Below, one piece after another: positions 1-64,000 of a DNA stretch of 64,000 bases. Below the pieces are notes generated by a model. It made no database searches. It was not told where the DNA came from and saw only the letters and a program-made list of their open reading frames with translations. How positions within the stretch are numbered: position 1 is the first letter of the stretch; every line of letters starts with the position of its first letter. The position numbers were made by a program, and so were the translations under genes. This stretch comes from Flavobacteriales bacterium (GTDB lineage Bacteria > Bacteroidota > Bacteroidia > CAIKAF01): the NCBI GenBank assembly GCA_025451235.1, contig JANWKT010000028.1, forward strand, positions 1 through 64,000, given 5' to 3'.

Positions 1-2991
1 GCCGGAGGTACCGGAGGCCAGGGTTCGGCTTGGAATAATAGTAATAACCAGGCGGGTTTTAATGGAAACAATGGAGGCGGAGGTGCACCAGGCGCAACTG
101 CCAATGGAGCCGCAGGTTCAAACGGCACTTCATGCGGAACGAGTTGCGACCGTGATGGACGTGCTGGTTCTAATGGAGCCAACGGAGCTGTTGGTGCTGC
201 TGGAACAACGCCGGCAGTATCTTCCACCTTCGATTTCTTCTGGCTCCCTAACGGTCAAAGTCCGTCAGGTGCAGATGGTGGTGGTGGTGGCGGTGGAAAA
301 GGTGGAGGCGGCGGTGGACGTCAATCGGATGATGGTTGTGGTTTTATTTGTACTTGTATTGATGGTCCCGGAAGCGCAGGTGGCGGCGGTGGCGGTGGTG
401 GACAAGGCGGTGCCGGTGGCGCTGGAGGATTTGGTGGAGGTGGATCATTTTCGCTCTATTGCGTTGCTGGTAGTGGAATTAAAAATAATGTTACGCTGAA
501 TGCTAGCGGACCAGCTTCAGGAGGTTCAGGTGGAGGCGGCGGAACAGGTGGAACCGGAGCAGGCCCTGGATTAGGTGGAGGTGGAAATAATATTAGCTTA
601 ACCGCTGGTTGTTCAGTTACCGGTGGACGTGTTTGCGGAAATACGGAAGTAGGTGCCGGTGGTCAAGGTGGATTTGGTGGTTCAGGAGCAAGTGGCGGAG
701 CCGGAGGTGCTGGTGCAGCAGGAAGAAGTGATATACAAACAATTGTTTCTGGTGCGCTCATCACAACTAACATAACTGCTTCTATTGGTCCAGTTATAAC
801 CAACCAACCTTTGCAAGGATGTACAAATTCAGAAGTAGTAATTACTAAAAGTACAGGTACCTGGGGATTATTGTCAGGTGGAACTTATATTAACGACCTT
901 AATAGTTCAACTTCGAACTATACCAATGCATCGGCAACAGCAATTCTTAGTTTCCCGGCTATAGGAGCTAAAGACATTGCTATTAATGGCGTTACTTATG
1001 GAAAATTTATTCAGATCAATTCGACAAGGTCTCTCCCAACATTTGATGCTTTAATGCCGTCTGTTGCATGTCCCAGTTCAAATGTTACCTTAAATACACC
1101 AACAACGGGTGTGCAATATGATTGGGTTGTCTTTCCTTTAGGCCAAACCGTCAATCAAGCAGTTGCCATTTTTAATACACAAACCTCCATCTGGCCAACG
1201 AGTGGAAGTGGGGATTTTGTGATTCGTTTACGGGTAAGAGAAACTTGTTGTGGTTGGTCGGCACCGGTTTATTTTAATATTAGCATTGGGGATATTATAT
1301 CTCCTGCATTGGTGGGAATGCCAACAAATATTACGGTAGGAAATGATCCTGGAAGCTGTAATGCTTTGGTTAGCTGGACACCTCCTACCGGAACAGATAA
1401 TTGTACCTTGAGCCCAACCGTAAATGGAACACATGTTCCAGGTAGTTTGTTTCCAATTGGCACTACAACGGTAACCTATACTGCAACGGATGCATTGGCC
1501 AATACGTCCACTGCTTCATTTACCGTAACGGTAAATGATACTGAAAATCCTTCCATCATCGGAACCCCCTCTAATATTATTACATCCGCTGGTGCAGGCG
1601 GTTGTTTTGCAATCGTTAACTGGGTTGCCCCTACGGCCTCTGATAATTGTCCAGGAACAATTCTCTCCTCCAATTTTGCACCCAATGATACATTTTTTGC
1701 AGGCTCTACAAATGTTATTTATACTGCCACAGATGCAAGTGGAAACACTTCCACCTCATCGTTCTCGGTTACAGTCACCGATAATATATTCCCAATCATC
1801 AGTGGAACTCCGGCTGACATGATTGTACCTAATGATATAGGACAATGTAATGCTATAGTAACCTGGACACCACCAACACCATCGGATAATTGTACGGTTG
1901 CAAGTTTTACCGCTTCCTCATCATCGGGAAGTACATTCAATGTGGGCACAACCATGATAACTTATATAGTCATCGATGGTGCCGGTAATTCTGATACCAC
2001 TTCGTTTAGCATTACCGTTCTGGATACGGAATTACCTTCCATTACAAGTATGCCATCGAATATTACCCAAAATAATGATCCAGGCCAATGCAGTGGGATT
2101 GCCTCATGGTCAGCTCCTACTGCCAGCGATAATTGCGGTATTGGTTTATTCAATTCATCACATACATCCGGAAGCAATTTCCCCATCGGGATAACCACCG
2201 TTACTTATACAGCAACGGATATGTATGGAAATACAAGTACGGCTACTTTTGATATTATGATCAATGATGTTGAAGCGCCGGTAATTGGGTGTATAAGTGA
2301 CATCATTGCCTGCGAAGGTGATACCATTTCCTTCACCGCTCCTTTGGCAACTGATAATTGCACACCAACCGTTTCTCAATTATTAGGATTGACCTCCGGT
2401 CAAGTATTCCCGGTAGGTAATAACCCTATCGCTTTTGTTGCTTCCGATTCTTCAGGCAATGGTGATACCTGTTACTTTAATGTGGTGGTGAATACAAATC
2501 CAGTAGTGAATTTCACCAATCAATCCGATACAGTTTGTATCAATTATCCACCTGTTACTTTATTCTCCATTCCTGCTACCGGAACATATACCGGCAACGG
2601 AGTTGTTGGAAGTACATTTGATCCGGCCTTAGCAGGAGTTGGTGTACATACCATTACCTATACTGTAACAGATGCCAATAGCTGCTCTACCTCTCAATCG
2701 ATTACCATGACAGTATTGCAATGTTTAGGTTTTGAAGGAGAAACCCACTCGAACGTGAAGATCTATCCGGTACCTGCCAGCGAATATTTATATATTGAAC
2801 AGGAAACCGATATTCCAACCACGGTTCAATTGATAGACCTGGCTGGAAAAATGGTGATGGTGAAAGAATTCGATCATGGAAATCAAATGAGAATTGACCT
2901 TCATGGATTAGCTGCAGGAGTATATAATGTTCGATTGGTGAATACCAATGGACAAACTACTCACCGAATCATTGTGACGGCTCCATATTAA
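1..2991 (+). CDS. Gly-rich, HYR-repeat T9SS-secreted surface protein (5' end outside window)
   Basis: The reading frame is open from base 1 to the stop at 2989-2991, so the start lies upstream of the window. Residues 1 to about 250 are extremely Gly-rich (GGGGGG-type runs with scattered Cys). Five HYR-like beta-sandwich modules follow, at about residues 430-840, each with a 'W.PPT..DNC' core and a 'FPIGTTTVTYTATD' strand (or a variant of it). The last about 75 residues read 'KIYPVPASEYLYIE...LAAGVYNVRLVN', a type A Por sorting domain, so the protein should cross the outer membrane by type IX secretion and be anchored or released at the surface. HYR modules are usually adhesion or spacer domains, and no enzyme domain is visible. 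A strong terminator follows directly. Confidence 0.9.
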   Translation, partial: AGGTGGQGSAWNNSNNQAGFNGNNGGGGAPGATANGAAGSNGTSCGTSCDRDGRAGSNGANGAVGAAGTTPAVSSTFDFFWLPNGQSPSGADGGGGGGGKGGGGGGRQSDDGCGFICTCIDGPGSAGGGGGGGGQGGAGGAGGFGGGGSFSLYCVAGSGIKNNVTLNASGPASGGSGGGGGTGGTGAGPGLGGGGNNISLTAGCSVTGGRVCGNTEVGAGGQGGFGGSGASGGAGGAGAAGRSDIQTIVSGALITTNITASIGPVITNQPLQGCTNSEVVITKSTGTWGLLSGGTYINDLNSSTSNYTNASATAILSFPAIGAKDIAINGVTYGKFIQINSTRSLPTFDALMPSVACPSSNVTLNTPTTGVQYDWVVFPLGQTVNQAVAIFNTQTSIWPTSGSGDFVIRLRVRETCCGWSAPVYFNISIGDIISPALVGMPTNITVGNDPGSCNALVSWTPPTGTDNCTLSPTVNGTHVPGSLFPIGTTTVTYTATDALANTSTASFTVTVNDTENPSIIGTPSNIITSAGAGGCFAIVNWVAPTASDNCPGTILSSNFAPNDTFFAGSTNVIYTATDASGNTSTSSFSVTVTDNIFPIISGTPADMIVPNDIGQCNAIVTWTPPTPSDNCTVASFTASSSSGSTFNVGTTMITYIVIDGAGNSDTTSFSITVLDTELPSITSMPSNITQNNDPGQCSGIASWSAPTASDNCGIGLFNSSHTSGSNFPIGITTVTYTATDMYGNTSTATFDIMINDVEAPVIGCISDIIACEGDTISFTAPLATDNCTPTVSQLLGLTSGQVFPVGNNPIAFVASDSSGNGDTCYFNVVVNTNPVVNFTNQSDTVCINYPPVTLFSIPATGTYTGNGVVGSTFDPALAGVGVHTITYTVTDANSCSTSQSITMTVLQCLGFEGETHSNVKIYPVPASEYLYIEQETDIPTTVQLIDLAGKMVMVKEFDHGNQMRIDLHGLAAGVYNVRLVNTNGQTTHRIIVTAPY

Positions 2992-3010
2992 AATTGAACA
3001 AAACCACGTT

Positions 3011-3042
3011 AAAAGAAGCAGATGAATTCATCTGCTTCTTTT
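3011..3042 (+). terminator. Rho-independent terminator of the HYR protein gene
   Basis: This is a perfect 32-bp palindrome: 16-base arms AAAAGAAGCAGATGAA and its complement, ending in a T-rich run (TTTTATTTTAT). It begins 19 bases after the stop codon. The next gene starts 14 bases beyond it, so that gene's promoter must overlap the hairpin or the gene must rely on read-through. Confidence 0.8.
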
Positions 3043-3055
3043 ATTTTATAAGATC

Positions 3056-3967
3056 ATGAAAAAAATAGTTTACTTTTTCTTCTTCTTTCTCCTCATCTCC
3101 TGTTCAAATAAACCAAAAGATAATAAAGAGGATATATACGAATCAGGGCCATTGGACAAACTAAGCAACCTTGACACCAAGTTAGGCGTTCCTCAACCTG
3201 GTGACTGGCTTTATGCTCATCAGGAGCCCGGACAAAGTTTTATTGAGTATAAAGAATTTTCCCCTATCCATCCCAATGACCAGCAAAATTGTATTTATAT
3301 CCAGCCCATTGGTGATTTCTCCATTTTAGAAGCTGAATTGGTAAAAGATGTAACGGAATATATCGGTGTATTTTATGGCCTTCACGCCAAGACCAATCCT
3401 GGCCTCTCAAGGCAGGTTGTTCCGGATCGATGTATCCGGTTTAATTCAAATAGGGGTGAACAATTTCTTACACACTATATCATGGACAGTATTCTTCCTC
3501 AAAAAATGGGAGGTGATGCTTTACTCATGATGGCCATCACTAACAAGGATCTATATGCAGGATTTGAAAATAATTTTGTTTTTGGCCAGGCGCATCTTAA
3601 AAAAAGGACAGGGGTTTCTTCCTACAGAAGATTCTATGAGAATGAACTGGACTCAACAAAATATAAAAAATGCCTGGAAAGGATCATGAAAACAACCACC
3701 CACGAAATGGGGCATATGCTTGGCATGAAACACTGCACTTATGCTCTTTGTTTAATGAATGGTTCGAATACATTGGAAGAACTGGACAGAAGACCTCACC
3801 ATCTCTGTTCAGAATGCACCAAAAAAATGTACTGGAATATTCAATTCCCTTTGAATAAAAGATATGAAGACCTAAAAGCTTTTTATCTGAAATTCGAATT
3901 TGACGGCGAATACGATTTTATCATAAGATCTCAGGAGGTTCTTCTAGACGGAACAAAGAACCCGTAA
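3056..3967 (+). CDS. Archaemetzincin-like zinc metalloprotease lipoprotein (peptidase M54)
   Basis: The protein has 303 residues. The N-terminus is a lipoprotein signal with the lipidated Cys at residue 16 (FLLISC), so it should sit on a membrane facing the periplasm or the surface. The active site is HEMGHMLGMKHC (His216, Glu217, His220, His226). It continues with Cys227, Cys232, Met234, Cys251 and Cys254. This matches, nearly residue for residue, the archaemetzincin signature as I recall it (HExxHxxGxxHCx4CxMx17CxxC), with 16 instead of 17 residues before the final CxxC. The N-terminal PQPGDWL and GQSF motifs also occur in AMZ proteins. The family has one catalytic zinc and a second, structural zinc held by Cys. 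Its substrates are largely unknown. The gene stands alone and converges on the macroglobulin gene. Confidence 0.85.
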   Translation: MKKIVYFFFFFLLISCSNKPKDNKEDIYESGPLDKLSNLDTKLGVPQPGDWLYAHQEPGQSFIEYKEFSPIHPNDQQNCIYIQPIGDFSILEAELVKDVTEYIGVFYGLHAKTNPGLSRQVVPDRCIRFNSNRGEQFLTHYIMDSILPQKMGGDALLMMAITNKDLYAGFENNFVFGQAHLKKRTGVSSYRRFYENELDSTKYKKCLERIMKTTTHEMGHMLGMKHCTYALCLMNGSNTLEELDRRPHHLCSECTKKMYWNIQFPLNKRYEDLKAFYLKFEFDGEYDFIIRSQEVLLDGTKNP

Positions 3968-3977
3968 CAGGTCGTAG

Positions 3978-4007
3978 CTTATCCCACGACCTATGTCGTG
4001 GGATAAG
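3978..4007. terminator. Bidirectional terminator hairpin
   Basis: Thirteen-base perfect arms (CTTATCCCACGAC and its complement) enclose a four-base loop. The hairpin lies between the convergent stops of the archaemetzincin gene (3967) and the macroglobulin gene (4015). An A/T-rich run (GAAAAATTATT) follows on the plus side. Confidence 0.7.
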
Positions 4008-4014
4008 TGAAAAA

Positions 4015-7000
4015 TTATTCCACCGTTTTGATGTTTATTCCAGGTGTATGACTGGTAAATTCAGGCGCATACATGCATTGAATAGTAGTCAACCCGTTCG
4101 AAAATTCACCGGCATGTGTTACACGTACATTGTATTCGAAAACATAAGTTCCTTTAGGCATGAATTCCACAAAGAAATTAGTGGCTGCATCCCGGGTAGA
4201 TTGATAGTAAGATAATCCTTCGCGATACTTATACATCGAGATCACATTTTCAGGTTCAAGAGAAGAAGCTCTCATATCCTTGATATGTACAAATTCCATA
4301 TCCCTATCCACTTTCAATTCCAAACGAACGGTTAACCTATCCCCTATTTTTAAGGGAGTGGCTTCCGTAATGGCTTCCAAAGTATTTCCTGTTTTGGTAT
4401 ATACCTTTCTGAACAATCGTTTGTTCACCTGCAAATTATTCATGGAGGCAGGTATCTTATCGATATTCTCAAAGTACTGCCAATAGACAGCGCCCCAGGA
4501 AATACTTTTACCCTTTTTGGCTATTTTAATATTTCCCATCTCAGATTTAATGTCCGCTTTGTCGATCGTCATTTTAAAATAACCTGTTCCGGCTTCTTTA
4601 ACAATGGTCTTATCGGTTGAACTGATCGTTTTGTTTCCCAAATTGATCGTGATCTCGGATTCATCGGCCAGGAGATTGGCTCCTTTCAACAATAAAACAT
4701 AACAAGCGTCAGCAGTAGCCTTAGTTGTTTTCCAATCGTTGGTCTGCTTATTTTTCAATAACCATATTTTCATTTCTTCAACCGCCACCTGGTCATCCGC
4801 TACTTCATCAAAAGCTTCGATCAACAATGCTTGGGTTTCTATAGGGGCTTCATACCAATACCACCCGGATAACTGTTTCCAATACATTCCCATCTCTTCT
4901 GACTTCACTGAATTTTCCTTGATAGAATTGGTCACCTTTTTTGCAAAGCTCGTGTTCCCGCCCCTGTGATGTACTAACGCAATCATTCCTTGCATATAGA
5001 TGCCTTTGTTTAGCCAGTATTTTTCCGCTTGGCCATAATAATAGTCATAGGCAACTTTATCCTTGTCTTTCACAGGTATTTCCTTAAAGAAACTACGTGC
5101 ATATAAATACTGGATATGATAATAGGATAAATTGTCCAGGTCCATATCTACCTTCCATTTAACCAACTCATCATAATCTCTTTTGATCTGGTGATCGAGA
5201 TATGCAACAGCATTCACCATCATCGTATTCAGTTTTGAATTATTCGGATCAATGCCTAGTTTTTTCAAGTGTCCCATGCCACTCACAATATATTGGGTTA
5301 TGTAGCGGTTGTCAGGACCTCCATCAAACCAAGGCCATCCACCATTAGAGACCTGCATCTTGGCCAACTTGTTAATACAAGCATCCGCTTCATGGTTCAT
5401 TCGCGAAAGGTCGAACAATACCCCAATTCTTCTTTTTCTTTCTGTTTCATCTTTAGCATCCCTTAACCAAGGGGTCTCTTCAATCAAAACATTTTTCAAT
5501 TCCTGGTTCTTCTCTAAATTCGATAACAAAGCATTGGGTTGGTAGTTTTTCCAAACCTCAAATACTTTTTGGATCCTCGGATCTGAATTGGCTATATGCG
5601 CTCCGATTGCATTTGCATAGTATCTATTGAAAGTTTGTTCTGCACATTCAAAAGGATATTCCATCATATATGGCAACGCTTGTACGGCATACCAAGCAGG
5701 ATTAGAAGTTACTTCCAATGTTAACCTCTCATGATCCAGTGTATTTGAATTGCCGGCATTCACCAGATTTTGAAATGTATAGGTTTTGGATGAATCACCC
5801 CGTACATTTAAAGGTACCGCTTCGGTAACCAGGATTCTGTTCGACAATACTGGTATGGTATTTTCCTCGCCATCTGTATGACTGGCGGTCTTCGCAGTAA
5901 TGGTATATGTAAGTGCCTGTAAGTTTTTGGGAACTTCGAGATACCAATTTACTTTTTTACTTTCGCCGGCTTTTAAATTAATGGCGATGGATCTTTTATC
6001 CGCAGCTATCAAATTCAACACCTGATCAGTAATGGCATCCTTCAAATCTAACTGGGCAGTGCCCGCCATATCTTTTTCTGTTAAGTTGGTGACTTTAGCT
6101 GAAAAATAAATTTTATCCCCCTCCCGAACAAACCTGGGAGCAAAAGCGGTGATCATTACTTCTTTTTGTGTAACAACCATTCTTTCGATATAGGCAGTTT
6201 TTAAATCTTTAGTTGTAGCCAATGCCCTGAATTTCCATTTGGTTAATGATTCCGGAACTTTGAAAGAAAAACTCACCTCTCCTTTTTCATTCGTTACCAA
6301 ATGAGGAAAGAAAAAAGCCGTTTCATTAAAATTCATTCTTGGTTTGGTAGTTGGAGGTAAAAAGCCTGATTTATCATCCTTCCCACTCAAGGAACCTCCC
6401 AGAGCGCCCAGCTTCTCACCGGCTATAGGCATATTGGTGGTTGCATTGCCTGTAACAATGGTTTGGTCCATCACTTCTGCCCCATCACCCTCCCTGGAAG
6501 ATGAAAAATAACCAAATTCGGTGTTCTTAGAGTATTCTTTTCTGTTATCCTCTTCATAGTCCCAGGTATAATTGTATATATCCTCATTGCCAAAAGAATT
6601 AGAGTTGCGGTAATAGTTATTATATCCATAATTATAGCCCATGGTCCAACCGAAATAATTCAGATTCTCAAAGGTTTTGTATCGGTATGCCTCATACTCC
6701 GATTTGATATGGCTATATCCATAAGCATTTGAATGGGAATTAAAACTGTTTTGACCTATATAATAATAGGTGTAGTTATAATTGGAGAAATAATAATTCC
6801 ATGTGTTGTAATAAGAGATCAAGTCAAGACTTGCATCGTACATATTGGCCATTACCTCCGCTCCTGCAATATCTTGTTTTTGATTCCCTTTCACCTTCAC
6901 CTTCCACTCCTCCTCCTGGCCAGGTAATAATTTATCCCTGAAAGTAACCAATTCAATCTCCATAAAGTCGCTGTCATCATTGAGATAGAAATATTCACTT

Positions 7001-10000
7001 GCAGTAAACACATGGTTGTCTTTGACCATATATATATGAACCACGTAGGGAGTGGTTTTGTCGGCAGAGATGGGAAATGATATCAGTCTTTGCTCCCTGT
7101 TTAGATGAATAGTTTCCACCTTTAGAATGCGTCCATCATATTCATGTACCAAATTGAATACAGCATGGTCAGCAGATGTTCCCAATAAGATCTCGGCATT
7201 TTCCCCTTTTTTACAATATGACTTAATAGGAAGACAAGTGGCAAATTGTTGGAATGGATAACCCTTTTCTTTCGTATCATATACCATAAAATAGGACTCT
7301 CCGGTTACATCCACCCCTTTCGAGTCTTTGGCTTTCGTGGTAATTACATACCATCCCTGCGCCAATTGACTCCAGGTATTTATCTTCAACGCAGTTTTTT
7401 CCTCCGTATTAAAGTTTCCAGTGTTCACCACTTCTCCTTTTTCCCATTTCTTCATGTCAAATTCATCATCATAAGGATAATTGGGAAATTTCTTCTTGAA
7501 TTCCTCCTTGGTCATCAATGGCTCATCGGGTGTTGCAAGCGGACGACTGACCATATAATTGTCAGGGGTCTTTATCTTTCGGATCTCATAACTTCCCTTT
7601 GTAAATACCTCGAATCCTGATAGGTTTTGGGCGTAGAATTTATACGCATTGGTATCAGACTTGGATAGGTAATAGGGTAGGTTCGATCCAATCAGCATGG
7701 TTTTATAGCCCACGATCACCGAAAAAGAAGTGGAACGGGTTTCTCCGCTCAGATCGGTTACATCTACCGTTACCGTATACGTAAAATACGGTTCGTATTT
7801 GAGCTTTACCTTTTGATCAGGTAGAGCCACAAAAGTAAATTCAAACTCTCCCTTTTCGTTGGTTTTCAGTTTTCCGGTGGAGATGGTTTTCACACCGGTA
7901 TTTCGGTTATAGTAGTTATAATCGTAAATATACATTTGGGTAGTCCGGTCTACTTTATAAGTAACATTGGCATCGCTTATACCAAAACCGGCCATTGCCT
8001 TCGCCGAACCTCTTACGGTAACCACATCATTGATAGCACAACTTCCTGGAATAGAATCCACATTCACCTCGAATTTAGGTCTTTTATATTCTTCCACCTG
8101 GAAGTAACCATTTCCATCATCACAAGCTAAACGCCATGCACCAGTGGCAACGCTGGAAGGGATCGTAAAACTACCAGAAGCGGTTCCAAAATCATTGGTG
8201 GTTACTTCGATTTCCGACACTATTTTATAGTTGATGTCGTACATCATGACCTTGATTTTTTTCTTGGGTAAAATGGTAAAGTTCTTTTTATCATTTTTAA
8301 CCGCTAATAACTTAAAATTTACAGTTTGACCAGGTCTGTACATTCCCCGGTCGAGGAAAAATCTTACCTCTTCCCTGGCTACATTGTAATCATTATAATT
8401 GTATGCATAAAACTGTTCGGTAACAAAACGATCTCTCCCATTTCTGATATCGAGGAAATAACTATCGTTGTTCGTATAAGTTTCCTTCACCATTCCATAT
8501 TTATCGGATAAAGTAGATTTTACCCTTTCTCTTTCATACGAATAAGTATTGTAGTTGTATTTGAGTTTATAAACACCCACATTTGCATTGGCAATAACAA
8601 CGCCTGTTGATCGATTCATAATATTAAATACCTGTCCCCCGCCATTGTATGAGGTCATGTCCAATACTCCTATATCCGTACTCCAGAAAGAAGTAAATCC
8701 ATTGAAGGATTCTTCCTCCTGGTCATTTTCGCGGGAACTGAAGGTAAGGGTATAAAAACCAAGGTCAATCGGATCAATACCTATTTCGGTAGTATGGTCG
8801 AAATAATCTTCTATAGATTTGAAATTGAATGAAACTTCTTTTACCAATGTCCCGGATTTAGCCGCAATATATCCTTCATCCTGGGTATCATAATGGGTGA
8901 TCTTGTCAATTATTTTATCATAATCATGTCGGTATATTTTTATAAATATTTTATCAATATTTCGATAAGAGATCCCCGCAAGTATATTCGACTTACTCGA
9001 CTGCGCTTTCTTAAAGTTGAAGGAGATCGTAGGGGCTAAAATGGTTTTTTTGAACAACCTGCAATTATGTGCTCCGTCTGAATTTGGGAATTCCAGCAAA
9101 GCCTTGTCGCATATTTTCAACGCTTCTTTTCTATACTCCCTGTAGAATTGTTCATCACCCTTAGGGGTCCAATTGGAACTCTGGTTGTAATACACCTGAG
9201 CCAATGCAAAATAAATATCCGCTACTACTTCTTTTCCTGCATAACGATCTACGAGTTTTTTTATAGCCTCCAGATAAAGTTGGTCTTTATTATCCAAGAT
9301 GCTTTTTCTTGCGATAAAACCAAGTCGATTCAATTCTAACTGGACCAAAGCTCCCAGTTCAATATCATTTTTATGGAAATGATACAGTTGCTGATATAAT
9401 TTCATGGCCTTCAACAAAGAAGAAATGCTGTCTTTAGCTTCAAAATTCAAGTCCTTGAATTTATCACCCAATAAAAAATAATCTTCCTTGTCTACTTCAA
9501 ATTTTTCGGCCGGTTCCAGCATATCGAGATAAGGGCTTTGATAAAAACTAATCGCCCTATGAACCAAAAAATCATATAAAGTTGGTTTTAATTTTCTAAA
9601 AGCGCTATCGCCAGATAATATCTCCGCATATACCCCAATGTCTGTTTTTTGAAGATTCTTGGGATTGACCAGAGATAATTCATAGCATTTCATGGCCTCC
9701 CTGGCAAACCTTTTGGCATCCCATACCTCCATATTAGGTTCTTTATCATCCTGGATTGGTGTTCGTTGGTTGATCTGCCAAAGATTGCTTTGGTACCTGT
9801 TCCAAATCACTTCGCCCTTGATTGAATACAACAATTGCTGAACGGGAACCGAAGATCTTTGGATCATCGCGTCCAATTTGGTCATGTTGGTAGTAAATGA
9901 TTCTTCCTCCAATACGTCCCTATATTTGGCTGAATGAAAAAATGATTTGATCAATTGAATAGAATTATTATCCTTCTCTGCTATATCAATGATCTTCATG

Positions 10001-10197
10001 ACCACTTTATTGGCGCTCTCCGTTAGTCCAAGTTTTTCGAGGGAGTCTATTTCCGCCCAGTATTTTTTATAGGGATCTCCAACAGGAGGTGGGGTCCTGA
10101 AGGATACCACCGGATTGATAAAGAATTGGGCTGTTCCGCAAACAACAAAGGTAAATAGCAGGAACATCAATGATGACTTACGAGTTGAGCGCTTCAT
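4015..10197 (-). CDS. Bacterial alpha-2-macroglobulin family protein
   Basis: The protein has 2060 residues with an N-terminal signal peptide (MKRSTRKSSLMFLLFTFVVC). The first about 400 residues are helical, TPR-like. MG-type beta domains follow, including an MG2-like strand pattern near 'FFLDRGMYRPGQTVNFKLLAVK'. A typical A2M domain 'FFFPHLVTNEKGEVSFSFKVPE' comes next, then the alpha-helical thioester domain. Its motif is CAEQ, with Cys1518 and Gln1521, so the thioester should form. Such proteins trap proteases covalently in the periplasm. Unusually, residues about 1122-1219 are a Tyr/Asn-rich low-complexity insert. A TATATTTG -7 element lies only 9 bases before the start, implying an almost leaderless mRNA, or a start at Met11 (10167). 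No penicillin-binding protein 1C partner is adjacent. Confidence 0.92.
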   Translation of the reverse strand: MKRSTRKSSLMFLLFTFVVCGTAQFFINPVVSFRTPPPVGDPYKKYWAEIDSLEKLGLTESANKVVMKIIDIAEKDNNSIQLIKSFFHSAKYRDVLEEESFTTNMTKLDAMIQRSSVPVQQLLYSIKGEVIWNRYQSNLWQINQRTPIQDDKEPNMEVWDAKRFAREAMKCYELSLVNPKNLQKTDIGVYAEILSGDSAFRKLKPTLYDFLVHRAISFYQSPYLDMLEPAEKFEVDKEDYFLLGDKFKDLNFEAKDSISSLLKAMKLYQQLYHFHKNDIELGALVQLELNRLGFIARKSILDNKDQLYLEAIKKLVDRYAGKEVVADIYFALAQVYYNQSSNWTPKGDEQFYREYRKEALKICDKALLEFPNSDGAHNCRLFKKTILAPTISFNFKKAQSSKSNILAGISYRNIDKIFIKIYRHDYDKIIDKITHYDTQDEGYIAAKSGTLVKEVSFNFKSIEDYFDHTTEIGIDPIDLGFYTLTFSSRENDQEEESFNGFTSFWSTDIGVLDMTSYNGGGQVFNIMNRSTGVVIANANVGVYKLKYNYNTYSYERERVKSTLSDKYGMVKETYTNNDSYFLDIRNGRDRFVTEQFYAYNYNDYNVAREEVRFFLDRGMYRPGQTVNFKLLAVKNDKKNFTILPKKKIKVMMYDINYKIVSEIEVTTNDFGTASGSFTIPSSVATGAWRLACDDGNGYFQVEEYKRPKFEVNVDSIPGSCAINDVVTVRGSAKAMAGFGISDANVTYKVDRTTQMYIYDYNYYNRNTGVKTISTGKLKTNEKGEFEFTFVALPDQKVKLKYEPYFTYTVTVDVTDLSGETRSTSFSVIVGYKTMLIGSNLPYYLSKSDTNAYKFYAQNLSGFEVFTKGSYEIRKIKTPDNYMVSRPLATPDEPLMTKEEFKKKFPNYPYDDEFDMKKWEKGEVVNTGNFNTEEKTALKINTWSQLAQGWYVITTKAKDSKGVDVTGESYFMVYDTKEKGYPFQQFATCLPIKSYCKKGENAEILLGTSADHAVFNLVHEYDGRILKVETIHLNREQRLISFPISADKTTPYVVHIYMVKDNHVFTASEYFYLNDDSDFMEIELVTFRDKLLPGQEEEWKVKVKGNQKQDIAGAEVMANMYDASLDLISYYNTWNYYFSNYNYTYYYIGQNSFNSHSNAYGYSHIKSEYEAYRYKTFENLNYFGWTMGYNYGYNNYYRNSNSFGNEDIYNYTWDYEEDNRKEYSKNTEFGYFSSSREGDGAEVMDQTIVTGNATTNMPIAGEKLGALGGSLSGKDDKSGFLPPTTKPRMNFNETAFFFPHLVTNEKGEVSFSFKVPESLTKWKFRALATTKDLKTAYIERMVVTQKEVMITAFAPRFVREGDKIYFSAKVTNLTEKDMAGTAQLDLKDAITDQVLNLIAADKRSIAINLKAGESKKVNWYLEVPKNLQALTYTITAKTASHTDGEENTIPVLSNRILVTEAVPLNVRGDSSKTYTFQNLVNAGNSNTLDHERLTLEVTSNPAWYAVQALPYMMEYPFECAEQTFNRYYANAIGAHIANSDPRIQKVFEVWKNYQPNALLSNLEKNQELKNVLIEETPWLRDAKDETERKRRIGVLFDLSRMNHEADACINKLAKMQVSNGGWPWFDGGPDNRYITQYIVSGMGHLKKLGIDPNNSKLNTMMVNAVAYLDHQIKRDYDELVKWKVDMDLDNLSYYHIQYLYARSFFKEIPVKDKDKVAYDYYYGQAEKYWLNKGIYMQGMIALVHHRGGNTSFAKKVTNSIKENSVKSEEMGMYWKQLSGWYWYEAPIETQALLIEAFDEVADDQVAVEEMKIWLLKNKQTNDWKTTKATADACYVLLLKGANLLADESEITINLGNKTISSTDKTIVKEAGTGYFKMTIDKADIKSEMGNIKIAKKGKSISWGAVYWQYFENIDKIPASMNNLQVNKRLFRKVYTKTGNTLEAITEATPLKIGDRLTVRLELKVDRDMEFVHIKDMRASSLEPENVISMYKYREGLSYYQSTRDAATNFFVEFMPKGTYVFEYNVRVTHAGEFSNGLTTIQCMYAPEFTSHTPGINIKTVE

Positions 10198-10205
10198 GGT
10201 TATAA

Positions 10206-10213
10206 CAAATATA
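10206..10213 (-). promoter_or_regulatory. -7 promoter element TATATTTG before the macroglobulin gene
   Basis: On the minus strand this reads TATATTTG, an exact match to the Bacteroidota -7 consensus TAnnTTTG. It is 8 bases before the ATG at 10197. Initiation 5-7 bases downstream would give a leader of only a few bases. I see no clear -33 TTG. Confidence 0.5.
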
Positions 10214-10306
10214 GGCTTATAGGAAGGAATACACCTTTCCTCAAAAATCGTTCAAAATCAGTTAATCTCAAAAGAAATTAGTTATTTCTTAGTATTTTCG
10301 CTATCC

Positions 10307-11725
10307 ATGTCATTATTGCTTACACATGCGTATTTTTTGAACGAGGATCAAAGGGAAAAGAAGATCATGAAGCCCTATCCTCCATTGGGAATCCTTTATA
10401 TTTCCTCCTATTTACAAAAGGCCAAAGTGGAGCACGATGTATTCGACAGTACTTTTAGCAGCTTTGAAGCACTTTGCCAACAGATCTTAGAAAAAAAATA
10501 CAAGCAGATCGGGATCTATGCCAATATGCTCACCAAATTAAATGTGCTTAAGCTCATCACCTTTATCCGATCAAATCCTGATCTTAAAGAAACCACGATC
10601 ATTCTGGGTGGACCGGATGTGAGATACAATACCGAGTCATACATAGCAAAAGGAGCTGACATGATCATTTTAGGCGAAGGTGAAGAAACCATGGCAGATC
10701 TTGTGAGTACACTCAATACTCCGTTCAATCCCTTCCTGGATAAAGTAAAAGGAATAGCTTTTAAAAATTACTTCGGAAAAATTGTATATACCGAAGAAAG
10801 AGAAAAGATAAAAGAGGTAGATCAATTACCATTTCCTAACAGAAGTAGAATTGATATAAAAAAATACTTATCTGTATGGAAAAACAGGCATGGTGTAAAT
10901 GCACTGAGTGTAAGTACACAGCGGGGTTGCCCATATACCTGCAAGTGGTGCAGTACAGCTGTATATGGCCAAAGTTATCGAAGAAGATCGGCGCAGAATG
11001 TATGTGATGAATTGGAGGAGATACAAAAAACCTATCATCCTGATACGATCTGGTTTGTGGACGATGTATTTACAGTAAGTCATAAATGGTTGTCTGAGTT
11101 TGCCGCGGAGGTTCAAAAAAGAAATTTGAAATTCAAATATGAATGTATTACACGAGCCGACAGGATGAGTGATGCCGTTATATTGGATCTGAAAAGAAGC
11201 GGTTGTTACCGTGTATGGATCGGGGCTGAAAGTGGTTCTCAGGAAGTAATTGAAAACATGGACCGAAGGGTAGATGTAAAAGTAGTGCAAGAGATGTTAC
11301 TTAAATCGAAGAATGCTGGCATTGAAACGGGTACATTTATTATGTTAGGCTATCCTGGCGAAACCCTGGAGGATATTATGAAAACAGTGGATCATTTAGT
11401 GGCATCTGATCCCACTTATTTTACCATCACCATTGCCTATCCTATTAAAGGAACGGCTCTGTATGATCAGGTGAAAGGTTCATTTGTACAGGAACTGGAC
11501 TGGACCCAATCTACCGATAGAGATATTGATTTTGAACGGACCTATCCTAGGGAATTCTATACCTATGCGGTCCAGTTTGTAACCAATGAAGTTAAATATA
11601 AGTTATTGGAGCCCTGGAAAAGGTTAATATTTCCTAATGCCTGGAAATATAAAATAAAATCTATCTTAGCACAGGGGAAAATGCAGGGTTTCCGGCCCAA
11701 TGTATCCAGAGCACCTGTTACCTAG
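10307..11725 (+). CDS. B12-binding-domain radical SAM protein
   Basis: The protein has 472 residues. The N-terminal about 150 residues have the Rossmann-like pattern of a cobalamin-binding domain ('PPLGILYISSYLQ', 'IILGGPDV', 'ILGEGE'), but the His ligand motif DxHxxG is not seen, so base-off B12 binding is uncertain. The radical SAM core follows with Cys208-x3-Cys212-x2-Cys215 (GCPYTCKWCS) for the 4Fe-4S cluster. It continues with 'WFVDDVF' and a later 'GTFIMLGYPGET' strand. The C-terminal about 100 residues are unassigned. The layout is that of BchE/HpnJ-type enzymes, which modify lipids or porphyrins, but the substrate cannot be read from the sequence. The gene is divergent from the macroglobulin gene and followed 41 bases later by the YceI gene, so co-transcription is possible. 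Confidence 0.85.
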   Translation: MSLLLTHAYFLNEDQREKKIMKPYPPLGILYISSYLQKAKVEHDVFDSTFSSFEALCQQILEKKYKQIGIYANMLTKLNVLKLITFIRSNPDLKETTIILGGPDVRYNTESYIAKGADMIILGEGEETMADLVSTLNTPFNPFLDKVKGIAFKNYFGKIVYTEEREKIKEVDQLPFPNRSRIDIKKYLSVWKNRHGVNALSVSTQRGCPYTCKWCSTAVYGQSYRRRSAQNVCDELEEIQKTYHPDTIWFVDDVFTVSHKWLSEFAAEVQKRNLKFKYECITRADRMSDAVILDLKRSGCYRVWIGAESGSQEVIENMDRRVDVKVVQEMLLKSKNAGIETGTFIMLGYPGETLEDIMKTVDHLVASDPTYFTITIAYPIKGTALYDQVKGSFVQELDWTQSTDRDIDFERTYPREFYTYAVQFVTNEVKYKLLEPWKRLIFPNAWKYKIKSILAQGKMQGFRPNVSRAPVT

Positions 11726-11766
11726 AATGGCATCATTATTGAAATAACATCATTAAATACCAACAA

Positions 11767-12297
11767 ATGAAACGACTATTTTTTTTACTACCCATTACTT
11801 TCTTGGCTTTTACAGTTCCAACCTGGAAGATTAAAACAGACACCAGTACTGTAACTTTCAAAATAAAAAGTACCGGATCTTGGGTCTCAGGAAGTATTTC
11901 CGGTTTAACAGGAACCATTAAATTCAGCCCCGATGACCTTGCCAATTCCAGCCTCTCCGGAAGTGTGGATGTAAACACGATCGATACTAAAAATGGCGGA
12001 CGGGATAAGCACCTGAAAAATGCTGATTTTTTTGATGCCCCCACCTATTCCCATATGACACTTAAGTCTAAAAGCATCAAAAAAGAAGGAAGTGATTATT
12101 CGATGGAGGCAAGTCTTACAATTAAGGCTACTACCAAAACGGTAACGATTCCTTTTTCATTCACTCCTGCCGACGCAACCAAAGGATTGTTCAAAGCTGA
12201 GTTTTCCATTGACAGGGTTGAATATGGTGTGGGTGAAAATGGACCCATGATGGGCAATACCGTTAAGATCTCCTTATTTGTTCCAGTGTATCAGTAA
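11767..12297 (+). CDS. YceI-family polyisoprenoid-binding periplasmic protein
   Basis: The protein has 176 residues: a short signal peptide (MKRLFFLLPITFLAFTVP), then the YceI lipocalin-like barrel. It opens with 'WKIKTDTSTVTFKIKSTG' and contains the typical 'GGRDKHLKNADFFDAPTYSHM' segment. The family binds isoprenoid lipids such as polyprenyl chains or quinones in an eight-stranded barrel. The length is normal for a single-domain YceI. It may share a transcript with the radical SAM gene upstream. A functional link through an isoprenoid or lipid substrate is conceivable but unproven. Confidence 0.9.
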   Translation: MKRLFFLLPITFLAFTVPTWKIKTDTSTVTFKIKSTGSWVSGSISGLTGTIKFSPDDLANSSLSGSVDVNTIDTKNGGRDKHLKNADFFDAPTYSHMTLKSKSIKKEGSDYSMEASLTIKATTKTVTIPFSFTPADATKGLFKAEFSIDRVEYGVGENGPMMGNTVKISLFVPVYQ

Positions 12298-12355
12298 TAC
12301 GCAATTCTATTAGTTGGTATGGGTTGTTACACGATAGTATCCAATGGCCGGTGAA

Positions 12356-12390
12356 AATAAAAAAAGCCCCTGACCGTAAGATCAGGGGCT
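12356..12390 (-). terminator. Rho-independent terminator of the SprB-like gene
   Basis: The arms AGCCCCTGA (12365-12373) and TCAGGGGCT (12382-12390) pair perfectly around an eight-base loop. On the minus strand the stem runs into a long T tract (complement of 12356-12364). It starts 17 bases after the stop of the SprB-like gene. Confidence 0.85.
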
Positions 12391-12406
12391 TCATCATATC
12401 TACAAA

Positions 12407-15400
12407 TTAATTTTTTATCAATTTTACCACCAAAGGTTTTTCGTTGCCATCGTATAAAGCGAAGAAGTAAGTTCCCACCGCTATTTTTCTGGAAAGCTCG
12501 AAGGTTTTATTCACTGCTCCATTTTCCACCTCACATTTAAATACAGCCACCGCCTCGCCCAGGGTATTGTATAAGCGTATTTCCAACTGGTTGCCATGTA
12601 TGCCGGTCACATTCAACGTAAAATCTCCCTTGGTAGGATTGGGGTAAAGATTCACCAATTGCATTCCGGTATTTGTATTTCCAGATGGGTCCACACCTAA
12701 TGTACTTCCAACCACTACTGTATTGGTAGCTATACATCCGTTATCGTCCATCACATATATTGTATACGTACCAGGAGCCAGGTTGATAAATAAATTCCCA
12801 GGTTGATAATTCACCCCATCCAGGCTATACATATAGGCAGAAACTCCACCAGATTCATTGATGGTGATCGTACCGTCATTTCCAAACTGTTCATCAGTAG
12901 CGAGACCAATTACCGTTAATAACGTTGGTTCCGAAACAGAAGCAGTAGTGGTAAAGGTGCAACCATTCGCATCCTGAACTACGATAGGGTAATTACCTGG
13001 AGGCAAATTATTAAAGGTATTGGATGATTGGAAATTGATTCCACCATCAATGCTATATAACAAGCTTCCGGTGCCTCCTGAAATATTGATCAATATAGTT
13101 CCATCGGCATCTCCATTACAGGACACATCGGTTGGAATCACATTTCCAGAAAAAGCAGGAGGATCAACAATTGTAACTACTTGTGTAGCGGTACATCCAT
13201 TGGCATCCTGAACAGTAACCTGGTATACATTGGCCGAAAGTGAATTAAATATATTGGATGCCTGGAAATTAATTCCATCAATCGAATATTGTAATGCGCC
13301 GGTTCCTCCTGAAGCAGAAACCGTAATGATTCCATTGTCGCTGCCATTACAGGTAATGTTGGTGCCGATGGCCGACACGGAAATAGCTGAAGGCTCGGAA
13401 ATATTGGTCGAGGTGGTTGCTGTACATCCATTCGCATCCTGAACAGTAACTGTGTAAGTACCTGAAACCAGTCCGTTAAAAATATTGCTTGTCTGGAAAT
13501 TAATTCCATCCACCGAGTACATAAAACTTCCTGTACCTCCGCTGCCTGTTGCAGTAATAGAACCAGTACCTCCATTACAATCGATAGGAGTGGATACGGA
13601 AGCAGAAATTCCTAATACCGGAGGATCTGTTAAGTTTTGTGGTGATGAAGTAGCTGTACATCCATTTGCATCACTTACGGTAACTGTATATACACCCGCA
13701 GGAAGTCCTGTGAATACATTGCTTGCCTGAAAGTTAATTCCGTCAATGGAATATTGATAGGAGCCAGCACCACCTGCTGCTGAAGCAGTAATTTGCCCGG
13801 TGGAAGTTCCATTACATGTAATCTGTGAATTCACCATCGCCACAACTGCAATCGAAGATGGATTGGTGATAGAGATAGGAGTTGCATTTTGGGTACAACC
13901 ATTTGCATCTGTAACCGTAACTGTATAAGTTCCTGATGACAATCCGCTGAAAATGGGAGATGCCTGGTTAGGTCCTCCATTTAGGCTATATTGATATGCA
14001 CCCGTGCCTCCGCTTCCATTTCCTGTTATTACCGCATCATTCGCATTTGCGCAAGAAATAGGCTGGGTAAGTGAAGCATTTGCAACTACTACTGATGGAT
14101 TGATAATGGCTGCCGTTGCAGAACCGGTACAACCGTTTACATCTGTTACAGTAGCGGTATAATTACCTCCGCTTAATCCAGAAATAGTAGGAGTAGTTGC
14201 ACCACCTGGTAACCAGGCATAGGTATAACCTCCACCACCACCTGATCCAGCAACCGTTGCGCTTCCATTATTGAAGTTATTGCAGGTAATATTTGTAATG
14301 CTTGTAATATTAGCGGTAGGACTTGGGAAGGATGTCACCACAGCTGTTGCCGATTGCGTACATGAGTTAGCATCCGTAACTGTAACTGTATAAGTAGCAG
14401 CTCCTAATCCTGAAGCAATCGTTCCGGTGCCGCCTGAAGGTGACCAGGAATATGTTAGCACACCTGTTCCTCCGGATGCCACTACCTGCGCTGATCCATT
14501 ATTGCCGGGTGAACATGAAGGAGAAAGCTGAGAAGCGTTAGCCGTAATAATAGGTGGTTGAGTAATATTGGTGCTTACCGTAGCCTGGCAACCACCTCCA
14601 TCGGTAACCGTGACGGTATAACCTCCTGCGGTTAATCCTGATGCACTGGAAGTAGAAGATACATTTGGGGTCCAGGCATAAATATAGGTAGGTGTTCCAC
14701 CTGAAATATTAATACTGAGCGCACCATTATTTCCTCCGAAGCAACTTACATTGGTTTGTGATCCTATACTAGCAGAAAAACCTCCACTACTTCCAATCAC
14801 CGCAACTGAAGTGGAGGTACATAAATTGGCATCCGTTACTGTTACTGTATATGATCCAGCTGCCAAGCTTGATGCTGTAGCAGCAGTTCCTCCACTGGGT
14901 GCCCAGCTATAGCTAATAGCTCCTGTGCCTCCGGATCCGGATGCTGTTGCACTTCCATTATTGCTTCCGCAAGTGGCAGGTGTAGTTGAAACAATTGATG
15001 AACTTACAGCCGTTGCAGGTTGGGTAATATTAAATGTCTGAACATCTGTACAACCATTTACGTCGGTTACCGTACATGTCCAGTTTCCAGAAGTTAATGC
15101 AGTTACAGAAACTGTTCCATCACCTGTTGGATTACCTGGGGTCCAGTTATACGTATAGCCACCTGAACCACCCGTAGCAGCTGTTACTGAAGCGGCACCT
15201 GTGCTTGCACCAAAACAAAGCACATTGGTTTGTGAAGCTGAGTTGATATTTACCACGGTTCCAGGTTGTGTAATATTGAAGGTTTGTGAATCGGTACATC
15301 CATTCACATCCGTTACGGTACAAGTATAGACTTGCGCTGTTAATCCGGTTACAGAAACAGTTCCATCGCCCGTTGGATTACCTGGTGTCCAGTTATAAGA

Positions 15401-18163
15401 ATAGCCTCCTGTACCGCCGGTTGCAGCAGTAACAGATGCTGCTCCATTATTACCACCAAAACAAGAAACGTTTGTTTGAGATGCAGCATTTATATTAACG
15501 GCAGCGGCGGGCTGGGTAATATTAAAAGTTTGTGAGTCTGTGCATCCATTGGCATCTGTTACAGTACAAGTATACACTTGCGCTGTTAACCCGGTTACGG
15601 AAACAGTTCCATCTCCGGTAGGATTACCTGGGGTCCAGTTATAACTATATCCTCCAGCGCCTCCGGTGGCAGCGGTAACAGAGGCTGCTCCATTGCCTCC
15701 ACCAAAGCATCCAACATTGGTTTGTGAGTTAGCATTTATATTGACCGCGGTAGGATTTGTTATGTTCAGTGTATTTCCAACCTGAACACAATTATTTGCA
15801 TCCCTTACATAACAGGTATATGATCCTGGGGTCAACCCTGTAAATACATTGCTGCCCTGGTATACAGTTCCATTGATGCTGTATTGTAATGAGCCAGTTC
15901 CGCCGCTTCCTGTAATAGTAATGATCCCATTGCTTCCATTAAAACAGGAAACTTGCTGTGTAATCACTCCATTTGCATTAATGGCTGGCGGATTTGTGAT
16001 AGTTACAGGGGTGGCTGCCATGGTACAACCGGTTCCCTCAGATACCGTTGCTGTATAAGTTCCGGGCGACAGTCCTGAAAAAACATTACTGGCTTGACCT
16101 GGCCCACCATTTAAAAAATAAGTAAGGGGTGGAGTACCATTATTTGCAGTAACCGTAATTACACCGGTAGTTCCGTTGTTACACAAAACCGCGGTAGTAA
16201 TGGCTGCATTTACCGTTAAGGTAGTGGTGACTGTGTTTAGTATGAGTACAGTTGTATCATTACAAGCAACTTCGTCGGGCGTTTGTCCATTTGTAGTAAC
16301 ATTTACAAATCGGAGCGTATTTGCCCCCGCAACTAAACCAGTTACATTTACAAAAACAGTATCTGAATTGTTGGTTACAATATTTGGAGAAGGTGTATAA
16401 GCTTGATTGGTAAACGCACCACCATTTACCTGGTATTTAATAGTACCACTGGTAATAGTGGCGGTACCTTTATTTTGAATCACCACTCCTATATTTGCAG
16501 AATTCCCACAAATAGGTGGAGCAACCGTCGAAAATGCTGAAACTAATTGGGCATCATTAGGATTCGCGTTCATTTTGAAAGAAGCATTCCTGGTTTGCCA
16601 AGATCCTCCTCCTCCCATATATTCTCCTGTAAAATAAAAAGTCTCGTCATCAAATGCATCTATACTTAGATGATGATAATCTCCCCATCGGGTATTACCT
16701 CCGGTTTGTGAAGAAGTGCCTGCTATAATTACTTGCTCGGCTACGGTCATTGTGCCCAATGGGTCACAAGGTCTTCTACCTGTAAATCTCAGTGATGGAA
16801 AATTTCCAGCAGTTCCATTCGATGTGGAGTATGCCATCATAATATTCCCGTTTTTATCAATATTTATGCTGGGCATCCATCTATTTAACGCATCGGGAGA
16901 ATAAGTTCCTTGCTGATATAAGGTCCACGTTCCAATGCTACCTGTAGGTCTTCGTACTTCAAACCATCTGATACCTCCTTGATTCGTTCCAGTTACATCG
17001 GTGGTCATAGACATGACAATGGTCTGGTGGGTCCCCATATTCCGATAGGGTACTTTAAACATCAATGGTTCCCTTAATGGATCAAGAGTGGTTGTGGTTC
17101 CAGGTTGTGGAAAACATTGAAAAGATACTAAGCCACATAAATCAGAATCGAATTCTGCCACATCCATATTTTGAACATTCGCAACACTTATTGTTGAAGT
17201 CCCAAAGTTGATGGTCAATTCCCAAAATTCAATCCTATCAGTTGTAGGAAAACCGCCGGGACCATGAGCTTCAGTATCACGGTGCCTTACTAATAATGGC
17301 TTCATTCCTGCAGGTGGTGCATTGTCCCCGTATCCTTCTATATCGACTGGAGTGATGGATTGAAAACCGAAACCTGGTAAACCAGCAACAGTGGTCCTTA
17401 AAGGAGTAGTAGCTGCGCCTGATAAAATATCACTTCTTCTGATAGCATAAATAGCACAAGTGCCCTCATTGGTTGTAACCACCACTGCATCTTGATTGGG
17501 ATAAATACAATATTTTGGATAATCTGGGAAATTTGGTGTTGTGAAGTTATATCTAAAATAAGCTCCCTGAGGATTACTTGTTTGAGATACATAAACCAAA
17601 AGTCCATTACCAGTAGCTCTAAATTCGCTCATGATCCATCTGTCAGCTACATCATCATAAAGAATAATTGGATCCCCAGCACCGTTTATTACGGGTGTTA
17701 CCAAATCTCTCATATTAAGATTTCCAGTTATGGTAGCTCCGGTGGCTTTATTATAGATTCTATATCGGGTACCTCCGGTTCCTGAACTGGCATTAATGGC
17801 TTCAATATATTGAGTAGCCCCTACATCACCCGATGGGTCGGGAGGGGCAACATTTGAAAAAGCGATCCCTGCCACCTGCCAATTTAGGGTAGCAGTAGCT
17901 ATTCGTAAAGGATCTACGGTTTGCTGCCATACCAAATCTGCATAATGTTGTGGATTAAGGTTAATGGCCGGGTTCTCCCTTCCAAGAAAGTTAGGTTTAA
18001 GAAGAACCGTATCCATGGAAACTTCTTCTTCCTCTTCTGGGAGCAGATAAACGGTATCCGGAATAACCATTTGCATGGTAGGATAGTTAATCTGGGCAAA
18101 GGTTTTACTAGCCAAACAGGCCATAGTTAAAACCAAAAAAAGTAGATTACTTGGTGTTTTCAT
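12407..18163 (-). CDS. Large SprB-repeat adhesin with T9SS type A sorting domain
   Basis: The protein has 1918 residues and a signal peptide (MKTPSNLLFLVLTMACLASKTFAQ). The first about 530 residues resemble a beta-propeller-like or sialidase-fold exoprotein region ('GDPIILYDDVADRWIMSEF', 'WMPSINIDKNGNIMMAYS'). A CARDB/Ig-like module follows, then about 15 SprB-type repeats of 68-75 residues. Each has a Cys ('TNVSCFGGNNGAASV') and ends 'YTVTVTDANGCT'. Three adjacent repeats encoded at 15000-15720 are nearly identical. The C-terminus 'NLYPNPTKGDFTLNV...GTYFFALYDG' is a type A sorting domain. SprB itself is the mobile adhesin of Flavobacterium gliding, but no gliding-motor gene is present here, so the role is inferred as surface adhesion. 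It is a monocistronic unit with its own terminator. Confidence 0.92.
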   Translation of the reverse strand: MKTPSNLLFLVLTMACLASKTFAQINYPTMQMVIPDTVYLLPEEEEEVSMDTVLLKPNFLGRENPAINLNPQHYADLVWQQTVDPLRIATATLNWQVAGIAFSNVAPPDPSGDVGATQYIEAINASSGTGGTRYRIYNKATGATITGNLNMRDLVTPVINGAGDPIILYDDVADRWIMSEFRATGNGLLVYVSQTSNPQGAYFRYNFTTPNFPDYPKYCIYPNQDAVVVTTNEGTCAIYAIRRSDILSGAATTPLRTTVAGLPGFGFQSITPVDIEGYGDNAPPAGMKPLLVRHRDTEAHGPGGFPTTDRIEFWELTINFGTSTISVANVQNMDVAEFDSDLCGLVSFQCFPQPGTTTTLDPLREPLMFKVPYRNMGTHQTIVMSMTTDVTGTNQGGIRWFEVRRPTGSIGTWTLYQQGTYSPDALNRWMPSINIDKNGNIMMAYSTSNGTAGNFPSLRFTGRRPCDPLGTMTVAEQVIIAGTSSQTGGNTRWGDYHHLSIDAFDDETFYFTGEYMGGGGSWQTRNASFKMNANPNDAQLVSAFSTVAPPICGNSANIGVVIQNKGTATITSGTIKYQVNGGAFTNQAYTPSPNIVTNNSDTVFVNVTGLVAGANTLRFVNVTTNGQTPDEVACNDTTVLILNTVTTTLTVNAAITTAVLCNNGTTGVITVTANNGTPPLTYFLNGGPGQASNVFSGLSPGTYTATVSEGTGCTMAATPVTITNPPAINANGVITQQVSCFNGSNGIITITGSGGTGSLQYSINGTVYQGSNVFTGLTPGSYTCYVRDANNCVQVGNTLNITNPTAVNINANSQTNVGCFGGGNGAASVTAATGGAGGYSYNWTPGNPTGDGTVSVTGLTAQVYTCTVTDANGCTDSQTFNITQPAAAVNINAASQTNVSCFGGNNGAASVTAATGGTGGYSYNWTPGNPTGDGTVSVTGLTAQVYTCTVTDVNGCTDSQTFNITQPGTVVNINSASQTNVLCFGASTGAASVTAATGGSGGYTYNWTPGNPTGDGTVSVTALTSGNWTCTVTDVNGCTDVQTFNITQPATAVSSSIVSTTPATCGSNNGSATASGSGGTGAISYSWAPSGGTAATASSLAAGSYTVTVTDANLCTSTSVAVIGSSGGFSASIGSQTNVSCFGGNNGALSINISGGTPTYIYAWTPNVSSTSSASGLTAGGYTVTVTDGGGCQATVSTNITQPPIITANASQLSPSCSPGNNGSAQVVASGGTGVLTYSWSPSGGTGTIASGLGAATYTVTVTDANSCTQSATAVVTSFPSPTANITSITNITCNNFNNGSATVAGSGGGGGYTYAWLPGGATTPTISGLSGGNYTATVTDVNGCTGSATAAIINPSVVVANASLTQPISCANANDAVITGNGSGGTGAYQYSLNGGPNQASPIFSGLSSGTYTVTVTDANGCTQNATPISITNPSSIAVVAMVNSQITCNGTSTGQITASAAGGAGSYQYSIDGINFQASNVFTGLPAGVYTVTVSDANGCTATSSPQNLTDPPVLGISASVSTPIDCNGGTGSITATGSGGTGSFMYSVDGINFQTSNIFNGLVSGTYTVTVQDANGCTATTSTNISEPSAISVSAIGTNITCNGSDNGIITVSASGGTGALQYSIDGINFQASNIFNSLSANVYQVTVQDANGCTATQVVTIVDPPAFSGNVIPTDVSCNGDADGTILINISGGTGSLLYSIDGGINFQSSNTFNNLPPGNYPIVVQDANGCTFTTTASVSEPTLLTVIGLATDEQFGNDGTITINESGGVSAYMYSLDGVNYQPGNLFINLAPGTYTIYVMDDNGCIATNTVVVGSTLGVDPSGNTNTGMQLVNLYPNPTKGDFTLNVTGIHGNQLEIRLYNTLGEAVAVFKCEVENGAVNKTFELSRKIAVGTYFFALYDGNEKPLVVKLIKN

Positions 18164-18468
18164 AGCTGAAGAGTTACAAAAGGATATACCGAAAATAGTA
18201 AAAAGCTTAGTAAAAAACCAGCATTATGAATGGAAAGTAATGAGCTTTTGGGGGTTGATTTCTTCCTCAATAACCGGAAGCATAGTTTTCGCAGCAGGGA
18301 TGCTCGCCTGCCGGCGGGCGGGGAAGTGGCATCCTTTTTTTTGTTGTACTTGTTATTTCCCGTGAAATTGGTTAGGGTCCTGTTAGCTATCGGGAAGCCC
18401 AGCCGCTACCTAAATAAAAAAAGGGATAGAAAAATCTACCCCTTTTTAAAAGATCTTGATTGAAATTC
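18164..18468. other. Intergenic region with fragmentary GC-rich repeat
   Basis: These 305 bases separate the SprB-like gene from rplT. A GC-rich patch at 18297-18330 (GCTCGCCTGCCGGCGGGCGGG) and the half-palindrome TAGCTATCGGGA at 18384-18395 look like remnants of dispersed repeats. I see no convincing gene. The minus-strand upstream sequence of the SprB-like gene contains TATTTTCG, a near match to the -7 element. Confidence 0.5.
18416..18447 (-). terminator. Terminator of the thrS-infC-rpmI-rplT operon
   Basis: Read on the minus strand this is AAAAAGGGGTAGA, a four-base T loop, then TCTATCCCTTTTTTT. It is a stem of about 13 pairs with one mismatch and a T run, 21 bases after the rplT stop. 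Confidence 0.8.
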
Positions 18469-18813
18469 TTATTTGATTTTCTCAACCACTGCTTTAAAAG
18501 CATCAGGATTGTTCATCGCAAGGTCTGCTAATGTTTTGCGATCGATCTCAATTTCTGATTTGTGGATCTTACCCATGAATTCTGAATAACTCATTCCATG
18601 AATACGTGCCGCTGCATTGATACGCTGGATCCATATTGAACGGAAACTGCGTTTTTTTGCTTTACGATCTCTGTAGGCATAGCCTAAGCCTTTTTCAACA
18701 GAGTTTTTGGCAACTGTCCACACGTTTTTTCTACGGCCAAATGAACCTTTGGCCAGTTTAAGCACTTTTTTCTTACGTGCTCTTGAGGCTACTTTGTTTA
18801 CTGAACGTGGCAT
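18469..18813 (-). CDS. rplT: 50S ribosomal protein L20
   Basis: The protein has 114 residues, the family's normal length. It opens with the very basic '[21 protein letters not shown]' extension that threads into 23S rRNA. The globular domain has the signatures '[13 protein letters not shown]' and 'GMSYSEFM'. L20 is a primary binder needed for early 50S assembly, and in other phyla it represses its own operon by binding the mRNA. It is the last gene of the operon, 19 bases after rpmI. No Shine-Dalgarno sequence is present. Confidence 0.98.
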
Positions 18814-18832
18814 CTGTTTTTGATTTTAAATT

Positions 18833-19027
18833 TTAACTTAACAACATTAATTTTACATTCTTGGTATCACCAGGGCTAACAAAAGCATCATTGCCTAAAG
18901 CTCTTTTTCTTTTGATAGATTTCTTGGTGAGGATATGCCTTTTATAGGCATGCTTTCTTTTGATTTTTCCAGAGCCGGTAACTTGAAAACGCTTTTTGGC
19001 GCTGGAATTTCTTTTCATCTTTGGCAT
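18833..19027 (-). CDS. rpmI: 50S ribosomal protein L35
   Basis: The protein has 64 residues with the classic L35 opening '[23 protein letters not shown]' and the '[15 protein letters not shown]' core. It lies between infC and rplT (26 and 19 bases away), the arrangement conserved across bacteria. It is a small basic component of the large subunit. Translation probably depends on an unstructured A/T-rich leader, since no Shine-Dalgarno motif precedes the ATG. Confidence 0.97.
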
Positions 19028-19053
19028 TGTCCCTGAATTTTAAGGATTAAAAA

Positions 19054-19626
19054 CTATTTTTTATTTTTTTTCGGGCTCACCAGCATGATCATTTTCTTCC
19101 CTTCCAGCTGTGGTAACGATTCCACTTTTCCGTATTCTTCGAGTTCGGTTGCAAACTTTAACAGCAACACTTCTCCCTGTTCTTTGAACACAATACTGCG
19201 TCCTTTGAAGAATACGTAAGCTTTCACTTTTGCTCCGTCAGCCAGGAACTTTTTCGCATGGTTCAATTTAAAATTGAAGTCATGATCGTCAGTCTGTGGC
19301 CCGAAGCGGATCTCCTTAATGATCACTTTGGAGGCTTTCGCCTTTATTTCTTTTTGCTTACGCTTATGTTCGTATAAGAACTTTTTATAGTCAATGATTT
19401 TACAAACGGGAGGATCAGCATTTGGAGAGATTTCTACTAAATCCAGACCTTTCTCTTCTGCTAACTTTATTGCTGCAGAAATGTCAAGCACCTCCGATTC
19501 AATTCCATCACCCACTACCCGAACCTTTGGTGCACGAATTCTTTCGTTTACCTTGTGCTCGTCTTCCTTTTTTCCCCTGTTCCAATCCCTCTTAAAATTG
19601 GGATTAAACGGCTTCTTTTGTAAAAT
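19054..19626 (-). CDS. infC: Translation initiation factor IF-3, AUU start codon
   Basis: IF-3 binds the 30S subunit, discriminates against wrong start codons and keeps subunits apart. The frame covers 190 codons, the expected length. There is no in-frame ATG. A GTG at 19515 would delete the conserved N-terminal '[13 protein letters not shown]' segment. Upstream, the frame runs to ATT at 19624-19626, directly after a strong AGGAGGT (19631-19637), and an in-frame TAA lies at 19648-19650. The protein would therefore begin M(AUU)[14 protein letters not shown]. The N domain ends near residue 110 and the C domain contains '[18 protein letters not shown]'. Rare AUU starts let IF-3 repress its own synthesis in E. 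coli. The start is 14 bases after thrS, so the two are co-translated or closely coupled. Confidence 0.95.
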
Positions 19627-19630
19627 ATTG

Positions 19631-19637
19631 ACCTCCT
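19631..19637 (-). promoter_or_regulatory. Shine-Dalgarno sequence deciding the infC AUU start
   Basis: The minus strand reads AGGAGGT, a near-perfect anti-16S match, 4 bases before ATT at 19626. The other gene starts I inspected in this window have only A/T-rich leaders. The motif therefore stands out and fixes the start. Confidence 0.85.
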
Positions 19638-19640
19638 CTT

Positions 19641-21578
19641 TTATTGATTAAAATTCTCTTTTACTCTTTGATCGACCAGTTTACTGAAATCTTCTATGCT
19701 CATGGCCCCAACATCACCCTTCCCTCTTTCTCTTACCGCCACCTTATTTTCTGCCACTTCTTTTTCACCGATGATCAGCATGAAAGGCATTTTTTGCATT
19801 TCACTCTCCCTGATCTTCTTACCTATCTTTTCAGACCTTACGTCAAAGGAGGTGCGAATTTCGGCATTTTTCAGGAATTCAACAACTTTTTGTGAATAAT
19901 CATTGAACTTGTCGCTTATTGGTAATACCGCTACCTGCACAGGGGTTAGCCATAATGGAAAATCACCGGCACAATGCTCAGTAAGCACCGCTATAAATCT
20001 CTCCAGGGAGCCAAAAGGGGCCCGATGGATCATTACTGGTCTATGTTTCTGATTATCAGAGCCTGTATATTCTAATTCAAACCTTTCCGGAAGGTTATAA
20101 TCTACCTGAATGGTCCCCAATTGCCAGCTTCGGCCAATGGCATCCCTCACCATAAAATCCAATTTGGGTCCATAAAAAGCCGCTTCTCCATATTCAACTA
20201 CCGTCGTCAATCCTTTTTCAGCGGCCGCTTCCTGGATCCCTTTTTCTGCCTTGTCCCAGTTTTCTTCATTTCCAATGTACTTTTCCCGATCCACCTTGTC
20301 GCGTAAAGAAACCTGTGCAGTGAAATTCTGAAAATCCAACGATTTAAAAACATAGAGTACCAGGTCAATTACCTTCAAAAACTCCTCTTTTACCTGGTCT
20401 TCCCTACAGAAAATATGGGCATCATCCTGGGTAAATCCACGAACACGGGTCAATCCATGCAACTCTCCACTTTGCTCATATCTATAAACGGTTCCAAATT
20501 CAGCCAAGCGCAAAGGCAGGTCTTTATACGATCGTGGTTCTGATTTATAAATTTCACAATGATGTGGACAATTCATGGGTTTAAGCATGAACAATTCGTT
20601 CTCTTCAGGGGTGTGGATGGGTTGGAAACTGTCTTTTCCATACTTATCCCAGTGACCGCTGGTAACATACAATTCCTTACTTCCTATATGCGGGGTGACT
20701 ACTTGCAGGTATCCTGCTTTTTTCTGAGCATCCCTCATAAATCTTTCTAGCCTTTCTCTCAGGTCAGTTCCTTTGGGAAGCCATAATGGCAAGCCTTTTC
20801 CTACTTTCTGAGAGAAAGTGAAGAGACCTAGCTCCTGCCCCAGTTTTCTATGATCTCTCTTTTTAGCTTCTTCCAGCATCAAGAGGTAATGGTCTAATTC
20901 CTCTTTTTTCGGAAAAGAAATTCCATAGATCCTGGTGAGCTGTTTATTCTTCTCATCCCCCCTCCAGTATGCACCCGCTACACTTAGCAACTTGACGGCC
21001 TTCACATATCCTGTATCAGGAATATGGCCCCCCCGACATAGATCGGTAAAGCTTCCCTGATCGCAAAAAGTAATATCTCCATCCTGAAGATTTTCGATCA
21101 GCTCAACTTTATAAGGATTGTTTTTCTTTTTATAATAATCCAATGCCTCTGCTTTGCTGATCGCATATAATTTGAAAGGATTATTTTGTTTGGCCAATTC
21201 CAACATTTTGGCTTCTACCTTTGGTAGATCATCAGATGTAAAAGCTTTTTCACCAAAATCAATATCATAATAAAACCCGTTTTCAACCGCAGGTCCAATG
21301 GTGAATTTTGCATCAGCGTATAAGGTCTGTATGGCTTCAGCCAATATATGCGCTGAAGAATGCCAGAAAGCAGACTTCCCATTTTTATCTTCCCAGGTAA
21401 GAAGCTTTAATGAACTATCGATATGAATGGGTGTACTTAATTCATGTAGCTCATCATTGATTTCAGCAACAATTACTTTTTTAGCCAAACCATGGCTAAT
21501 ACTTTTTGCAATTTCGATAGGAGTTATACCAGGAGCAAATTCCCTTATTGAGGTATCTGGAAAAGTTATCTTTATCAT
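19641..21578 (-). CDS. thrS: Threonyl-tRNA synthetase
   Basis: The enzyme (645 residues from this start) charges tRNA-Thr and edits mischarged Ser. It has an N-terminal TGS domain (residues 1-61, '[20 protein letters not shown]'). The editing domain carries '[12 protein letters not shown]' and the catalytic Cys/His region '[14 protein letters not shown]'. The class II core has '[17 protein letters not shown]' with a zinc-ligand Cys and '[18 protein letters not shown]'. An anticodon-binding domain ends the protein. The open frame extends 28 codons further (to 21662) into non-conserved hydrophobic residues. I chose the ATG at 21578 because it begins the TGS domain and follows a -7 element at 21602-21609. 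It is the first gene of the thrS-infC-rpmI-rplT operon. Confidence 0.97.
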
Positions 21579-21601
21579 TCTGCAGATCTTTGAGAAGAGG
21601 G

Positions 21602-21609
21602 CAAAAATA
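21602..21609 (-). promoter_or_regulatory. -7 promoter element TATTTTTG of the thrS operon
   Basis: The minus strand reads TATTTTTG followed by C, 23 bases before the thrS ATG. A TAnnTTTG match at this distance supports the 21578 start. No clear -33 TTG was found at the usual spacing. Confidence 0.5.
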
Positions 21610-21623
21610 ATGAATTTAAGGTA

Positions 21624-22103
21624 ATGAAAATAAAAACCATGAAAACCAGCAGAAACAACCAATTGAGTATCCTCTTATTCCTGATCTTGATGTTATTGTC
21701 TACCAGAGAATTTTATGGCCAAACAGTATGGTTGAAGAAGGCTACCCAACAGAAGTGGGCCGGCGGTATTTGTTGCATACATGGGATTAACTATGAGTTC
21801 GGTTTCCAGATCATTCGGGGGAATAAAAATTTCAGCCTCGATACTATATGGACAGAGGGTTATTGTCATCCTGTTGAACGGATCAACCAGAACATGAAAT
21901 TTGGCAAGGATACCACCCTTCAATTGTCCTATGGAATAAGGATGGATGATTACTATACCAATAAGAATGATTCAAATCGGCTCAGGCCATGTTATGATGC
22001 GACTCGAAAAGGAATCATCTTAGTGTACAGGATCAACAAAATAAGATTTGAGATGGATTTTACCATATATGTAAAAGAATTGGAATTTATCGGGTATCCC
22101 TGA
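21624..22103 (+). CDS. Hypothetical secreted protein
   Basis: The protein has 159 residues and I do not recognise it. A signal peptide (basic start, then '[19 protein letters not shown]') is followed by about 125 soluble residues. These contain four Cys (in 'GGICCIHG', 'EGYCHP' and 'LRPCYD') that could form disulfides, and beta-strand-like alternation. An ATG 15 bases downstream (21639) is an equally good start. It is divergent from thrS and convergent with murF. The likely location is the periplasm or outside the cell. Confidence 0.65.
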
Positions 22104-22312
22104 AGTAAAAGCGATCTAAAAAGAAAAGCGCTACCACAATGGATAACGCCTTTCCTAAACCAACCCTAATGGTACAAATGTAAATGTTTTTTTTTGACAA
22201 CAAATTTTTTTTGACACTTAATAAGAAAAAAGTCAAAAAATAATAATTTTTTTAGGTTTTTCTTAGTCTATTTTAATGAGGAAAACTTGGAAATTCGATG
22301 AATTAATTCCCG
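22104..22312. other. A/T-rich convergent intergenic region with TTTTTTGAC repeats
   Basis: The sequence TTTTTTGACA occurs at about 22190-22199 and 22207-22216, and its inverse GTCAAAAAA at 22232-22240. The second direct copy and the inverted copy can form a nine-pair stem, plausibly a weak bidirectional terminator between the unknown gene and murF. No gene is visible. Confidence 0.45.
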
Positions 22313-23593
22313 TTAAAAAATGATTAATTTCTCCAGTGCATAACCCCTGCTCCCCTTTAACAGCAAGCTCCAGCCAGCAAAATCCTGCTGGCGAAACCAG
22401 ACCAAGGCTTTATCTGTAGTATCAAAATGAATACATGGAATGTTTTCTTTTAATTGTCCAAAAAACTTTCCTATAAGTATCACTTTATCAAAAGATAATT
22501 GATTTAGTTGTAAAATAATGGATCGATGCTCCTCCAAACTATACGTTCCGAGTTCCAGCATATCCGCCAATATCACTGCTTTCGGGCTTTTTGCCGACTT
22601 CGCAAAACTCTTTAAGGCAGCCTGCATGCTGCTGGGGTTTGCATTGTAACAGTCAATAAAGAATGTGATGTCATTTGACACTAAAATTTGTGATCGGTTC
22701 ATTCCTGGCTGGTATCTCTCGATAGCCTGCTGGGTATGCTCATCTGTTACTTGAAAGTAAGCACCTATAGCAGCCGCTGTGGCAATATTATCACAATTGA
22801 AGTTTCCAAATAATTGTGATTTGATCTCTGCACCGCCCAAATGTTTTTTAATTCCGGCAAGTTTTTCATGTTGCAATTCATCGTACGGAAAATCTGCCTC
22901 CTTTGCATATCCATAGGTAAACTGTTTAATTCCAGCAGAAGAAAGGCCCAAGTCAGTATGATTGATATTCACGAAAGCCATGCCCTTTGCTTCTTTTAAC
23001 CATTTAAATAATTCCGCATTCGCCCTGATCACATTTTCTATACTCCCAAAACCTTCCAAATGATCCTTCCCATTATTGGTAACTACGCCAAAATTGGGTT
23101 CAGCTATTTTACAAAGGTCATAAGTTTCCTCCAAGTGATTGGCGCCGATTTCAATGATAGCCATTTCCGTGTCTGCTGGAATTGATAATAATGTAAGTGG
23201 TACACCAATATGGTTGTTCAAATTGCCTTTGGTGGCAAATGTTTTATAAGTAGTACTTAAAACTGCCTGGGTGAGTTCTTTGGTGGTGGTCTTCCCGTTG
23301 GAACCACAAATCGCTATAAAAGGGATCTTAAATGTTCGGCGATGGTGATTGGCCAATTGTTGTAAAGTTTCGAGGGTATTTTCCACTAAAATGGTCTTTT
23401 CATCCACATGGAATTCTTTATTATCTATAATAGCATAGGAAGCCCCCGCCTCCAGTGCAGATTTTGCAAAGCCATTTCCGTCAAATTTTTCACCACGTAT
23501 GGCTACAAATATGCAACCAGGCTCAATCTTCCTATTATCGATAGAAATAACAGGATGATTTTTATAAATCTGATAAATTTCTTCTATTTGCAT
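22313..23593 (-). CDS. murF: UDP-N-acetylmuramoyl-tripeptide--D-alanyl-D-alanine ligase
   Basis: This is the cytoplasmic ligase that adds D-Ala-D-Ala to UDP-MurNAc-tripeptide, the last cytoplasmic step of the peptidoglycan stem. It has 426 residues. The N-terminal domain contains 'SIDNRKIEPGCIFVAIRGEKFDG'. The ATP site is GSNGKTTTKE, near residue 99. 'GNLNNHIGVPLTLL' and 'IEIGANHLEE' follow, and the C-terminal domain has 'DCYNANPSSMQAAL'. All are typical of Mur ligases and specifically MurF. It stands alone rather than in a dcw cluster. It is divergent from queA across 44 bases. Confidence 0.96.
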   Translation of the reverse strand: MQIEEIYQIYKNHPVISIDNRKIEPGCIFVAIRGEKFDGNGFAKSALEAGASYAIIDNKEFHVDEKTILVENTLETLQQLANHHRRTFKIPFIAICGSNGKTTTKELTQAVLSTTYKTFATKGNLNNHIGVPLTLLSIPADTEMAIIEIGANHLEETYDLCKIAEPNFGVVTNNGKDHLEGFGSIENVIRANAELFKWLKEAKGMAFVNINHTDLGLSSAGIKQFTYGYAKEADFPYDELQHEKLAGIKKHLGGAEIKSQLFGNFNCDNIATAAAIGAYFQVTDEHTQQAIERYQPGMNRSQILVSNDITFFIDCYNANPSSMQAALKSFAKSAKSPKAVILADMLELGTYSLEEHRSIILQLNQLSFDKVILIGKFFGQLKENIPCIHFDTTDKALVWFRQQDFAGWSLLLKGSRGYALEKLIIF

Positions 23594-23637
23594 ATATTAC
23601 CCTAGCTATCGGGACGAAAATTAGCAAAAAATACAAA

Positions 23638-24825
23638 GTGAAACCCTCTTATATTGATATCAAAGACTTTGATTATCTTCTTCCGGAAGATAAAATTGCT
23701 AAGTACCCTCTTGAACAACGGTCTTTATCAAAATTACTTTACTATCATCAAGGCAAGATAGGGCATGAGAAATTTACTAATCTTCCGGAATTATTGCCGG
23801 AGAAGTGCATGCTGGTCTTTAACAATACCAGGGTAATTGAAGCAAGATTAAATTTTAAAAAAGTGACAGGTGCCGATATTGAAGTTTTTTTATTGAATCC
23901 TGCTCATCATGAAAATGCTACTTCTGTTTTAGAAGCGAAGGGAGAATCCATTTGGGAATGTATGATCGGTAATAAAAAAAGATGGAAGGAAGGTGATGTT
24001 CTCATCATGAAAGGAAAAGGATCCTCCTTAACCGCCAGATGGAAAGACCGCGAAAATGATATTGTGCAATTTGAATATAGTGGAGATCAATCCTTGCAGG
24101 AGGTTATTCAGGGATCCGGAAGTTTACCCATTCCTCCTTATTTAAACCGCTCCACTGAAACTATTGACCTAACCCGGTACCAAACCATTTTTGCTCAGTT
24201 GAAGGGATCAGTAGCTGCCCCCACAGCCGCTTTACATTTTGATGAACATATGTATAAAAAGCTAGCCCAAAAGGGAATAAAATGCGAATACCTCACTTTA
24301 CATGTAGGAGCAGGCACTTTTAAACCGGTAAGTACAGATAATGCCATTGATCATATCATGCATAAAGAATATATGATCTTTTCGAAAGAATTCATCCAGC
24401 GACTTGTAGAACATGAAGGACCTTTAATAGCGGTAGGCACTACCAGTTTGAGAAGCCTGGAAAGTTTATATTGGTTTGGAGTAGGGCTCAAAAAGGGGGT
24501 TCTTCAGCGGTTCCATATAGATCAATATTTCCCGTACGAAAACGAAAGTGAGATCACCTATCAGGAATCCCTCATGATAGTACTTGGTTGGATTGAAAAA
24601 AACCAGGTCGGCTTTTTGGAAGGTACCTCATCCATATATATTGTACCAGGCTATCAACTAAAAGGGCTCCATGGGATCATTACCAATTTTCATCAACCTC
24701 AATCTACTTTATTATTATTGATAGCCGCCTTGGTAGGCGAAGACTGGAAGCGCATCTACAACGAGGCACTTGAAAATAATTACCGTTTTTTGAGTTATGG
24801 GGATTCCTCCCTCCTCTTATTTTGA
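23638..24825 (+). CDS. queA: S-adenosylmethionine:tRNA ribosyltransferase-isomerase
   Basis: QueA transfers the ribosyl part of SAM to 7-aminomethyl-7-deazaguanine in the anticodon wobble position, giving epoxyqueuosine. The frame starts with GTG ('MKPSYIDIKDFDYLLPEDKIA'); no upstream ATG fits. Family signatures are 'LVFNNTRVIEARL', 'GSVAAPTAALHF' and 'LHVGAGTFKPV', and the end is 'GIITNFHQPQSTLLLLIAALVG'. At 395 residues it is longer than the usual about 350. I recall such long forms in Bacteroidota, sometimes beside a standard paralogue, so a second copy elsewhere is possible. Its 3' end overlaps tadA by 9 bases. The partner enzyme Tgt is at 59.8 kb. Confidence 0.92.
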   Translation: MKPSYIDIKDFDYLLPEDKIAKYPLEQRSLSKLLYYHQGKIGHEKFTNLPELLPEKCMLVFNNTRVIEARLNFKKVTGADIEVFLLNPAHHENATSVLEAKGESIWECMIGNKKRWKEGDVLIMKGKGSSLTARWKDRENDIVQFEYSGDQSLQEVIQGSGSLPIPPYLNRSTETIDLTRYQTIFAQLKGSVAAPTAALHFDEHMYKKLAQKGIKCEYLTLHVGAGTFKPVSTDNAIDHIMHKEYMIFSKEFIQRLVEHEGPLIAVGTTSLRSLESLYWFGVGLKKGVLQRFHIDQYFPYENESEITYQESLMIVLGWIEKNQVGFLEGTSSIYIVPGYQLKGLHGIITNFHQPQSTLLLLIAALVGEDWKRIYNEALENNYRFLSYGDSSLLLF

Positions 24826-25272
24826 TCTTTTTCTCTTAAAAAAGGAGGTCAATATCTTGCTACATTCCTTTTCCATTACCCCACCTTCCACTACTGTTTT
24901 AGGATGAATGATGTTTTCTATATACCTACCGAAGCCATATTTCAGGTCCGGCGCACCAAAAACGATCCGGCCCATCTGGGCCCAACGCAAAGCCCCGGCA
25001 CACATGAGGCAAGGCTCCAGGGTAATATATATAGTGCAATCGTTTAAATATTTAGCCCCTAAATAATTCTCTGCAGCTGTTATGCATTGCATTTCTGCAT
25101 GGGCTGTTACATCATTTAAGGTCTCGGTAAGGTTATGCCCCCGGGCGATAATCCGGTTATTCAGTACAATGATGCATCCTATAGGAACTTCATCCTTGTC
25201 GTTCGCCTTTTCGGCTTCCCGCAAGGCTTCCCGCATAAAATAAGTATCCGAAAACAGTTCTATTTCTTCCAT
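24817..25272 (-). CDS. tadA: tRNA-specific adenosine deaminase
   Basis: The enzyme deaminates adenosine 34 of tRNA-Arg(ACG) to inosine. It has 151 residues with the cytidine/deoxycytidylate deaminase fold. The zinc site is HAEMQCI (His and catalytic Glu) plus PCLMCAGAL (two Cys). The TadA-typical 'VPIGCIIV' and 'GRIVFGAPDLKYG' are also present. It is convergent with queA, and the two coding regions overlap by 9 bases. A TACTTTTG -7 element lies 12 bases before the ATG. Confidence 0.95.
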   Translation of the reverse strand: MEEIELFSDTYFMREALREAEKANDKDEVPIGCIIVLNNRIIARGHNLTETLNDVTAHAEMQCITAAENYLGAKYLNDCTIYITLEPCLMCAGALRWAQMGRIVFGAPDLKYGFGRYIENIIHPKTVVEGGVMEKECSKILTSFFKRKRSK

Positions 25273-25283
25273 ATTGAATCACC

Positions 25284-25291
25284 CAAAAGTA
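25284..25291 (-). promoter_or_regulatory. -7 promoter element TACTTTTG of tadA
   Basis: The minus strand reads TACTTTTG, an exact TAnnTTTG match, ending 11 bases before the tadA ATG. The predicted leader is only about 5 bases. Confidence 0.5.
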
Positions 25292-25392
25292 TGGTTTTTT
25301 TCCACCGATAAACCCTTTTTTTTGTCACCGACAGAAATACAACATTTTTACCGATAACCAGTTTAATAGAGTAGTAACAAAAAACAAAGTTT

Positions 25393-25524
25393 ATGGTTAG
25401 GATGATTCGGGAACTAATGACCAGACTTATCAAGATACTGGTTACTCCAAAAAAAGAAGAATTGGAAACTCAGTATGCTGAAGTTTGGTTCCCTGCAACC
25501 AGAAACAAAAATAATTTTGATTAA
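25393..25524 (+). CDS. Possible 43-residue basic amphipathic small protein
   Basis: An ATG-initiated frame encodes 43 residues (begins MVRMIRELMTRLIKILVT, ends RNKNNFD). The first 18 residues could form a basic amphipathic helix, and the rest is charged. Two hairpins follow (25529-25555 and 25609-25640, the second with a T run), as expected for a short transcribed unit. It fills an otherwise empty 495-base gap. I do not recognise a family. There is no -7 element or ribosome site, so it may be spurious. Confidence 0.4.
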   Translation: MVRMIRELMTRLIKILVTPKKEELETQYAEVWFPATRNKNNFD

Positions 25525-25608
25525 ACAAGGATCGCCTTCAGTATAACAGGCGACCAAAAAAAATATTGTTCTTTACTTTTTTCATAGTGTTAAGGTGTTT
25601 AGGGTTCA

Positions 25609-25645
25609 GAGGTCGACTTATTCCTCATTAAGTCGGCCTCTTTTC
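25609..25645 (+). terminator. Rho-independent terminator after the small ORF
   Basis: The arms GAGGTCGACTTA (25609-25620) and TAAGTCGGCCTC (25629-25640) pair over 12 positions with one G-U-type mismatch and an eight-base loop. TTTTC follows. No larger plus-strand gene lies just upstream, so it ends either the 43-codon ORF or a small RNA. Confidence 0.7.
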
Positions 25646-25670
25646 TTATTATGACTGTTCGTAAATGATA

Positions 25671-25716
25671 AATCGTTGTTCAATTAATCGATTAATTGAA
25701 CAATAGAGTAACGATT
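25671..25716. repeat. 28-bp perfect palindrome inside a wider inverted repeat
   Basis: Bases 25676-25703 are a perfect palindrome with arms TTGTTCAATTAATC, centred on ATCGAT. Flanking AATCGTT (25671-25677) and AACGATT (25710-25716) extend the symmetry. It lies between the small-ORF terminator and the convergent lipoprotein gene. It could be that gene's terminator or a protein-binding site. Confidence 0.6.
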
Positions 25717-25767
25717 TTTGATTTTATAGGTCTCGTCCGCCTTGAAATTCTTTGTTTATGAAAGTGC

Positions 25768-26226
25768 TTAAGTATTCACAATGGCTATGTAAAAAGTATC
25801 GCAAACTTCACCGTCCCTTATATAAATCCACTTATGGGTGTTTTTCCCAAGGAATTTGTAGTATTTATAAAAATTTTCATTTTCGTTAAGACGATCGCCA
25901 TCAAACCATTCCCTTGCACCAGGTATTTGCCCTAAACGAATCTTCACTTCATTATTCAATGAATCAACATTATCTATATTTAAATAACCTATATTCGTTT
26001 TAAGGCTATCGCTGTTTTCGATTCTTCCTTTTAAGCAAATTGTATAATCCATCCAAGATTCACAATATTTTTGATCAATAAATACACTATTACTTGGGTT
26101 ATTAAATAATAAAGTATCCTTTAAAAGATTTGTAGTTGAACACCAATCATTCTGCTTCTTAAAAGTACAACTATGATAAAGAGACAATAATAAGATTATA
26201 CTTGTGGTGAAAATCTTTGTTCTCAT
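25768..26226 (-). CDS. Hypothetical lipoprotein
   Basis: The protein has 152 residues and belongs to no family I can name. The N-terminus (MRTKIFTTSIILLLSLYHSC) looks like a lipoprotein signal with Cys20 as the lipid anchor. The mature part is hydrophilic, has one further 'DWC' and an 'ESWMDYTICLKG' Cys, and ends in beta-like segments ('KWIYIRDGEVCDTFYIAIVNT'). It starts 2 bases after the stop of the DprE2-like reductase gene, so the two are co-transcribed. Confidence 0.7.
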   Translation of the reverse strand: MRTKIFTTSIILLLSLYHSCTFKKQNDWCSTTNLLKDTLLFNNPSNSVFIDQKYCESWMDYTICLKGRIENSDSLKTNIGYLNIDNVDSLNNEVKIRLGQIPGAREWFDGDRLNENENFYKYYKFLGKNTHKWIYIRDGEVCDTFYIAIVNT

Positions 26227-26228
26227 TT

Positions 26229-26960
26229 CTACATCTTCATCTTCTTAAACATTCCTTCCGGAATAGAAGTAATGATCCTCATGATATACTTCCACATCCA
26301 TAAACTAAACAATACATTTTTCTTTTTCGCCGCGGCCTTAAAAATATCCTTGGCTATTTTTTGAGGAGTGGCGGTTAATTTTGGGTTCAAAGGCATACCC
26401 TGGGTCATAGATGTTTTAATGAAACCAGGTTTTACCGTTAACACATGTACACCACTGTGAAAACACTTATTCCTTAACCCGCTTAAATAGGCGGTAAAAC
26501 CTGCTTTAGCACTTCCATATAAGAAATTGGATTGTCTTCCTCTTTCACCGGCCACTGAGCTTATTCCAATAATGGTCCCGTGTTTTCTTTCCATCATATT
26601 CGAGGCAATAACATTTAAAATGCTTACCGCACCGGTATAATTAATATGTAATATTTGTTCTGCCTCTTTCCAATTGGTTAACCCCTTAGCGGTATCACCC
26701 AAGTATCCAAAAACGCAGGCCACCATATTGGGTTCATAGGGCAAATTCTTGTAAAAATCAAAATGCGATGTAAAGTTAAGTGCATCAAATTCTACTGCAA
26801 CGGCTTTTATATTGTACCTGATCTCCAGGTCCTTTTGCAAAGGCTCTAATCTCTCTTTCTGGCGGGCCGCCAACTGAATATTGTACCCGTTTTTTGCATA
26901 TTCATGAGCCAGGGCCTGGGCCACATCACTCATGGCACCTAGAATAAGAATGGATGACAT
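26229..26960 (-). CDS. SDR oxidoreductase, DprE2-like (polyprenyl-phospho-2-keto-pentose reductase)
   Basis: The protein has 243 residues with a Rossmann-fold NAD(P) site 'LILGAMSDVAQALA'. Catalytic residues are Ser135, Tyr148 and Lys152 in 'ISSVAGERGRQSNFLYGSAK'. From memory this stretch closely resembles mycobacterial DprE2, which reduces decaprenyl-phospho-2-keto-erythro-pentofuranose to the arabinose form. DprE1-like and UbiA-like genes on the same strand 1.7 kb upstream support that role. The open frame extends 25 codons further (27035) through repeat-like sequence. I chose Met at 26960 because it directly precedes the first beta strand. The specific substrate is inferred. Confidence 0.8.
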   Translation of the reverse strand: MSSILILGAMSDVAQALAHEYAKNGYNIQLAARQKERLEPLQKDLEIRYNIKAVAVEFDALNFTSHFDFYKNLPYEPNMVACVFGYLGDTAKGLTNWKEAEQILHINYTGAVSILNVIASNMMERKHGTIIGISSVAGERGRQSNFLYGSAKAGFTAYLSGLRNKCFHSGVHVLTVKPGFIKTSMTQGMPLNPKLTATPQKIAKDIFKAAAKKKNVLFSLWMWKYIMRIITSIPEGMFKKMKM

Positions 26961-27041
26961 GGATCTTGATTTAGGGACTAAAGATAGTTGTTTTTGGGCA
27001 ACCCCGCCTCCTAAGCTGGCCAGCCCACTATCCACGGCGGG

Positions 27042-27105
27042 TCGGGCTATATGCGGTAGTCCTCCCCAGCAAAAGCTGGGTCCGGGCTACTTGCTTCTAT
27101 CCCTG
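27042..27105 (+). repeat. GC-rich dispersed repeat, copy 1
   Basis: It begins TCGGGCTAT (27042-27050), has TCCTCCCC at 27060-27067 and ends CTATCCCTG at 27097-27105. The same three blocks in the same order occur on the minus strand at 40493-40425. An internal hairpin is possible (CCCAGC-AAAA-GCTGGG). It lies between the divergent DprE2-like and secreted-protein genes. Confidence 0.6.
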
Positions 27106-27150
27106 TTGCAGAGGGAAAAAATAATTTACATATTACACACGTTATACTGT

Positions 27151-27768
27151 ATGATGAAAACACCTAACATCCAACATTTCTTTTTATTCCTGCTTTATTT
27201 CACCACCACTTCCTTGCTAGCGCAGACCTATAAGTCTGATGGTGGATTTAATGGTGGCAGCCTCGAATTAAAAGGCAACACCTATTCGTTCGTACAATGG
27301 TTTTGTACGGGGCAATATTTTTCGAAAGGGACTTTTATCCGAAAAGGCGATACGCTTTATTTAACCTCTTCAGCCGAATATGATGACAGAGAATTAAGGA
27401 TCGCTCCAAAGTGGATAGAGGAATCGGATTCAATCAGGGTATCTATAAAATTAAGGGGTGAACACCAAATGTCTGATTTTCAACATGCCATTATTAGTTT
27501 TGTGGGTAAAGATAGTATTGGCATCAAATTAGAAGGCCATCAAAATATCTCCATTCCCATTTCTTTTTTACCCATCCACGAAATATATTTCGATCAAAAA
27601 AGGGTTTCCCTTTTTTTTGCATGCAACGATTTTGTTATTCACTATTACAAACCATATGAAGGACAATTTGTGAGGATGGTAAATGAACCGTTCATCAGCA
27701 GGGGGAATAGCATACATCCCTATCATTCGAACACCTGGGGATACCTATGGATGGAGACGAGTGATTGA
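27151..27768 (+). CDS. Hypothetical secreted protein
   Basis: The protein has 205 residues. The signal peptide (MMKTPNIQHFFLFLLYFTTTSLLA) sets the start at 27151. The open frame reaches back to 26932 but that part is antisense to the reductase and crosses a GC-rich repeat. The mature part begins 'QTYKSDGGFNGGSLELKGNT' and is rich in beta-like alternation with several Ser/Thr/Asp turns. No catalytic motif or family is recognised. It interrupts the strand order of the Dpr-like genes and converges on the transposase gene 22 bases away. Confidence 0.65.
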   Translation: MMKTPNIQHFFLFLLYFTTTSLLAQTYKSDGGFNGGSLELKGNTYSFVQWFCTGQYFSKGTFIRKGDTLYLTSSAEYDDRELRIAPKWIEESDSIRVSIKLRGEHQMSDFQHAIISFVGKDSIGIKLEGHQNISIPISFLPIHEIYFDQKRVSLFFACNDFVIHYYKPYEGQFVRMVNEPFISRGNSIHPYHSNTWGYLWMETSD

Positions 27769-27790
27769 TGTCTACCTTTGAGGACCATCA

Positions 27791-28243
27791 TTAATCCCAA
27801 ACATATTTCTCGTCATAATCCACCTTATACTTTTTCAAAAAAATTCTGTATTCATCTTGAAAGGTTTTCTTTTTATGGTGCTCTTCTTGGTTCTCGATAT
27901 ATGCTTTTACTATATCCAACTGGGTAGGGTTAACTGAAAAAGCTCCATATCCATTCTGCCAATAGAAATCCTTCAGCAAATAGTTTTTGGTTTTGATCCA
28001 CTTGGATGAGCTGGCTTTTATCTCTGCCACAAGTTTCATCAAAGCAATTTTCTTCGACATCATACATAATATATGTACGTGATCTACATGCCCGCCAACT
28101 TGTATTGGATGGCATTCCAAATTTTTGCAGATCCCTCCTAGGTAGTGATATAATTCTTCTCTTACAGAATGATGGATAAGAGGATTTCTATATTTCGTAC
28201 TAAAGACGATATGAATATAATTCTTTACTAATGATTGTCCCAT
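27791..28243 (-). mobile_element. IS200/REP-associated (Y1, HUH) transposase
   Basis: The protein has 150 residues and appears intact. It carries the Y1 transposase HUH motif His55-Val56-His57 in 'GGHVDHVHILC'. The probable nucleophile is Tyr115 ('VKAYIENQEEHH') with Gln119. 'YWQNGYGAFSV' is the conserved IS200-like segment. Such enzymes cut and join single-stranded DNA at hairpins. Its upstream side (28252-28513) holds nested inverted repeats typical of such elements, and no accessory TnpB is present. It is either a short IS200-like element or a domesticated REP-associated transposase. It lies between the DprE1-like and DprE2-like genes. Confidence 0.88.
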
Positions 28244-28675
28244 AGTTATGTCGCCCTTTCAGGGCTCGGTTTGGTGAATGCTTCCAGCCCGAGGGATCCT
28301 CCCCCGGTTAAATGATGTGGTCCTTTCAGGACTTCAGCTCTTATGCCCTTGACAAAAAAGTTGGTAGGTATCATTTGGATAATATATAAGTCTTAGAAAA
28401 ATTCTACAAGATTTTTTGTATTTTTTATTACAGTCCTGAAAGGACATCATCAGGTAACATAGGTCGAAGGCCTATGTGATGCAATATCCAATTACCTAAG
28501 CCCTGGAAGGGCGGCATAAAGCACCAGCGATGTGAAGGGGAAGCTCCGCCATGGATTTAGGAGCAGGCCTGGCGGGGAGGCGAGCCGGAGTGAAGCGAAG
28601 CCCGGAACATAGCGGTGGTAAGTGGATGTTGAGGTATGCTTGAGGGAATCGAGCCAGGTGCCCAAAAAAAACAAA
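28244..28675. repeat. Nested inverted repeats beside the transposase, plus GC-rich block
   Basis: Outer pair: CGCCCTTTCAGGGCT (28252-28266) and AGCCCTGGAAGGGCG (28499-28513). Inner pair: GTCCTTTCAGGACT (28320-28333) and AGTCCTGAAAGGAC (28432-28445), each next to ATGATG/CATCAT. A small hairpin, ACATAGG/CCTATGT, lies at 28458-28478. The remainder (28514-28660) is a GC-rich block with no credible gene. The arrangement fits transposon ends or REP units mobilised by the adjacent transposase. Confidence 0.7.
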
Positions 28676-30013
28676 CTAAACATGCGTCAACTTAACTCGA
28701 TCAGATTGTACCGAAGAAAATTTATAGCCAGGATTGAGCAACCTGATCTTGTCCATAAAATCTTTGGCCTGTGGATATGATTTTACCAATGTATCATGCT
28801 TCATTCTTACATCCTTGGTGAGATAAACCCTTCCACCGTATTTCAACACCAGTTCATCGAGTTCATCTAAAAAATTCCAGAGCTTTGGATTGATCTTAAA
28901 ATCCAACGCCAACGTGTACCCTCCTCTTGGAAAACGAATAAAATTTTCCTCCTGCTCACCAAATAGTTTAAGCACCGTTAAAAATGATCCCATTTTACGT
29001 TGGCCTATTCTTTCGATAATAGCAATCAAACCTTCCCTGCTGGTTTCGGGTGGTAAAACAAATTGATATTGGGTAAATCCATTTTTCCCATAAATGCGGT
29101 TCCAATGTAGAATGGCATCCAACGGATAATAAAAAGTTTCGTAATGAACAATGGAGTTCTTTAATCCTCTTGGATGTTTATTATAATAGAGGAAATTAAA
29201 GGCTTTTACGGATAAGCTGTTGAGTGTAAACGATGGCAGGTCGAACGGAACGAACAATTTCCCGTCTTTATGTGTTTTAAGAGGGTTTGATCTTTGTGCC
29301 GCTGTTTTTAATTCATCCACCCTGGCAAATTCTCCCCGCATCATAATACTTCTACCCAAAGATTTCCCTTTTGCCAGACAATCTATCCAAGCCACGCTGT
29401 TCGTCCATGATCCCGACTCCTCAAAAATCTTCATGATCTCGTCCAGGTTTTTTGCTTTGATGGATTCCTGGCGGATATAAGAAGTTTCGATAGGGAATAA
29501 TTGGAAACAAACTTTGGTGATCAATCCGGTAAGTCCCATACCTCCACAGGTAAGGTTGAACAATTCGGCATTCCCCTCCTTGCTGCAAATTTTTATTTCG
29601 CCGGTTGGAGTAATGATCTCCATCCAATGTACATGATCCGAAAAAGTTCCTTCAGCATGATGATTTTTCCCATGGATATCAGATGCGATGGCTCCTCCAA
29701 CCGTAATAAATTTGGTTCCGGGGGTTACCGGCATAAACCAACCCTTAGGAACAAATAATCGGATCACCTCTTCAAAAGTCACACCTGCTTCACAGGTAAG
29801 CAATCCTTTTTCAGCATCAAACGCTAATAAATGGTTGAGTTTTAGAGTGGACAATATATTTTTACCCAATGCTGAATCTCCATAGCAACGGCCCATTCCA
29901 CGAGGAATGACTTGTTTTTTTTCATGGATGAGCTCAATATATTTTTCTGAATTGTTGTATTCAAAAACATCTGCTTCTATTTCAGGATATTTTCCCCAGT
30001 TCGCAACTTTCAT
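28676..30013 (-). CDS. FAD-linked oxidase, DprE1-like (polyprenyl-phospho-ribose 2-oxidase)
   Basis: The protein has 445 residues with a PCMH-type FAD domain at about residues 10-180. FAD contacts are 'RGMGRCYGDSA' and 'GGAIASDIHGKNHHAEGTF'. The C-terminal substrate domain has 'GGYTLALDFKI' and 'GGRVYLTKDVR'. Order and motifs match mycobacterial DprE1, which oxidises the ribose 2-OH of decaprenyl-phospho-ribose. By my alignment from memory, the benzothiazinone-reactive Cys387 corresponds to Ala369 and the catalytic Lys418 to Lys400. The gene follows the UbiA-like gene by 3 bases, and a DprE2-like gene lies further down on the same strand. I infer synthesis of a polyprenyl-phospho-D-arabinose-type donor. 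Confidence 0.85.
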   Translation of the reverse strand: MKVANWGKYPEIEADVFEYNNSEKYIELIHEKKQVIPRGMGRCYGDSALGKNILSTLKLNHLLAFDAEKGLLTCEAGVTFEEVIRLFVPKGWFMPVTPGTKFITVGGAIASDIHGKNHHAEGTFSDHVHWMEIITPTGEIKICSKEGNAELFNLTCGGMGLTGLITKVCFQLFPIETSYIRQESIKAKNLDEIMKIFEESGSWTNSVAWIDCLAKGKSLGRSIMMRGEFARVDELKTAAQRSNPLKTHKDGKLFVPFDLPSFTLNSLSVKAFNFLYYNKHPRGLKNSIVHYETFYYPLDAILHWNRIYGKNGFTQYQFVLPPETSREGLIAIIERIGQRKMGSFLTVLKLFGEQEENFIRFPRGGYTLALDFKINPKLWNFLDELDELVLKYGGRVYLTKDVRMKHDTLVKSYPQAKDFMDKIRLLNPGYKFSSVQSDRVKLTHV

Positions 30014-30016
30014 TCT

Positions 30017-30895
30017 CTATTCACTCTTATTGATATACAACAACACAGCAAAGGATAAAATAAATCCTACCAGGATTAATTGAATAAAAATGTCCTTCAA
30101 TAAAATTTTGGTTGGGTTCCCGCTATTTTCTTTTACAAAAGTAATTTGGAGGTATCTTAATACACCCAATATTACAAAAAGACTCGTAAAATATAAATGG
30201 TTTCCGAGTCTTTCCACCACCTCATCGGATAGGGTGTACATGATATAGGCCACAATGGTTACTCCCCCCATGATGACCATACCAGCATTGATAAATTCCA
30301 GGTTATAACCATCGATGGATTTTCTCATTTTTTTACCACTTTCCATAAAGATCTTTACGTCATCCCGGCGTTTGGCCAATCCAAGAAATAATGCTAATAA
30401 GAAAGTCATTAGCAGGATCCAATGAGAAACAAAAATATCGGGTATTACACCTCCTGCCACTACTCTGAGTACAAAACCAATAGCGATGATAGAAATATCC
30501 AGCAAGGGGACATGCTTTAATTTGAGTGAATAAGCCAGGTTCATTAGAAAATATATGGCCAAAACCAATAAGAAGGCAGGCTGTAACCAATAAGCAATGA
30601 TCATGCTAATGACCAATAATCCAATGGCCAATATGACTCCGGATATTATTTTAATATTACCAGCCGCAAAGGGTCTGTTCTTTTTTTCGGGATGCAGGCG
30701 GTCTTCCTCCACATCTTTAACGTCGTTGATAATATAAACTACAGATGCAGTTAGGGAGAAACACATAAATCCAATGGCTATATCCAGAACGGCTAAAGCA
30801 TGTTCTATAAAAAGGCCACTAAAAAAAAGGGGTAAAAACAGGAAGAGGTTCTTCGTCCAATGAGAAATTCTTAGGAGTTGATAGTAGCTCTTCAT
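30017..30895 (-). CDS. UbiA-family prenyl-phosphate phosphoribosyltransferase-like protein
   Basis: This is an integral membrane protein of 292 residues with about nine hydrophobic helices. The first Asp-rich motif is 'NDVKDVEEDRLHPEKKNRP' (Asn57 to Pro75), the form I associate with decaprenyl-phosphate phosphoribosyltransferase (Rv3806c type) rather than quinone prenyltransferases. The second motif region is 'LGLAKRRDDV'. Such enzymes join PRPP to polyprenyl phosphate at the inner face of the cytoplasmic membrane. It is the first gene before the DprE1-like oxidase (3-base gap) and divergent from the epimerase. No separate phosphatase gene is visible nearby. Confidence 0.85.
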   Translation of the reverse strand: MKSYYQLLRISHWTKNLFLFLPLFFSGLFIEHALAVLDIAIGFMCFSLTASVVYIINDVKDVEEDRLHPEKKNRPFAAGNIKIISGVILAIGLLVISMIIAYWLQPAFLLVLAIYFLMNLAYSLKLKHVPLLDISIIAIGFVLRVVAGGVIPDIFVSHWILLMTFLLALFLGLAKRRDDVKIFMESGKKMRKSIDGYNLEFINAGMVIMGGVTIVAYIMYTLSDEVVERLGNHLYFTSLFVILGVLRYLQITFVKENSGNPTKILLKDIFIQLILVGFILSFAVLLYINKSE

Positions 30896-30908
30896 TTTTT
30901 GGTAACTG

Positions 30909-30979
30909 GTGATGGGTTATTAGTAGCTTGTAGTAAGGTCAAAGGTTACACCAATAACCAGTAACTAATAACCAATCAC
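30909..30979. repeat. Inverted repeat between the divergent UbiA-like and epimerase genes
   Basis: GTGATGGGTTATTAGT (30909-30924) and ACTAATAACCAATCAC (30964-30979) pair at 15 of 16 positions. Further partial copies of the AATAACCAGT motif lie between the arms. It occupies the shared promoter region, so an operator is possible. A small foldback element is the alternative. Confidence 0.5.
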
Positions 30980-30990
30980 TAAATTATTAT

Positions 30991-30998
30991 TAGCTTTG
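30991..30998 (+). promoter_or_regulatory. -7 promoter element TAGCTTTG of the epimerase gene
   Basis: This is an exact TAnnTTTG match followed by CC, 50 bases before the ATG at 31049. It lies just after the inverted repeat at 30909-30979. Confidence 0.5.
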
Positions 30999-31048
30999 CC
31001 ATTCTTGAATACAAAGAAAGATAAACATAAAGGAATAAACAAGCATTT

Positions 31049-32110
31049 ATGAGCTTTCCCCAGGGAAATAAAGTATTGGTAACAGGAGCAGCCGGTTTCA
31101 TAGGTTTTCATACGTGTAAAAGGCTTGTGGGGATGGGTTTTGATGTAACCGGATTCGACAGTGTGAATGATTATTATGATCCTTCACTAAAATGGGCCAG
31201 GCTGAGAGAGCTGGGTGTAGAAAAAGAGGACAAGATTTTCTTTAACGAGCTTACCACCCCCCATTTTAAATTTGTAAAAGGTGATCTATCGGATAAATCG
31301 ATCATCGACCGGATCTTTGCGGAAGGTAAGTTTGATCTGGTGATCAACCTGGCGGCACAGGCCGGTGTAAGATATTCATTGACCAATCCGCAGGTATACA
31401 TCGACAGTAATATTACAGGTTTTGTAAATATTTTAGAAGGCTGCCGGAACCATCCCGTAAAACACCTGGTTTTTGCCAGCACTTCATCAGTATATGGTTT
31501 AAACGGCAAGCTGCCTTTTTCGGTGAAAGACAATACCGATCATCCCATTAGTTTATATGCATCCAGTAAAAAGGCAAATGAGTTAATGGCACATTCCTAT
31601 GCCCACTTGTTTGGGATCCCTTGTACAGGGCTGCGCTTCTTTAGTGTTTATGGCCCCTGGGGAAGACCTGATATGGCTTTATTTATTTTTGTAAAACATA
31701 TATTAGAAGGTAAACCCATTGATGTTTATAATAATGGACAAATGAAAAGGGATTTTACCTATATCGATGATATTGTGAGTGGTATTTATAATGTAATGAT
31801 CAAACCCCCGGTCCCTAATCCAAGCTGGGATACTGTTGAGCCCGAAACTTATACCTCATCCGCTCCCTATAAAGTAATGAATATTGGTAACCAATCGCCG
31901 GTGGAACTACTTGACTTTATTGTTGAAATAGAAAATAATCTGGGGAAGAAAGCCATTAAAAACATGATGCCCATGCAGGCCGGGGATGTACCTGCCAATA
32001 TAGCTAATGTGGATGAGCTCATTGCAGAGTATAACTATAAGCCCAATACACCGGTGAAGACGGGTGTAAAAAATTTCGTAGATTGGTACATGAAATTTTA
32101 CCATTCATGA
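31049..32110 (+). CDS. NAD-dependent epimerase, probably UDP-glucuronate 4-epimerase
   Basis: The protein has 353 residues of the extended SDR class. The cofactor site is 'LVTGAAGFIGFHTCKRL'. The 'NLAAQAGVRYSLTNPQVYIDSN' segment, the catalytic Ser/Tyr/Lys ('STSSVYG', 'YASSKKANE') and 'LRFFSVYGPWGRPDMALF' are the pattern of UDP-glucuronate 4-epimerases (GAE/LpsL). It would supply UDP-galacturonate for capsule or lipopolysaccharide. A dTDP-glucose dehydratase is less likely because the Asp-Glu active-site pair is absent. Its position opposite the UbiA-like gene suggests a shared glycan-precursor theme. Confidence 0.85.
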   Translation: MSFPQGNKVLVTGAAGFIGFHTCKRLVGMGFDVTGFDSVNDYYDPSLKWARLRELGVEKEDKIFFNELTTPHFKFVKGDLSDKSIIDRIFAEGKFDLVINLAAQAGVRYSLTNPQVYIDSNITGFVNILEGCRNHPVKHLVFASTSSVYGLNGKLPFSVKDNTDHPISLYASSKKANELMAHSYAHLFGIPCTGLRFFSVYGPWGRPDMALFIFVKHILEGKPIDVYNNGQMKRDFTYIDDIVSGIYNVMIKPPVPNPSWDTVEPETYTSSAPYKVMNIGNQSPVELLDFIVEIENNLGKKAIKNMMPMQAGDVPANIANVDELIAEYNYKPNTPVKTGVKNFVDWYMKFYHS

Positions 32111-32115
32111 CCCGA

Positions 32116-32134
32116 GTCCTGACAAAGTCAGGAC
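32116..32134 (+). repeat. Short hairpin after the epimerase gene
   Basis: GTCCTGAC-AAA-GTCAGGAC forms an eight-pair stem 5 bases after the epimerase stop. There is no T run, so it may protect the 3' end of the mRNA or be a weak terminator. Confidence 0.45.
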
Positions 32135-32217
32135 GAGAGCACGAACGGCTTTAGCCCTCACGAACACAATAAAAAAATAAATATATTGTGAGTAATACCA
32201 AAAAGAAAATTTAAACC

Positions 32218-33639
32218 ATGAGTAAAAGGATCTTACTATTATCACTATTCATTATTCTGTTTTTTAGTTCATGTGCAGTGAAGAGATTTGATTCTCCAAC
32301 TCCTGAATACAATCCTGAAACGGATAAATATATTCCCAAAGCCAGCACACTCAGCATGCCCATAGAAGTGGAGATGGCCACCATTACCAAAGCCATGAAC
32401 GATCTGCTGAAAGGATTAATTTATGAGGATATAGACTATAAAAATAATGGGGGTGATAATTTACAAGTAAGGGTTTGGAGAACAAAAAAAGAGATCACCG
32501 TTGAAGGCGACAAGGATCTTTTGAAGCTCTATATTCCTTTGGAAATATGGGCTAAGTACAACGTAGATCCATGTGCCATCTGTCCTTCGATCGAAAAAGG
32601 AACCACTTTTGACATGGATATCCATTTGCAGACCAATTTAAAAGTAGGTAAGAACTGGGAGGTGATCCCAACCACTGCTGTTACGGATGTTAAGTTCATC
32701 ACAGCTCCCACTTTATCATTCGATGTAGGTGTGGAGGTAATTCATATCCCCATTACCACCATAGTAAAATCAGCATTGATGTCGAATATGCCTACCATTA
32801 CAACAGGCATCGATCAGGAAGTAAGCAAGAGCATTCCATTAAAAAAATATATGACAGATGTTTGGGATTTGGTACAAACCCCTCAATTAATGGACAGTAC
32901 TTATAAGGCCTGGCTTACTTTATCACCGGTTGAAATATATTTATCCCCACTTAATTGTGATAAGAAAAAAGTAAAGTTGAATGCAGGATTTTCCACCTTC
33001 ATAGAGACCAAATTAGGCGAAAAACCTGCCATTGGAAGAAAATATTCTTTATCGGATCCGGTGATCAAGGATAAAATGGATAATAAGTTCAATGTAGAAC
33101 TCCCGGTATCCATTGATTTTAAAATGGCCACTGAATTGGCCAATAGAAATTTTAAGGATTCCACCTTTCAGGTAAGCAAGAAGAAAAAAATACGCATCAA
33201 TGATATTCTCATTTATGGAAAGGGAGGAGAAGTTTTTGTAAAGGCTGATTTATCTGGTAGTTTTAATGGATTGGTTTTTTTCAGAGGCGAGCCTGCTTTT
33301 GATACATTGACCAATAAGATCTATTTTAAAGATATTGACTTTGATGTAAGCACTAAAAATGTACTATATAAGGCTGCAGCCTGGTTATTACATGGGACCA
33401 TTAAAAAAATAATGGCTAAAAACTGTGTATATGATATCTCCAAAGATATAGAAGGGGCAAAATTCTCTGTTCGCAAATACCTAACCGGTTATAAGTATGC
33501 AAATCTTCTAACCATCAAGGGTACGTTGGATGATCTGAGACTTAAAAAAATAGTAACAACGGAGGAATCGGTCAAGGTTGTTTTTTATTCCTCAGGAACT
33601 GTGGGGATGACCATTGATAATATAAAGATGGGTAAATAA
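32218..33639 (+). CDS. DUF4403-like lipoprotein
   Basis: The protein has 473 residues with a clear lipoprotein signal (MSKRILLLSLFIILFFSSC, lipidated Cys19). The mature chain is a long beta-rich repeat of paired modules ('IPLEIWAKYN', 'TTFDMDIHLQTNLKVGKNWEV', 'LSFDVGVEVIHIPIT'). Length and pattern fit the DUF4403 family of Bacteroidota and Proteobacteria, recognised from memory. No biochemical function is established to my knowledge. It probably faces the periplasm or the surface. It converges tail to tail with the CHU_C gene, with only 3 bases between stops. Confidence 0.75.
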   Translation: MSKRILLLSLFIILFFSSCAVKRFDSPTPEYNPETDKYIPKASTLSMPIEVEMATITKAMNDLLKGLIYEDIDYKNNGGDNLQVRVWRTKKEITVEGDKDLLKLYIPLEIWAKYNVDPCAICPSIEKGTTFDMDIHLQTNLKVGKNWEVIPTTAVTDVKFITAPTLSFDVGVEVIHIPITTIVKSALMSNMPTITTGIDQEVSKSIPLKKYMTDVWDLVQTPQLMDSTYKAWLTLSPVEIYLSPLNCDKKKVKLNAGFSTFIETKLGEKPAIGRKYSLSDPVIKDKMDNKFNVELPVSIDFKMATELANRNFKDSTFQVSKKKKIRINDILIYGKGGEVFVKADLSGSFNGLVFFRGEPAFDTLTNKIYFKDIDFDVSTKNVLYKAAAWLLHGTIKKIMAKNCVYDISKDIEGAKFSVRKYLTGYKYANLLTIKGTLDDLRLKKIVTTEESVKVVFYSSGTVGMTIDNIKMGK

Positions 33640-33642
33640 TTG

Positions 33643-36468
33643 TTACCTGATCAAGGCAAACCCACCTGTTAAATAGATATCATCTGCTTTGATATAATTT
33701 CGGTAAGTTACCTTGTATACATATTGACCGACCGGAGCTTCTTGTCCGTTATACATTCCATTCCATCCCTCTGTTAGGTCGTTCAGGGTATAAATGAGTT
33801 GCCCCCAACGGTTGAAGATCTCCATTTTATATTCTTTGATGTTCGAACCGTATGCCTTGAAGATGGGATTGATCTCATCCTCATTAGGGGTAAATGCGTT
33901 TGGAACATACATGGTCCAAGGACAATCCACCGACACTACGAGTGTATCTCTATAAGTACAAGTATTTGTATCCGTAACGATGAGGGAAATACCACCGATA
34001 GCAGGATCCACCATAGTAGGATTTGTTGAGCCATCATTCCATAAATAAGTAACCGGAACACTGGGGCCTGCTGGTATGATTTCAATATCATCACCTGGGC
34101 AAATCGCTAGATCTGGTCCTAGAGAGAATAGTGGTAGTGGAAATACGGTAATAGAAGTAGTGTCAGAATACTGGCAGCCATTGGCATCTGTTACCTCCAC
34201 ATAATAGGTCCCCGAATTTCCCACAGGGTAAATAGCAGGGCCGCTGCCATCTTGCCATTGATATGCGCTGTACACTCCTGGACTCAATACAATGGTATTG
34301 CCATAACAGATCTGCTGGTCTGGTCCGAGATTAGGAGTAGGTAAAGGATATACATTTTGCACCGTCATCGCATCTGTATTAGTACATCCCGATGCATTGG
34401 TGACGGTAACAGAATATGTTCCAGCGGTGTTAACAATTATAGTAGGAGTAGTAGCGGCATTGCTCCATAAATATCCTGTAAATGCTCCCGGGTTCAGCGT
34501 AACACTCTGTCCGATACAGAACGAAACATCAGGACCAAGATTCGGGGCTGGAACTGGGTTGATGGTTATATCTACAGAATCATAATCAAAACAATTGTTT
34601 GCATCCGTTACCAATACCCAATAGGTTCCAGTGGTACTTGCAGTTAAGGTGCTGTTGGTAGTTGCATTTTGCCATTGGTAATTCGGGTAACCTGCTCCGG
34701 CATTTAATAAAATATTTCCGCCACACTGAGTGCTATCCGGTCCAAGGTTAATTACGGGCAATGGAAAAACATTTAACACATTGGCTGTATCAGAAGCGGA
34801 ACAACCCACAGCATCTACCACCGACACGATGTATTGACCTACACTGTTTGTGTAAATGGAAGAGGAAGTAGCTCCTGTATTCCAGGCATAACTGGTATAA
34901 CCTGCTCCTGCATCAAAAAATGCAGAATCGCCCTGACAAAAAGATTGGTCTGGTCCGATATTAACAGAGGCTGTTCCAACGGTAACAACAATGGTATCTC
35001 TGTCGATAGTACCGCAACCAATGGGCACATCCACCCAATAAGTTCCTGTGGTATTCACATTAATGGTAGGTGTTACTGCACCTGTACTCCAAGTATAAGA
35101 TGCATAGCCTACAGAAGTTTGTAAAGTAATATTCTGTCCAAAACAAATGGTAGTATCATTTCCCAGATCAGCTAAAGGGGATGGTGGAGCAGGAACGGGA
35201 AGATTAAATAAACTTGCACCTGCAGCCCCTGCAGTTGCTCCATGTGGAGTATTTGAACAAGGTTGTCCGGGATGCAAAATAATTCCAGGATTACCTCCTA
35301 CCGCATTTACTACTGCATTTGCTGGAGTCGCAGGTGTGCTGAACCATACATATCCACCACCTCCACCTGCACCAGGTCCGTGGCATGCACTTGACCAAAT
35401 AGTACTTTGTATATTTCCTCCATTTCCTCCTCTTACATTTATAGTTAAAGGAGAGCTCACTGTGTTGGTCCAGATATAAGCAGCACCGCCTGCACCGCCG
35501 CCACCTGCACCTTCTGAATCGGTGATCAATGTAATGTTAAGTCCGTTTGAATTAATGGCGAAACCATTCCCAGCTATGGTGGGTGCATTAATAAAAACAA
35601 TTCCCCCTCCGTCAGAACCAGGCTGACAAGTAAGTCCGTTGTCTCTAAATCCACCACCGCCTCCGCCGCCCATAAAAGCTTTAGAGCTATTCATTGTTAA
35701 TCCATAGCCTCCCATTCCCCAGGTGGTAGTAGCACACCAACCTAAAAATTCGTCTCCTCCTCTACCTCCAATTCCATAATTCCCTCCGCCTCCAGCTCCA
35801 GGATTACCCGTATTAGACCCACCTCCTCCATTGGCCAGTGGATTTTTATTTGCATCCTGGCCTGCGGGTGCTGTGGCAATTCCTTCACCTTTTTTACCTT
35901 TTGTTCCATCGGCAAATCCTGGGTCGTTGCAATTAAAACCTCCATTGGCAACCAGTCCGCCTCTAAACCCTGTTCCTGAAATATCAATATTTGCATTGAA
36001 TGTAACTGTTCCTGTGGCTTCAAATGCCAGTACCCCGCCAATGGTCCCGTTCCAGTCGGTCGCCGTTAAAGTTCCTGTGATATTTGGATTGGTATAAACC
36101 GGCACCCTGACTAATTGAACGGCACCTGCAATTGTATAAGTTTGACATGGATTGGTGGTCATCGTTACCTGGTTGCCTGCAATGGCAGCGACTGTAAGAA
36201 ATTCATAATTACCTGCATTCCCATAGCCTGTAATAGTACCAAAACCGGCTACATTTCCGGTAGTAATGGTGGCACCTTTCATTTGTATTAACAACACCTT
36301 GTCCCCTACAGAAAGGCCCGCTGCACTTCCTACGGTAACCACATTGGTAACTATATTGGTAACATTGGTATATGTGTTAATGGTTCCAGAGATATTTTGA
36401 GCCTGGGCACGCTCTGCAAACGTCCATAAGAATGTGAAAGTCAGTAAAAGGCTAAGTTTAAATTTCAT
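33643..36468 (-). CDS. Gly-rich multi-Ig surface protein with CHU_C (T9SS type B) domain
   Basis: The protein has 941 residues and a signal peptide (MKFKLSLLLTFTFLWTFAERAQA). Next come an N-terminal beta domain and a Gly-rich stretch (about residues 195-420, with GGGGGGG runs and Trp/Cys). About six Ig/PKD-like modules of 65-70 residues follow ('NLGPDVSFCIGQSVTLNPG...YLWSNAATTPTI'). The end is the gliding-motility-type C-terminal domain 'VPNAFTPNEDEINPIFKAYG...MEIFNRWGQLIY'. It should be exported by type IX secretion as a type B substrate. The frame is open to 36585, but the signal peptide and a TATATTTG -7 element (36501-36508) both place the start at 36468. Confidence 0.92.
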   Translation of the reverse strand: MKFKLSLLLTFTFLWTFAERAQAQNISGTINTYTNVTNIVTNVVTVGSAAGLSVGDKVLLIQMKGATITTGNVAGFGTITGYGNAGNYEFLTVAAIAGNQVTMTTNPCQTYTIAGAVQLVRVPVYTNPNITGTLTATDWNGTIGGVLAFEATGTVTFNANIDISGTGFRGGLVANGGFNCNDPGFADGTKGKKGEGIATAPAGQDANKNPLANGGGGSNTGNPGAGGGGNYGIGGRGGDEFLGWCATTTWGMGGYGLTMNSSKAFMGGGGGGGFRDNGLTCQPGSDGGGIVFINAPTIAGNGFAINSNGLNITLITDSEGAGGGGAGGAAYIWTNTVSSPLTINVRGGNGGNIQSTIWSSACHGPGAGGGGGYVWFSTPATPANAVVNAVGGNPGIILHPGQPCSNTPHGATAGAAGASLFNLPVPAPPSPLADLGNDTTICFGQNITLQTSVGYASYTWSTGAVTPTINVNTTGTYWVDVPIGCGTIDRDTIVVTVGTASVNIGPDQSFCQGDSAFFDAGAGYTSYAWNTGATSSSIYTNSVGQYIVSVVDAVGCSASDTANVLNVFPLPVINLGPDSTQCGGNILLNAGAGYPNYQWQNATTNSTLTASTTGTYWVLVTDANNCFDYDSVDITINPVPAPNLGPDVSFCIGQSVTLNPGAFTGYLWSNAATTPTIIVNTAGTYSVTVTNASGCTNTDAMTVQNVYPLPTPNLGPDQQICYGNTIVLSPGVYSAYQWQDGSGPAIYPVGNSGTYYVEVTDANGCQYSDTTSITVFPLPLFSLGPDLAICPGDDIEIIPAGPSVPVTYLWNDGSTNPTMVDPAIGGISLIVTDTNTCTYRDTLVVSVDCPWTMYVPNAFTPNEDEINPIFKAYGSNIKEYKMEIFNRWGQLIYTLNDLTEGWNGMYNGQEAPVGQYVYKVTYRNYIKADDIYLTGGFALIR

Positions 36469-36500
36469 GTTTGCAGGTTCTATCGATAAAAGGCTAAAAA

Positions 36501-36508
36501 CAAATATA
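36501..36508 (-). promoter_or_regulatory. -7 promoter element TATATTTG deciding the CHU_C gene start
   Basis: The minus strand reads TATATTTG 32 bases before the ATG at 36468, but inside the longer open frame. Transcription from here excludes the 36585 start. Confidence 0.6.
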
Positions 36509-36591
36509 GGGGTTAATTCCTCATTTCCCTCCATTTTAAGACGTAGAAATGATGGTAAAGGTTGTACCGGAATATGAAAGTTCATCCCAGC

Positions 36592-36618
36592 AAAAAAGCC
36601 CCAGGAAAGGGGCTTTTT
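36592..36618 (-). terminator. Rho-independent terminator of the second sigma-factor module
   Basis: The arms AAAAAGCCCC (36593-36602) and GGGGCTTTTT (36609-36618) pair perfectly around a six-base loop. T-rich runs occur in both directions. It is 32 bases past the stop of the Spy-like gene. Confidence 0.85.
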
Positions 36619-36650
36619 GAAAACATATTTATCATGTAATCAATCAGTTG

Positions 36651-37130
36651 CTATTCACCCTCGTCTTCATCTCCTTTGCCATCCATTTTCATTTCCTTCA
36701 GGCGGTCCAATAGTTTTTTTCTAAAAGCGATCTCTCCCTCATAGAACTTGGCAGTTTTCTTTACACCCACTACCCCTATAAATTTGTCGTTATATTCCCA
36801 CTTAATATCCAGCAATTTTTGCTCATATACTTTACGGTTATCAAAGGCCTTTTTCAAATCTGTTTCCGACATATTATCCACTCCTTTGTCTTTAATATCT
36901 TTTAGTTCTCTTCTCATGGTTTTTCGAACTTCCTGCAACTTTTCCTGCATTTCGTCATGCAACGGCCAGAATTTTTTTGCTTCATCCTCCGTGAATTTGC
37001 AATAATCGTTGATAAAGATTATTTTCTCTTCCTTGATGAGTTCCTTTTTGGTCTTAACTGGCTGTGCGTTCAACGTGCCTATCATCAAACCAAGAACTCC
37101 TATGGTTATTGCGTATATCTTTGTTTTCAT
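36651..37130 (-). CDS. Small periplasmic Spy/CpxP-like helical protein
   Basis: The protein has 159 residues: a signal peptide (about 1-22, ending 'TLNA'), then a highly charged helical chain with 'FTEDEAKKFWPLHDEMQEKLQEVRK', similar to metal- and stress-responsive Spy/CpxP-type proteins. Close relatives in Flavobacteria are often labelled 'sensor of ECF-type sigma factor', as I recall. It is the last gene of a sigma/anti-sigma operon (30 bases after the anti-sigma-like gene). That position suggests a periplasmic input or chaperone output of that regulon. Confidence 0.75.
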   Translation of the reverse strand: MKTKIYAITIGVLGLMIGTLNAQPVKTKKELIKEEKIIFINDYCKFTEDEAKKFWPLHDEMQEKLQEVRKTMRRELKDIKDKGVDNMSETDLKKAFDNRKVYEQKLLDIKWEYNDKFIGVVGVKKTAKFYEGEIAFRKKLLDRLKEMKMDGKGDEDEGE

Positions 37131-37160
37131 TGTATATATATGCTAAAGTTTTTATTCAAA

Positions 37161-37766
37161 TTAAATAGATCCCAAAAAATCTTCCCCCTCTTCATTAAGA
37201 TCAGGAGCTAAAAAGTTTTCATCGTCCGAATTATTTTCCAACCCATCCTCTTCTTGCAGATAATGAATAATAGCAGTTGATTCATCCTTGATAGTTTCAT
37301 GTGTAATGATCTCTATAATTTCCTCCTCTGTTAATTCAAATTCGTCATCCCTTTCATTCAGCAAAGAGGCCATTTCTTTATCAGAAATATTTTTCAGGGA
37401 ATAATTATCCACTTGCTGATCATCTTTTACCTCCGGACCAAAATTGATCACTGATACAACCACCATGGCAATACAGGCAGCCGCAACAAGTGACCCCAGA
37501 ATCTTTATTCTGCGGCTTCTAAAACTAACTACATTGTTTTCAATCTCCTTTCTCTCTTCTATCCTATCCATCAAACCGTCAAAATAGCCTTCAGGTACCT
37601 GATAGCTTTCAACTAAAGGGGTAATATCTTCCAGCTTGATCAGGGGAAGATCTTCCTCCTTTTTTTGGTTGATTTTATCAGCCAATACATCAAAATAACC
37701 CTCCGGTATCGGATAGCTATCCTTAAGAGGTTGAATATCTTCTATTTTGATCTTTGGTTTATTCAC
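37161..37766 (-). CDS. Anti-sigma-like membrane protein with duplicated PEGYF motif
   Basis: The protein has 201 residues. A cytoplasmic N-terminus holds two copies of a 37-residue unit (residues 6-42 and 43-79): 'IKIEDIQPLKDSYPIPEGYF' and 'IKLEDITPLVESYQVPEGYF', each followed by D-x-L-x-D-x-I. One membrane helix (about 88-108) and an acidic C-terminal tail follow. PEGYF at the N-terminus is common in Bacteroidota membrane anti-sigma-type proteins, normally once. It lies directly downstream of an ECF sigma gene (85 bases), which makes it the likely antagonist. It lacks the zinc-binding HxxxCxxC of ZAS anti-sigma factors. Confidence 0.75.
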   Translation of the reverse strand: MNKPKIKIEDIQPLKDSYPIPEGYFDVLADKINQKKEEDLPLIKLEDITPLVESYQVPEGYFDGLMDRIEERKEIENNVVSFRSRRIKILGSLVAAACIAMVVVSVINFGPEVKDDQQVDNYSLKNISDKEMASLLNERDDEFELTEEEIIEIITHETIKDESTAIIHYLQEEDGLENNSDDENFLAPDLNEEGEDFLGSI

Positions 37767-37851
37767 AACAGTTATTATTTAAAAATGTGTTCATGAGCTC
37801 GGCTTTGCCTCGGTTCATTGTATTTCTTAGACCTTATGTACTATTAAAGGT

Positions 37852-38406
37852 TTAATCCGCATTCAGGTATTTTTCAATTTTTTGCACTGCATGATGATAG
37901 GATGCTTTTAAGGCCCCTACACTGGTTCCGGTAATATTAGCTATCTCCTCATAGGGCATTTCTTCAAAGTACTTTAAATTAAACACAGCTCTTTGTTTAT
38001 CTGGTAACAGCGATAAGGCTTTCAGCAGTTTTTGCTGTATATAATCCCCATTGATCTGGGGAGCCTGGTCAGCTTGCCCCATGGCCCCGGTATTTACCTC
38101 ATCGGTTGATACAAAAAACCGCTTTTTTTTATTGTTGATATGGGTAATACTTTCATTAATTGCGATCCTGCAAAGCCAGGTATAGAGTTTAGATTCTTTC
38201 CTAAATGAGTCCATATTTTTCCAGGCCTTAATAAATACCATTTGCAGGATATCATCCGTATCATCATGGTCTGTTACCATTCTTCTCACTTGCTGGTACA
38301 AGCGTGCCTGGTATTTCTTTACCAATAAATTAAACCCCTGGTTAACTGTGTCGGGTTGGGCAATAAGGTCAAGTATTTCCTGGTCTTCCAATATGGTTAG
38401 TTGCAT
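37852..38406 (-). CDS. ECF-type RNA polymerase sigma factor
   Basis: The protein has 184 residues with sigma regions 2 and 4 only. Region 2 is 'LVKKYQARLYQQVRRMVTDH-DDTDDILQMVFIKAWKNMDSF' with 'LYTWLCRIAINESITHINNKK'. Region 4 is 'LPDKQRAVFNLKYFEEMPYEEIANITGTSVGALKASYHHAVQKI', the helix-turn-helix that reads the -35 region. The regulon is unknown. It heads an operon with the PEGYF anti-sigma-like gene and the Spy-like gene. A second sigma/anti-sigma pair lies immediately upstream on the same strand. Confidence 0.93.
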   Translation of the reverse strand: MQLTILEDQEILDLIAQPDTVNQGFNLLVKKYQARLYQQVRRMVTDHDDTDDILQMVFIKAWKNMDSFRKESKLYTWLCRIAINESITHINNKKKRFFVSTDEVNTGAMGQADQAPQINGDYIQQKLLKALSLLPDKQRAVFNLKYFEEMPYEEIANITGTSVGALKASYHHAVQKIEKYLNAD

Positions 38407-38485
38407 TGGTTTTACGAAGTAAGCAATAATAAGACTAGGCTAAGCCTTATAGGTTTAATTACTCGTAAAAAAAGAGGGTCAGGGC

Positions 38486-39592
38486 CTATTTGTTATTGTC
38501 CTTCTTATCGGTATCAATGTTGATAGCCCTGCGTTCCATATTGAAGTTAGAATCCAGTTTTAAACTATCCGATGTAGTTTTGGAAGTATCTATAGTTACA
38601 GCAGTCAGCACCTCTTGAGCTACCCCACCTACGTTGTTGCTTTTGTTATTTTTCGGATTGTTCTTCTCATTTCTTTTCCAATAATCCTTATCCGTAGTTG
38701 TTTGCTGATAGTTCACATAGGTATTGAATAGGCTTTGGTTTTGAACAGGGATACTTTTGTTAGGCTCATTGTTCCTATCCGCTTCCTTTTCCTTTCCTTT
38801 CAGATTTTGGTTTTCGGTAGCATTGATCTTGTCATTGAAATAAAAATTCGCATCATCTTTGCTCTCTTTTTTATCTTCCACTTTCTCCTCCCGGGTGGTA
38901 TTATTATCTCCCCGGTTAATAACACCAAAGCCTACATAACCATCCCCGTTCCTATCAATGGTTTTTTCTTCAGCAGGTGCATTTGTGCTGTTTTCACCTA
39001 CACCTATTTCATAGCTTTCTTCTTTTCTAAGATCTTCAACACCTTCAGTTTCAATCACAGATTCATCAGCCGCCGCAGGTCCCTCAACACCATTCACTGT
39101 GGTAACCCTGTTTTTGTTATCCGTTTCTTCGCTGGTGGTGCCAACGATCGCTTCAGGTTTGGTTTCATCGATAGTTTCTGTTTTCTTAGGCGATTCATAA
39201 TTAACCGCCATCCCATCATTTCCTTTTTGCTCAAAGTTATTGATATAAGCAAAGATGCTGATGGAGATCAATATGATTACTGATGCAGCTGCTGCCCAAT
39301 GGAATTTGGTATTTTTATAGAAAGGGCGAACATTACCACCTGATGGTTTTTGATTGGCGTAGGTTTTATCAAATTGTTGTAATAGCTTTTCTTTCAGCTC
39401 AACGTTCGGTTTGATCAATAATTTATCAGCAGCCAATGTGCTTTTTACCTGCATAAGGGTTTCACGCATGTCGGTATAATCCGTAGCGTTCTCAAAATAA
39501 CTGGTTACCTCCTTCAGCTCTGCGGAACTTAACTCCTCAAACTTTTTACTTAGGAGCAGGTGTTCTATTTTTTCAAAATCATTCATAATCAT
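38486..39592 (-). CDS. Putative anti-sigma membrane protein, disordered periplasmic part
   Basis: The protein has 368 residues. The N-terminal cytoplasmic part (about 1-95) is helical ('DFEKIEHLLLSKKFEELSSAEL'). One membrane helix follows (about 98-117, 'FHWAAAASVIILISISIFAY'). Then come about 250 residues rich in Glu, Asn, Lys and Thr with almost no hydrophobic core, probably disordered. The position 16 bases after an ECF sigma gene implies an anti-sigma role. No zinc-binding motif is visible. A start at the second Met (39586) is possible. Confidence 0.7.
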   Translation of the reverse strand: MIMNDFEKIEHLLLSKKFEELSSAELKEVTSYFENATDYTDMRETLMQVKSTLAADKLLIKPNVELKEKLLQQFDKTYANQKPSGGNVRPFYKNTKFHWAAAASVIILISISIFAYINNFEQKGNDGMAVNYESPKKTETIDETKPEAIVGTTSEETDNKNRVTTVNGVEGPAAADESVIETEGVEDLRKEESYEIGVGENSTNAPAEEKTIDRNGDGYVGFGVINRGDNNTTREEKVEDKKESKDDANFYFNDKINATENQNLKGKEKEADRNNEPNKSIPVQNQSLFNTYVNYQQTTTDKDYWKRNEKNNPKNNKSNNVGGVAQEVLTAVTIDTSKTTSDSLKLDSNFNMERRAINIDTDKKDNNK

Positions 39593-39608
39593 CTTTTGTC
39601 AATAGTGC

Positions 39609-40190
39609 TTAGTTCAGGTCAAATACTTTTAATTTATCACTTAACTTCTTCAACGTGTAAAACAACCTCGATTTTACCGTTCCTTCGCTAATTCCCAATG
39701 CTTCACTAATTTCTTTAATACTCATTTCTTCCTGGAAGCGCATAATAAAAACGCTTCGGTGTTTTTCGTCCAGCAATCCCAGTTCCACGTGCAGCAATTG
39801 GTCAAAACTTTTCTTATCCATGAAATCTACCACATTTTCCGAATTTTCATCCTTGGCTTTCAATGCTTTGGCTTCGTCATTCACGGTCCCTTTTCGCACA
39901 GCCAGCCTCCGATATTCATTCTTACACATGTTGCAAGCAATCGAAAAAATCCAGGTGCCAAATTTCTTTGTAGTATCAAAGAGCTGCGGCTTTTCAATCA
40001 GCTTAGTAAACAGGTCCTGGGTAAAGTCCTCAGCTTTATCCCGGTCCTGCCCAAGCATACGATAGAAGTACCGGATCATTTTCTCCGAATACCTGTCATA
40101 CAGTATAGCGAATGCCTGGCTATTGCCTTGCATCATTAACTGCATGAGCTCCTCGTCGCTGCGTTCTTTATTGTTATTTACAAATAGCAC
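39609..40190 (-). CDS. ECF-type RNA polymerase sigma factor
   Basis: The protein has 193 residues. Region 2 is 'AFAILYDRYSEKMIRYFYRMLGQDRDKAEDFTQDLFTKLIEKP' with 'FGTWIFSIACNMCKNEYRR'. Region 4 is 'LDEKHRSVFIMRFQEEMSIKEISEALGISEGTVKSRLFYTLKKL'. The frame begins with GTG at 40190, and ATGs further in would remove part of region 2. It is co-transcribed with the membrane protein 16 bases downstream. It is a different subtype from the sigma factor at 37852. Confidence 0.92.
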   Translation of the reverse strand: MLFVNNNKERSDEELMQLMMQGNSQAFAILYDRYSEKMIRYFYRMLGQDRDKAEDFTQDLFTKLIEKPQLFDTTKKFGTWIFSIACNMCKNEYRRLAVRKGTVNDEAKALKAKDENSENVVDFMDKKSFDQLLHVELGLLDEKHRSVFIMRFQEEMSIKEISEALGISEGTVKSRLFYTLKKLSDKLKVFDLN

Positions 40191-40611
40191 CAGGTTTCGA
40201 CTTTTCTAGCAATATGGTTCGTAATAGTTTACACTTTATCTATGCAAAGGTTCATTATTATCGTGAAAATGGCAAGTTTTGGGCTGCCTAATCCGGCTGT
40301 ACGCTATACTCCCCAGGCTGTTGGGCACTGTTTGCGGCCGGTTGGCAGGCCCTTCCTCCCTCAGGGCTGCCTTCCGGGCAAGCCAGGCCCCAGCAGCCTG
40401 GGGCGGTACCGCTGCCATCCGGGGCAGGGATAGGAGCGATACCCCGCAGCCCTCGGCTTCAGCCGTGGGGGAGGAGTTTAGCGGATAGCCCGATGCACGG
40501 TAGAGAAAGTTCATGATCCGTCTGCCATTTTTTACCATTAATTACATTAAAAAAGGCGGATCATGATCTATCCGCACCCGGCAGCCCCCTAAAAAACATT
40601 AATTTTACCCC
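40191..40611. other. Intergenic region with GC-rich dispersed repeat and hairpin
   Basis: These 421 bases between a sigma gene and purK hold a GC-rich block (about 40280-40500) unlike the flanking DNA, including the second copy of the dispersed repeat (40425-40493) and GCCCCAG/CTGGGGC stems. CATGATCCG (40512-40520) and CGGATCATG (40557-40565) form an inverted repeat. Open frames in the GC-rich block overlap in several frames and lack family features, so I call no gene. Confidence 0.5.
40425..40493 (-). repeat. GC-rich dispersed repeat, copy 2
   Basis: On the minus strand this reads TCGGGCTAT (40493-40485), TCCTCCCC (40475-40468) and CTATCCCTG (40433-40425), the same blocks and order as 27042-27105. 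The middle parts differ in sequence but keep stem-forming potential. Confidence 0.6.
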
Positions 40612-41754
40612 ATGCAAAAAGAACTTCAACAGCTCAATATTGGAATTTTAGGGGGGGGACAATTAGGGAGAATGTTATTACAGGAAGCTGCCAATTGGGA
40701 TCTGAAAATAGCTGTGCTCGATCCATCTGAAGATGCTCCTTGCAGACACTTAACACATCATTTTGAGCATGGTGATTTTAAAGATTACAATGCCGTATAC
40801 GAATTCGGAAGGGGAAGAGATATTCTTACCATAGAGTTTGAGGATGTAAATGCAGATGCGTTGGACCAACTGGAAAAAGAAGGGGTAAAAGTATTTCCCC
40901 AACCCAGGGTATTAAAGATCATCAAAGATAAAGGTGCACAAAAAGATTTTTATACAAAAAATAATATTCCAACCGCTCCCTATGCATTGGTCAATCATAT
41001 GATCGAAATACAGGATTGCGGAATTGAATTTCCGTTTTTTCAAAAATTACGCAAGGGTGGATACGATGGATATGGAGTGAAAAAAATTACGAATGAGGTA
41101 GAAATGGGTCAGGCCTTTGATGCACCCAGTGTTATTGAGCAGCAGGCTGATCTTTACAAAGAACTTTCGGTGATCGTGGCACGGAATGAAAAAGGGGAAG
41201 TGAAGAATTTCCCGCTGGTGGATATGGAATTCAATCCTGAAAGCAATATGGTCCAATTTCTTTTTGCACCTGCCGAAATAACTGCAGGCATCGAAGAAAA
41301 AGCCATTGCCATTGCGAAAGAAGTGATTGAAAAACTCGACATGGTAGGCATATTGGCGGTTGAATTGTTCCTTACCAAGCAGGGAGAGGTTTGGGTAAAC
41401 GAAATTGCACCCCGTCCGCATAACAGCGGGCACCATACCATTGAGGCAAATATTTGCAGCCAGTATGAACAGCATTTACGTTCCATTTGCAATTTACCCC
41501 TGGGTGAAACCGAAGCTGCTTTACCGGCGGTGATGGTGAACTTATTGGGCGAAAAAGAACATACAGGTATTCCTCATTACGAAGGTTTCGACGAGGTGAT
41601 CCAAATGACCGGTGTATATGTACATCTATATGGAAAAGGACAAACCAAGCCCTTTCGAAAGATGGGCCATGTGACCATTATAGATGAGAACATGCAAAAG
41701 GCCAAGGAGAAAGCAATGGAGGTGAAGAAAATATTGAAGGTAAAAGCGAAATAA
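40612..41754 (+). CDS. purK: 5-(carboxyamino)imidazole ribonucleotide synthase
   Basis: PurK converts AIR, ATP and bicarbonate to N5-CAIR in purine synthesis. It has 380 residues of the ATP-grasp fold. It opens with 'IGILGGGQLGRMLLQEAANWD' and 'LTIEFEDVNADAL'. The ATP-grasp has 'FFQKLRKGGYDGYGV' and 'VIEQQADLYKELSVIVAR'. The metal and phosphate loop is 'VNEIAPRPHNSGHHTIEA'. Its partner purE is 200 bases downstream with its own promoter. The start ATG has no ribosome site, only an A/T-rich leader. Confidence 0.97.
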   Translation: MQKELQQLNIGILGGGQLGRMLLQEAANWDLKIAVLDPSEDAPCRHLTHHFEHGDFKDYNAVYEFGRGRDILTIEFEDVNADALDQLEKEGVKVFPQPRVLKIIKDKGAQKDFYTKNNIPTAPYALVNHMIEIQDCGIEFPFFQKLRKGGYDGYGVKKITNEVEMGQAFDAPSVIEQQADLYKELSVIVARNEKGEVKNFPLVDMEFNPESNMVQFLFAPAEITAGIEEKAIAIAKEVIEKLDMVGILAVELFLTKQGEVWVNEIAPRPHNSGHHTIEANICSQYEQHLRSICNLPLGETEAALPAVMVNLLGEKEHTGIPHYEGFDEVIQMTGVYVHLYGKGQTKPFRKMGHVTIIDENMQKAKEKAMEVKKILKVKAK

Positions 41755-41884
41755 AAATTTAATCCTTCTTATTTGGCTTCAATGCATAGGTATATGTTCG
41801 ATATAAAACCCTAAAAGAGAATTCGCAAAAAGTAAAAACTCGGACTGCAAATGGGTTGGTGACCCCTTAGCTATCTAAAAAGTT

Positions 41885-41892
41885 TATCTTTG
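41885..41892 (+). promoter_or_regulatory. -7 promoter element TATCTTTG of purE
   Basis: This is an exact TAnnTTTG match 62 bases before the purE ATG. The nearest TTG upstream (41856-41858) is 26 bases away, a little far for a -33 element. The palindrome at 41900-41927 begins 7 bases downstream. Confidence 0.6.
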
Positions 41893-41899
41893 TGAAATG

Positions 41900-41927
41900 G
41901 TAACGGCGGACAATTGTCCATCGTTAC
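41900..41927. promoter_or_regulatory. 28-bp palindrome at the predicted purE transcription start
   Basis: GTAACG-gc-GGACAA is followed by TTGTCC-at-CGTTAC. The halves are symmetric except for two bases in each arm, with no loop. Lying on the predicted start site it could be an operator for a dimeric repressor. A 5'-terminal mRNA hairpin is less likely because there is no loop. Confidence 0.6.
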
Positions 41928-41954
41928 AACCACCAATTAATTATCCTAGTAGAT

Positions 41955-42482
41955 ATGACACCAATCGTAGGCATTATCATGGGCAGCAAATCTGATCTTC
42001 CGATCATGAAGGAGGCTGCTGATTTTTTAGAAGAAATGCAAATCCCCTTTGAGATCACGGTGGTATCGGCTCACCGGACTCCACATCGCATGGTAAAATA
42101 TGCCGAAACTGCGGCAGAAAGAGGGATCAAGGTAATTATTGCCGGTGCCGGCGGAGCAGCTCACTTACCAGGTATGGTTGCATCTATTACCACTTTACCG
42201 GTGATTGGAGTGCCTGTAAAATCAAGCAATTCAGTAGATGGCTGGGATTCTATCCTTTCCATTTTACAAATGCCTAATGGAATACCGGTGGGCACAGTGG
42301 CGCTGAATGCCGCTAAGAATGCAGGCATCCTGGCGGCCAAGGTGTTGGCAGTTGCGGATAAAAAGATCGCAAAAAAGATACAGAAATTTCAACAAGATTT
42401 AAAGAGCAAAGTATTGGATACTACTAAAGATTTTGATAATTTGGGTTTCAAATTCCAGGTGAATAAATTTCCCCGGAAGTAA
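41955..42482 (+). CDS. purE: N5-carboxyaminoimidazole ribonucleotide mutase
   Basis: Class I PurE moves the carboxyl group of N5-CAIR to give CAIR. It has 175 residues with the phosphate-binding 'GSKSDLPIMKEA'. The catalytic His lies in 'VVSAHRTPHRM'. 'IAGAGGAAHLPGM' and 'LPVIGVPVKSSNSVDGWDS' complete the signature of the family. It starts its own unit after the -7 element and palindrome and is followed 9 bases later by the PorV-like gene, an unusual operon partner. Confidence 0.97.
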   Translation: MTPIVGIIMGSKSDLPIMKEAADFLEEMQIPFEITVVSAHRTPHRMVKYAETAAERGIKVIIAGAGGAAHLPGMVASITTLPVIGVPVKSSNSVDGWDSILSILQMPNGIPVGTVALNAAKNAGILAAKVLAVADKKIAKKIQKFQQDLKSKVLDTTKDFDNLGFKFQVNKFPRK

Positions 42483-42491
42483 CCCAAGATC

Positions 42492-43310
42492 ATGAAGAAC
42501 CCTATACTTGTTTTTTTTCTGCTTATTTTTTTCTCCACCAATTCTTATTCCCAATACGAAGCCATTGGAGCAAGAAGTTCGGCTATGGGTGATGCGTCCG
42601 TTCCGTTTACCGATGTCTGGTCCGTTTTTAATAACCCCTCCGCTTTAGGTTTTACCGATAAAATTCAACTAGGCGCTTCTTATAAAAATAACTTTTTAAT
42701 GTCGGAACTGAGTCAATATTCCATGGCATTTTCCATTCCTGTAAAAAAGGTAGGTGTATTTGGTGTGGGTGTGGATAGATTCGGATATAGCCAATTTGCC
42801 CATAATAAATTCGGGTTGAGTTATAGCCGGAAATTCGGGAAAATATTTTCTCTGGGAGCTCAAATGAATCTGCATTGGTTACATATAGGCGATATATATG
42901 GTGATAAAGTAACTGCCAGTGGTTCTATTTCTTTTTTGATCAAACCTATGAAGAACTGGGTGATCGGAGGGAACGTGTATAATATTACCGCCACCCCTAT
43001 TTCGTTTGATAACCGTGACCGTATCAATACTATTTTCAGGTTAGGAACCTCTTATACCATTGCCGAAAAATTACTCATTAGTGTAGAAGGCGAAGCCAGT
43101 TTGCAATATGATCCCGCTTTTAAGGCAGGTATTGAATATAAACCCATTCAATTATTGTCAATACGGGCAGGATTGCATACCTGGCCGATGAGCCCTACTT
43201 TTGGATTTGGGATCAATTATAAAAAAGTATTGTTCGATTTTGCCGGTAAGTGGCATCCGGTATTGGGTTTTTCGCCGATAGCCTCCCTCTCCTATTCATT
43301 TGGTAAATGA
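42492..43310 (+). CDS. PorV/UPF0164-like outer-membrane barrel protein
   Basis: The protein has 272 residues with a signal peptide (MKNPILVFFLLIFFSTNSYS). It shows the opening 'GARSSAMGDASVPFTDVWSVFNNPSALG' typical of the PorV/PorQ branch of FadL-like barrels. Amphipathic beta strands run to the end ('ASLSYSFGK', a final aromatic strand). It is shorter than true PorV (about 380 residues), so a T9SS shuttle role is not proven. It is co-transcribed with purE upstream. Its stop codon touches the left end of a 131-bp foldback element. Confidence 0.8.
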   Translation: MKNPILVFFLLIFFSTNSYSQYEAIGARSSAMGDASVPFTDVWSVFNNPSALGFTDKIQLGASYKNNFLMSELSQYSMAFSIPVKKVGVFGVGVDRFGYSQFAHNKFGLSYSRKFGKIFSLGAQMNLHWLHIGDIYGDKVTASGSISFLIKPMKNWVIGGNVYNITATPISFDNRDRINTIFRLGTSYTIAEKLLISVEGEASLQYDPAFKAGIEYKPIQLLSIRAGLHTWPMSPTFGFGINYKKVLFDFAGKWHPVLGFSPIASLSYSFGK

Positions 43311-43440
43311 TCTTTTTGCAAAACCACATAACAGCCCTTGAATTGTCATTTCGACCAGGGTGGAGGAATCTCTGCCTCAGTAAAATGAGAGATTTCTCCG
43401 TTACAGTCGAAATGACAATAAAATGGTTTTGCAAAAAGAT
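43310..43440. mobile_element. 131-bp MITE-like foldback element
   Basis: Terminal inverted repeats of 17 bp are perfect (ATCTTTTTGCAAAACCA at 43310-43326, complement at 43424-43440). A second perfect pair, ATTGTCATTTCGAC/GTCGAAATGACAAT, lies at 43342-43355 and 43406-43419. A third pair (43362-43373 with 43388-43399) matches at 11 of 12. The TGTCATTTCGAC motif with 'AGAGATTTCTCC' resembles dispersed palindromic repeats common in Bacteroidota genomes. No transposase is encoded. No target-site duplication is evident. Confidence 0.75.
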
Positions 43441-45544
43441 AAAAATAATCACCTTTCTTGCACTGTGCATGTGCAGCGGCCCCCTTTTCTCCCAAACCCA
43501 AAACGAAACGGTGAAGGGTGAAGTGATCGATCGTTTATTGGAAGCCATTGCAGAACAGAACGGTGAAGAAGCCGACTACACCAATCTCATCGAATGGCTG
43601 GATGAATATTTTTACAATCCTCTTAATATCAATACCGCTAAAAAAGAAGACCTCGAAAAATTGGTGATCATCGATGAGAACCAAATACTGGAACTGGAAA
43701 GATATATAAGAATTCATGGGCCCCTATTGAGCATTTACGAATTGCAATTGGTAAGAGGTTGGAATAAAGAAACCATTTTTCTTATTCTCCCATTTATAAA
43801 AGTGATCCCTGTACTGGAAGAAAAGAAAAGGAGCTTTAAAAATTATCTTCAATACGGTAAGCACGAACTCATGTTCCGCTATCAACAAATCTTTGAGGAA
43901 CAGGCCGGATTTATTCCAGATAGCTTAGGAAATACCAACTACCTGGGATCAGCACCTCAGTTGTATTTCAGGTATCGGTATAGTCATTCCGATAAATATA
44001 GTTTCGGGCTGACTGCCAAAAAAGATAGGGGTGAAGAATTTTTTAGTGGAAATAATACCAGGGGATTTGATTTTTATTCCGCCCATGTTTATCTAAAGAA
44101 TATCTGGAAGTTCAAGTCCATTGCATTGGGAGATTATCAGCTCCAACTTGGACAAGGAATTAATTTCTGGAAAGGATATGGATTTAGAAAATCCAGTTTC
44201 AGCACTTCCATCATGCGCAACTCAAGAGGTCTTGGAGCATATACTTCGGCCAATAGCAATAATTATTTAAGAGGTGGAGCTTTCGAATTTGAATTCTGGA
44301 AATTTCGGCTTACCTCTTTTTTCTCTTATGACCTGAAAGATGCCACTACCGATTCTACACTTACCGAAGAAGTGATCACCAGCATCAGCAATACCGGTTT
44401 GCATAGGACCGACAATGAACTAAGCAAAAGAGAAAGATTCAGTGAAATGGTTATTGGGAATTACCTTCAGTTCAATCATTCCTTCATCAGCATTGGAGCG
44501 GGTGTTTATTATACCAAATACAACTTGAATTTTCAACAAGGTTCCCAATCCTACGATTTGTATGATTTTACCGGAAATTATCAATTGAATGGAGGTTTTG
44601 ATTATAAAATGAGAATAGGAAATGTATTTTTATTTGGTGAACTTAGTTTGGATAAAGATCTCAACCATGCCCTTATACAGGGTTTGGAAACTTCTGCCGG
44701 AGGTTTTCATTTTTCGATGAGTTACCGGGATTATGCCAAAGGATACAATAACTACCATAGCAATGCATTTGGCGAAAATAGTTTGGCCAAAAATGAAAGA
44801 GGTTTTTATTTAGGTATGCAGGGAACCCTATTCGGGAAATTTACTTTTAACACCTATTTCGATGTTTACCAATTCCCCTGGCTCCGTTATAATGTGGATG
44901 CTCCTTCCTGGGGATTTGATGGAATAACCCAGGTGAATTATACCCCCTCCTACAATGCAAATGTTTACCTGCGTTATAAATTATCTCAAAAAGCACAGAA
45001 CAGTTTGATCAACGATGTATATACCGAACCACAGGTCGATGTTTTTCAGCATAATATTCGCTTGCATGCGGTTTTTAAAGTACTCCCTTCTTTATCCTTA
45101 AGATCCAGAATGGAGGTAACTTTTATCTCCAGGCCTGATGCTAATTTCCGCTGGGGGTTTTTGGCTTACCAGGATGTGAACTGGCAACCGGTAAAAGTTC
45201 CTATTTCAGCATCTGCCAGGTTTGCCATATTCCGTACGGATGATTTTGATACAAGGCTCTACGCCTATGAAAATGATTTGTTGTATAATTTCTCTGTTCC
45301 CTTTTATTATAACAAAGGTTTAAGATGGTATCTCAATTTTACCTATAAACCTGTAAGAGGATTAAGTGTTGCTTTCAGGATATCCCAGTTTATTTATCCT
45401 GAAGAAACCACGGTTGGAAGCGGTAACGATATGATCAATGGTATTACAAAAACAGAGATAAAAATTCAATTAAGATATAGATTCGGTAATATTCACAAGA
45501 AAAAAGACACCAAGCCTGATATTGAAGAGCCCAATGACCAATAA
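43412..45544 (+). CDS. Helix-hairpin-helix domain outer-membrane protein
   Basis: The protein has 710 residues from this start. A signal peptide ('KKIKIITFLALCMCSGPLFS') is followed by a ComEA-like helix-hairpin-helix pair (about residues 60-130: 'NPLNINTAKKEDLEKLVIIDENQI', 'GPLLSIYELQLVRGWNKETIFLIL'). About 560 residues of alternating amphipathic strands follow, read as an outer-membrane beta-barrel. Similar HhH-plus-barrel proteins are frequent in Bacteroidota and have no settled role; DNA binding or transport is a guess. The open frame extends to 43307, but its first part is the foldback element. The ATG at 43412 sits in that element's right arm. Confidence 0.85.
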   Translation: MTIKWFCKKIKIITFLALCMCSGPLFSQTQNETVKGEVIDRLLEAIAEQNGEEADYTNLIEWLDEYFYNPLNINTAKKEDLEKLVIIDENQILELERYIRIHGPLLSIYELQLVRGWNKETIFLILPFIKVIPVLEEKKRSFKNYLQYGKHELMFRYQQIFEEQAGFIPDSLGNTNYLGSAPQLYFRYRYSHSDKYSFGLTAKKDRGEEFFSGNNTRGFDFYSAHVYLKNIWKFKSIALGDYQLQLGQGINFWKGYGFRKSSFSTSIMRNSRGLGAYTSANSNNYLRGGAFEFEFWKFRLTSFFSYDLKDATTDSTLTEEVITSISNTGLHRTDNELSKRERFSEMVIGNYLQFNHSFISIGAGVYYTKYNLNFQQGSQSYDLYDFTGNYQLNGGFDYKMRIGNVFLFGELSLDKDLNHALIQGLETSAGGFHFSMSYRDYAKGYNNYHSNAFGENSLAKNERGFYLGMQGTLFGKFTFNTYFDVYQFPWLRYNVDAPSWGFDGITQVNYTPSYNANVYLRYKLSQKAQNSLINDVYTEPQVDVFQHNIRLHAVFKVLPSLSLRSRMEVTFISRPDANFRWGFLAYQDVNWQPVKVPISASARFAIFRTDDFDTRLYAYENDLLYNFSVPFYYNKGLRWYLNFTYKPVRGLSVAFRISQFIYPEETTVGSGNDMINGITKTEIKIQLRYRFGNIHKKKDTKPDIEEPNDQ

Positions 45545-45545
45545 A

Positions 45546-45567
45546 AAAGTCCGCCGTAGCGGACTTT
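45546..45567. terminator. Bidirectional terminator between the HhH protein gene and metK
   Basis: AAAGTCCGC-CGTA-GCGGACTTT forms a nine-pair stem with a CGTA loop between the convergent stops at 45544 and 45589. It is preceded by an A run, which becomes the T run for metK transcripts. Confidence 0.85.
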
Positions 45568-45588
45568 CATTCGAAGTTTTTAAAAATG

Positions 45589-46869
45589 TTATTTAAGTTT
45601 GAAGGCTTTCTTTACTTTGTCAACATAATCCAATTTCTCCCAGGTAAACAACTCTACTTTCATCGTCTTCTCGTTGTCTTTCCCCTTATTGAACACTTTG
45701 GTCACCACTTCATTCTTTCTACCCATATGGCCATAAGCAGCAGTTTCCAGATAAATAGGATTTCTTAATTTAAAGCGTTGCTCAATGGCGAACGGACGCA
45801 TATCAAAAATCTCTTCCACTTTTTTAGCAATATCTCCATCCGTCATTTTTACTTTGGCGGTTCCATAAGTATCAATAAACAAGCCACAAGGTTTGGCTAC
45901 TCCAATCGCATAAGATACCTGTACCAACACCTCATCACATAATCCGGCTGCTACCAGGTTCTTGGCGATATGACGGGTAGCATAGGCTGCTGATCTGTCC
46001 ACTTTACTTGGATCTTTTCCACTAAATGCACCACCACCATGAGCTCCTTTACCACCATACGTATCCACAATGATCTTCCTTCCTGTTAAGCCAGTATCAC
46101 CATGTGGGCCGCCAATAACAAATTTGCCTGTTGGATTGATATGATATGTGATCTTATCGTTGAACAGTTTTTGTAAAGCGGGTTTCAATTGTTTTTTTAC
46201 TCTCGGAATAATAACATCGATGATATCCTTCCTGATCTTATCCAACATTTTTTTGTCAGAGTCAAAATCATCATGCTGGGTTGAAACCACGATGGTGTCA
46301 ATTCTTACCGGTTCATTGTTATCATTATATTCAATGGTTACCTGGCTTTTGGCATCAGGTCTTAAATATTTCAATTCTTTTCCTGCACGGCGGGTTCTTG
46401 AAAGCTCCTGTAAAATTTTATGTGCCAGGTCAAGGGCCAATGGCATATAATTTTCAGTTTCGCGGGTAGCATATCCGAACATCATTCCCTGGTCGCCAGC
46501 TCCCTGTGCATTTGCCTTGGCTTCGAAGCTTAACTTTTTTACACTTCTGTCAACTCCGCGATTGATATCCGCACTTTGCTCATGTATGGCACTAAAAATT
46601 CCACATGAGTTGGCTTCGAACATATATTCACTTTTCGTATAACCAATATTCCGTATCACCTCACGGGCAATGTCTTGAACATCCAAATAACTTTTTGATT
46701 TTACCTCCCCCGCAAGTACCACCTGCCCGGTAGTCACCAGGGTTTCGCAGGCTACTTTCGAATTCGCATCGTAAGCTAAAAAGTGGTCGATCAAAGCATC
46801 ACTGATCTGGTCTGAAATTTTATCCGGGTGTCCCTCAGATACTGATTCGGAAGTAAATAAGTATGGCAT
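45589..46869 (-). CDS. metK: S-adenosylmethionine synthase
   Basis: MetK makes SAM from methionine and ATP. It has 426 residues and all the family signatures: '[18 protein letters not shown]', '[15 protein letters not shown]', '[21 protein letters not shown]' and the catalytic '[19 protein letters not shown]' loop. It is monocistronic. The predicted leader is only about 24 bases (a -7 element at 46899-46906), which leaves no room for a SAM riboswitch. SAM users nearby include QueA, RsmG and the radical SAM protein. Confidence 0.98.
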
Positions 46870-46898
46870 TTTTCTAAGTTTTCAAGTTAAACAGTCCG

Positions 46899-46906
46899 CA
46901 AAAATA
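46899..46906 (-). promoter_or_regulatory. -7 promoter element TATTTTTG of metK
   Basis: The minus strand reads TATTTTTG followed by C, 30 bases before the ATG, matching TAnnTTTG exactly. The rest of 46907-47067 contains a mildly repetitive patch (GTCCTTTAAAGAGGAC, GGCCCTGAAGGGACT) and no gene. Confidence 0.55.
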
Positions 46907-47067
46907 AGAGAAAAAAACAAGTGGCCTATATATAAAGGCTTTTTGGGGTCCTTTAAAGAGGACGTAGGATTATAGAACCTAAGACTTAAGACCTGGAACT
47001 GTAAAGTCCTACTTCCGGGGCCCTGAAGGGACTCGACCTTTCTGACAGTAGTACCCTTTTAAAGTCC

Positions 47068-47778
47068 CTAAGCTTTTGCCGGTTGGACAAACCCGTCGAA
47101 GATCAAAGCCCCGGTATCGTAGTTCAAGATGCAAACAGCCATGCCAGATCTGGCTAACCGCTGTTTCCGGTACAAAAAGCAGAGCCAACTCTTGTCTTCC
47201 AGATAGATGGTCGTGAAAAAATAATCACTTAATCCCCTCATCCCATGTCTGGCCAATTCCCGTCCATCCCTATATAGGATCACCGAAAAATGGTTTGCTT
47301 CATCTCCTCGATTAATAAATACAAGGCTATTAGGACTCATTTGATCAAATTCTTCGGTATCAGATTGAACCTCATCAAATCTATATACTTTTATGAACCC
47401 ATCCTTCTCCTCATCAAAACCCTCCTTCCTTTTAACAAAAACAAATGCATGGTTCAATTTTTGAGACAGTTGAGCCAAACTTCTTTTTACAAATTCACTT
47501 CCTAACTCAAGGTTCTTACCTCGTTGGCTGCCCCCCTTTGTAAATTTCAATTGCTCATAGTCCAATACATAATGTTCAAAAATATCAAACGAATCTCCTT
47601 GGTCGGGCATGATCCTTCGGGCACCCAAAATATGTAAGTAAGGTCCGTCCTGGTCCTTCATAAAATATTCGGTATAGGTAAGGGGTTCGTATTTTTTAAA
47701 CTTGAACAAAATAAAGATCATCACACCGACTGCTGTCACCGGAATGAAAATGGAAAGAAGGGTCGTTGAATCCATCAA
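47068..47778 (-). CDS. Hypothetical membrane-anchored protein
   Basis: The protein has 236 residues and no family I recognise. One N-terminal membrane helix ('LLSIFIPVTAVGVMIFILFKF') is followed by a soluble domain of about 205 residues, predicted to face the cytoplasm by the KFKK stop-transfer charges, with alternating strands and helices. Notable segments are 'YLHILGARRIMPDQGDSFDIFEHYVLDY' and 'GRELARHGMRGLSDYFFTTIYLED'. The gene upstream on the same strand is another membrane protein 71 bases away, with a weak terminator between. Confidence 0.65.
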   Translation of the reverse strand: MMDSTTLLSIFIPVTAVGVMIFILFKFKKYEPLTYTEYFMKDQDGPYLHILGARRIMPDQGDSFDIFEHYVLDYEQLKFTKGGSQRGKNLELGSEFVKRSLAQLSQKLNHAFVFVKRKEGFDEEKDGFIKVYRFDEVQSDTEEFDQMSPNSLVFINRGDEANHFSVILYRDGRELARHGMRGLSDYFFTTIYLEDKSWLCFLYRKQRLARSGMAVCILNYDTGALIFDGFVQPAKA

Positions 47779-47810
47779 TACTTATTTTTTAAACGACTAA
47801 TATATATAAC

Positions 47811-47836
47811 AAATGCCACTAAAATAAGTGGCATTT
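47811..47836 (-). terminator. Hairpin between the two unknown membrane protein genes
   Basis: AAATGCCAC and GTGGCATTT (47811-47819, 47828-47836) form a nine-pair stem 14 bases after the stop of the 47850 gene on the minus strand. The following minus-strand sequence TTGTTATATATA is only moderately T-rich. Confidence 0.55.
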
Positions 47837-47849
47837 ATAATTTTCAACT

Positions 47850-48470
47850 TTAACAATAGGATCCTTTCCATGCATGTGGATTCATACAAATATGAATTCG
47901 ATACATAAAATAATTGACAATCCTTTTGGTATAGGCTAGTATTTGATCTATCATTTCTCTTACCAATAAGCGGTTCGAAATGATGGCCAATAATGTGCCG
48001 GTAAGTACCCAGCCCAATCCAACCATTTTTAAAACCACCACCAGGTGGGCAAATTTAAAAAAGACCACTACCATCAATCCCGATTCCATTGCAAAGGAAA
48101 GCAACATATCGAGTAATACCTCCTCGAAAAAAACTTCCTTGATCTGGATCAAAATTAAAACAGCCAGCGTAACTCTTTTCAAAGTAGCCTTCAAATAGTC
48201 TCTTCTTACAAGAGCTCCTAAAAACCATTGAATGGCAAAATAGGCGATTAACCGACTCATTGCATCAGTATCATTTACGTGGTAGGCTTTCATTGAACTT
48301 TGAAAGATCTTTACGTACGACATTTCGAATGCAATAGGCATCATTACATACAATACCAGATCATAAAGAACAGTAAACATTTGGTTTCCCTGGTTCCTCT
48401 CCGGTGGGTTCTTCAAGCTATCCCTAGCGAGCACTTCCCGAAATGAATTCGGGGCAAGTTGTGTTTTCAT
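47850..48470 (-). CDS. Hypothetical multi-pass membrane protein
   Basis: The protein has 206 residues and no family I recognise. About four hydrophobic segments are visible: 'VLYDLVLYVMMPIAFEM', 'LIAYFAIQWFLGAL', 'VTLAVLILIQI...LLSFAMESGLMVVVFF' and 'VVVLKMVGLGWVLTGTLLAII'. The C-terminal tail is basic and Cys-containing ('ICMNPHAWKGSYC'). The frame is open to 48515, but that ATG lies inside a terminator-like hairpin. Met at 48470 (MKTQLAPNSFRE) is the better start. Its leader may be regulated by that hairpin. Confidence 0.65.
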   Translation of the reverse strand: MKTQLAPNSFREVLARDSLKNPPERNQGNQMFTVLYDLVLYVMMPIAFEMSYVKIFQSSMKAYHVNDTDAMSRLIAYFAIQWFLGALVRRDYLKATLKRVTLAVLILIQIKEVFFEEVLLDMLLSFAMESGLMVVVFFKFAHLVVVLKMVGLGWVLTGTLLAIISNRLLVREMIDQILAYTKRIVNYFMYRIHICMNPHAWKGSYC

Positions 48471-48500
48471 GTTGTTTTTAGTTATTAAATGGTTAAACAA

Positions 48501-48537
48501 AAAAATCCTGATCATCTGCCGAGGCGGATATCAGGAT
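48501..48537 (-). terminator. Terminator-like hairpin in the leader of the 48470 gene
   Basis: On the minus strand ATCCTGATATCCGCC pairs with GGCAGATGATCAGGAT (one mismatch and one bulge) and runs into seven Ts. No minus-strand gene ends just before it, and a gene starts 35 bases after it. It would therefore stop transcripts begun at about 48660 before they reach the gene. Confidence 0.7.
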
Positions 48538-48660
48538 CGCAAACTTTTATATCTGGTTGATTAATTCATGCAGGATAAAATGCCATACGACCCTGAATTG
48601 GTAATATAATACCAACAAACGGGGTTAAAATGAATGGTTCGTATGTGCTGCATTTTTAGC
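48505..48660 (-). ncRNA. Candidate leader RNA or small RNA of about 155 bases
   Basis: Transcription from the TATATTTG element (48674-48667) would start near 48660 and meet the intrinsic terminator at 48537-48505. The interval holds no credible open frame. It could be an attenuator or riboswitch controlling the membrane protein gene at 48470, or a free small RNA. No known riboswitch class is recognised. Confidence 0.4.
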
Positions 48661-48666
48661 ATGGCA

Positions 48667-48674
48667 CAAATATA
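48667..48674 (-). promoter_or_regulatory. -7 promoter element TATATTTG for the candidate leader RNA
   Basis: This is an exact TAnnTTTG match on the minus strand, about 200 bases upstream of the gene it faces. No -33 TTG is found at 19-21 bases. Confidence 0.45.
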
Positions 48675-48759
48675 AATGCTTTTTCATAATAAAACAGGAG
48701 GAAACTATAATTTTTTCAAAAAAATATATTTTGTATCATTGGGTAAATTTAAACCAACC

Positions 48760-50088
48760 ATGAAATCACTATTTATATCAGCTACTCTTCTACTGTTTCT
48801 TTCTCTAACAGGGTTCTCCCAAACCAAACCAGAACCTTGTGATGAGGCCAATTATGAGGTGGAAGGGATTTTTGCCAATAGCTCGAGTACTGCACCTGTT
48901 GTAAAGAATGTTGAAAGCACAGGCATCTCGATTGGTGATAAAGGAGAGCTTTCTAAATATTTCGAAGAAAGTTTATTCGGAGGAACCGTCAACGGCTGGA
49001 TCGTGATCGGAACGGCTCAGGTTACCGCGGTAAAAGGATCGGAGATCACCTTTAAGGTATTGGAAAAAAAATCGCAGGTAACCATTAATGGTCAGGAGAA
49101 AAGTCACTTCGTGGCGGGCAAGATCATTAAATTCAGCCAATACAACTATAAGACTCCTACCAAAAAAACCTATTACTGGGACGATGGCAAAAAAATCAAA
49201 GCCGAGGGAAATAAGATCTGCAGCAATAAAGTGGGGCTATGGAGCTATTACTATCAAAACGGCAGCCTCAGCGGCACTGAAACATACGATGACAATGGAT
49301 TATTGAATGGCCCCTTCTCCGATTATTACGAAAGTGGCAAGATCAAAGAAAAGGGAAATGCTAAAGGCGACCATACTGACGGCCCCTTTGAGAAATATTT
49401 CGAAAACGGGCAAGTGGAATTAAAAGGAGGCTTCAAGGAAGATAAAAAGCACGGCATCTTCCAGGCTTTTTATGCCAGCGGGAAAAAATATTATGAAACT
49501 GAATTTAATTCTGATATAAGGATCGGTGCTTATAACGAATGGTCGGAAAATGGCCATCCGATTGAATCAGGCTCGTTCAACAATTCCGGACAAAAACATG
49601 GTATTTGGAAATTTTATAACGCAAATGGGTCGATTGAAAGAGAAGGAAATGTTTCGAACGATGTAGAAGATGGGGTTTGGAAGTACTACGATGAAAATGG
49701 AGTACTAACGCATGAGTCCACCTATAAGAATGGAGAGGTGACTGGGCCGTATAAGGGTTATTACCCAAGTGGAAAAATATTAAATGAAGGGATGCTGGTA
49801 GATAACAATGAAGTAGGTGAATGGAAAACCTATTTTGAAAATGGGCAGTTAAAAGCCCAGGATAATTACAATGCAGGTATTTTTGTGGGACCTTATAAAG
49901 TATGGTACGAAAACGGGCAACTCAAACAAGAGGGAACCTATAACGAAGCGGGTAAAGTAGATGGGCCGATTGTTATGTTCTATGAAAACGGAAAGCCATT
50001 GGCCAAAGGCCAATACCTCAATGGAAATAAAACCGGGAAATGGTTCGAATGGGATGAAAAAGGGAAAAAGAAAGTAGTGAAGTATTAA
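48760..50088 (+). CDS. Secreted MORN/YwqK-repeat protein
   Basis: The protein has 442 residues. The signal peptide (MKSLFISATLLLFLSLTGFS) sets the start; the open frame back to 48676 adds no conserved residues. After an N-terminal domain of about 110 residues with beta pattern come about a dozen 23-24-residue MORN-type repeats of the form 'G.W..YYENGQLK.EG.Y..G...'. This is the YwqK form often named 'toxin-antitoxin system YwqK antitoxin', although no toxin gene is adjacent and the protein is exported. MORN repeats form an elongated beta-hairpin stack that binds proteins or lipids. The specific role is unknown. Confidence 0.85.
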   Translation: MKSLFISATLLLFLSLTGFSQTKPEPCDEANYEVEGIFANSSSTAPVVKNVESTGISIGDKGELSKYFEESLFGGTVNGWIVIGTAQVTAVKGSEITFKVLEKKSQVTINGQEKSHFVAGKIIKFSQYNYKTPTKKTYYWDDGKKIKAEGNKICSNKVGLWSYYYQNGSLSGTETYDDNGLLNGPFSDYYESGKIKEKGNAKGDHTDGPFEKYFENGQVELKGGFKEDKKHGIFQAFYASGKKYYETEFNSDIRIGAYNEWSENGHPIESGSFNNSGQKHGIWKFYNANGSIEREGNVSNDVEDGVWKYYDENGVLTHESTYKNGEVTGPYKGYYPSGKILNEGMLVDNNEVGEWKTYFENGQLKAQDNYNAGIFVGPYKVWYENGQLKQEGTYNEAGKVDGPIVMFYENGKPLAKGQYLNGNKTGKWFEWDEKGKKKVVKY

Positions 50089-50183
50089 CACCGCCCCCTC
50101 CACCACCCTAAAAAGCAGGGTCTTACGACCACCATAGGACTTGTAAACCATTTGTATGCATCCTTTCTTGTTTTAAATGCATC

Positions 50184-50208
50184 TTATAGTTAACTTTATT
50201 AACTATAA
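50184..50208. promoter_or_regulatory. 25-bp inverted repeat over the promoter of the Ig-repeat gene
   Basis: TTATAGTTAA-CTTTA-TTAACTATAA has perfect ten-base arms, 12 bases before the ATG at 50221. TAACTTTA (50191-50198), one base off TAnnTTTG, lies across its centre. A dimeric regulator bound here would cover the promoter. Confidence 0.55.
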
Positions 50209-50220
50209 ACCCCCGAGGCT

Positions 50221-53200
50221 ATGAAACTAAGATTTACACTTGTATGTGTTATCGCCTTTTCTCTGACGAAAATATATGCCCAACAACAACAAGGAATGGT
50301 GGTGGGCACCCCCAATTTTACATCCTTTTCAGATAGCAAGAATGTGTTGGACGAGGAGATCCTTCAATTTAACAAAGGCTATGAGCAACATCCTGAAATA
50401 GGTGAGATTTTCCCTAACGTTCCCTGTGAAGATTGTTTTGAAGTGATCGAAAAAAGAACGGAAACCTCTAAATCGTTTATCAAAAAAGGAACCAACGGAA
50501 CTTATATATACCAGCAAAATGCGGTTGATCCTATGCATGTCATGGATATTCAGGGCAACCAAAGAACCGTGATCGCTAACCTTCGACCACGTAGTTCACA
50601 ACCTGGTGTATTCAGTGCCGACCAGCAACCCATACCCGTTGGGATCAATACCCTCGAAAAATATTCATACCTCGGAAAACTTAACCATCGCTTTTATTTC
50701 AACAGAAACCTCACCCTCATATTTGTTCCCAATGGAGGTGAAGAGCAAGTAATAGGCGCTGTTGATTGGTCCAACTATACTGCAGGTGATGATGGAGTAT
50801 ATGTTACAGACGCCTGGCCTGGAATTGATATGGAAATGATTGCATACAGGGGTCAGCTCAAAACGAATTATATTATAAAAAATCCGCTGCCACAGTTCAG
50901 CAATGGAGAGTTGCGTATTCGTGATAGGCTAAATACGGATGAAGGCTTGTCCTTACATCATGATGGTGACCATGTTTTTAACGGACCCATTCAAATCAAA
51001 GACCAATCTTCGACTACACTTTTTGTGATGGACCCGGCGGTGGTTTACGATAAGAATGTGAAGGAAACCGGTAAGGTGGGTCTTTCTTATCAGCTTGATG
51101 GGTTACAACTTGATATCGTTGTTCCCCAGGAATGGATCAACCGGGATATTGCTTCCTATCCTGTTACCATTGATCCATTGGTATCGGGTACCAATAACAT
51201 GGCCATCACCGGTTCAGGTTACAATGCATTTTGCTGGGCAGGAGGTTGTGTTTACAACATGGCGGTTCCAGTGCCTGCAGCGATCACTGTTACAGATATC
51301 AGATTTTCGTTTTCCTATAATGCCACCAATCCCTGTTGGTTAAATGACGGGGCGATGGATTTTAATCTAGGTGCATGCAGAAGCCCTGTACCGGCTAACT
51401 TTTATTGGTTTTGCAATTTGGCATCACCCGGAACCTGTAACGGAAATAATATTTCTATTTATAATGATGTGGTGGGATGTATACCTGCTCCTTCTTGTCC
51501 ATCTTATAATATGAACTTTACCATGCATTTTTACAGATGCTATAGTGCTGGAGGGGGCTGTTCCAATACTTGTATTGGCGCCATCACACCATGGACCATG
51601 GTGGTGGAAGGTAGAACCGTTGAACCTACAGGTTTGATTACTGTATTACCAGCAGTAACCATTTGCCAGGGAAATTCAACCACCCTATCTGCTACCGGGC
51701 AAAATGGCGTTCCTCCTTATAATTATACATGGAACCCGGGTGGATTGCCAGGAAACCCAAGTGTAAGTCCGGCAGCTAGCACAAATTATACGGTTACTAT
51801 AACAGATGCTTGTGGGAATACAACTACAGCTACCAAACAAGTAAATGTAACATTAAACAATAATCCTGGTTTTACCATCAATCCGAATCCTGCTTGTGTA
51901 GGTCAAAATGTAACCATTACCGGACTTGGTGCAGGGGCTGCGGCTAACTACGATTGGTTGATCCCCAGCAGCAGCAATCCAGCGGTGAATAATTCGCAAA
52001 TTGTAAATGTTAACTATGGCGCTGCAGGCACCTATGCCATTACCCTCAATTATGCCAATGGTTCCTGTGTCTTCCCTGTATCGCAAAATATTACCATCAA
52101 TGCATTGAGTGCTCCTACAGCGAATATTGTAGCCGTACCTGCAGGACCTATTTGTGCTGGAACGAATGTAACCTTTACTGCCAATATTACGAACGGAGGG
52201 GGAGCTCCTGTCTATCAATGGCAGGTGAACGGAGTAAACGTAGGGACTAACTCAAACACGTATTCATCAACCACGTTGAACAATGGAGACGTGGTGACGG
52301 TAATACTTACATCGAGTTCACCTTGTGCCGTTCCTCCAACGGTTACATCCAATTCAATTGTCATGGTGATCAGTCCTCCGGTTTTGCCAACCATTAATAT
52401 TGTTGCTGCACCAGCTGGTGCTATTTGCGCAGGGACCAATGTTACCTTTACCGCCAATATTACGAATGGTGGACCCGGACCTGTATATCAATGGCAGGTG
52501 AATGGGGCAAACGTGGGCACCAACTCAAATACGTATTCTTCCACTACCCTGGCCAACGGTGATGTGGTTACTTGCATCCTTACCTCTAACGATCCTTGTG
52601 CAAGTCCTACAACGGTTACTTCGAACAGCATTGTAATGACGGTAAATCCTATTCTGTTACCTACCATTAATATTGTTGCCGTGCCTGCGGGACCTATTTG
52701 CTCCGGAACGAACGTTACGTTCACTGCAAATATTACCAATGGAGGTGGGGCACCTGTTTATCAATGGCAGGTGAATGGAGTAAATGTAGGTGTCAATTCC
52801 AATACTTATTCCTCTACCACCTTAAATAATGGGGATGTAATTACCTGTATTCTTACTTCGAATGCTCCATGTGCCGTTCCTACCACAGTTACTTCGAATA
52901 ATATTGTAATGACTGTAACTCCAACCGTAATACCTACCATTAATATTGTTGCCATACCTGCGGGACCCATATGTGCAGGAACCAATGTGGACTTTACAGC
53001 GAACATTACGAATGGAGGAGCTGCACCAACTTACCAGTGGCAGGTGAATGGAGTAAATGTAGGTACTAATTTAAATACATATTCTTCCACCACATTGAAC
53101 AACGGAGATGTAGTTACTTGCATTCTTACCTCCAATGCTCCATGCGCAAATCCGGCAAATGTTACTTCGAACAGCATTATCGTGACGGTAAACCCATTAC

Positions 53201-54225
53201 TTACACCCACCATCAACATCAGTTCTAATCCTTTAATGCCTGTATGCTCCGGAACAAATGTTACGTTTACTGCTAACATTACCAATGGAGGTGCTGCACC
53301 AACTTACCAATGGCAGGTAAATGGAACTAATGTGGGTATCAATTCAAATACTTTTTCTTCAGCCACATTATTAAGCGGCGATATTGTAACCTGTATACTT
53401 ACTTCAAATGCCATATGCCTTACAAGTGCTATAGCCAATTCAAACAGTATTGTGATCTCGAATTTCCCCGCAGTTACTTTGGGCATAAGTCCGGATGTGT
53501 CCATTTGTGAAGACGAAATAGTTACCCTCACTGCTACTCCTGCAGATGGAAATCCAGCTGCATACAATGTAGTTTGGCAACCCGGTAATGTAGCTGGAAA
53601 TTCCTTGACCGTATCACCAAACGCTACCACCACCTATACAGCAACCGTAACTGATCAATGCGGAAGCACAGCTTCAGCAACCGCTACTATTACTGTAAAT
53701 CCCCGGCCTCTGGCAGCGTTTACCTTTGCTCCCAATCCACCTGACCTAACCGTACAACCTACAGTTTTTACAGATGCTTCAGTAAATGCTACTTCATGGT
53801 TATGGAATTTCGGGAATGGCAACACGTCCAATTCGCAAAATCCAAGCTTTGAATTTACAACCGGTGGATCATTTCCTGTGGTACTCATAGTAACCTCTGC
53901 AGATGGATGTACAGACACCACCATTGCTCATCTTTTATTTGAAGATATTTATAGTTTATTTATTCCTTCTTCCTTTACTCCGAATGGAGATGAGATCAAT
54001 CCGATATTTTATGCCTATGGATTTGGAATGAACACATTCAGAATGGAAATATTTACCCGATGGGGCGAAAGTATTTTTGTAAGCTCTGATATAATGAAAG
54101 GATGGAACGGATTGTTGCAGAATGGTTCTCCTGCGCCACAAGGAGTATATGATTTTAAAGTAGATGTGGAATTCTACAATAAAAAATCGCAAACCGTGAT
54201 GGGTAAAGTAACCCTGATCCGATAA
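50221..54225 (+). CDS. Ig-repeat T9SS surface protein with PKD and CHU_C domains
   Basis: The protein has 1334 residues and a signal peptide (MKLRFTLVCVIAFSLTKIYA). The first about 460 residues are a unique domain ('DGVYVTDAWPGIDMEMIAYRG'), of a kind seen in other gliding-type exoproteins. An Ig/PKD module follows, then five nearly identical about 90-residue modules encoded at about 52120-53470 ('PAGPICAGTNVTFTANITNG...YQWQVNGVNVGTNSNTYSS'). A PKD domain ('FTDASVNATSWLWNFGNGNTS') and the type B sorting domain 'FIPSSFTPNGDEINPIFYAYG...MEIFTRWGESIF' end the protein. It is expected to be exported by type IX secretion. No enzyme motif is visible, so adhesion is inferred. Confidence 0.92.
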   Translation: MKLRFTLVCVIAFSLTKIYAQQQQGMVVGTPNFTSFSDSKNVLDEEILQFNKGYEQHPEIGEIFPNVPCEDCFEVIEKRTETSKSFIKKGTNGTYIYQQNAVDPMHVMDIQGNQRTVIANLRPRSSQPGVFSADQQPIPVGINTLEKYSYLGKLNHRFYFNRNLTLIFVPNGGEEQVIGAVDWSNYTAGDDGVYVTDAWPGIDMEMIAYRGQLKTNYIIKNPLPQFSNGELRIRDRLNTDEGLSLHHDGDHVFNGPIQIKDQSSTTLFVMDPAVVYDKNVKETGKVGLSYQLDGLQLDIVVPQEWINRDIASYPVTIDPLVSGTNNMAITGSGYNAFCWAGGCVYNMAVPVPAAITVTDIRFSFSYNATNPCWLNDGAMDFNLGACRSPVPANFYWFCNLASPGTCNGNNISIYNDVVGCIPAPSCPSYNMNFTMHFYRCYSAGGGCSNTCIGAITPWTMVVEGRTVEPTGLITVLPAVTICQGNSTTLSATGQNGVPPYNYTWNPGGLPGNPSVSPAASTNYTVTITDACGNTTTATKQVNVTLNNNPGFTINPNPACVGQNVTITGLGAGAAANYDWLIPSSSNPAVNNSQIVNVNYGAAGTYAITLNYANGSCVFPVSQNITINALSAPTANIVAVPAGPICAGTNVTFTANITNGGGAPVYQWQVNGVNVGTNSNTYSSTTLNNGDVVTVILTSSSPCAVPPTVTSNSIVMVISPPVLPTINIVAAPAGAICAGTNVTFTANITNGGPGPVYQWQVNGANVGTNSNTYSSTTLANGDVVTCILTSNDPCASPTTVTSNSIVMTVNPILLPTINIVAVPAGPICSGTNVTFTANITNGGGAPVYQWQVNGVNVGVNSNTYSSTTLNNGDVITCILTSNAPCAVPTTVTSNNIVMTVTPTVIPTINIVAIPAGPICAGTNVDFTANITNGGAAPTYQWQVNGVNVGTNLNTYSSTTLNNGDVVTCILTSNAPCANPANVTSNSIIVTVNPLLTPTINISSNPLMPVCSGTNVTFTANITNGGAAPTYQWQVNGTNVGINSNTFSSATLLSGDIVTCILTSNAICLTSAIANSNSIVISNFPAVTLGISPDVSICEDEIVTLTATPADGNPAAYNVVWQPGNVAGNSLTVSPNATTTYTATVTDQCGSTASATATITVNPRPLAAFTFAPNPPDLTVQPTVFTDASVNATSWLWNFGNGNTSNSQNPSFEFTTGGSFPVVLIVTSADGCTDTTIAHLLFEDIYSLFIPSSFTPNGDEINPIFYAYGFGMNTFRMEIFTRWGESIFVSSDIMKGWNGLLQNGSPAPQGVYDFKVDVEFYNKKSQTVMGKVTLIR

Positions 54226-54265
54226 GTTGTATTCCGGAACGAACCCCGAAAAAAACTTAAGACCC

Positions 54266-54279
54266 CCGATAGCTATCGG
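54266..54279. repeat. CCGATAGCTATCGG palindrome
   Basis: A 14-bp perfect palindrome. Half-copies TAGCTATCGGGA occur at 18384-18395 and 23603-23614, so it looks like a small dispersed motif of this genome. Confidence 0.5.
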
Positions 54280-54319
54280 AGCTTTTAGAGGTTATAAATT
54301 AGAATAAAACCTCTAAGCT
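54280..54319 (+). terminator. Possible terminator of the Ig-repeat gene
   Basis: TTAGAGGTT and AACCTCTAA (extended by AGC/GCT) can pair around a 16-base A/T-rich loop, 60 bases after the stop at 54225. The T run is weak. The rest of 54226-54520 has a GC-richer patch at about 54365-54465 and no gene. Confidence 0.45.
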
Positions 54320-54451
54320 CTCATTCCTATATCTAAAGTCTTTTTAATGGATATAGCATACAGCCAGGCGGGACGAGCCATAGGTACCTGAACGGGAGTG
54401 GCCCCCATCAACCCCGCCAACCATCCTTCACACAAGGCTTACAGGCACACC

Positions 54452-54482
54452 TTGCTATCCTGCCTTAATTTCCTTACCTTTG
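54452..54482 (+). promoter_or_regulatory. Promoter of typA: TTG, 20 bases, TACCTTTG
   Basis: TTG at 54452-54454 and TACCTTTGC at 54475-54483 are separated by 20 bases. This is the full Bacteroidota -33/-7 arrangement and the best promoter in the window. The typA ATG follows 38 bases later. Confidence 0.75.
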
Positions 54483-54520
54483 CACTCGATTTGGGATAGT
54501 TCCATTGCAAAAAAAATATC

Positions 54521-56350
54521 ATGAGTAAAAACATTCGTAACATCGCTATTATTGCACACGTTGACCACGGTAAAACTACTTTGGTGGATAAGATCCTGCA
54601 TAGCTGTCAGCTATTCAGAGATAATCAGGAAACAGGTGAACTTATTCTGGACAATAATGACCTGGAAAGAGAACGTGGTATTACCATTGTAAGCAAAAAC
54701 GTAAGTGTAAATTATAAAGGCACCAAAATTAATATTATTGATACTCCTGGTCACGCCGACTTTGGAGGTGAAGTAGAACGTGTGCTTAATATGGCAGACG
54801 GTGTATTGTTGTTGGTGGATGCTTTTGAAGGACCTATGCCACAAACGCGTTATGTGCTAACCAAAGCCATCGCTTTGGGCAAAAAACCAATTGTGGTGAT
54901 CAACAAAGTAGATAAAGAAAATTGCAAGCCCGAAGATGTGCAGGAACAAGTATTTGACTTAATGTTCAACCTGGAAGCCACCGAAGACCAATTGGATTTT
55001 GCAACCGTTTACGGTTCTGCCAAACAAGGTTGGATGAGTATGGATTATAAAAAACCAACCACCGATATTTTTGCACTGCTTGATACTATTGTGGAAGTGA
55101 TTCCAGCACCCGTTGATAATCCAGGCACCCTACAAATGCAGATCACCTCTATTGACTATAATAATTTTATCGGAAGAATAGCGATTGGAAAAGTGACCCG
55201 TGGTGCAATTAAACTCAATTCTCCTGTTTCATTGGTAAAACGGGATGGTAAAATACAAAAAAGCAGGGTAAAGGAATTATTTGTTTTTGATGGTTTGGGT
55301 AAGGTAAAAGTGGAAGAAGTTCAAAACGGAGATATTTGTGCTGTAGTGGGTGTGGAAGGTTTTGAAATTGCAGATACCATTGCAGACTTTGAAAATCCTG
55401 AAGGCATGGGCAACATCTCCATCGATGAGCCAACCATGAGCATGTTGTTTACCATCAATAATTCTCCTTTCTATGGAAAAGAAGGTCAGTTTGTAACCAG
55501 CAGACATTTACGCGATAGGTTGTTTAAAGAAACAGAAAAAAACTTAGCATTGAGAGTAGAAGAAACCCAGAGCCAGGATGCCTTTATGGTATTTGGTCGT
55601 GGGATTTTGCACTTATCTATTTTAATAGAAACCATGCGTCGCGAAGGGTATGAATTACAAATTGGACAACCCCGTGTGATCATTAAAGAAATTGATGGGA
55701 AAAAATGTGAACCCGTAGAAGAGCTGCATATCGATGTACCAGAAGAATTTTCAGGTAAATGTATTGAACAGGTTACCATGCGTAAAGGTGATATGACAGT
55801 TATGCAACCTAAAGGTGACCTGATCCATTTGGAATTCTATATTCCATCAAGAGCTATTATCGGTCTGCGAACCCAATTATTGAACGTTTCCGGGGGAGAA
55901 GCTGTGATGACGCATCGTTTTAAAGCATATGAGCCTATTAAAGGCGAGCCACAACGTAGATTGGCCGGTACCATGATATCTATGGATACTGGAACTACCA
56001 TCCCTTATGCCATTGATAAATTACAGGACCGTGGAAATTTTTATGTTGATCCGGGAGTTGAAATTTATGAAGGTCAGATTGTAGGTTCGCATATCCGCGA
56101 GAATGATATTGTGGTAAATGTTACCAAAACCAAAAAACTGACCAATATGCGTGCTTCTGGAACAGATGAGAAAATGCGCATTGCTCCTGCCATTAAATTT
56201 TCTCTGGAAGAATCTATGGAATATATACAGGAAGATGAATATGTGGAGATCACTCCAAAAAGTATTCGTTTAAGAAAGATCCTGTTGACCGAAAGCGACC
56301 GCGCCAAGAATAAAAACAAGGCCTTGGCAGGAACGAATGTAGGAGCCTAA
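54521..56350 (+). CDS. typA: Ribosome-associated GTPase TypA/BipA
   Basis: This translational GTPase helps 50S assembly and growth under stress. It has 609 residues. The G domain shows '[15 protein letters not shown]', 'ERERGITI', '[15 protein letters not shown]' and 'NKVDKENC'. A beta-barrel domain follows, then the two EF-G-like domains and the TypA-specific C-terminal domain ('[22 protein letters not shown]'). It is a single-gene unit from a strong promoter. Confidence 0.98.
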
Positions 56351-56533
56351 AACCTATTTACGATAAAGAGGTTTCATTATTCTATTCATTAAAGAAAGAT
56401 TTTCCGGTCTTATTTAATTCATCTCTATAATATTAGCCTTCGTTTGTGATTTTTGGCATATTGAATAAATGGAAAATTGTAATACCTGATTTCTTTTGTT
56501 GCTATATTGCATTTAACTCAAATCAAATTACAT
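56351..56533. other. Intergenic region between typA and the Cys-rich protein gene
   Basis: These are 183 A/T-rich bases. A short AACCT/AGGTT stem lies just after typA. No exact TAnnTTTG element was found and no gene is visible. Confidence 0.4.
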
Positions 56534-57337
56534 ATGAAACTATTTAAAACGATCATTCGATTAGTGGTGATTTTATTACCGCTGTATTTTACCATGTCAA
56601 TCTATTCCCAAAGCACCAAATCGATAGGAGAACGATGTGAAAAAGACGATGATTGCAGTTCAGGGCATTGTGTTACTGTTACTGTAAAAGGTGAAACAAA
56701 AACCATCTGTTGTAATTGCGATCAAAATCAATTGAACGGATATACTGAAAAAGTTACTCAATATTGCAAAAATCAACAAGGCGGAATGCTTGCATATAAG
56801 GACATCAAGGATGAATTGGATTCAAGATTTGATTCGAAGAAAGAGGTATCCCTGGTAATGCTGAATGTAAGAAGGACCGCTTGCCAGGAATGCCTGAAAG
56901 CCAGAAATGATAGAGAAAGCTCATGTTTTAATGGAGGAACCGATGATGAGCATAAAGATGAAATCCAGAAAATGAAAGATGCCATCGATTACATCGAACT
57001 TCTGATCAAAGTAAAAAAAGAGGCCAAGCTTGCGTATTACTGCGATGACTATACCTACGAAAATGCCATGGATGATGTGGAGGATAACTGTAAAGATATT
57101 ACCAGTCTGTTCGAAAAATATGGAGTAGACAATAGCAACGAAATATATTGTAGTGATATGGCCAATCTGGTGGATAAATGTATCGATTGCCGGGAAGCAT
57201 ACGAATACCTGGTTAACAATTGTTACCGTGATGGTTTATCAGAGGAGCTATCAAAGCGTTTTCAGGAAGTAAAAGACATGGAAAAAATAGCGAAAGAAAC
57301 CTACGAGAAAAGGAAAAATGAGGGCCGGTGTAAATAA
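56534..57337 (+). CDS. Cys-rich secreted protein of unknown function
   Basis: The protein has 267 residues. The start at 56534 gives a signal peptide (MKLFKTIIRLVVILLPLYFTMSIYS); nine codons upstream are dispensable. The mature part has 17 Cys. An N-terminal knot-like block (Cys35, 41, 46, 59, 60, 62, 78: 'ERCEKDDDCSSGHC') is followed by helical, charged sequence. That sequence contains 'TACQECLKARNDRESSCFNGG' and 'CIDCREAYEYLVNNC'. The Cys-x2-Cys...CFxGG...His pattern faintly recalls some bacterial toxin domains, but I cannot assign it and no immunity gene is evident. It converges on the EamA gene (10 bases). Confidence 0.7.
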   Translation: MKLFKTIIRLVVILLPLYFTMSIYSQSTKSIGERCEKDDDCSSGHCVTVTVKGETKTICCNCDQNQLNGYTEKVTQYCKNQQGGMLAYKDIKDELDSRFDSKKEVSLVMLNVRRTACQECLKARNDRESSCFNGGTDDEHKDEIQKMKDAIDYIELLIKVKKEAKLAYYCDDYTYENAMDDVEDNCKDITSLFEKYGVDNSNEIYCSDMANLVDKCIDCREAYEYLVNNCYRDGLSEELSKRFQEVKDMEKIAKETYEKRKNEGRCK

Positions 57338-57347
57338 AATGTTTACG

Positions 57348-58229
57348 TTATCCCTTATTCGTTAACCAAACTCCAAAAATGATAATGGCCATTCCAATAA
57401 AATAGTGGATTGAAATGACTTCTCCGACAAAAAAACCAATGCCCATGGCAAATGCTGGAACTAAATAAGTAACGGATGCCGCAAACAATACAGTAGTATG
57501 TTTGATCAGGTAGTTAAATACCAAGACCGCTATAGAAGTTCCCATTACAGCCAGCAAACAGATGTATAAAAATGATTCGGTATGCAGCGGGCTGCTCATT
57601 GCCTTTGACGGAATTCCCAATAAAAGCACAAAGAAAATGGTAAAAGGCGCCTGCATCATCAAGGCTGCGCCGGTTACGATAATAGGTTTTAGCTCTTTTA
57701 ATTTAAGTTTGATAATGTTGGATGAAAATCCATAACATAACGACCCAATCAATGGGAAAAAGGCATAGATCATATCCATTTCCTCATCACTATTACCAGC
57801 AAGAAAAACGAGGTATGCAGTTCCCAGCAATCCAATGAGAATTCCCCAAATTGCATTTTTGCCAAAACGGGATGCAAAAAATACCGAACCAACAATCAGT
57901 GTAAATAAAGGAGCCGTCGCATTTAAAATTCCACCCATGGCTCCATGAATTTTTGTTAACCCCAAGGCAAACATAAAGGCCGGGATCCCATTTCCCAAAA
58001 AGCCTGCTGCGGCCAACCATTTCCATTTATCTCTGGGAATGGTTTTAATATGATAAAATACAAAAGGTGATAAGGCTATGAAACTAATGGAAACTCTGAG
58101 GAGGGCTACTTCTTCCGGTCTAAAAGCCCGAAGACCCAGCTTCATTAGCTGAAACGAACTTCCCCAAGTGGCAGCTAACATAAAAAGTATGAAATACTGC
58201 CAGGTTTTGTTTTTTAAGTCGAAGGTCAC
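57348..58229 (-). CDS. EamA-family (DMT superfamily) transporter
   Basis: The protein has about 293 residues with ten hydrophobic helices in two EamA halves. The first contains 'ATWGSSFQLMKLGLRAFRPEEVALLR', the second 'LVFNYLIKHTTVLFAASVTYLVPAFAMGIGFFVGE'. It probably exports metabolites or drugs; the substrate is not predictable. The open frame reaches ATG 58265, only one base from the opposite gene's ATG. A CATCTTTG near-match to the -7 element (58252-58259) would start transcription below that ATG. I therefore favour the in-frame GTG at 58229 (MTFDLKNKTWQYF). Confidence 0.85.
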   Translation of the reverse strand: MTFDLKNKTWQYFILFMLAATWGSSFQLMKLGLRAFRPEEVALLRVSISFIALSPFVFYHIKTIPRDKWKWLAAAGFLGNGIPAFMFALGLTKIHGAMGGILNATAPLFTLIVGSVFFASRFGKNAIWGILIGLLGTAYLVFLAGNSDEEMDMIYAFFPLIGSLCYGFSSNIIKLKLKELKPIIVTGAALMMQAPFTIFFVLLLGIPSKAMSSPLHTESFLYICLLAVMGTSIAVLVFNYLIKHTTVLFAASVTYLVPAFAMGIGFFVGEVISIHYFIGMAIIIFGVWLTNKG

Positions 58230-58241
58230 AGGGAAATTCAG

Positions 58242-58249
58242 TAAATTTG
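58242..58249 (+). promoter_or_regulatory. -7 promoter element TAAATTTG of the HMA-like gene
   Basis: This is an exact TAnnTTTG match 17 bases before the ATG at 58267. It overlaps the divergent transporter's promoter region (CATCTTTG on the other strand at 58252-58259), so the two promoters probably compete. Confidence 0.5.
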
Positions 58250-58266
58250 AACAAAGATGATACAAA

Positions 58267-58680
58267 ATGTGTAGTTACGGTAAATATTTAGGGTTTTTAA
58301 TAATAATCCTCCATACCTGTTATGCATGTGGCGGTAAGAAGAACAATACCAAAGCCCAGAAAAAAATTGAGGTCACTATAACAGGCCTGGATGGCAATGG
58401 CATTGCCGAAAAAAAAATCACCGACGATCTGATGCAACTGGAAGGAGTAAAAACCATCTCCTTCAACTATCTCAACAACCAGGTGGTGGTTTTATTTGAC
58501 ACTACCCTGGTAAATCAGGGCGAAATCATTACCAAGATCATGCAATGCAACGAAGGGAAACATAAAGTATTAGATGTAAAAGAAAATAAGGAACCCAACA
58601 AGAAAGACCCACCAGTTAAACCCGACCCGCAGGAGGATATCAACGATGATGTGGGGGATAGGGATAAGAGCAGCGGATAG
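58267..58680 (+). CDS. HMA-like lipoprotein lacking the metal-binding CxxC
   Basis: The protein has 137 residues with a lipoprotein-type signal ending 'TCYAC' (Cys21). A beta-alpha-beta-beta-alpha-beta domain like heavy-metal-associated domains follows ('IEVTITGLDGNGIAEKKITDDLMQLEGVKTISFNYLNNQVVVLFD'). Where HMA domains have GMxCxxC this one has GLDGNGI, so copper binding by that loop is lost. A Cys remains at 'IMQCNEGKH'. The tail is Pro/Asp/Lys-rich and disordered. Function is unknown. Confidence 0.7.
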   Translation: MCSYGKYLGFLIIILHTCYACGGKKNNTKAQKKIEVTITGLDGNGIAEKKITDDLMQLEGVKTISFNYLNNQVVVLFDTTLVNQGEIITKIMQCNEGKHKVLDVKENKEPNKKDPPVKPDPQEDINDDVGDRDKSSG

Positions 58681-58694
58681 AAGTGGGTTACCAA

Positions 58695-59780
58695 TTACTT
58701 CTGGGCAAATCTTACCAAAACACCTGCCATAGCAAGAAATATAAAGTTCGGTAACCATACTGCCCAGAATGGATCCATTCCACCTGTGGATGCAGAAGCT
58801 GTAAATATTTTGCCGATATATATATACGTAAATGCAAGGGCCACTCCCATGGCCAAATGAAATCCTATTCCCCCTCTTACTTTCCTGCTGGCAATAGGCA
58901 CCGCCAATAAGGTCATGATCACAACTGCAAATGGATTGGCATTTCTCTGGTGTTTTTCCAATAAATAAACGTTGATATACTTGGATCCTTTTGCTTTTTC
59001 TGCCTTAATAAATGCATTCAACTCACTATTCGACATGGTGATCATTTTCTTTACCTCCGTTCTAAAAATATCCGGGGTAAAAGGAAAGGTAGTATCCATT
59101 TGTGATCCGGTTTTCATCTTCTCCTTTAATCCGCTAAAATCGCGAACAATATAGTTCACAAGTCTCCATTTATTATTGGCAGAATCATAAACAACATCCC
59201 GGCTCATGATCTTCTTCACCAACGGACCGTCTACAAATTTATCATAGCTAAAAGCAGTTCCACTTTTGGTAGCAAAGTTGAAGCTTTTTACATATACCGA
59301 TTCACTATCGGTATAGTTGCGGTGAATATTAGGAAGGGAGATATTGATCTTATGAAAGTATTTTTTCTCGAAATTCATTTTATCCAGATTTGCCTGAGGG
59401 ATTACGTAATTAGCCGAAACCCAATTTACACAAGCTAATAACATGGCAGCCATAACAAAAGGTACTAACATTCTCCAATAACTTGTTCCGGTGGATAAAA
59501 TAGAAACGATCTCCAATCTTGAAGCCATCCGGCTGGTAAAAAATATGACGGAGATAAATGCGAACAATGGTGTAAACAGGTTAGCAAAAAAAATGGCAAA
59601 ATTCAGATAATAATCAATCAATATTTCACTCACCTTGGGTTTTACCTCACCTTTACCCATAAAGGCATCTAACCTTTCCGAAAAATCGAAGACAGAGGCC
59701 AGCATGATGATCAAGGAAATGGCAACAAAAAATGTTGTCAGGTATTTCATCATGATATATCGATCAATTCTCTTGAACAT
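58695..59780 (-). CDS. LptF/LptG-family permease (LPS export)
   Basis: The protein has 361 residues. The N-terminal signature 'IDRYIMMKYLTTFFVAISLIIMLASVFDFSERLD' and three N-terminal helices are followed by a periplasmic beta-jellyroll of about 130 residues. 'NPFAVVIMTLLAVPIASRKVRGGIG' and the final helices close the YjgP/YjgQ fold. LptF and LptG pair with the LptB ATPase to extract lipopolysaccharide from the inner membrane. The sequence does not say which of the two it is. It overlaps tgt by one base (shared ATGA-type junction), so translation is coupled. Confidence 0.92.
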   Translation of the reverse strand: MFKRIDRYIMMKYLTTFFVAISLIIMLASVFDFSERLDAFMGKGEVKPKVSEILIDYYLNFAIFFANLFTPLFAFISVIFFTSRMASRLEIVSILSTGTSYWRMLVPFVMAAMLLACVNWVSANYVIPQANLDKMNFEKKYFHKINISLPNIHRNYTDSESVYVKSFNFATKSGTAFSYDKFVDGPLVKKIMSRDVVYDSANNKWRLVNYIVRDFSGLKEKMKTGSQMDTTFPFTPDIFRTEVKKMITMSNSELNAFIKAEKAKGSKYINVYLLEKHQRNANPFAVVIMTLLAVPIASRKVRGGIGFHLAMGVALAFTYIYIGKIFTASASTGGMDPFWAVWLPNFIFLAMAGVLVRFAQK

Positions 59781-60910
59781 TATAGTCGGGTTGTTACTTT
59801 CTTCGCCATCGAATTTTTCCAGTCGGTATAAGTTCCATCAATAATATGTTTTCTGGCTTCGCCTACAAGCCAAAGATAAAAAGCCAGGTTATGTATGCTG
59901 GCGATCTGGGCTCCCAATCGTTCATTCAAACCCATTAAATGGCGTAAATATGCTTTCGAATGATTTTCATCAACCCGAATGCCCGTACCTGGATCGATCG
60001 GTGAAAAATCATCCTCCCATTTTTTATTTTTTATATTAATGATGCCCTCTCTGGTAAACAACATTCCATTGCGGGCATTGCGGGTAGGCATTACGCAATC
60101 AAACATATCAATGCCTAACGCAATACATTCCAGAATATTTTCGGGAGTACCCACTCCCATTAAATACCTGGGCTTTTCTTTCGGAAGAATGGTACATACA
60201 AGGTCAGTCATTTCATACATCATTTCAGCGGGTTCACCCACTGAGAGGCCCCCGATCGCATTTCCATCCATTTCCTGCGAGGCAATGCATTCGGCAGACT
60301 GAGTACGGAGATCTTTAAAAACCGACCCTTGTACAATAGGAAATAAGGATTGACCATGGCCATACAAAGGTTCAGTCTCCTTGAATCTTTGAACACATCT
60401 GGTGAGCCATCGATGGGTAAGGTCCATGCTGTTTTTCGCATATGAATATTCACATGGATGAGGTGGACATTCGTCAAAAGCCATCATGATATCCGCTCCA
60501 ATGGTCCTTTCAATATCGATCACCGATTCAGGTGTAAACTGATGCCTGCTGCCATCAATATGAGATTGAAACAAGGCCCCCTCCTCTGTTAATTTCCGGT
60601 TAGAGGAAAGGCTGAAGATCTGGTAACCTCCACTATCGGTGAGCATAGGTTTTTTCCAGTTCATAAATGCATGCACCCCTCCTGCTTTCCCAATGATATC
60701 CATACCTGGCCGCAGGTAAAGATGGTAGGTATTCGACAGGATAATTTGTGCTTTGATCTCTTCTTCCAGTTCCCTTTGATGTACTGCCTTTACAGTGGCA
60801 ACGGTACCTACCGGCATAAATATAGGAGTCTCAATAGGACCATGGTCAGTATGTAAAATCCCTGCCCGGGCTTTGGTAACAGGATCAGTAGCGATCAGTT
60901 CAAATTTCAT
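59780..60910 (-). CDS. tgt: Queuine tRNA-ribosyltransferase, zinc-ligand Cys missing
   Basis: Tgt exchanges guanine 34 for preQ1 in tRNAs with GUN anticodons. It has 376 residues. Asp92 lies in 'MLTDSGGYQIFS' and the nucleophile Asp271 in 'DMFDCVMPTRNARNG'. Substrate-binding 'GGLSVGEP' is present. The usual zinc site CxCxxC before 'YLRHL' is here GTGIRV (residues 308-313), though the His of 'IHNL' (340) remains. Other Bacteroidota Tgt proteins, as I recall, also lack these Cys. It is co-transcribed with the LptF/G permease, and QueA, acting two steps later, is at 23.6 kb. Confidence 0.95.
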   Translation of the reverse strand: MKFELIATDPVTKARAGILHTDHGPIETPIFMPVGTVATVKAVHQRELEEEIKAQIILSNTYHLYLRPGMDIIGKAGGVHAFMNWKKPMLTDSGGYQIFSLSSNRKLTEEGALFQSHIDGSRHQFTPESVIDIERTIGADIMMAFDECPPHPCEYSYAKNSMDLTHRWLTRCVQRFKETEPLYGHGQSLFPIVQGSVFKDLRTQSAECIASQEMDGNAIGGLSVGEPAEMMYEMTDLVCTILPKEKPRYLMGVGTPENILECIALGIDMFDCVMPTRNARNGMLFTREGIINIKNKKWEDDFSPIDPGTGIRVDENHSKAYLRHLMGLNERLGAQIASIHNLAFYLWLVGEARKHIIDGTYTDWKNSMAKKVTTRL

Positions 60911-60988
60911 CTAAAGTGCAGTACTTGATACAAAAGTCCACATTTTTTCCCAATAATGGATAAGAACGCCTGCCCTATGCTACAGGCT

Positions 60989-61027
60989 CGCTATCGCCAG
61001 GCCTTTTGCAGCGGTGGCGCAATAGCG
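60989..61027. repeat. Imperfect inverted repeat upstream of the glycosyltransferase
   Basis: CGCTATCGCCA (60989-60999) and TGGCGCAATAGCG (61015-61027) pair with a two-base bulge. It lies in a GC-richer patch (60965-61050) between divergent tgt and the glycosyltransferase, and may be a remnant repeat element. Confidence 0.4.
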
Positions 61028-61123
61028 TTTTCAAAACTTTCATTCACGCTGGCTGGGTAAGGGAAATTTGAAGTTTTTGAACTATTGAACCTTGAACTTC
61101 TTTCTTATCTTGCTATTCAATAC

Positions 61124-62224
61124 ATGAAGGAGTTTTCTGCCTATATCGTTTACTTCACGGTTTTCTGTCTCATCATTCAAGTGATGGTGGGTAAATTGAA
61201 GTTGATTTCATTGGTATGGTTATACCCAACACAAAAAAAGAGTGAACCATCCGTGGGGATAAGTGTAATTATTTGCTCAAGGAACGACGTGGAAAACCTC
61301 CGAAAAAATTTGCCTTCCATATTGGAACAAGAATATCATCGCTTCGAAGTGATCGTAGTAGATGATGCATCGACTGACGATACCAACCATTACCTGGAAG
61401 AAACCTCACGGCTTCATCCTACTTTAAAAATAGTACGAGCAGAACAAAAGGAAGGTCCAGGAAAAAAATGGGCATTAAAAAAGGGTATTCAACATGCCTC
61501 TTATCCATTTTTATTGCTCACGGATGCTGATTGTAAACCTCAGTCGAATCAATGGATCAAAAGCCATGCGGCATTGGCGGATGAAAAAAATACGTTGGTA
61601 CTTGGATATGGAGGATACCAAAAGCAAAAAGGATTGCTGAACCTGTTGATCCGTTTTGATACTATCAGCATTGCCATCAATTATATGAGCAGTGCCTTAT
61701 GGGGATATCCATATATGGGAGTAGGAAGGAATATGGGGTATTCTAAAGACCTCACGGAGGCTCACCAGCTGGTCAATGCCACTTTAGCCTCTGGCGATGA
61801 TGATCTTTTTGTGCAGGCCATTTCCAAAAAATCAACGAACAGGGTCAACCTGAACAAAGAAAGTTTCACTACCTCATTAGCGAAGCCGTCATGGAAACTT
61901 TGGCTCGAACAAAAAGGCCGGCATACTACCACTGCGCCATATTATAGTTTTTTCACAAAAACCTGGTTGCTGGTTCAATGGCTGGCCAGTGCTGGGTTTT
62001 ATATGGGATTTATTATTATATTATTAACAGGAGATATCCGCATTGGACTGATCCTATTTTCGCTCAACTCCTTGTCCATCGGCCTATTCAATGGATTATG
62101 GGTCAACAAATTAGGTGAAAAAGGTCTAATTTTGTTAACTCCCTTCCTCGATTTTATTTATACATTCGTACAACCGATTTTTCTGGTTAAAAGTTGGGTA
62201 AGAAAAAAAGATGAATGGAACTAG
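61124..62224 (+). CDS. Membrane-bound family 2 glycosyltransferase
   Basis: The protein has 366 residues from the ATG at 61124. One N-terminal helix ('AYIVYFTVFCLIIQVMVG') precedes the GT-A domain, with 'SVIICSRNDVENL', 'VIVVDDASTDDT' and the metal-binding DxD-like 'LLTDADCKP'. A further conserved 'SGDDDLFVQ' and two or three C-terminal helices follow. This layout transfers sugars to lipid or polysaccharide at the inner membrane. The open frame back to a TTG at 61085 adds little. It overlaps the following sigma-factor gene by 10 bases. Confidence 0.88.
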   Translation: MKEFSAYIVYFTVFCLIIQVMVGKLKLISLVWLYPTQKKSEPSVGISVIICSRNDVENLRKNLPSILEQEYHRFEVIVVDDASTDDTNHYLEETSRLHPTLKIVRAEQKEGPGKKWALKKGIQHASYPFLLLTDADCKPQSNQWIKSHAALADEKNTLVLGYGGYQKQKGLLNLLIRFDTISIAINYMSSALWGYPYMGVGRNMGYSKDLTEAHQLVNATLASGDDDLFVQAISKKSTNRVNLNKESFTTSLAKPSWKLWLEQKGRHTTTAPYYSFFTKTWLLVQWLASAGFYMGFIIILLTGDIRIGLILFSLNSLSIGLFNGLWVNKLGEKGLILLTPFLDFIYTFVQPIFLVKSWVRKKDEWN

Positions 62225-62820
62225 ATAACTTATCATATAGGGCAAGATCGGATTACGAATTGGTTCTGAAAGCAACAGAGCAAGGCGATCAGGCAGCCTA
62301 TGCTGAATTGATGGGCAGATATAAAGATTCTATCTATTATTTATTTTTTAAAATGGTAAATAATAAAGATGATGCGGAGGATTTGATGATTGAGTCTTTT
62401 GGTAAAGCTTTCCGAAATCTTCATCATTATCAACCTACCTATGCTTTTAGTACCTGGCTATTCCGCATTGCCACCAATAATGGGATCGATCATATCCGCA
62501 AAAAGAAAGTAGATACTTTTTCTATTGATAAGAATATTGCAGGTAGCGACGGAGATGATATGAAGATCGACATTAAATCTTCCAGTCTCGATCCTGAAGA
62601 AGAACTCATTACAGAGCAGAAAAAATTATTGGTAAAGGAATTGGTAGATAAGCTAAAACCCAAATACCGGCAATTGATCGAAATGAGGTATTACGATGAA
62701 CTTTCGTACGAAGAAATTGCAGAGAAACTGGAAATGCCCCTTGGAACCGTAAAGGCCCAGTTATTCAGGGCCAAGGACCTGCTATATAATATCATGAAAT
62801 CAAATAAAGGCAAGATCTGA
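62215..62820 (+). CDS. ECF-type RNA polymerase sigma factor
   Basis: The protein has 201 residues. Region 2 is 'AAYAELMGRYKDSIYYLFFKMVNNKDDAEDLMIESFGKAFRNL' with 'FSTWLFRIATNNGIDHIRKKK'. Region 4 is 'LKPKYRQLIEMRYYDELSYEEIAEKLEMPLGTVKAQLFRAKDLL'. It starts inside the end of the glycosyltransferase gene (10-base overlap) and is followed 11 bases later by rsmG. No anti-sigma gene is adjacent, unlike the two modules at 36.6-40.2 kb. Its level is therefore probably set by transcription or translation of the shared mRNA. Confidence 0.93.
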   Translation: MELDNLSYRARSDYELVLKATEQGDQAAYAELMGRYKDSIYYLFFKMVNNKDDAEDLMIESFGKAFRNLHHYQPTYAFSTWLFRIATNNGIDHIRKKKVDTFSIDKNIAGSDGDDMKIDIKSSSLDPEEELITEQKKLLVKELVDKLKPKYRQLIEMRYYDELSYEEIAEKLEMPLGTVKAQLFRAKDLLYNIMKSNKGKI

Positions 62821-62831
62821 TAGTGTAAACG

Positions 62832-63452
62832 ATGCCAGATATTATTAGAAAATATTTTCCTGAGTTAGATGAAAATATTTTATCCCAAATAGAAAAAGCA
62901 GCCGCCGCTTATAAAGAATGGAATGAAAAGATAAATGTGATCTCCCGAAAAGATATCGATCATCTTTATTTGCACCATTTTCTTCATAGCATGTCGATTC
63001 TCAAATGCATGAGTTTTGATCCTGGAACAAAGTTTATAGATGTAGGCACCGGGGGAGGTTTCCCGGGAGTACCGCTGGCCATTTGCTTACCTGATTGTGA
63101 TTTTTTGCTGGTTGATTCAATAGGCAAAAAACTAAAAGTAGTAGAGGGAGTATGTGAATCAGCCGGTATTAAAAATGTTAAAACCTTACATAGCCGGATA
63201 GAACAAGTAAAGGGACAAGCGGATTTTATAACTGGAAGGGCCGTAGAAACCTTGAAAGAATTTTATGATCATGTACATCATCTCATTCCTAAAAAACAAA
63301 CTGGAAAAGAAAAAGGCATCCTGTATTTAAAAGGAGGTGAATTAAAGGAGGAGATCAAAGAACTTAAAAAGCCGGTTCAGGGGTACAGCTTATTCCAAAA
63401 AATCCCAGAACCTTATTTTGAGACGAAAAGACTCATTTATATTCCTATCTGA
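62832..63452 (+). CDS. rsmG: 16S rRNA (guanine527-N7)-methyltransferase
   Basis: RsmG methylates G527 in the 530 loop of 16S rRNA using SAM. It has 206 residues. The N-terminal helical part has 'YKEWNEKINVISRKDIDHLYLHHFLHS'. The SAM site is 'FIDVGTGGGFPGVPLAICLPDC', followed by 'LVDSIGKKLKVVEGV' and 'DFITGRAVETL'. Length and motifs fit the family. It is the third gene after the glycosyltransferase and the sigma factor. Confidence 0.96.
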   Translation: MPDIIRKYFPELDENILSQIEKAAAAYKEWNEKINVISRKDIDHLYLHHFLHSMSILKCMSFDPGTKFIDVGTGGGFPGVPLAICLPDCDFLLVDSIGKKLKVVEGVCESAGIKNVKTLHSRIEQVKGQADFITGRAVETLKEFYDHVHHLIPKKQTGKEKGILYLKGGELKEEIKELKKPVQGYSLFQKIPEPYFETKRLIYIPI

Positions 63453-63545
63453 TAACCATTCCATTTCAATAAACGTTTCCTCTTACAATAATCTGTTGAT
63501 TTTAGTTGACCATCGGTAAGTTTATTAGAATCAAAAACACCTGTA

Positions 63546-63565
63546 TAACAGCTATTTAACTGTTA
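63546..63565 (+). repeat. Short hairpin after rsmG
   Basis: TAACAG-CTATTTAA-CTGTTA, followed by CAAAA. A weak six-pair stem about 95 bases past the rsmG stop; possibly a 3' end structure. Confidence 0.3.
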
Positions 63566-63634
63566 CAAAACCCCCAAGAGATAATTAGCCCCTCCTTCAA
63601 AAAAAAAGCAGCCGGCCAAGGTTATTAATCTTTT

Positions 63635-63642
63635 TATATTTG
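63635..63642 (+). promoter_or_regulatory. -7 promoter element TATATTTG of the last gene
   Basis: This is an exact TAnnTTTG match 23 bases before the ATG at 63666. It supports that start and separate transcription from rsmG. Confidence 0.55.
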
Positions 63643-63665
63643 GGGCTAACCTTATCGATTTTGTT

Positions 63666-64000
63666 ATGATTGTATTTATCTGGTCACGTTCAGGAATTTT
63701 AGTTCCCATTTTCTTTTTTCTAAGTGCTTGGCTCATTGGATATGCATACGATGATCATACGATAAAAAACGGACCATATATGGGCTTCGTTTTTTTATCT
63801 ACAAGTATCCTTGTCCTTATACAGGCCTTGATGGTCAAAGCAATGCAAAGTGCACCCTCCGAAGAAGGAGCTGAACAAGCCGAACCTAAGCCCAAAGGCA
63901 GGCACACCTTTTTTTATATCCCCGTTTTTTACTGGGGATTATTGACTGCCGGTTTATGTATTTATTTTTTTGTATCCGGAGGAATTGGCAACCCTAAAAA
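63666..64000 (+). CDS. Membrane protein of unknown function (3' end outside window)
   Basis: An ATG-initiated frame is open to the window end (111 codons). It begins MIVFIWSRSGILVPIFFFLS and shows at least three hydrophobic helices: 'GILVPIFFFLSAWLIGYAY', 'MGFVFLSTSILVLIQALMV' and 'IPVFYWGLLTAGLCIYFFV'. Between the second and third is a charged loop rich in Glu, Ala, Pro and Lys. I do not recognise a family. A -7 element lies 23 bases upstream. Confidence 0.7.
   Translation, partial: MIVFIWSRSGILVPIFFFLSAWLIGYAYDDHTIKNGPYMGFVFLSTSILVLIQALMVKAMQSAPSEEGAEQAEPKPKGRHTFFYIPVFYWGLLTAGLCIYFFVSGGIGNPK

Follow-up and report, generated by a model that had tools for sequence, protein, structure and literature searches.

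A gene set in a Flavobacteriales genome that very probably directs the synthesis of lipid-carried D-arabinose

Introduction

In mycobacteria, the decaprenyl-phospho-arabinose pathway comprises the UbiA phosphoribosyltransferase Rv3806c, the PAP2-type phosphatase Rv3807c, the oxidase DprE1, the reductase DprE2 and the arabinosyltransferase AftB. A related arrangement is found in the three-component pentofuranose glycosylation systems, for which Citrobacter ORF12-15 and the GT136 transferase are the precedent. These combine a UbiA protein of the PPPRS type, a fused HAD-type phosphoribose phosphatase and a GT-C transferase; ribose- and xylose-adding versions have been described, and DprE1/E2 homologues occur as the auxiliary epimerase in Araf-containing systems, whereas the xylose system has a GalE-type epimerase (Kelly et al., 2024; PMC11127046).

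Two plasmid-borne clusters also resemble the locus studied here. On a plasmid of Sinorhizobium alkalisoli, UbiA, GtrA, FAD oxidase and SDR genes lie beside nodABC. D-arabinosylation is a feature of the Nod factors made by symbionts of Sesbania. The enzymes and their order are the same as here, and the DprE1 proteins are 44% identical, but the S. alkalisoli UbiA is longer, has an adjacent GtrA and stands in a Nod-factor context. The plasmid cluster of Flammeovirgaceae SG7u.111, also a member of the Bacteroidota, has the same gene order, a DprE1 with 53% identity and NCBI annotations as decaprenyl-phosphate phosphoribosyltransferase, FAD-binding oxidoreductase and SDR; it is uninterrupted, whereas the cluster described here is interrupted.

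Here, a window of 64,000 nucleotides from a Flavobacteriales bacterium (GCA_025451235.1, contig JANWKT010000028.1) was analyzed. With mycobacteria, this genome shares a UbiA phosphoribosyltransferase, a DprE1-type oxidase and a DprE2-type reductase with conserved active sites, and likewise an AftB-like GT-C protein. In contrast to mycobacteria, its phosphatase is of the HAD type, the genes are partly scattered and without an arabinogalactan context, and the carrier lipid is expected to be undecaprenyl phosphate. With the three-component systems it has the PPPRS-type UbiA, the HAD-type phosphatase, a GT-C transferase and the DprE1/E2 pair in common, but the phosphatase is a separate gene, the candidate GT-C resembles AftB, and the locus lies outside any O-antigen cluster. 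The gene set is common in the phylum.

Results

The sequence-only reading had placed a UbiA protein, an FAD oxidase and an SDR on one strand. All three are present at the given positions (Table 1), with model and PDB matches far from chance, and each lies on the minus strand. The gap between the UbiA and oxidase genes is 3 bp, but the SDR gene is located 1.7 kb beyond the oxidase gene, and because an IS200-like gene and a plus-strand ORF lie between dprE1 and dprE2, the three genes do not form a contiguous operon here. The plus-strand ORF was absent from the cluster of every relative examined. For the SDR, the ATG at 26960 agrees with the homologues, while the mechanical ORF opens at a GTG at 27035.

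Table 1. Features of the locus and candidate genes on other contigs (C36, contig 36; C13, contig 13)
Feature	Position	Strand	Evidence
DprE2-like SDR (predicted reduction of 2-keto intermediate), 243 aa, SSVAGERGRQSNFLYGSAK	26229..26960	-	NF005489; NF053786; PDB DprE2
ORF for a hypothetical secreted protein, flanked by the transposase gene and dprE2; outside pathway	27151..27768	+	no Pfam match
IS200-like (Y1/HUH) transposase gene, between dprE1 and dprE2	27791..28243	-	PF01797 E 3e-27
DprE1-like FAD oxidase (predicted 2'-oxidation of polyprenyl-P-ribose), 445 aa, DIHGKNHH	28676..30013	-	NF053785; PDB DprE1
UbiA-superfamily polyprenyl-phosphate phosphoribosyltransferase (Rv3806c/PPPRS type), 292 aa, predicted	30017..30895	-	NF008977; PDB 8j8j; motif
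Nucleotide-sugar epimerase (UDP-glucuronate 4-epimerase/GalE type), next to UbiA in divergent orientation	31049..32110	+	PF01370 E 3e-54; PDB 5u4q E 3e-129
HAD-type phosphatase (candidate 5-phosphatase)	C36:48027-48605		E 1e-73 to operon HAD family; DFDGT motif
AftB-like GT-C arabinosyltransferase candidate	C13:145.6-147.3 kb		E 6e-67

An operon split by a transposase, together with an unlinked phosphatase and GT-C, might indicate that the cluster is decaying and that the organism has lost the function of the pathway. This is very unlikely, since every reading frame at the locus is intact with its active site retained, a same-genus MAG carries a transposase homologue at the identical position beside intact UbiA and DprE1 genes, dprE2 is likewise unlinked in related genera, and DprE1 is kept in 15 of the 16 genomes of the window's order.

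The UbiA protein matched NF008977, a curated decaprenyl-phosphate phosphoribosyltransferase equivalog, with 242.3 bits (E 7e-72, cut-off 234); the best-scoring UbiA family clearly distinct from this one gave 54 bits. Six UbiA proteins are encoded in the genome and only this one matched the model strongly (runner-up 19 bits). Its motif, NDVKDVEEDRLHPEKKNRP, is part of the alignment with PDB 8j8j (E 4e-37), which covers NDxxDxxxDRxHPxKxxRP and in which NDVKDVEEDR is placed opposite NDVRDVEADR. The protein therefore has the NDxxDxxxD motif, which is needed for activity in ORF15 (PMC11127046). A UbiA tree including the genome's own paralogues was too saturated to use, its branch lengths lying between 5 and 9 changes per column.

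The oxidase scored 414 bits (E 8e-124) against the DprE1 equivalog NF053785 and at most 57 bits against any other family. The curated cut-off of 500 bits was missed, as it was in all of the 247 sampled Bacteroidota-phylum genomes (top score 469), and the protein is therefore described as DprE1-like. It matched PDB DprE1 of the M. tuberculosis type with E 4e-82 and is 38% identical to M. tuberculosis DprE1 over 405 aligned residues. In this alignment Y60, H132, K134, W230, Y314, Q334, Q336, K367 and K418 (M. tuberculosis numbering) are identical, including all residues chosen for the active-site test (H132, K134, Q334, Q336, K367 and K418), while S228 is replaced by Val and N385 by Thr. In the DprE1 tree, M. 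tuberculosis DprE1 was nested among the operon oxidases with the seven other FAD oxidases of the genome outside, at a split support of 78 and with long outgroup branches.

For the SDR, the best model was NF005489 (PRK07102; 322 bits, E 3e-96, cut-off 267 passed). Against the DprE2 equivalog NF053786 it reached 190 bits (E 6e-56), below the curated cut-off of 250, and it is therefore referred to as DprE2-like. PDB DprE2 was matched with E 1e-31 and the next chain with 3e-15. In the tree, the SDR and those of other operons formed a clade that includes DprE2 of M. tuberculosis, apart from the genome's own generic SDRs (support 100/99). Neither the oxidase nor the SDR falls with unrelated alditol oxidases or generic SDRs, the UbiA protein does not fall among quinone or heme prenyltransferases, and the DprE1/DprE2/UbiA-type assignment of the sequence-only reading is borne out by profile scores, by both trees, by conserved active-site residues and by an operon that is conserved in relatives.

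Within the sampled phylum, DprE1 was found in 51 of 247 genomes, about a fifth. UbiA was also present in 50 of these 51 and, in 40, was encoded no more than 2 kb away on the same strand. The UbiA-DprE1-DprE2-HAD operon occurs in distant Bacteroidota, this four-gene operon is intact in cultured Epilithonimonas and Chryseobacterium, and variants exist in Kiritimatiellota, Nitrospirota, Verrucomicrobiota and Pseudomonadota, with the gene set also on plasmids. The earlier statement that a sugar of this kind is uncommon outside Actinobacteria and a few pilin or Nod-factor systems is not supported, the gene set being present nearly throughout the window's order. These data also bear on whether the oxidase, UbiA and SDR were grouped by chance and act in unrelated metabolism, as a sugar-lactone oxidase, a quinone or heme prenyltransferase and a generic SDR. 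The genome does have such paralogues (besides the locus, it encodes five UbiA proteins, seven FAD oxidases and further SDRs), but the families lie hundreds of bits apart, the SDR and oxidase paralogues are excluded by the trees, and the association is repeated in those 40 of 51 genomes; a chance grouping is already contradicted and has a negligible probability.

Two pathway steps absent from the window were located elsewhere in the genome. The 5-phosphatase step, which the sequence-only reading lacked, has a candidate in the HAD-type protein of contig 36, whose family is an operon member in many relatives. Linkage to a phosphatase recurs in three kinds: a separate HAD, a HAD-UbiA fusion and a divergent PAP2. 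The PPPRS and phosphoribose phosphatase by which a three-component pentofuranose system is recognized are accordingly both encoded here, as the window's UbiA and the contig 36 HAD.

The arabinosyltransferase had been stated to lie outside the window, which is correct, yet the genome search for a GT-C enzyme yielded the AftB-like candidate on contig 13. Its family adjoins dprE1 in two relatives and is near it in a third, and the sole credible PDB match of the family profile was AftB (9dlf_C, E 2.2e-9). The similarity is remote only, as the contig 13 protein scored 18 bits against the curated AftB (GT89) model with its cut-off of 1050. The residues invariant in the family (DD, E, R, T, R) were compared with D62, E172, R221, T274 and R372 of AftB by order and rough spacing alone, and the predicted structure of the family was too poor to use (pLDDT 37). 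A second GT-C family, c19, adjoins the operon in eight relatives; its AlphaFold model, of poor quality (pLDDT 50), had GT-C enzymes (ArnT, OST, AftD, ALG6) as top fold matches, none of them significant. As c19 had no match in this genome, even at E 10, it is ruled out as the transferase of this organism. None of the genome's 18 PMT_2-like proteins resembled the neighbouring GT-Cs of relatives (12 compared). Wzx/MATE-like or GtrA genes are close to the cluster in some relatives.

Discussion

The organism very probably makes lipid-carried D-arabinose like that used for the cell wall of tuberculosis bacteria, and we consider it likely that the locus encodes the donor-forming half of a system for pentofuranose glycosylation in the periplasm that follows a D-arabinofuranose pathway. 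UbiA would convert PRPP and polyprenyl-P to polyprenyl-P-ribose-5-P, from which the HAD phosphatase encoded elsewhere would remove the 5-phosphate. Inversion at C2' by the DprE1-like oxidase and then the DprE2-like reductase would give polyprenyl-phospho-D-arabinofuranose, which a flippase may move to the periplasmic face. Arabinofuranose would then be added onto a surface glycan by a GT-C transferase, for which the AftB-like protein of contig 13 is the probable enzyme. We infer all catalytic activities, the sequence of the reactions, the flippase, the acceptor and, from homology, the D-arabino product; direct support consists of this homology, the active-site residues, the clade membership of oxidase and SDR, operon conservation and the presence of phosphatase and GT-C genes. 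Counted against the pathway were the missed DprE1 and DprE2 cut-offs, the separate dprE2, the location of phosphatase and GT-C on other contigs and the changes at S228 and N385.

These two changes could also mean that polyprenyl-phospho-ribofuranose is the end or main product and that oxidase and reductase together yield a different epimer or a keto sugar. This UbiA type was found in 88 of the 247 genomes but DprE1 in only 51, which makes systems limited to ribose plausible for the phylum. Ribose- and xylose-adding versions have been described (Kelly et al., PMC11127046). We nevertheless regard such a product as unlikely, since the catalytic residues of the oxidase are kept, as are most of those in contact with the substrate, the SDR clusters with DprE2, DprE1/E2 homologues go with Araf systems and a GalE-type epimerase with xylose (PMC11127046), and an AftB-like transferase is present in the genome.

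With D-arabinofuranose as the predicted product, a route best known as a tuberculosis drug target would extend to a sizeable part of a phylum that lacks arabinogalactan, and a surface glycan bearing arabinofuranose, undescribed in the literature found, is predicted, with one phosphatase and two transferase families named as candidates for the missing steps. The chances seem evenly balanced that whole Bacteroidota families, including those of the window's order, have a conserved surface glycan that bears D-arabinofuranose, made via polyprenyl-phospho-arabinose and transferred by the AftB-like or by the second, undescribed GT-C family (c19). A literature search for arabinofuranose or DprE1 in Bacteroidota returned nothing on point: no paper was found with D-arabinofuranose in this lineage, and such a surface modification of whole families was not described in the literature found. 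Since the four-gene operon is intact in the cultured Epilithonimonas and Chryseobacterium, the prediction is directly testable.

The benzothiazinone cysteine C387 of M. tuberculosis DprE1 corresponds to Ala369 in the oxidase, and an Ala at this position was reported for the naturally resistant M. avium (PMC6015584). The replacement predicts insensitivity to covalent benzothiazinones.

The epimerase gene divergent from UbiA is kept next to it in 11 of 14 same-family relatives. Its substrate is presumed from the motif NDYYDxxLKxxRL, and a link to a surface polysaccharide is possible.

Identification of the UbiA, FAD oxidase and SDR genes

The sequence-only reading had placed genes for a UbiA protein, a DprE1-like FAD oxidase and a DprE2-like SDR in the window, and all three were recovered at those positions. 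The UbiA and FAD oxidase genes are separated by 3 bp, and the SDR gene lies 1.7 kb beyond the latter, with an IS200-like transposase gene and one plus-strand ORF in between. The simplest reading is that these genes encode a polyprenyl-phospho-D-arabinofuranose donor pathway, in which both the activities and the sugar are putative, as are the flippase and the acceptor. The nucleotide-sugar epimerase gene is kept as divergent UbiA neighbour in 11 of 14 relatives from the window's family, hinting at a polysaccharide context.

Positions of the genes in the window and on contigs 36 and 13 of the same genome
Feature	Position	Strand	Remark
UbiA	30017-30895	-	phosphoribosyltransferase profile NF008977
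FAD oxidase	28676-30013	-	DprE1 profile
SDR	26229-26960		nearest solved structure DprE2
Nucleotide-sugar epimerase	31049-32110		divergent to UbiA
HAD phosphatase	contig 36, 48027-48605		E 1e-73
c41 member, 542 aa	contig 13, about 145.6-147.3 kb		E 6e-67

On the decaprenyl-phosphate phosphoribosyltransferase model, UbiA reached 242 bits, above the cut-off of 234; further models of the same enzyme gave 199 and 167 bits, a HAD-UbiA fusion model 188 and the best clearly different UbiA family 54. It matched the solved mycobacterial enzyme (8j8j) with E 4e-37, the metal/PRPP motif being aligned. Five more UbiA proteins of the genome reached at most 19 bits on the phosphoribosyltransferase model.

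The FAD oxidase scored 414 bits on the DprE1 model versus 57 for any other family, and matched solved DprE1 with E 4e-82. It stays below the curated cut-off of 500 bits, which was reached in none of 247 Bacteroidota genomes. In the alignment, M. tuberculosis DprE1 residues Y60, H132, K134, W230, Y314, Q334, Q336, K367 and K418 are retained, and S228, N385 and C387 are replaced by Val, Thr and Ala. The oxidase grouped with M. tuberculosis DprE1 and the other operon oxidases and not with seven other FAD oxidases of the genome, in a tree with very long outgroup branches and a split support of only 78. With 100/99 support, the SDR formed a clade that includes M. tuberculosis DprE2 and the remaining operon SDRs but excludes five generic SDRs encoded in the same genome. 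Among solved structures, DprE2 matched it best, with E 1e-31 (runner-up 3e-15); in NCBIfam, the SDR scored above the PRK07102 (NF005489) cut-off and below that of DprE2.

Short palindromic repeats of the CCTTTCAGG type (28248-28458; 27-nt arms, 85% complementary, 98 nt apart) adjoin the transposase gene and resemble REP elements of a RAYT-type transposase.

Phosphatase and transferase candidates

Among loci from the genome collection, a compact UbiA-DprE1-DprE2 operon was found in Cytophagales, Chitinophagales, Saprospiraceae and Weeksellaceae, with variants in Kiritimatiellota, Nitrospirota, Verrucomicrobiota and Pseudomonadota. A HAD-family phosphatase is an additional member at 23 of 30 loci; 15 of these 23 come from close Epilithonimonas/Chryseobacterium relatives and weigh less. 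Elsewhere it is fused to UbiA (L030), or a DUF212 divergent PAP2 protein in the UbiA/DprE1 gap (L086:10356-10787) likely substitutes for it. Removal of the 5-phosphate calls for just such a phosphatase, recurring at one position but varying in type. In this genome, the HAD phosphatase gene (contig 36) is in no glycan cluster; about 4 kb from it, a 548 aa FAD oxidase is encoded (L034:3814-5460).

Two loci (L095 and L096, genomes G128 and G164) carry divergent DprE1-like oxidases (500-517 aa, 31% identity). The SDRs adjoining them do not belong to the DprE2 clade, and the two enzymes may form another kind of epimerase pair.

Two membrane protein families adjoining the operon in relatives are transferase candidates. 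GT-C enzymes head the fold matches of the first, c19 (eight loci), none significantly and from a weak predicted model; a genome search found no c19 member, which rules it out here. The second, c41, occurs in three settings: a Saprospiraceae genome has it between dprE1 and dprE2, a relative from the window's own family has it immediately following dprE1, and in an Opitutia it is some 2 kb away from UbiA. Searched against the whole PDB, its profile credibly matched one protein only, the arabinosyltransferase AftB (E 2e-9); on its own, the contig 13 protein gave a weak match to the AftB model (E 5e-4), far under the cut-off. The invariant residues of the family (DD, E, R, T and R) follow AftB D62, E172, R221, T274 and R372 in order and roughly in spacing, the two properties compared.

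Precedent and distribution

The general scheme comprises a PPPRS, a phosphatase, an optional epimerase (DprE1/E2 for Araf), a flippase and a GT-C enzyme (Kelly et al., 2024, PMC11127046). The genome fits as a new member, with a separate HAD phosphatase, scattered genes and an AftB-like transferase candidate. No description of the system in this lineage was found in open-licence full texts.

In the 247 genomes, evenly drawn from the phylum, DprE1 was present in 51 and the phosphoribosyltransferase UbiA in 88. By our own count from listed coordinates, DprE1 and UbiA lie within 2 kb on one strand in 40 genomes and apart in 10 (50 of 51 with both), and one lacks a UbiA match. Thirty-eight genomes (e.g. 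G004, G055, G172) have this UbiA without DprE1 and may produce polyprenyl-phospho-ribose only. The rarity initially claimed for the set does not hold, because DprE1 occurs in these 51 genomes and in 15 of 16 of the window's order, plasmid-borne copies exist, many in Rhizobium, and a Flammeovirgaceae plasmid record already labels its UbiA gene decaprenyl-phosphate phosphoribosyltransferase. On a Sinorhizobium alkalisoli plasmid (L136), UbiA-GtrA-DprE1-DprE2 adjoins nodABC together with a hypothetical protein of 401 aa, a candidate Nod-factor arabinosylation set.
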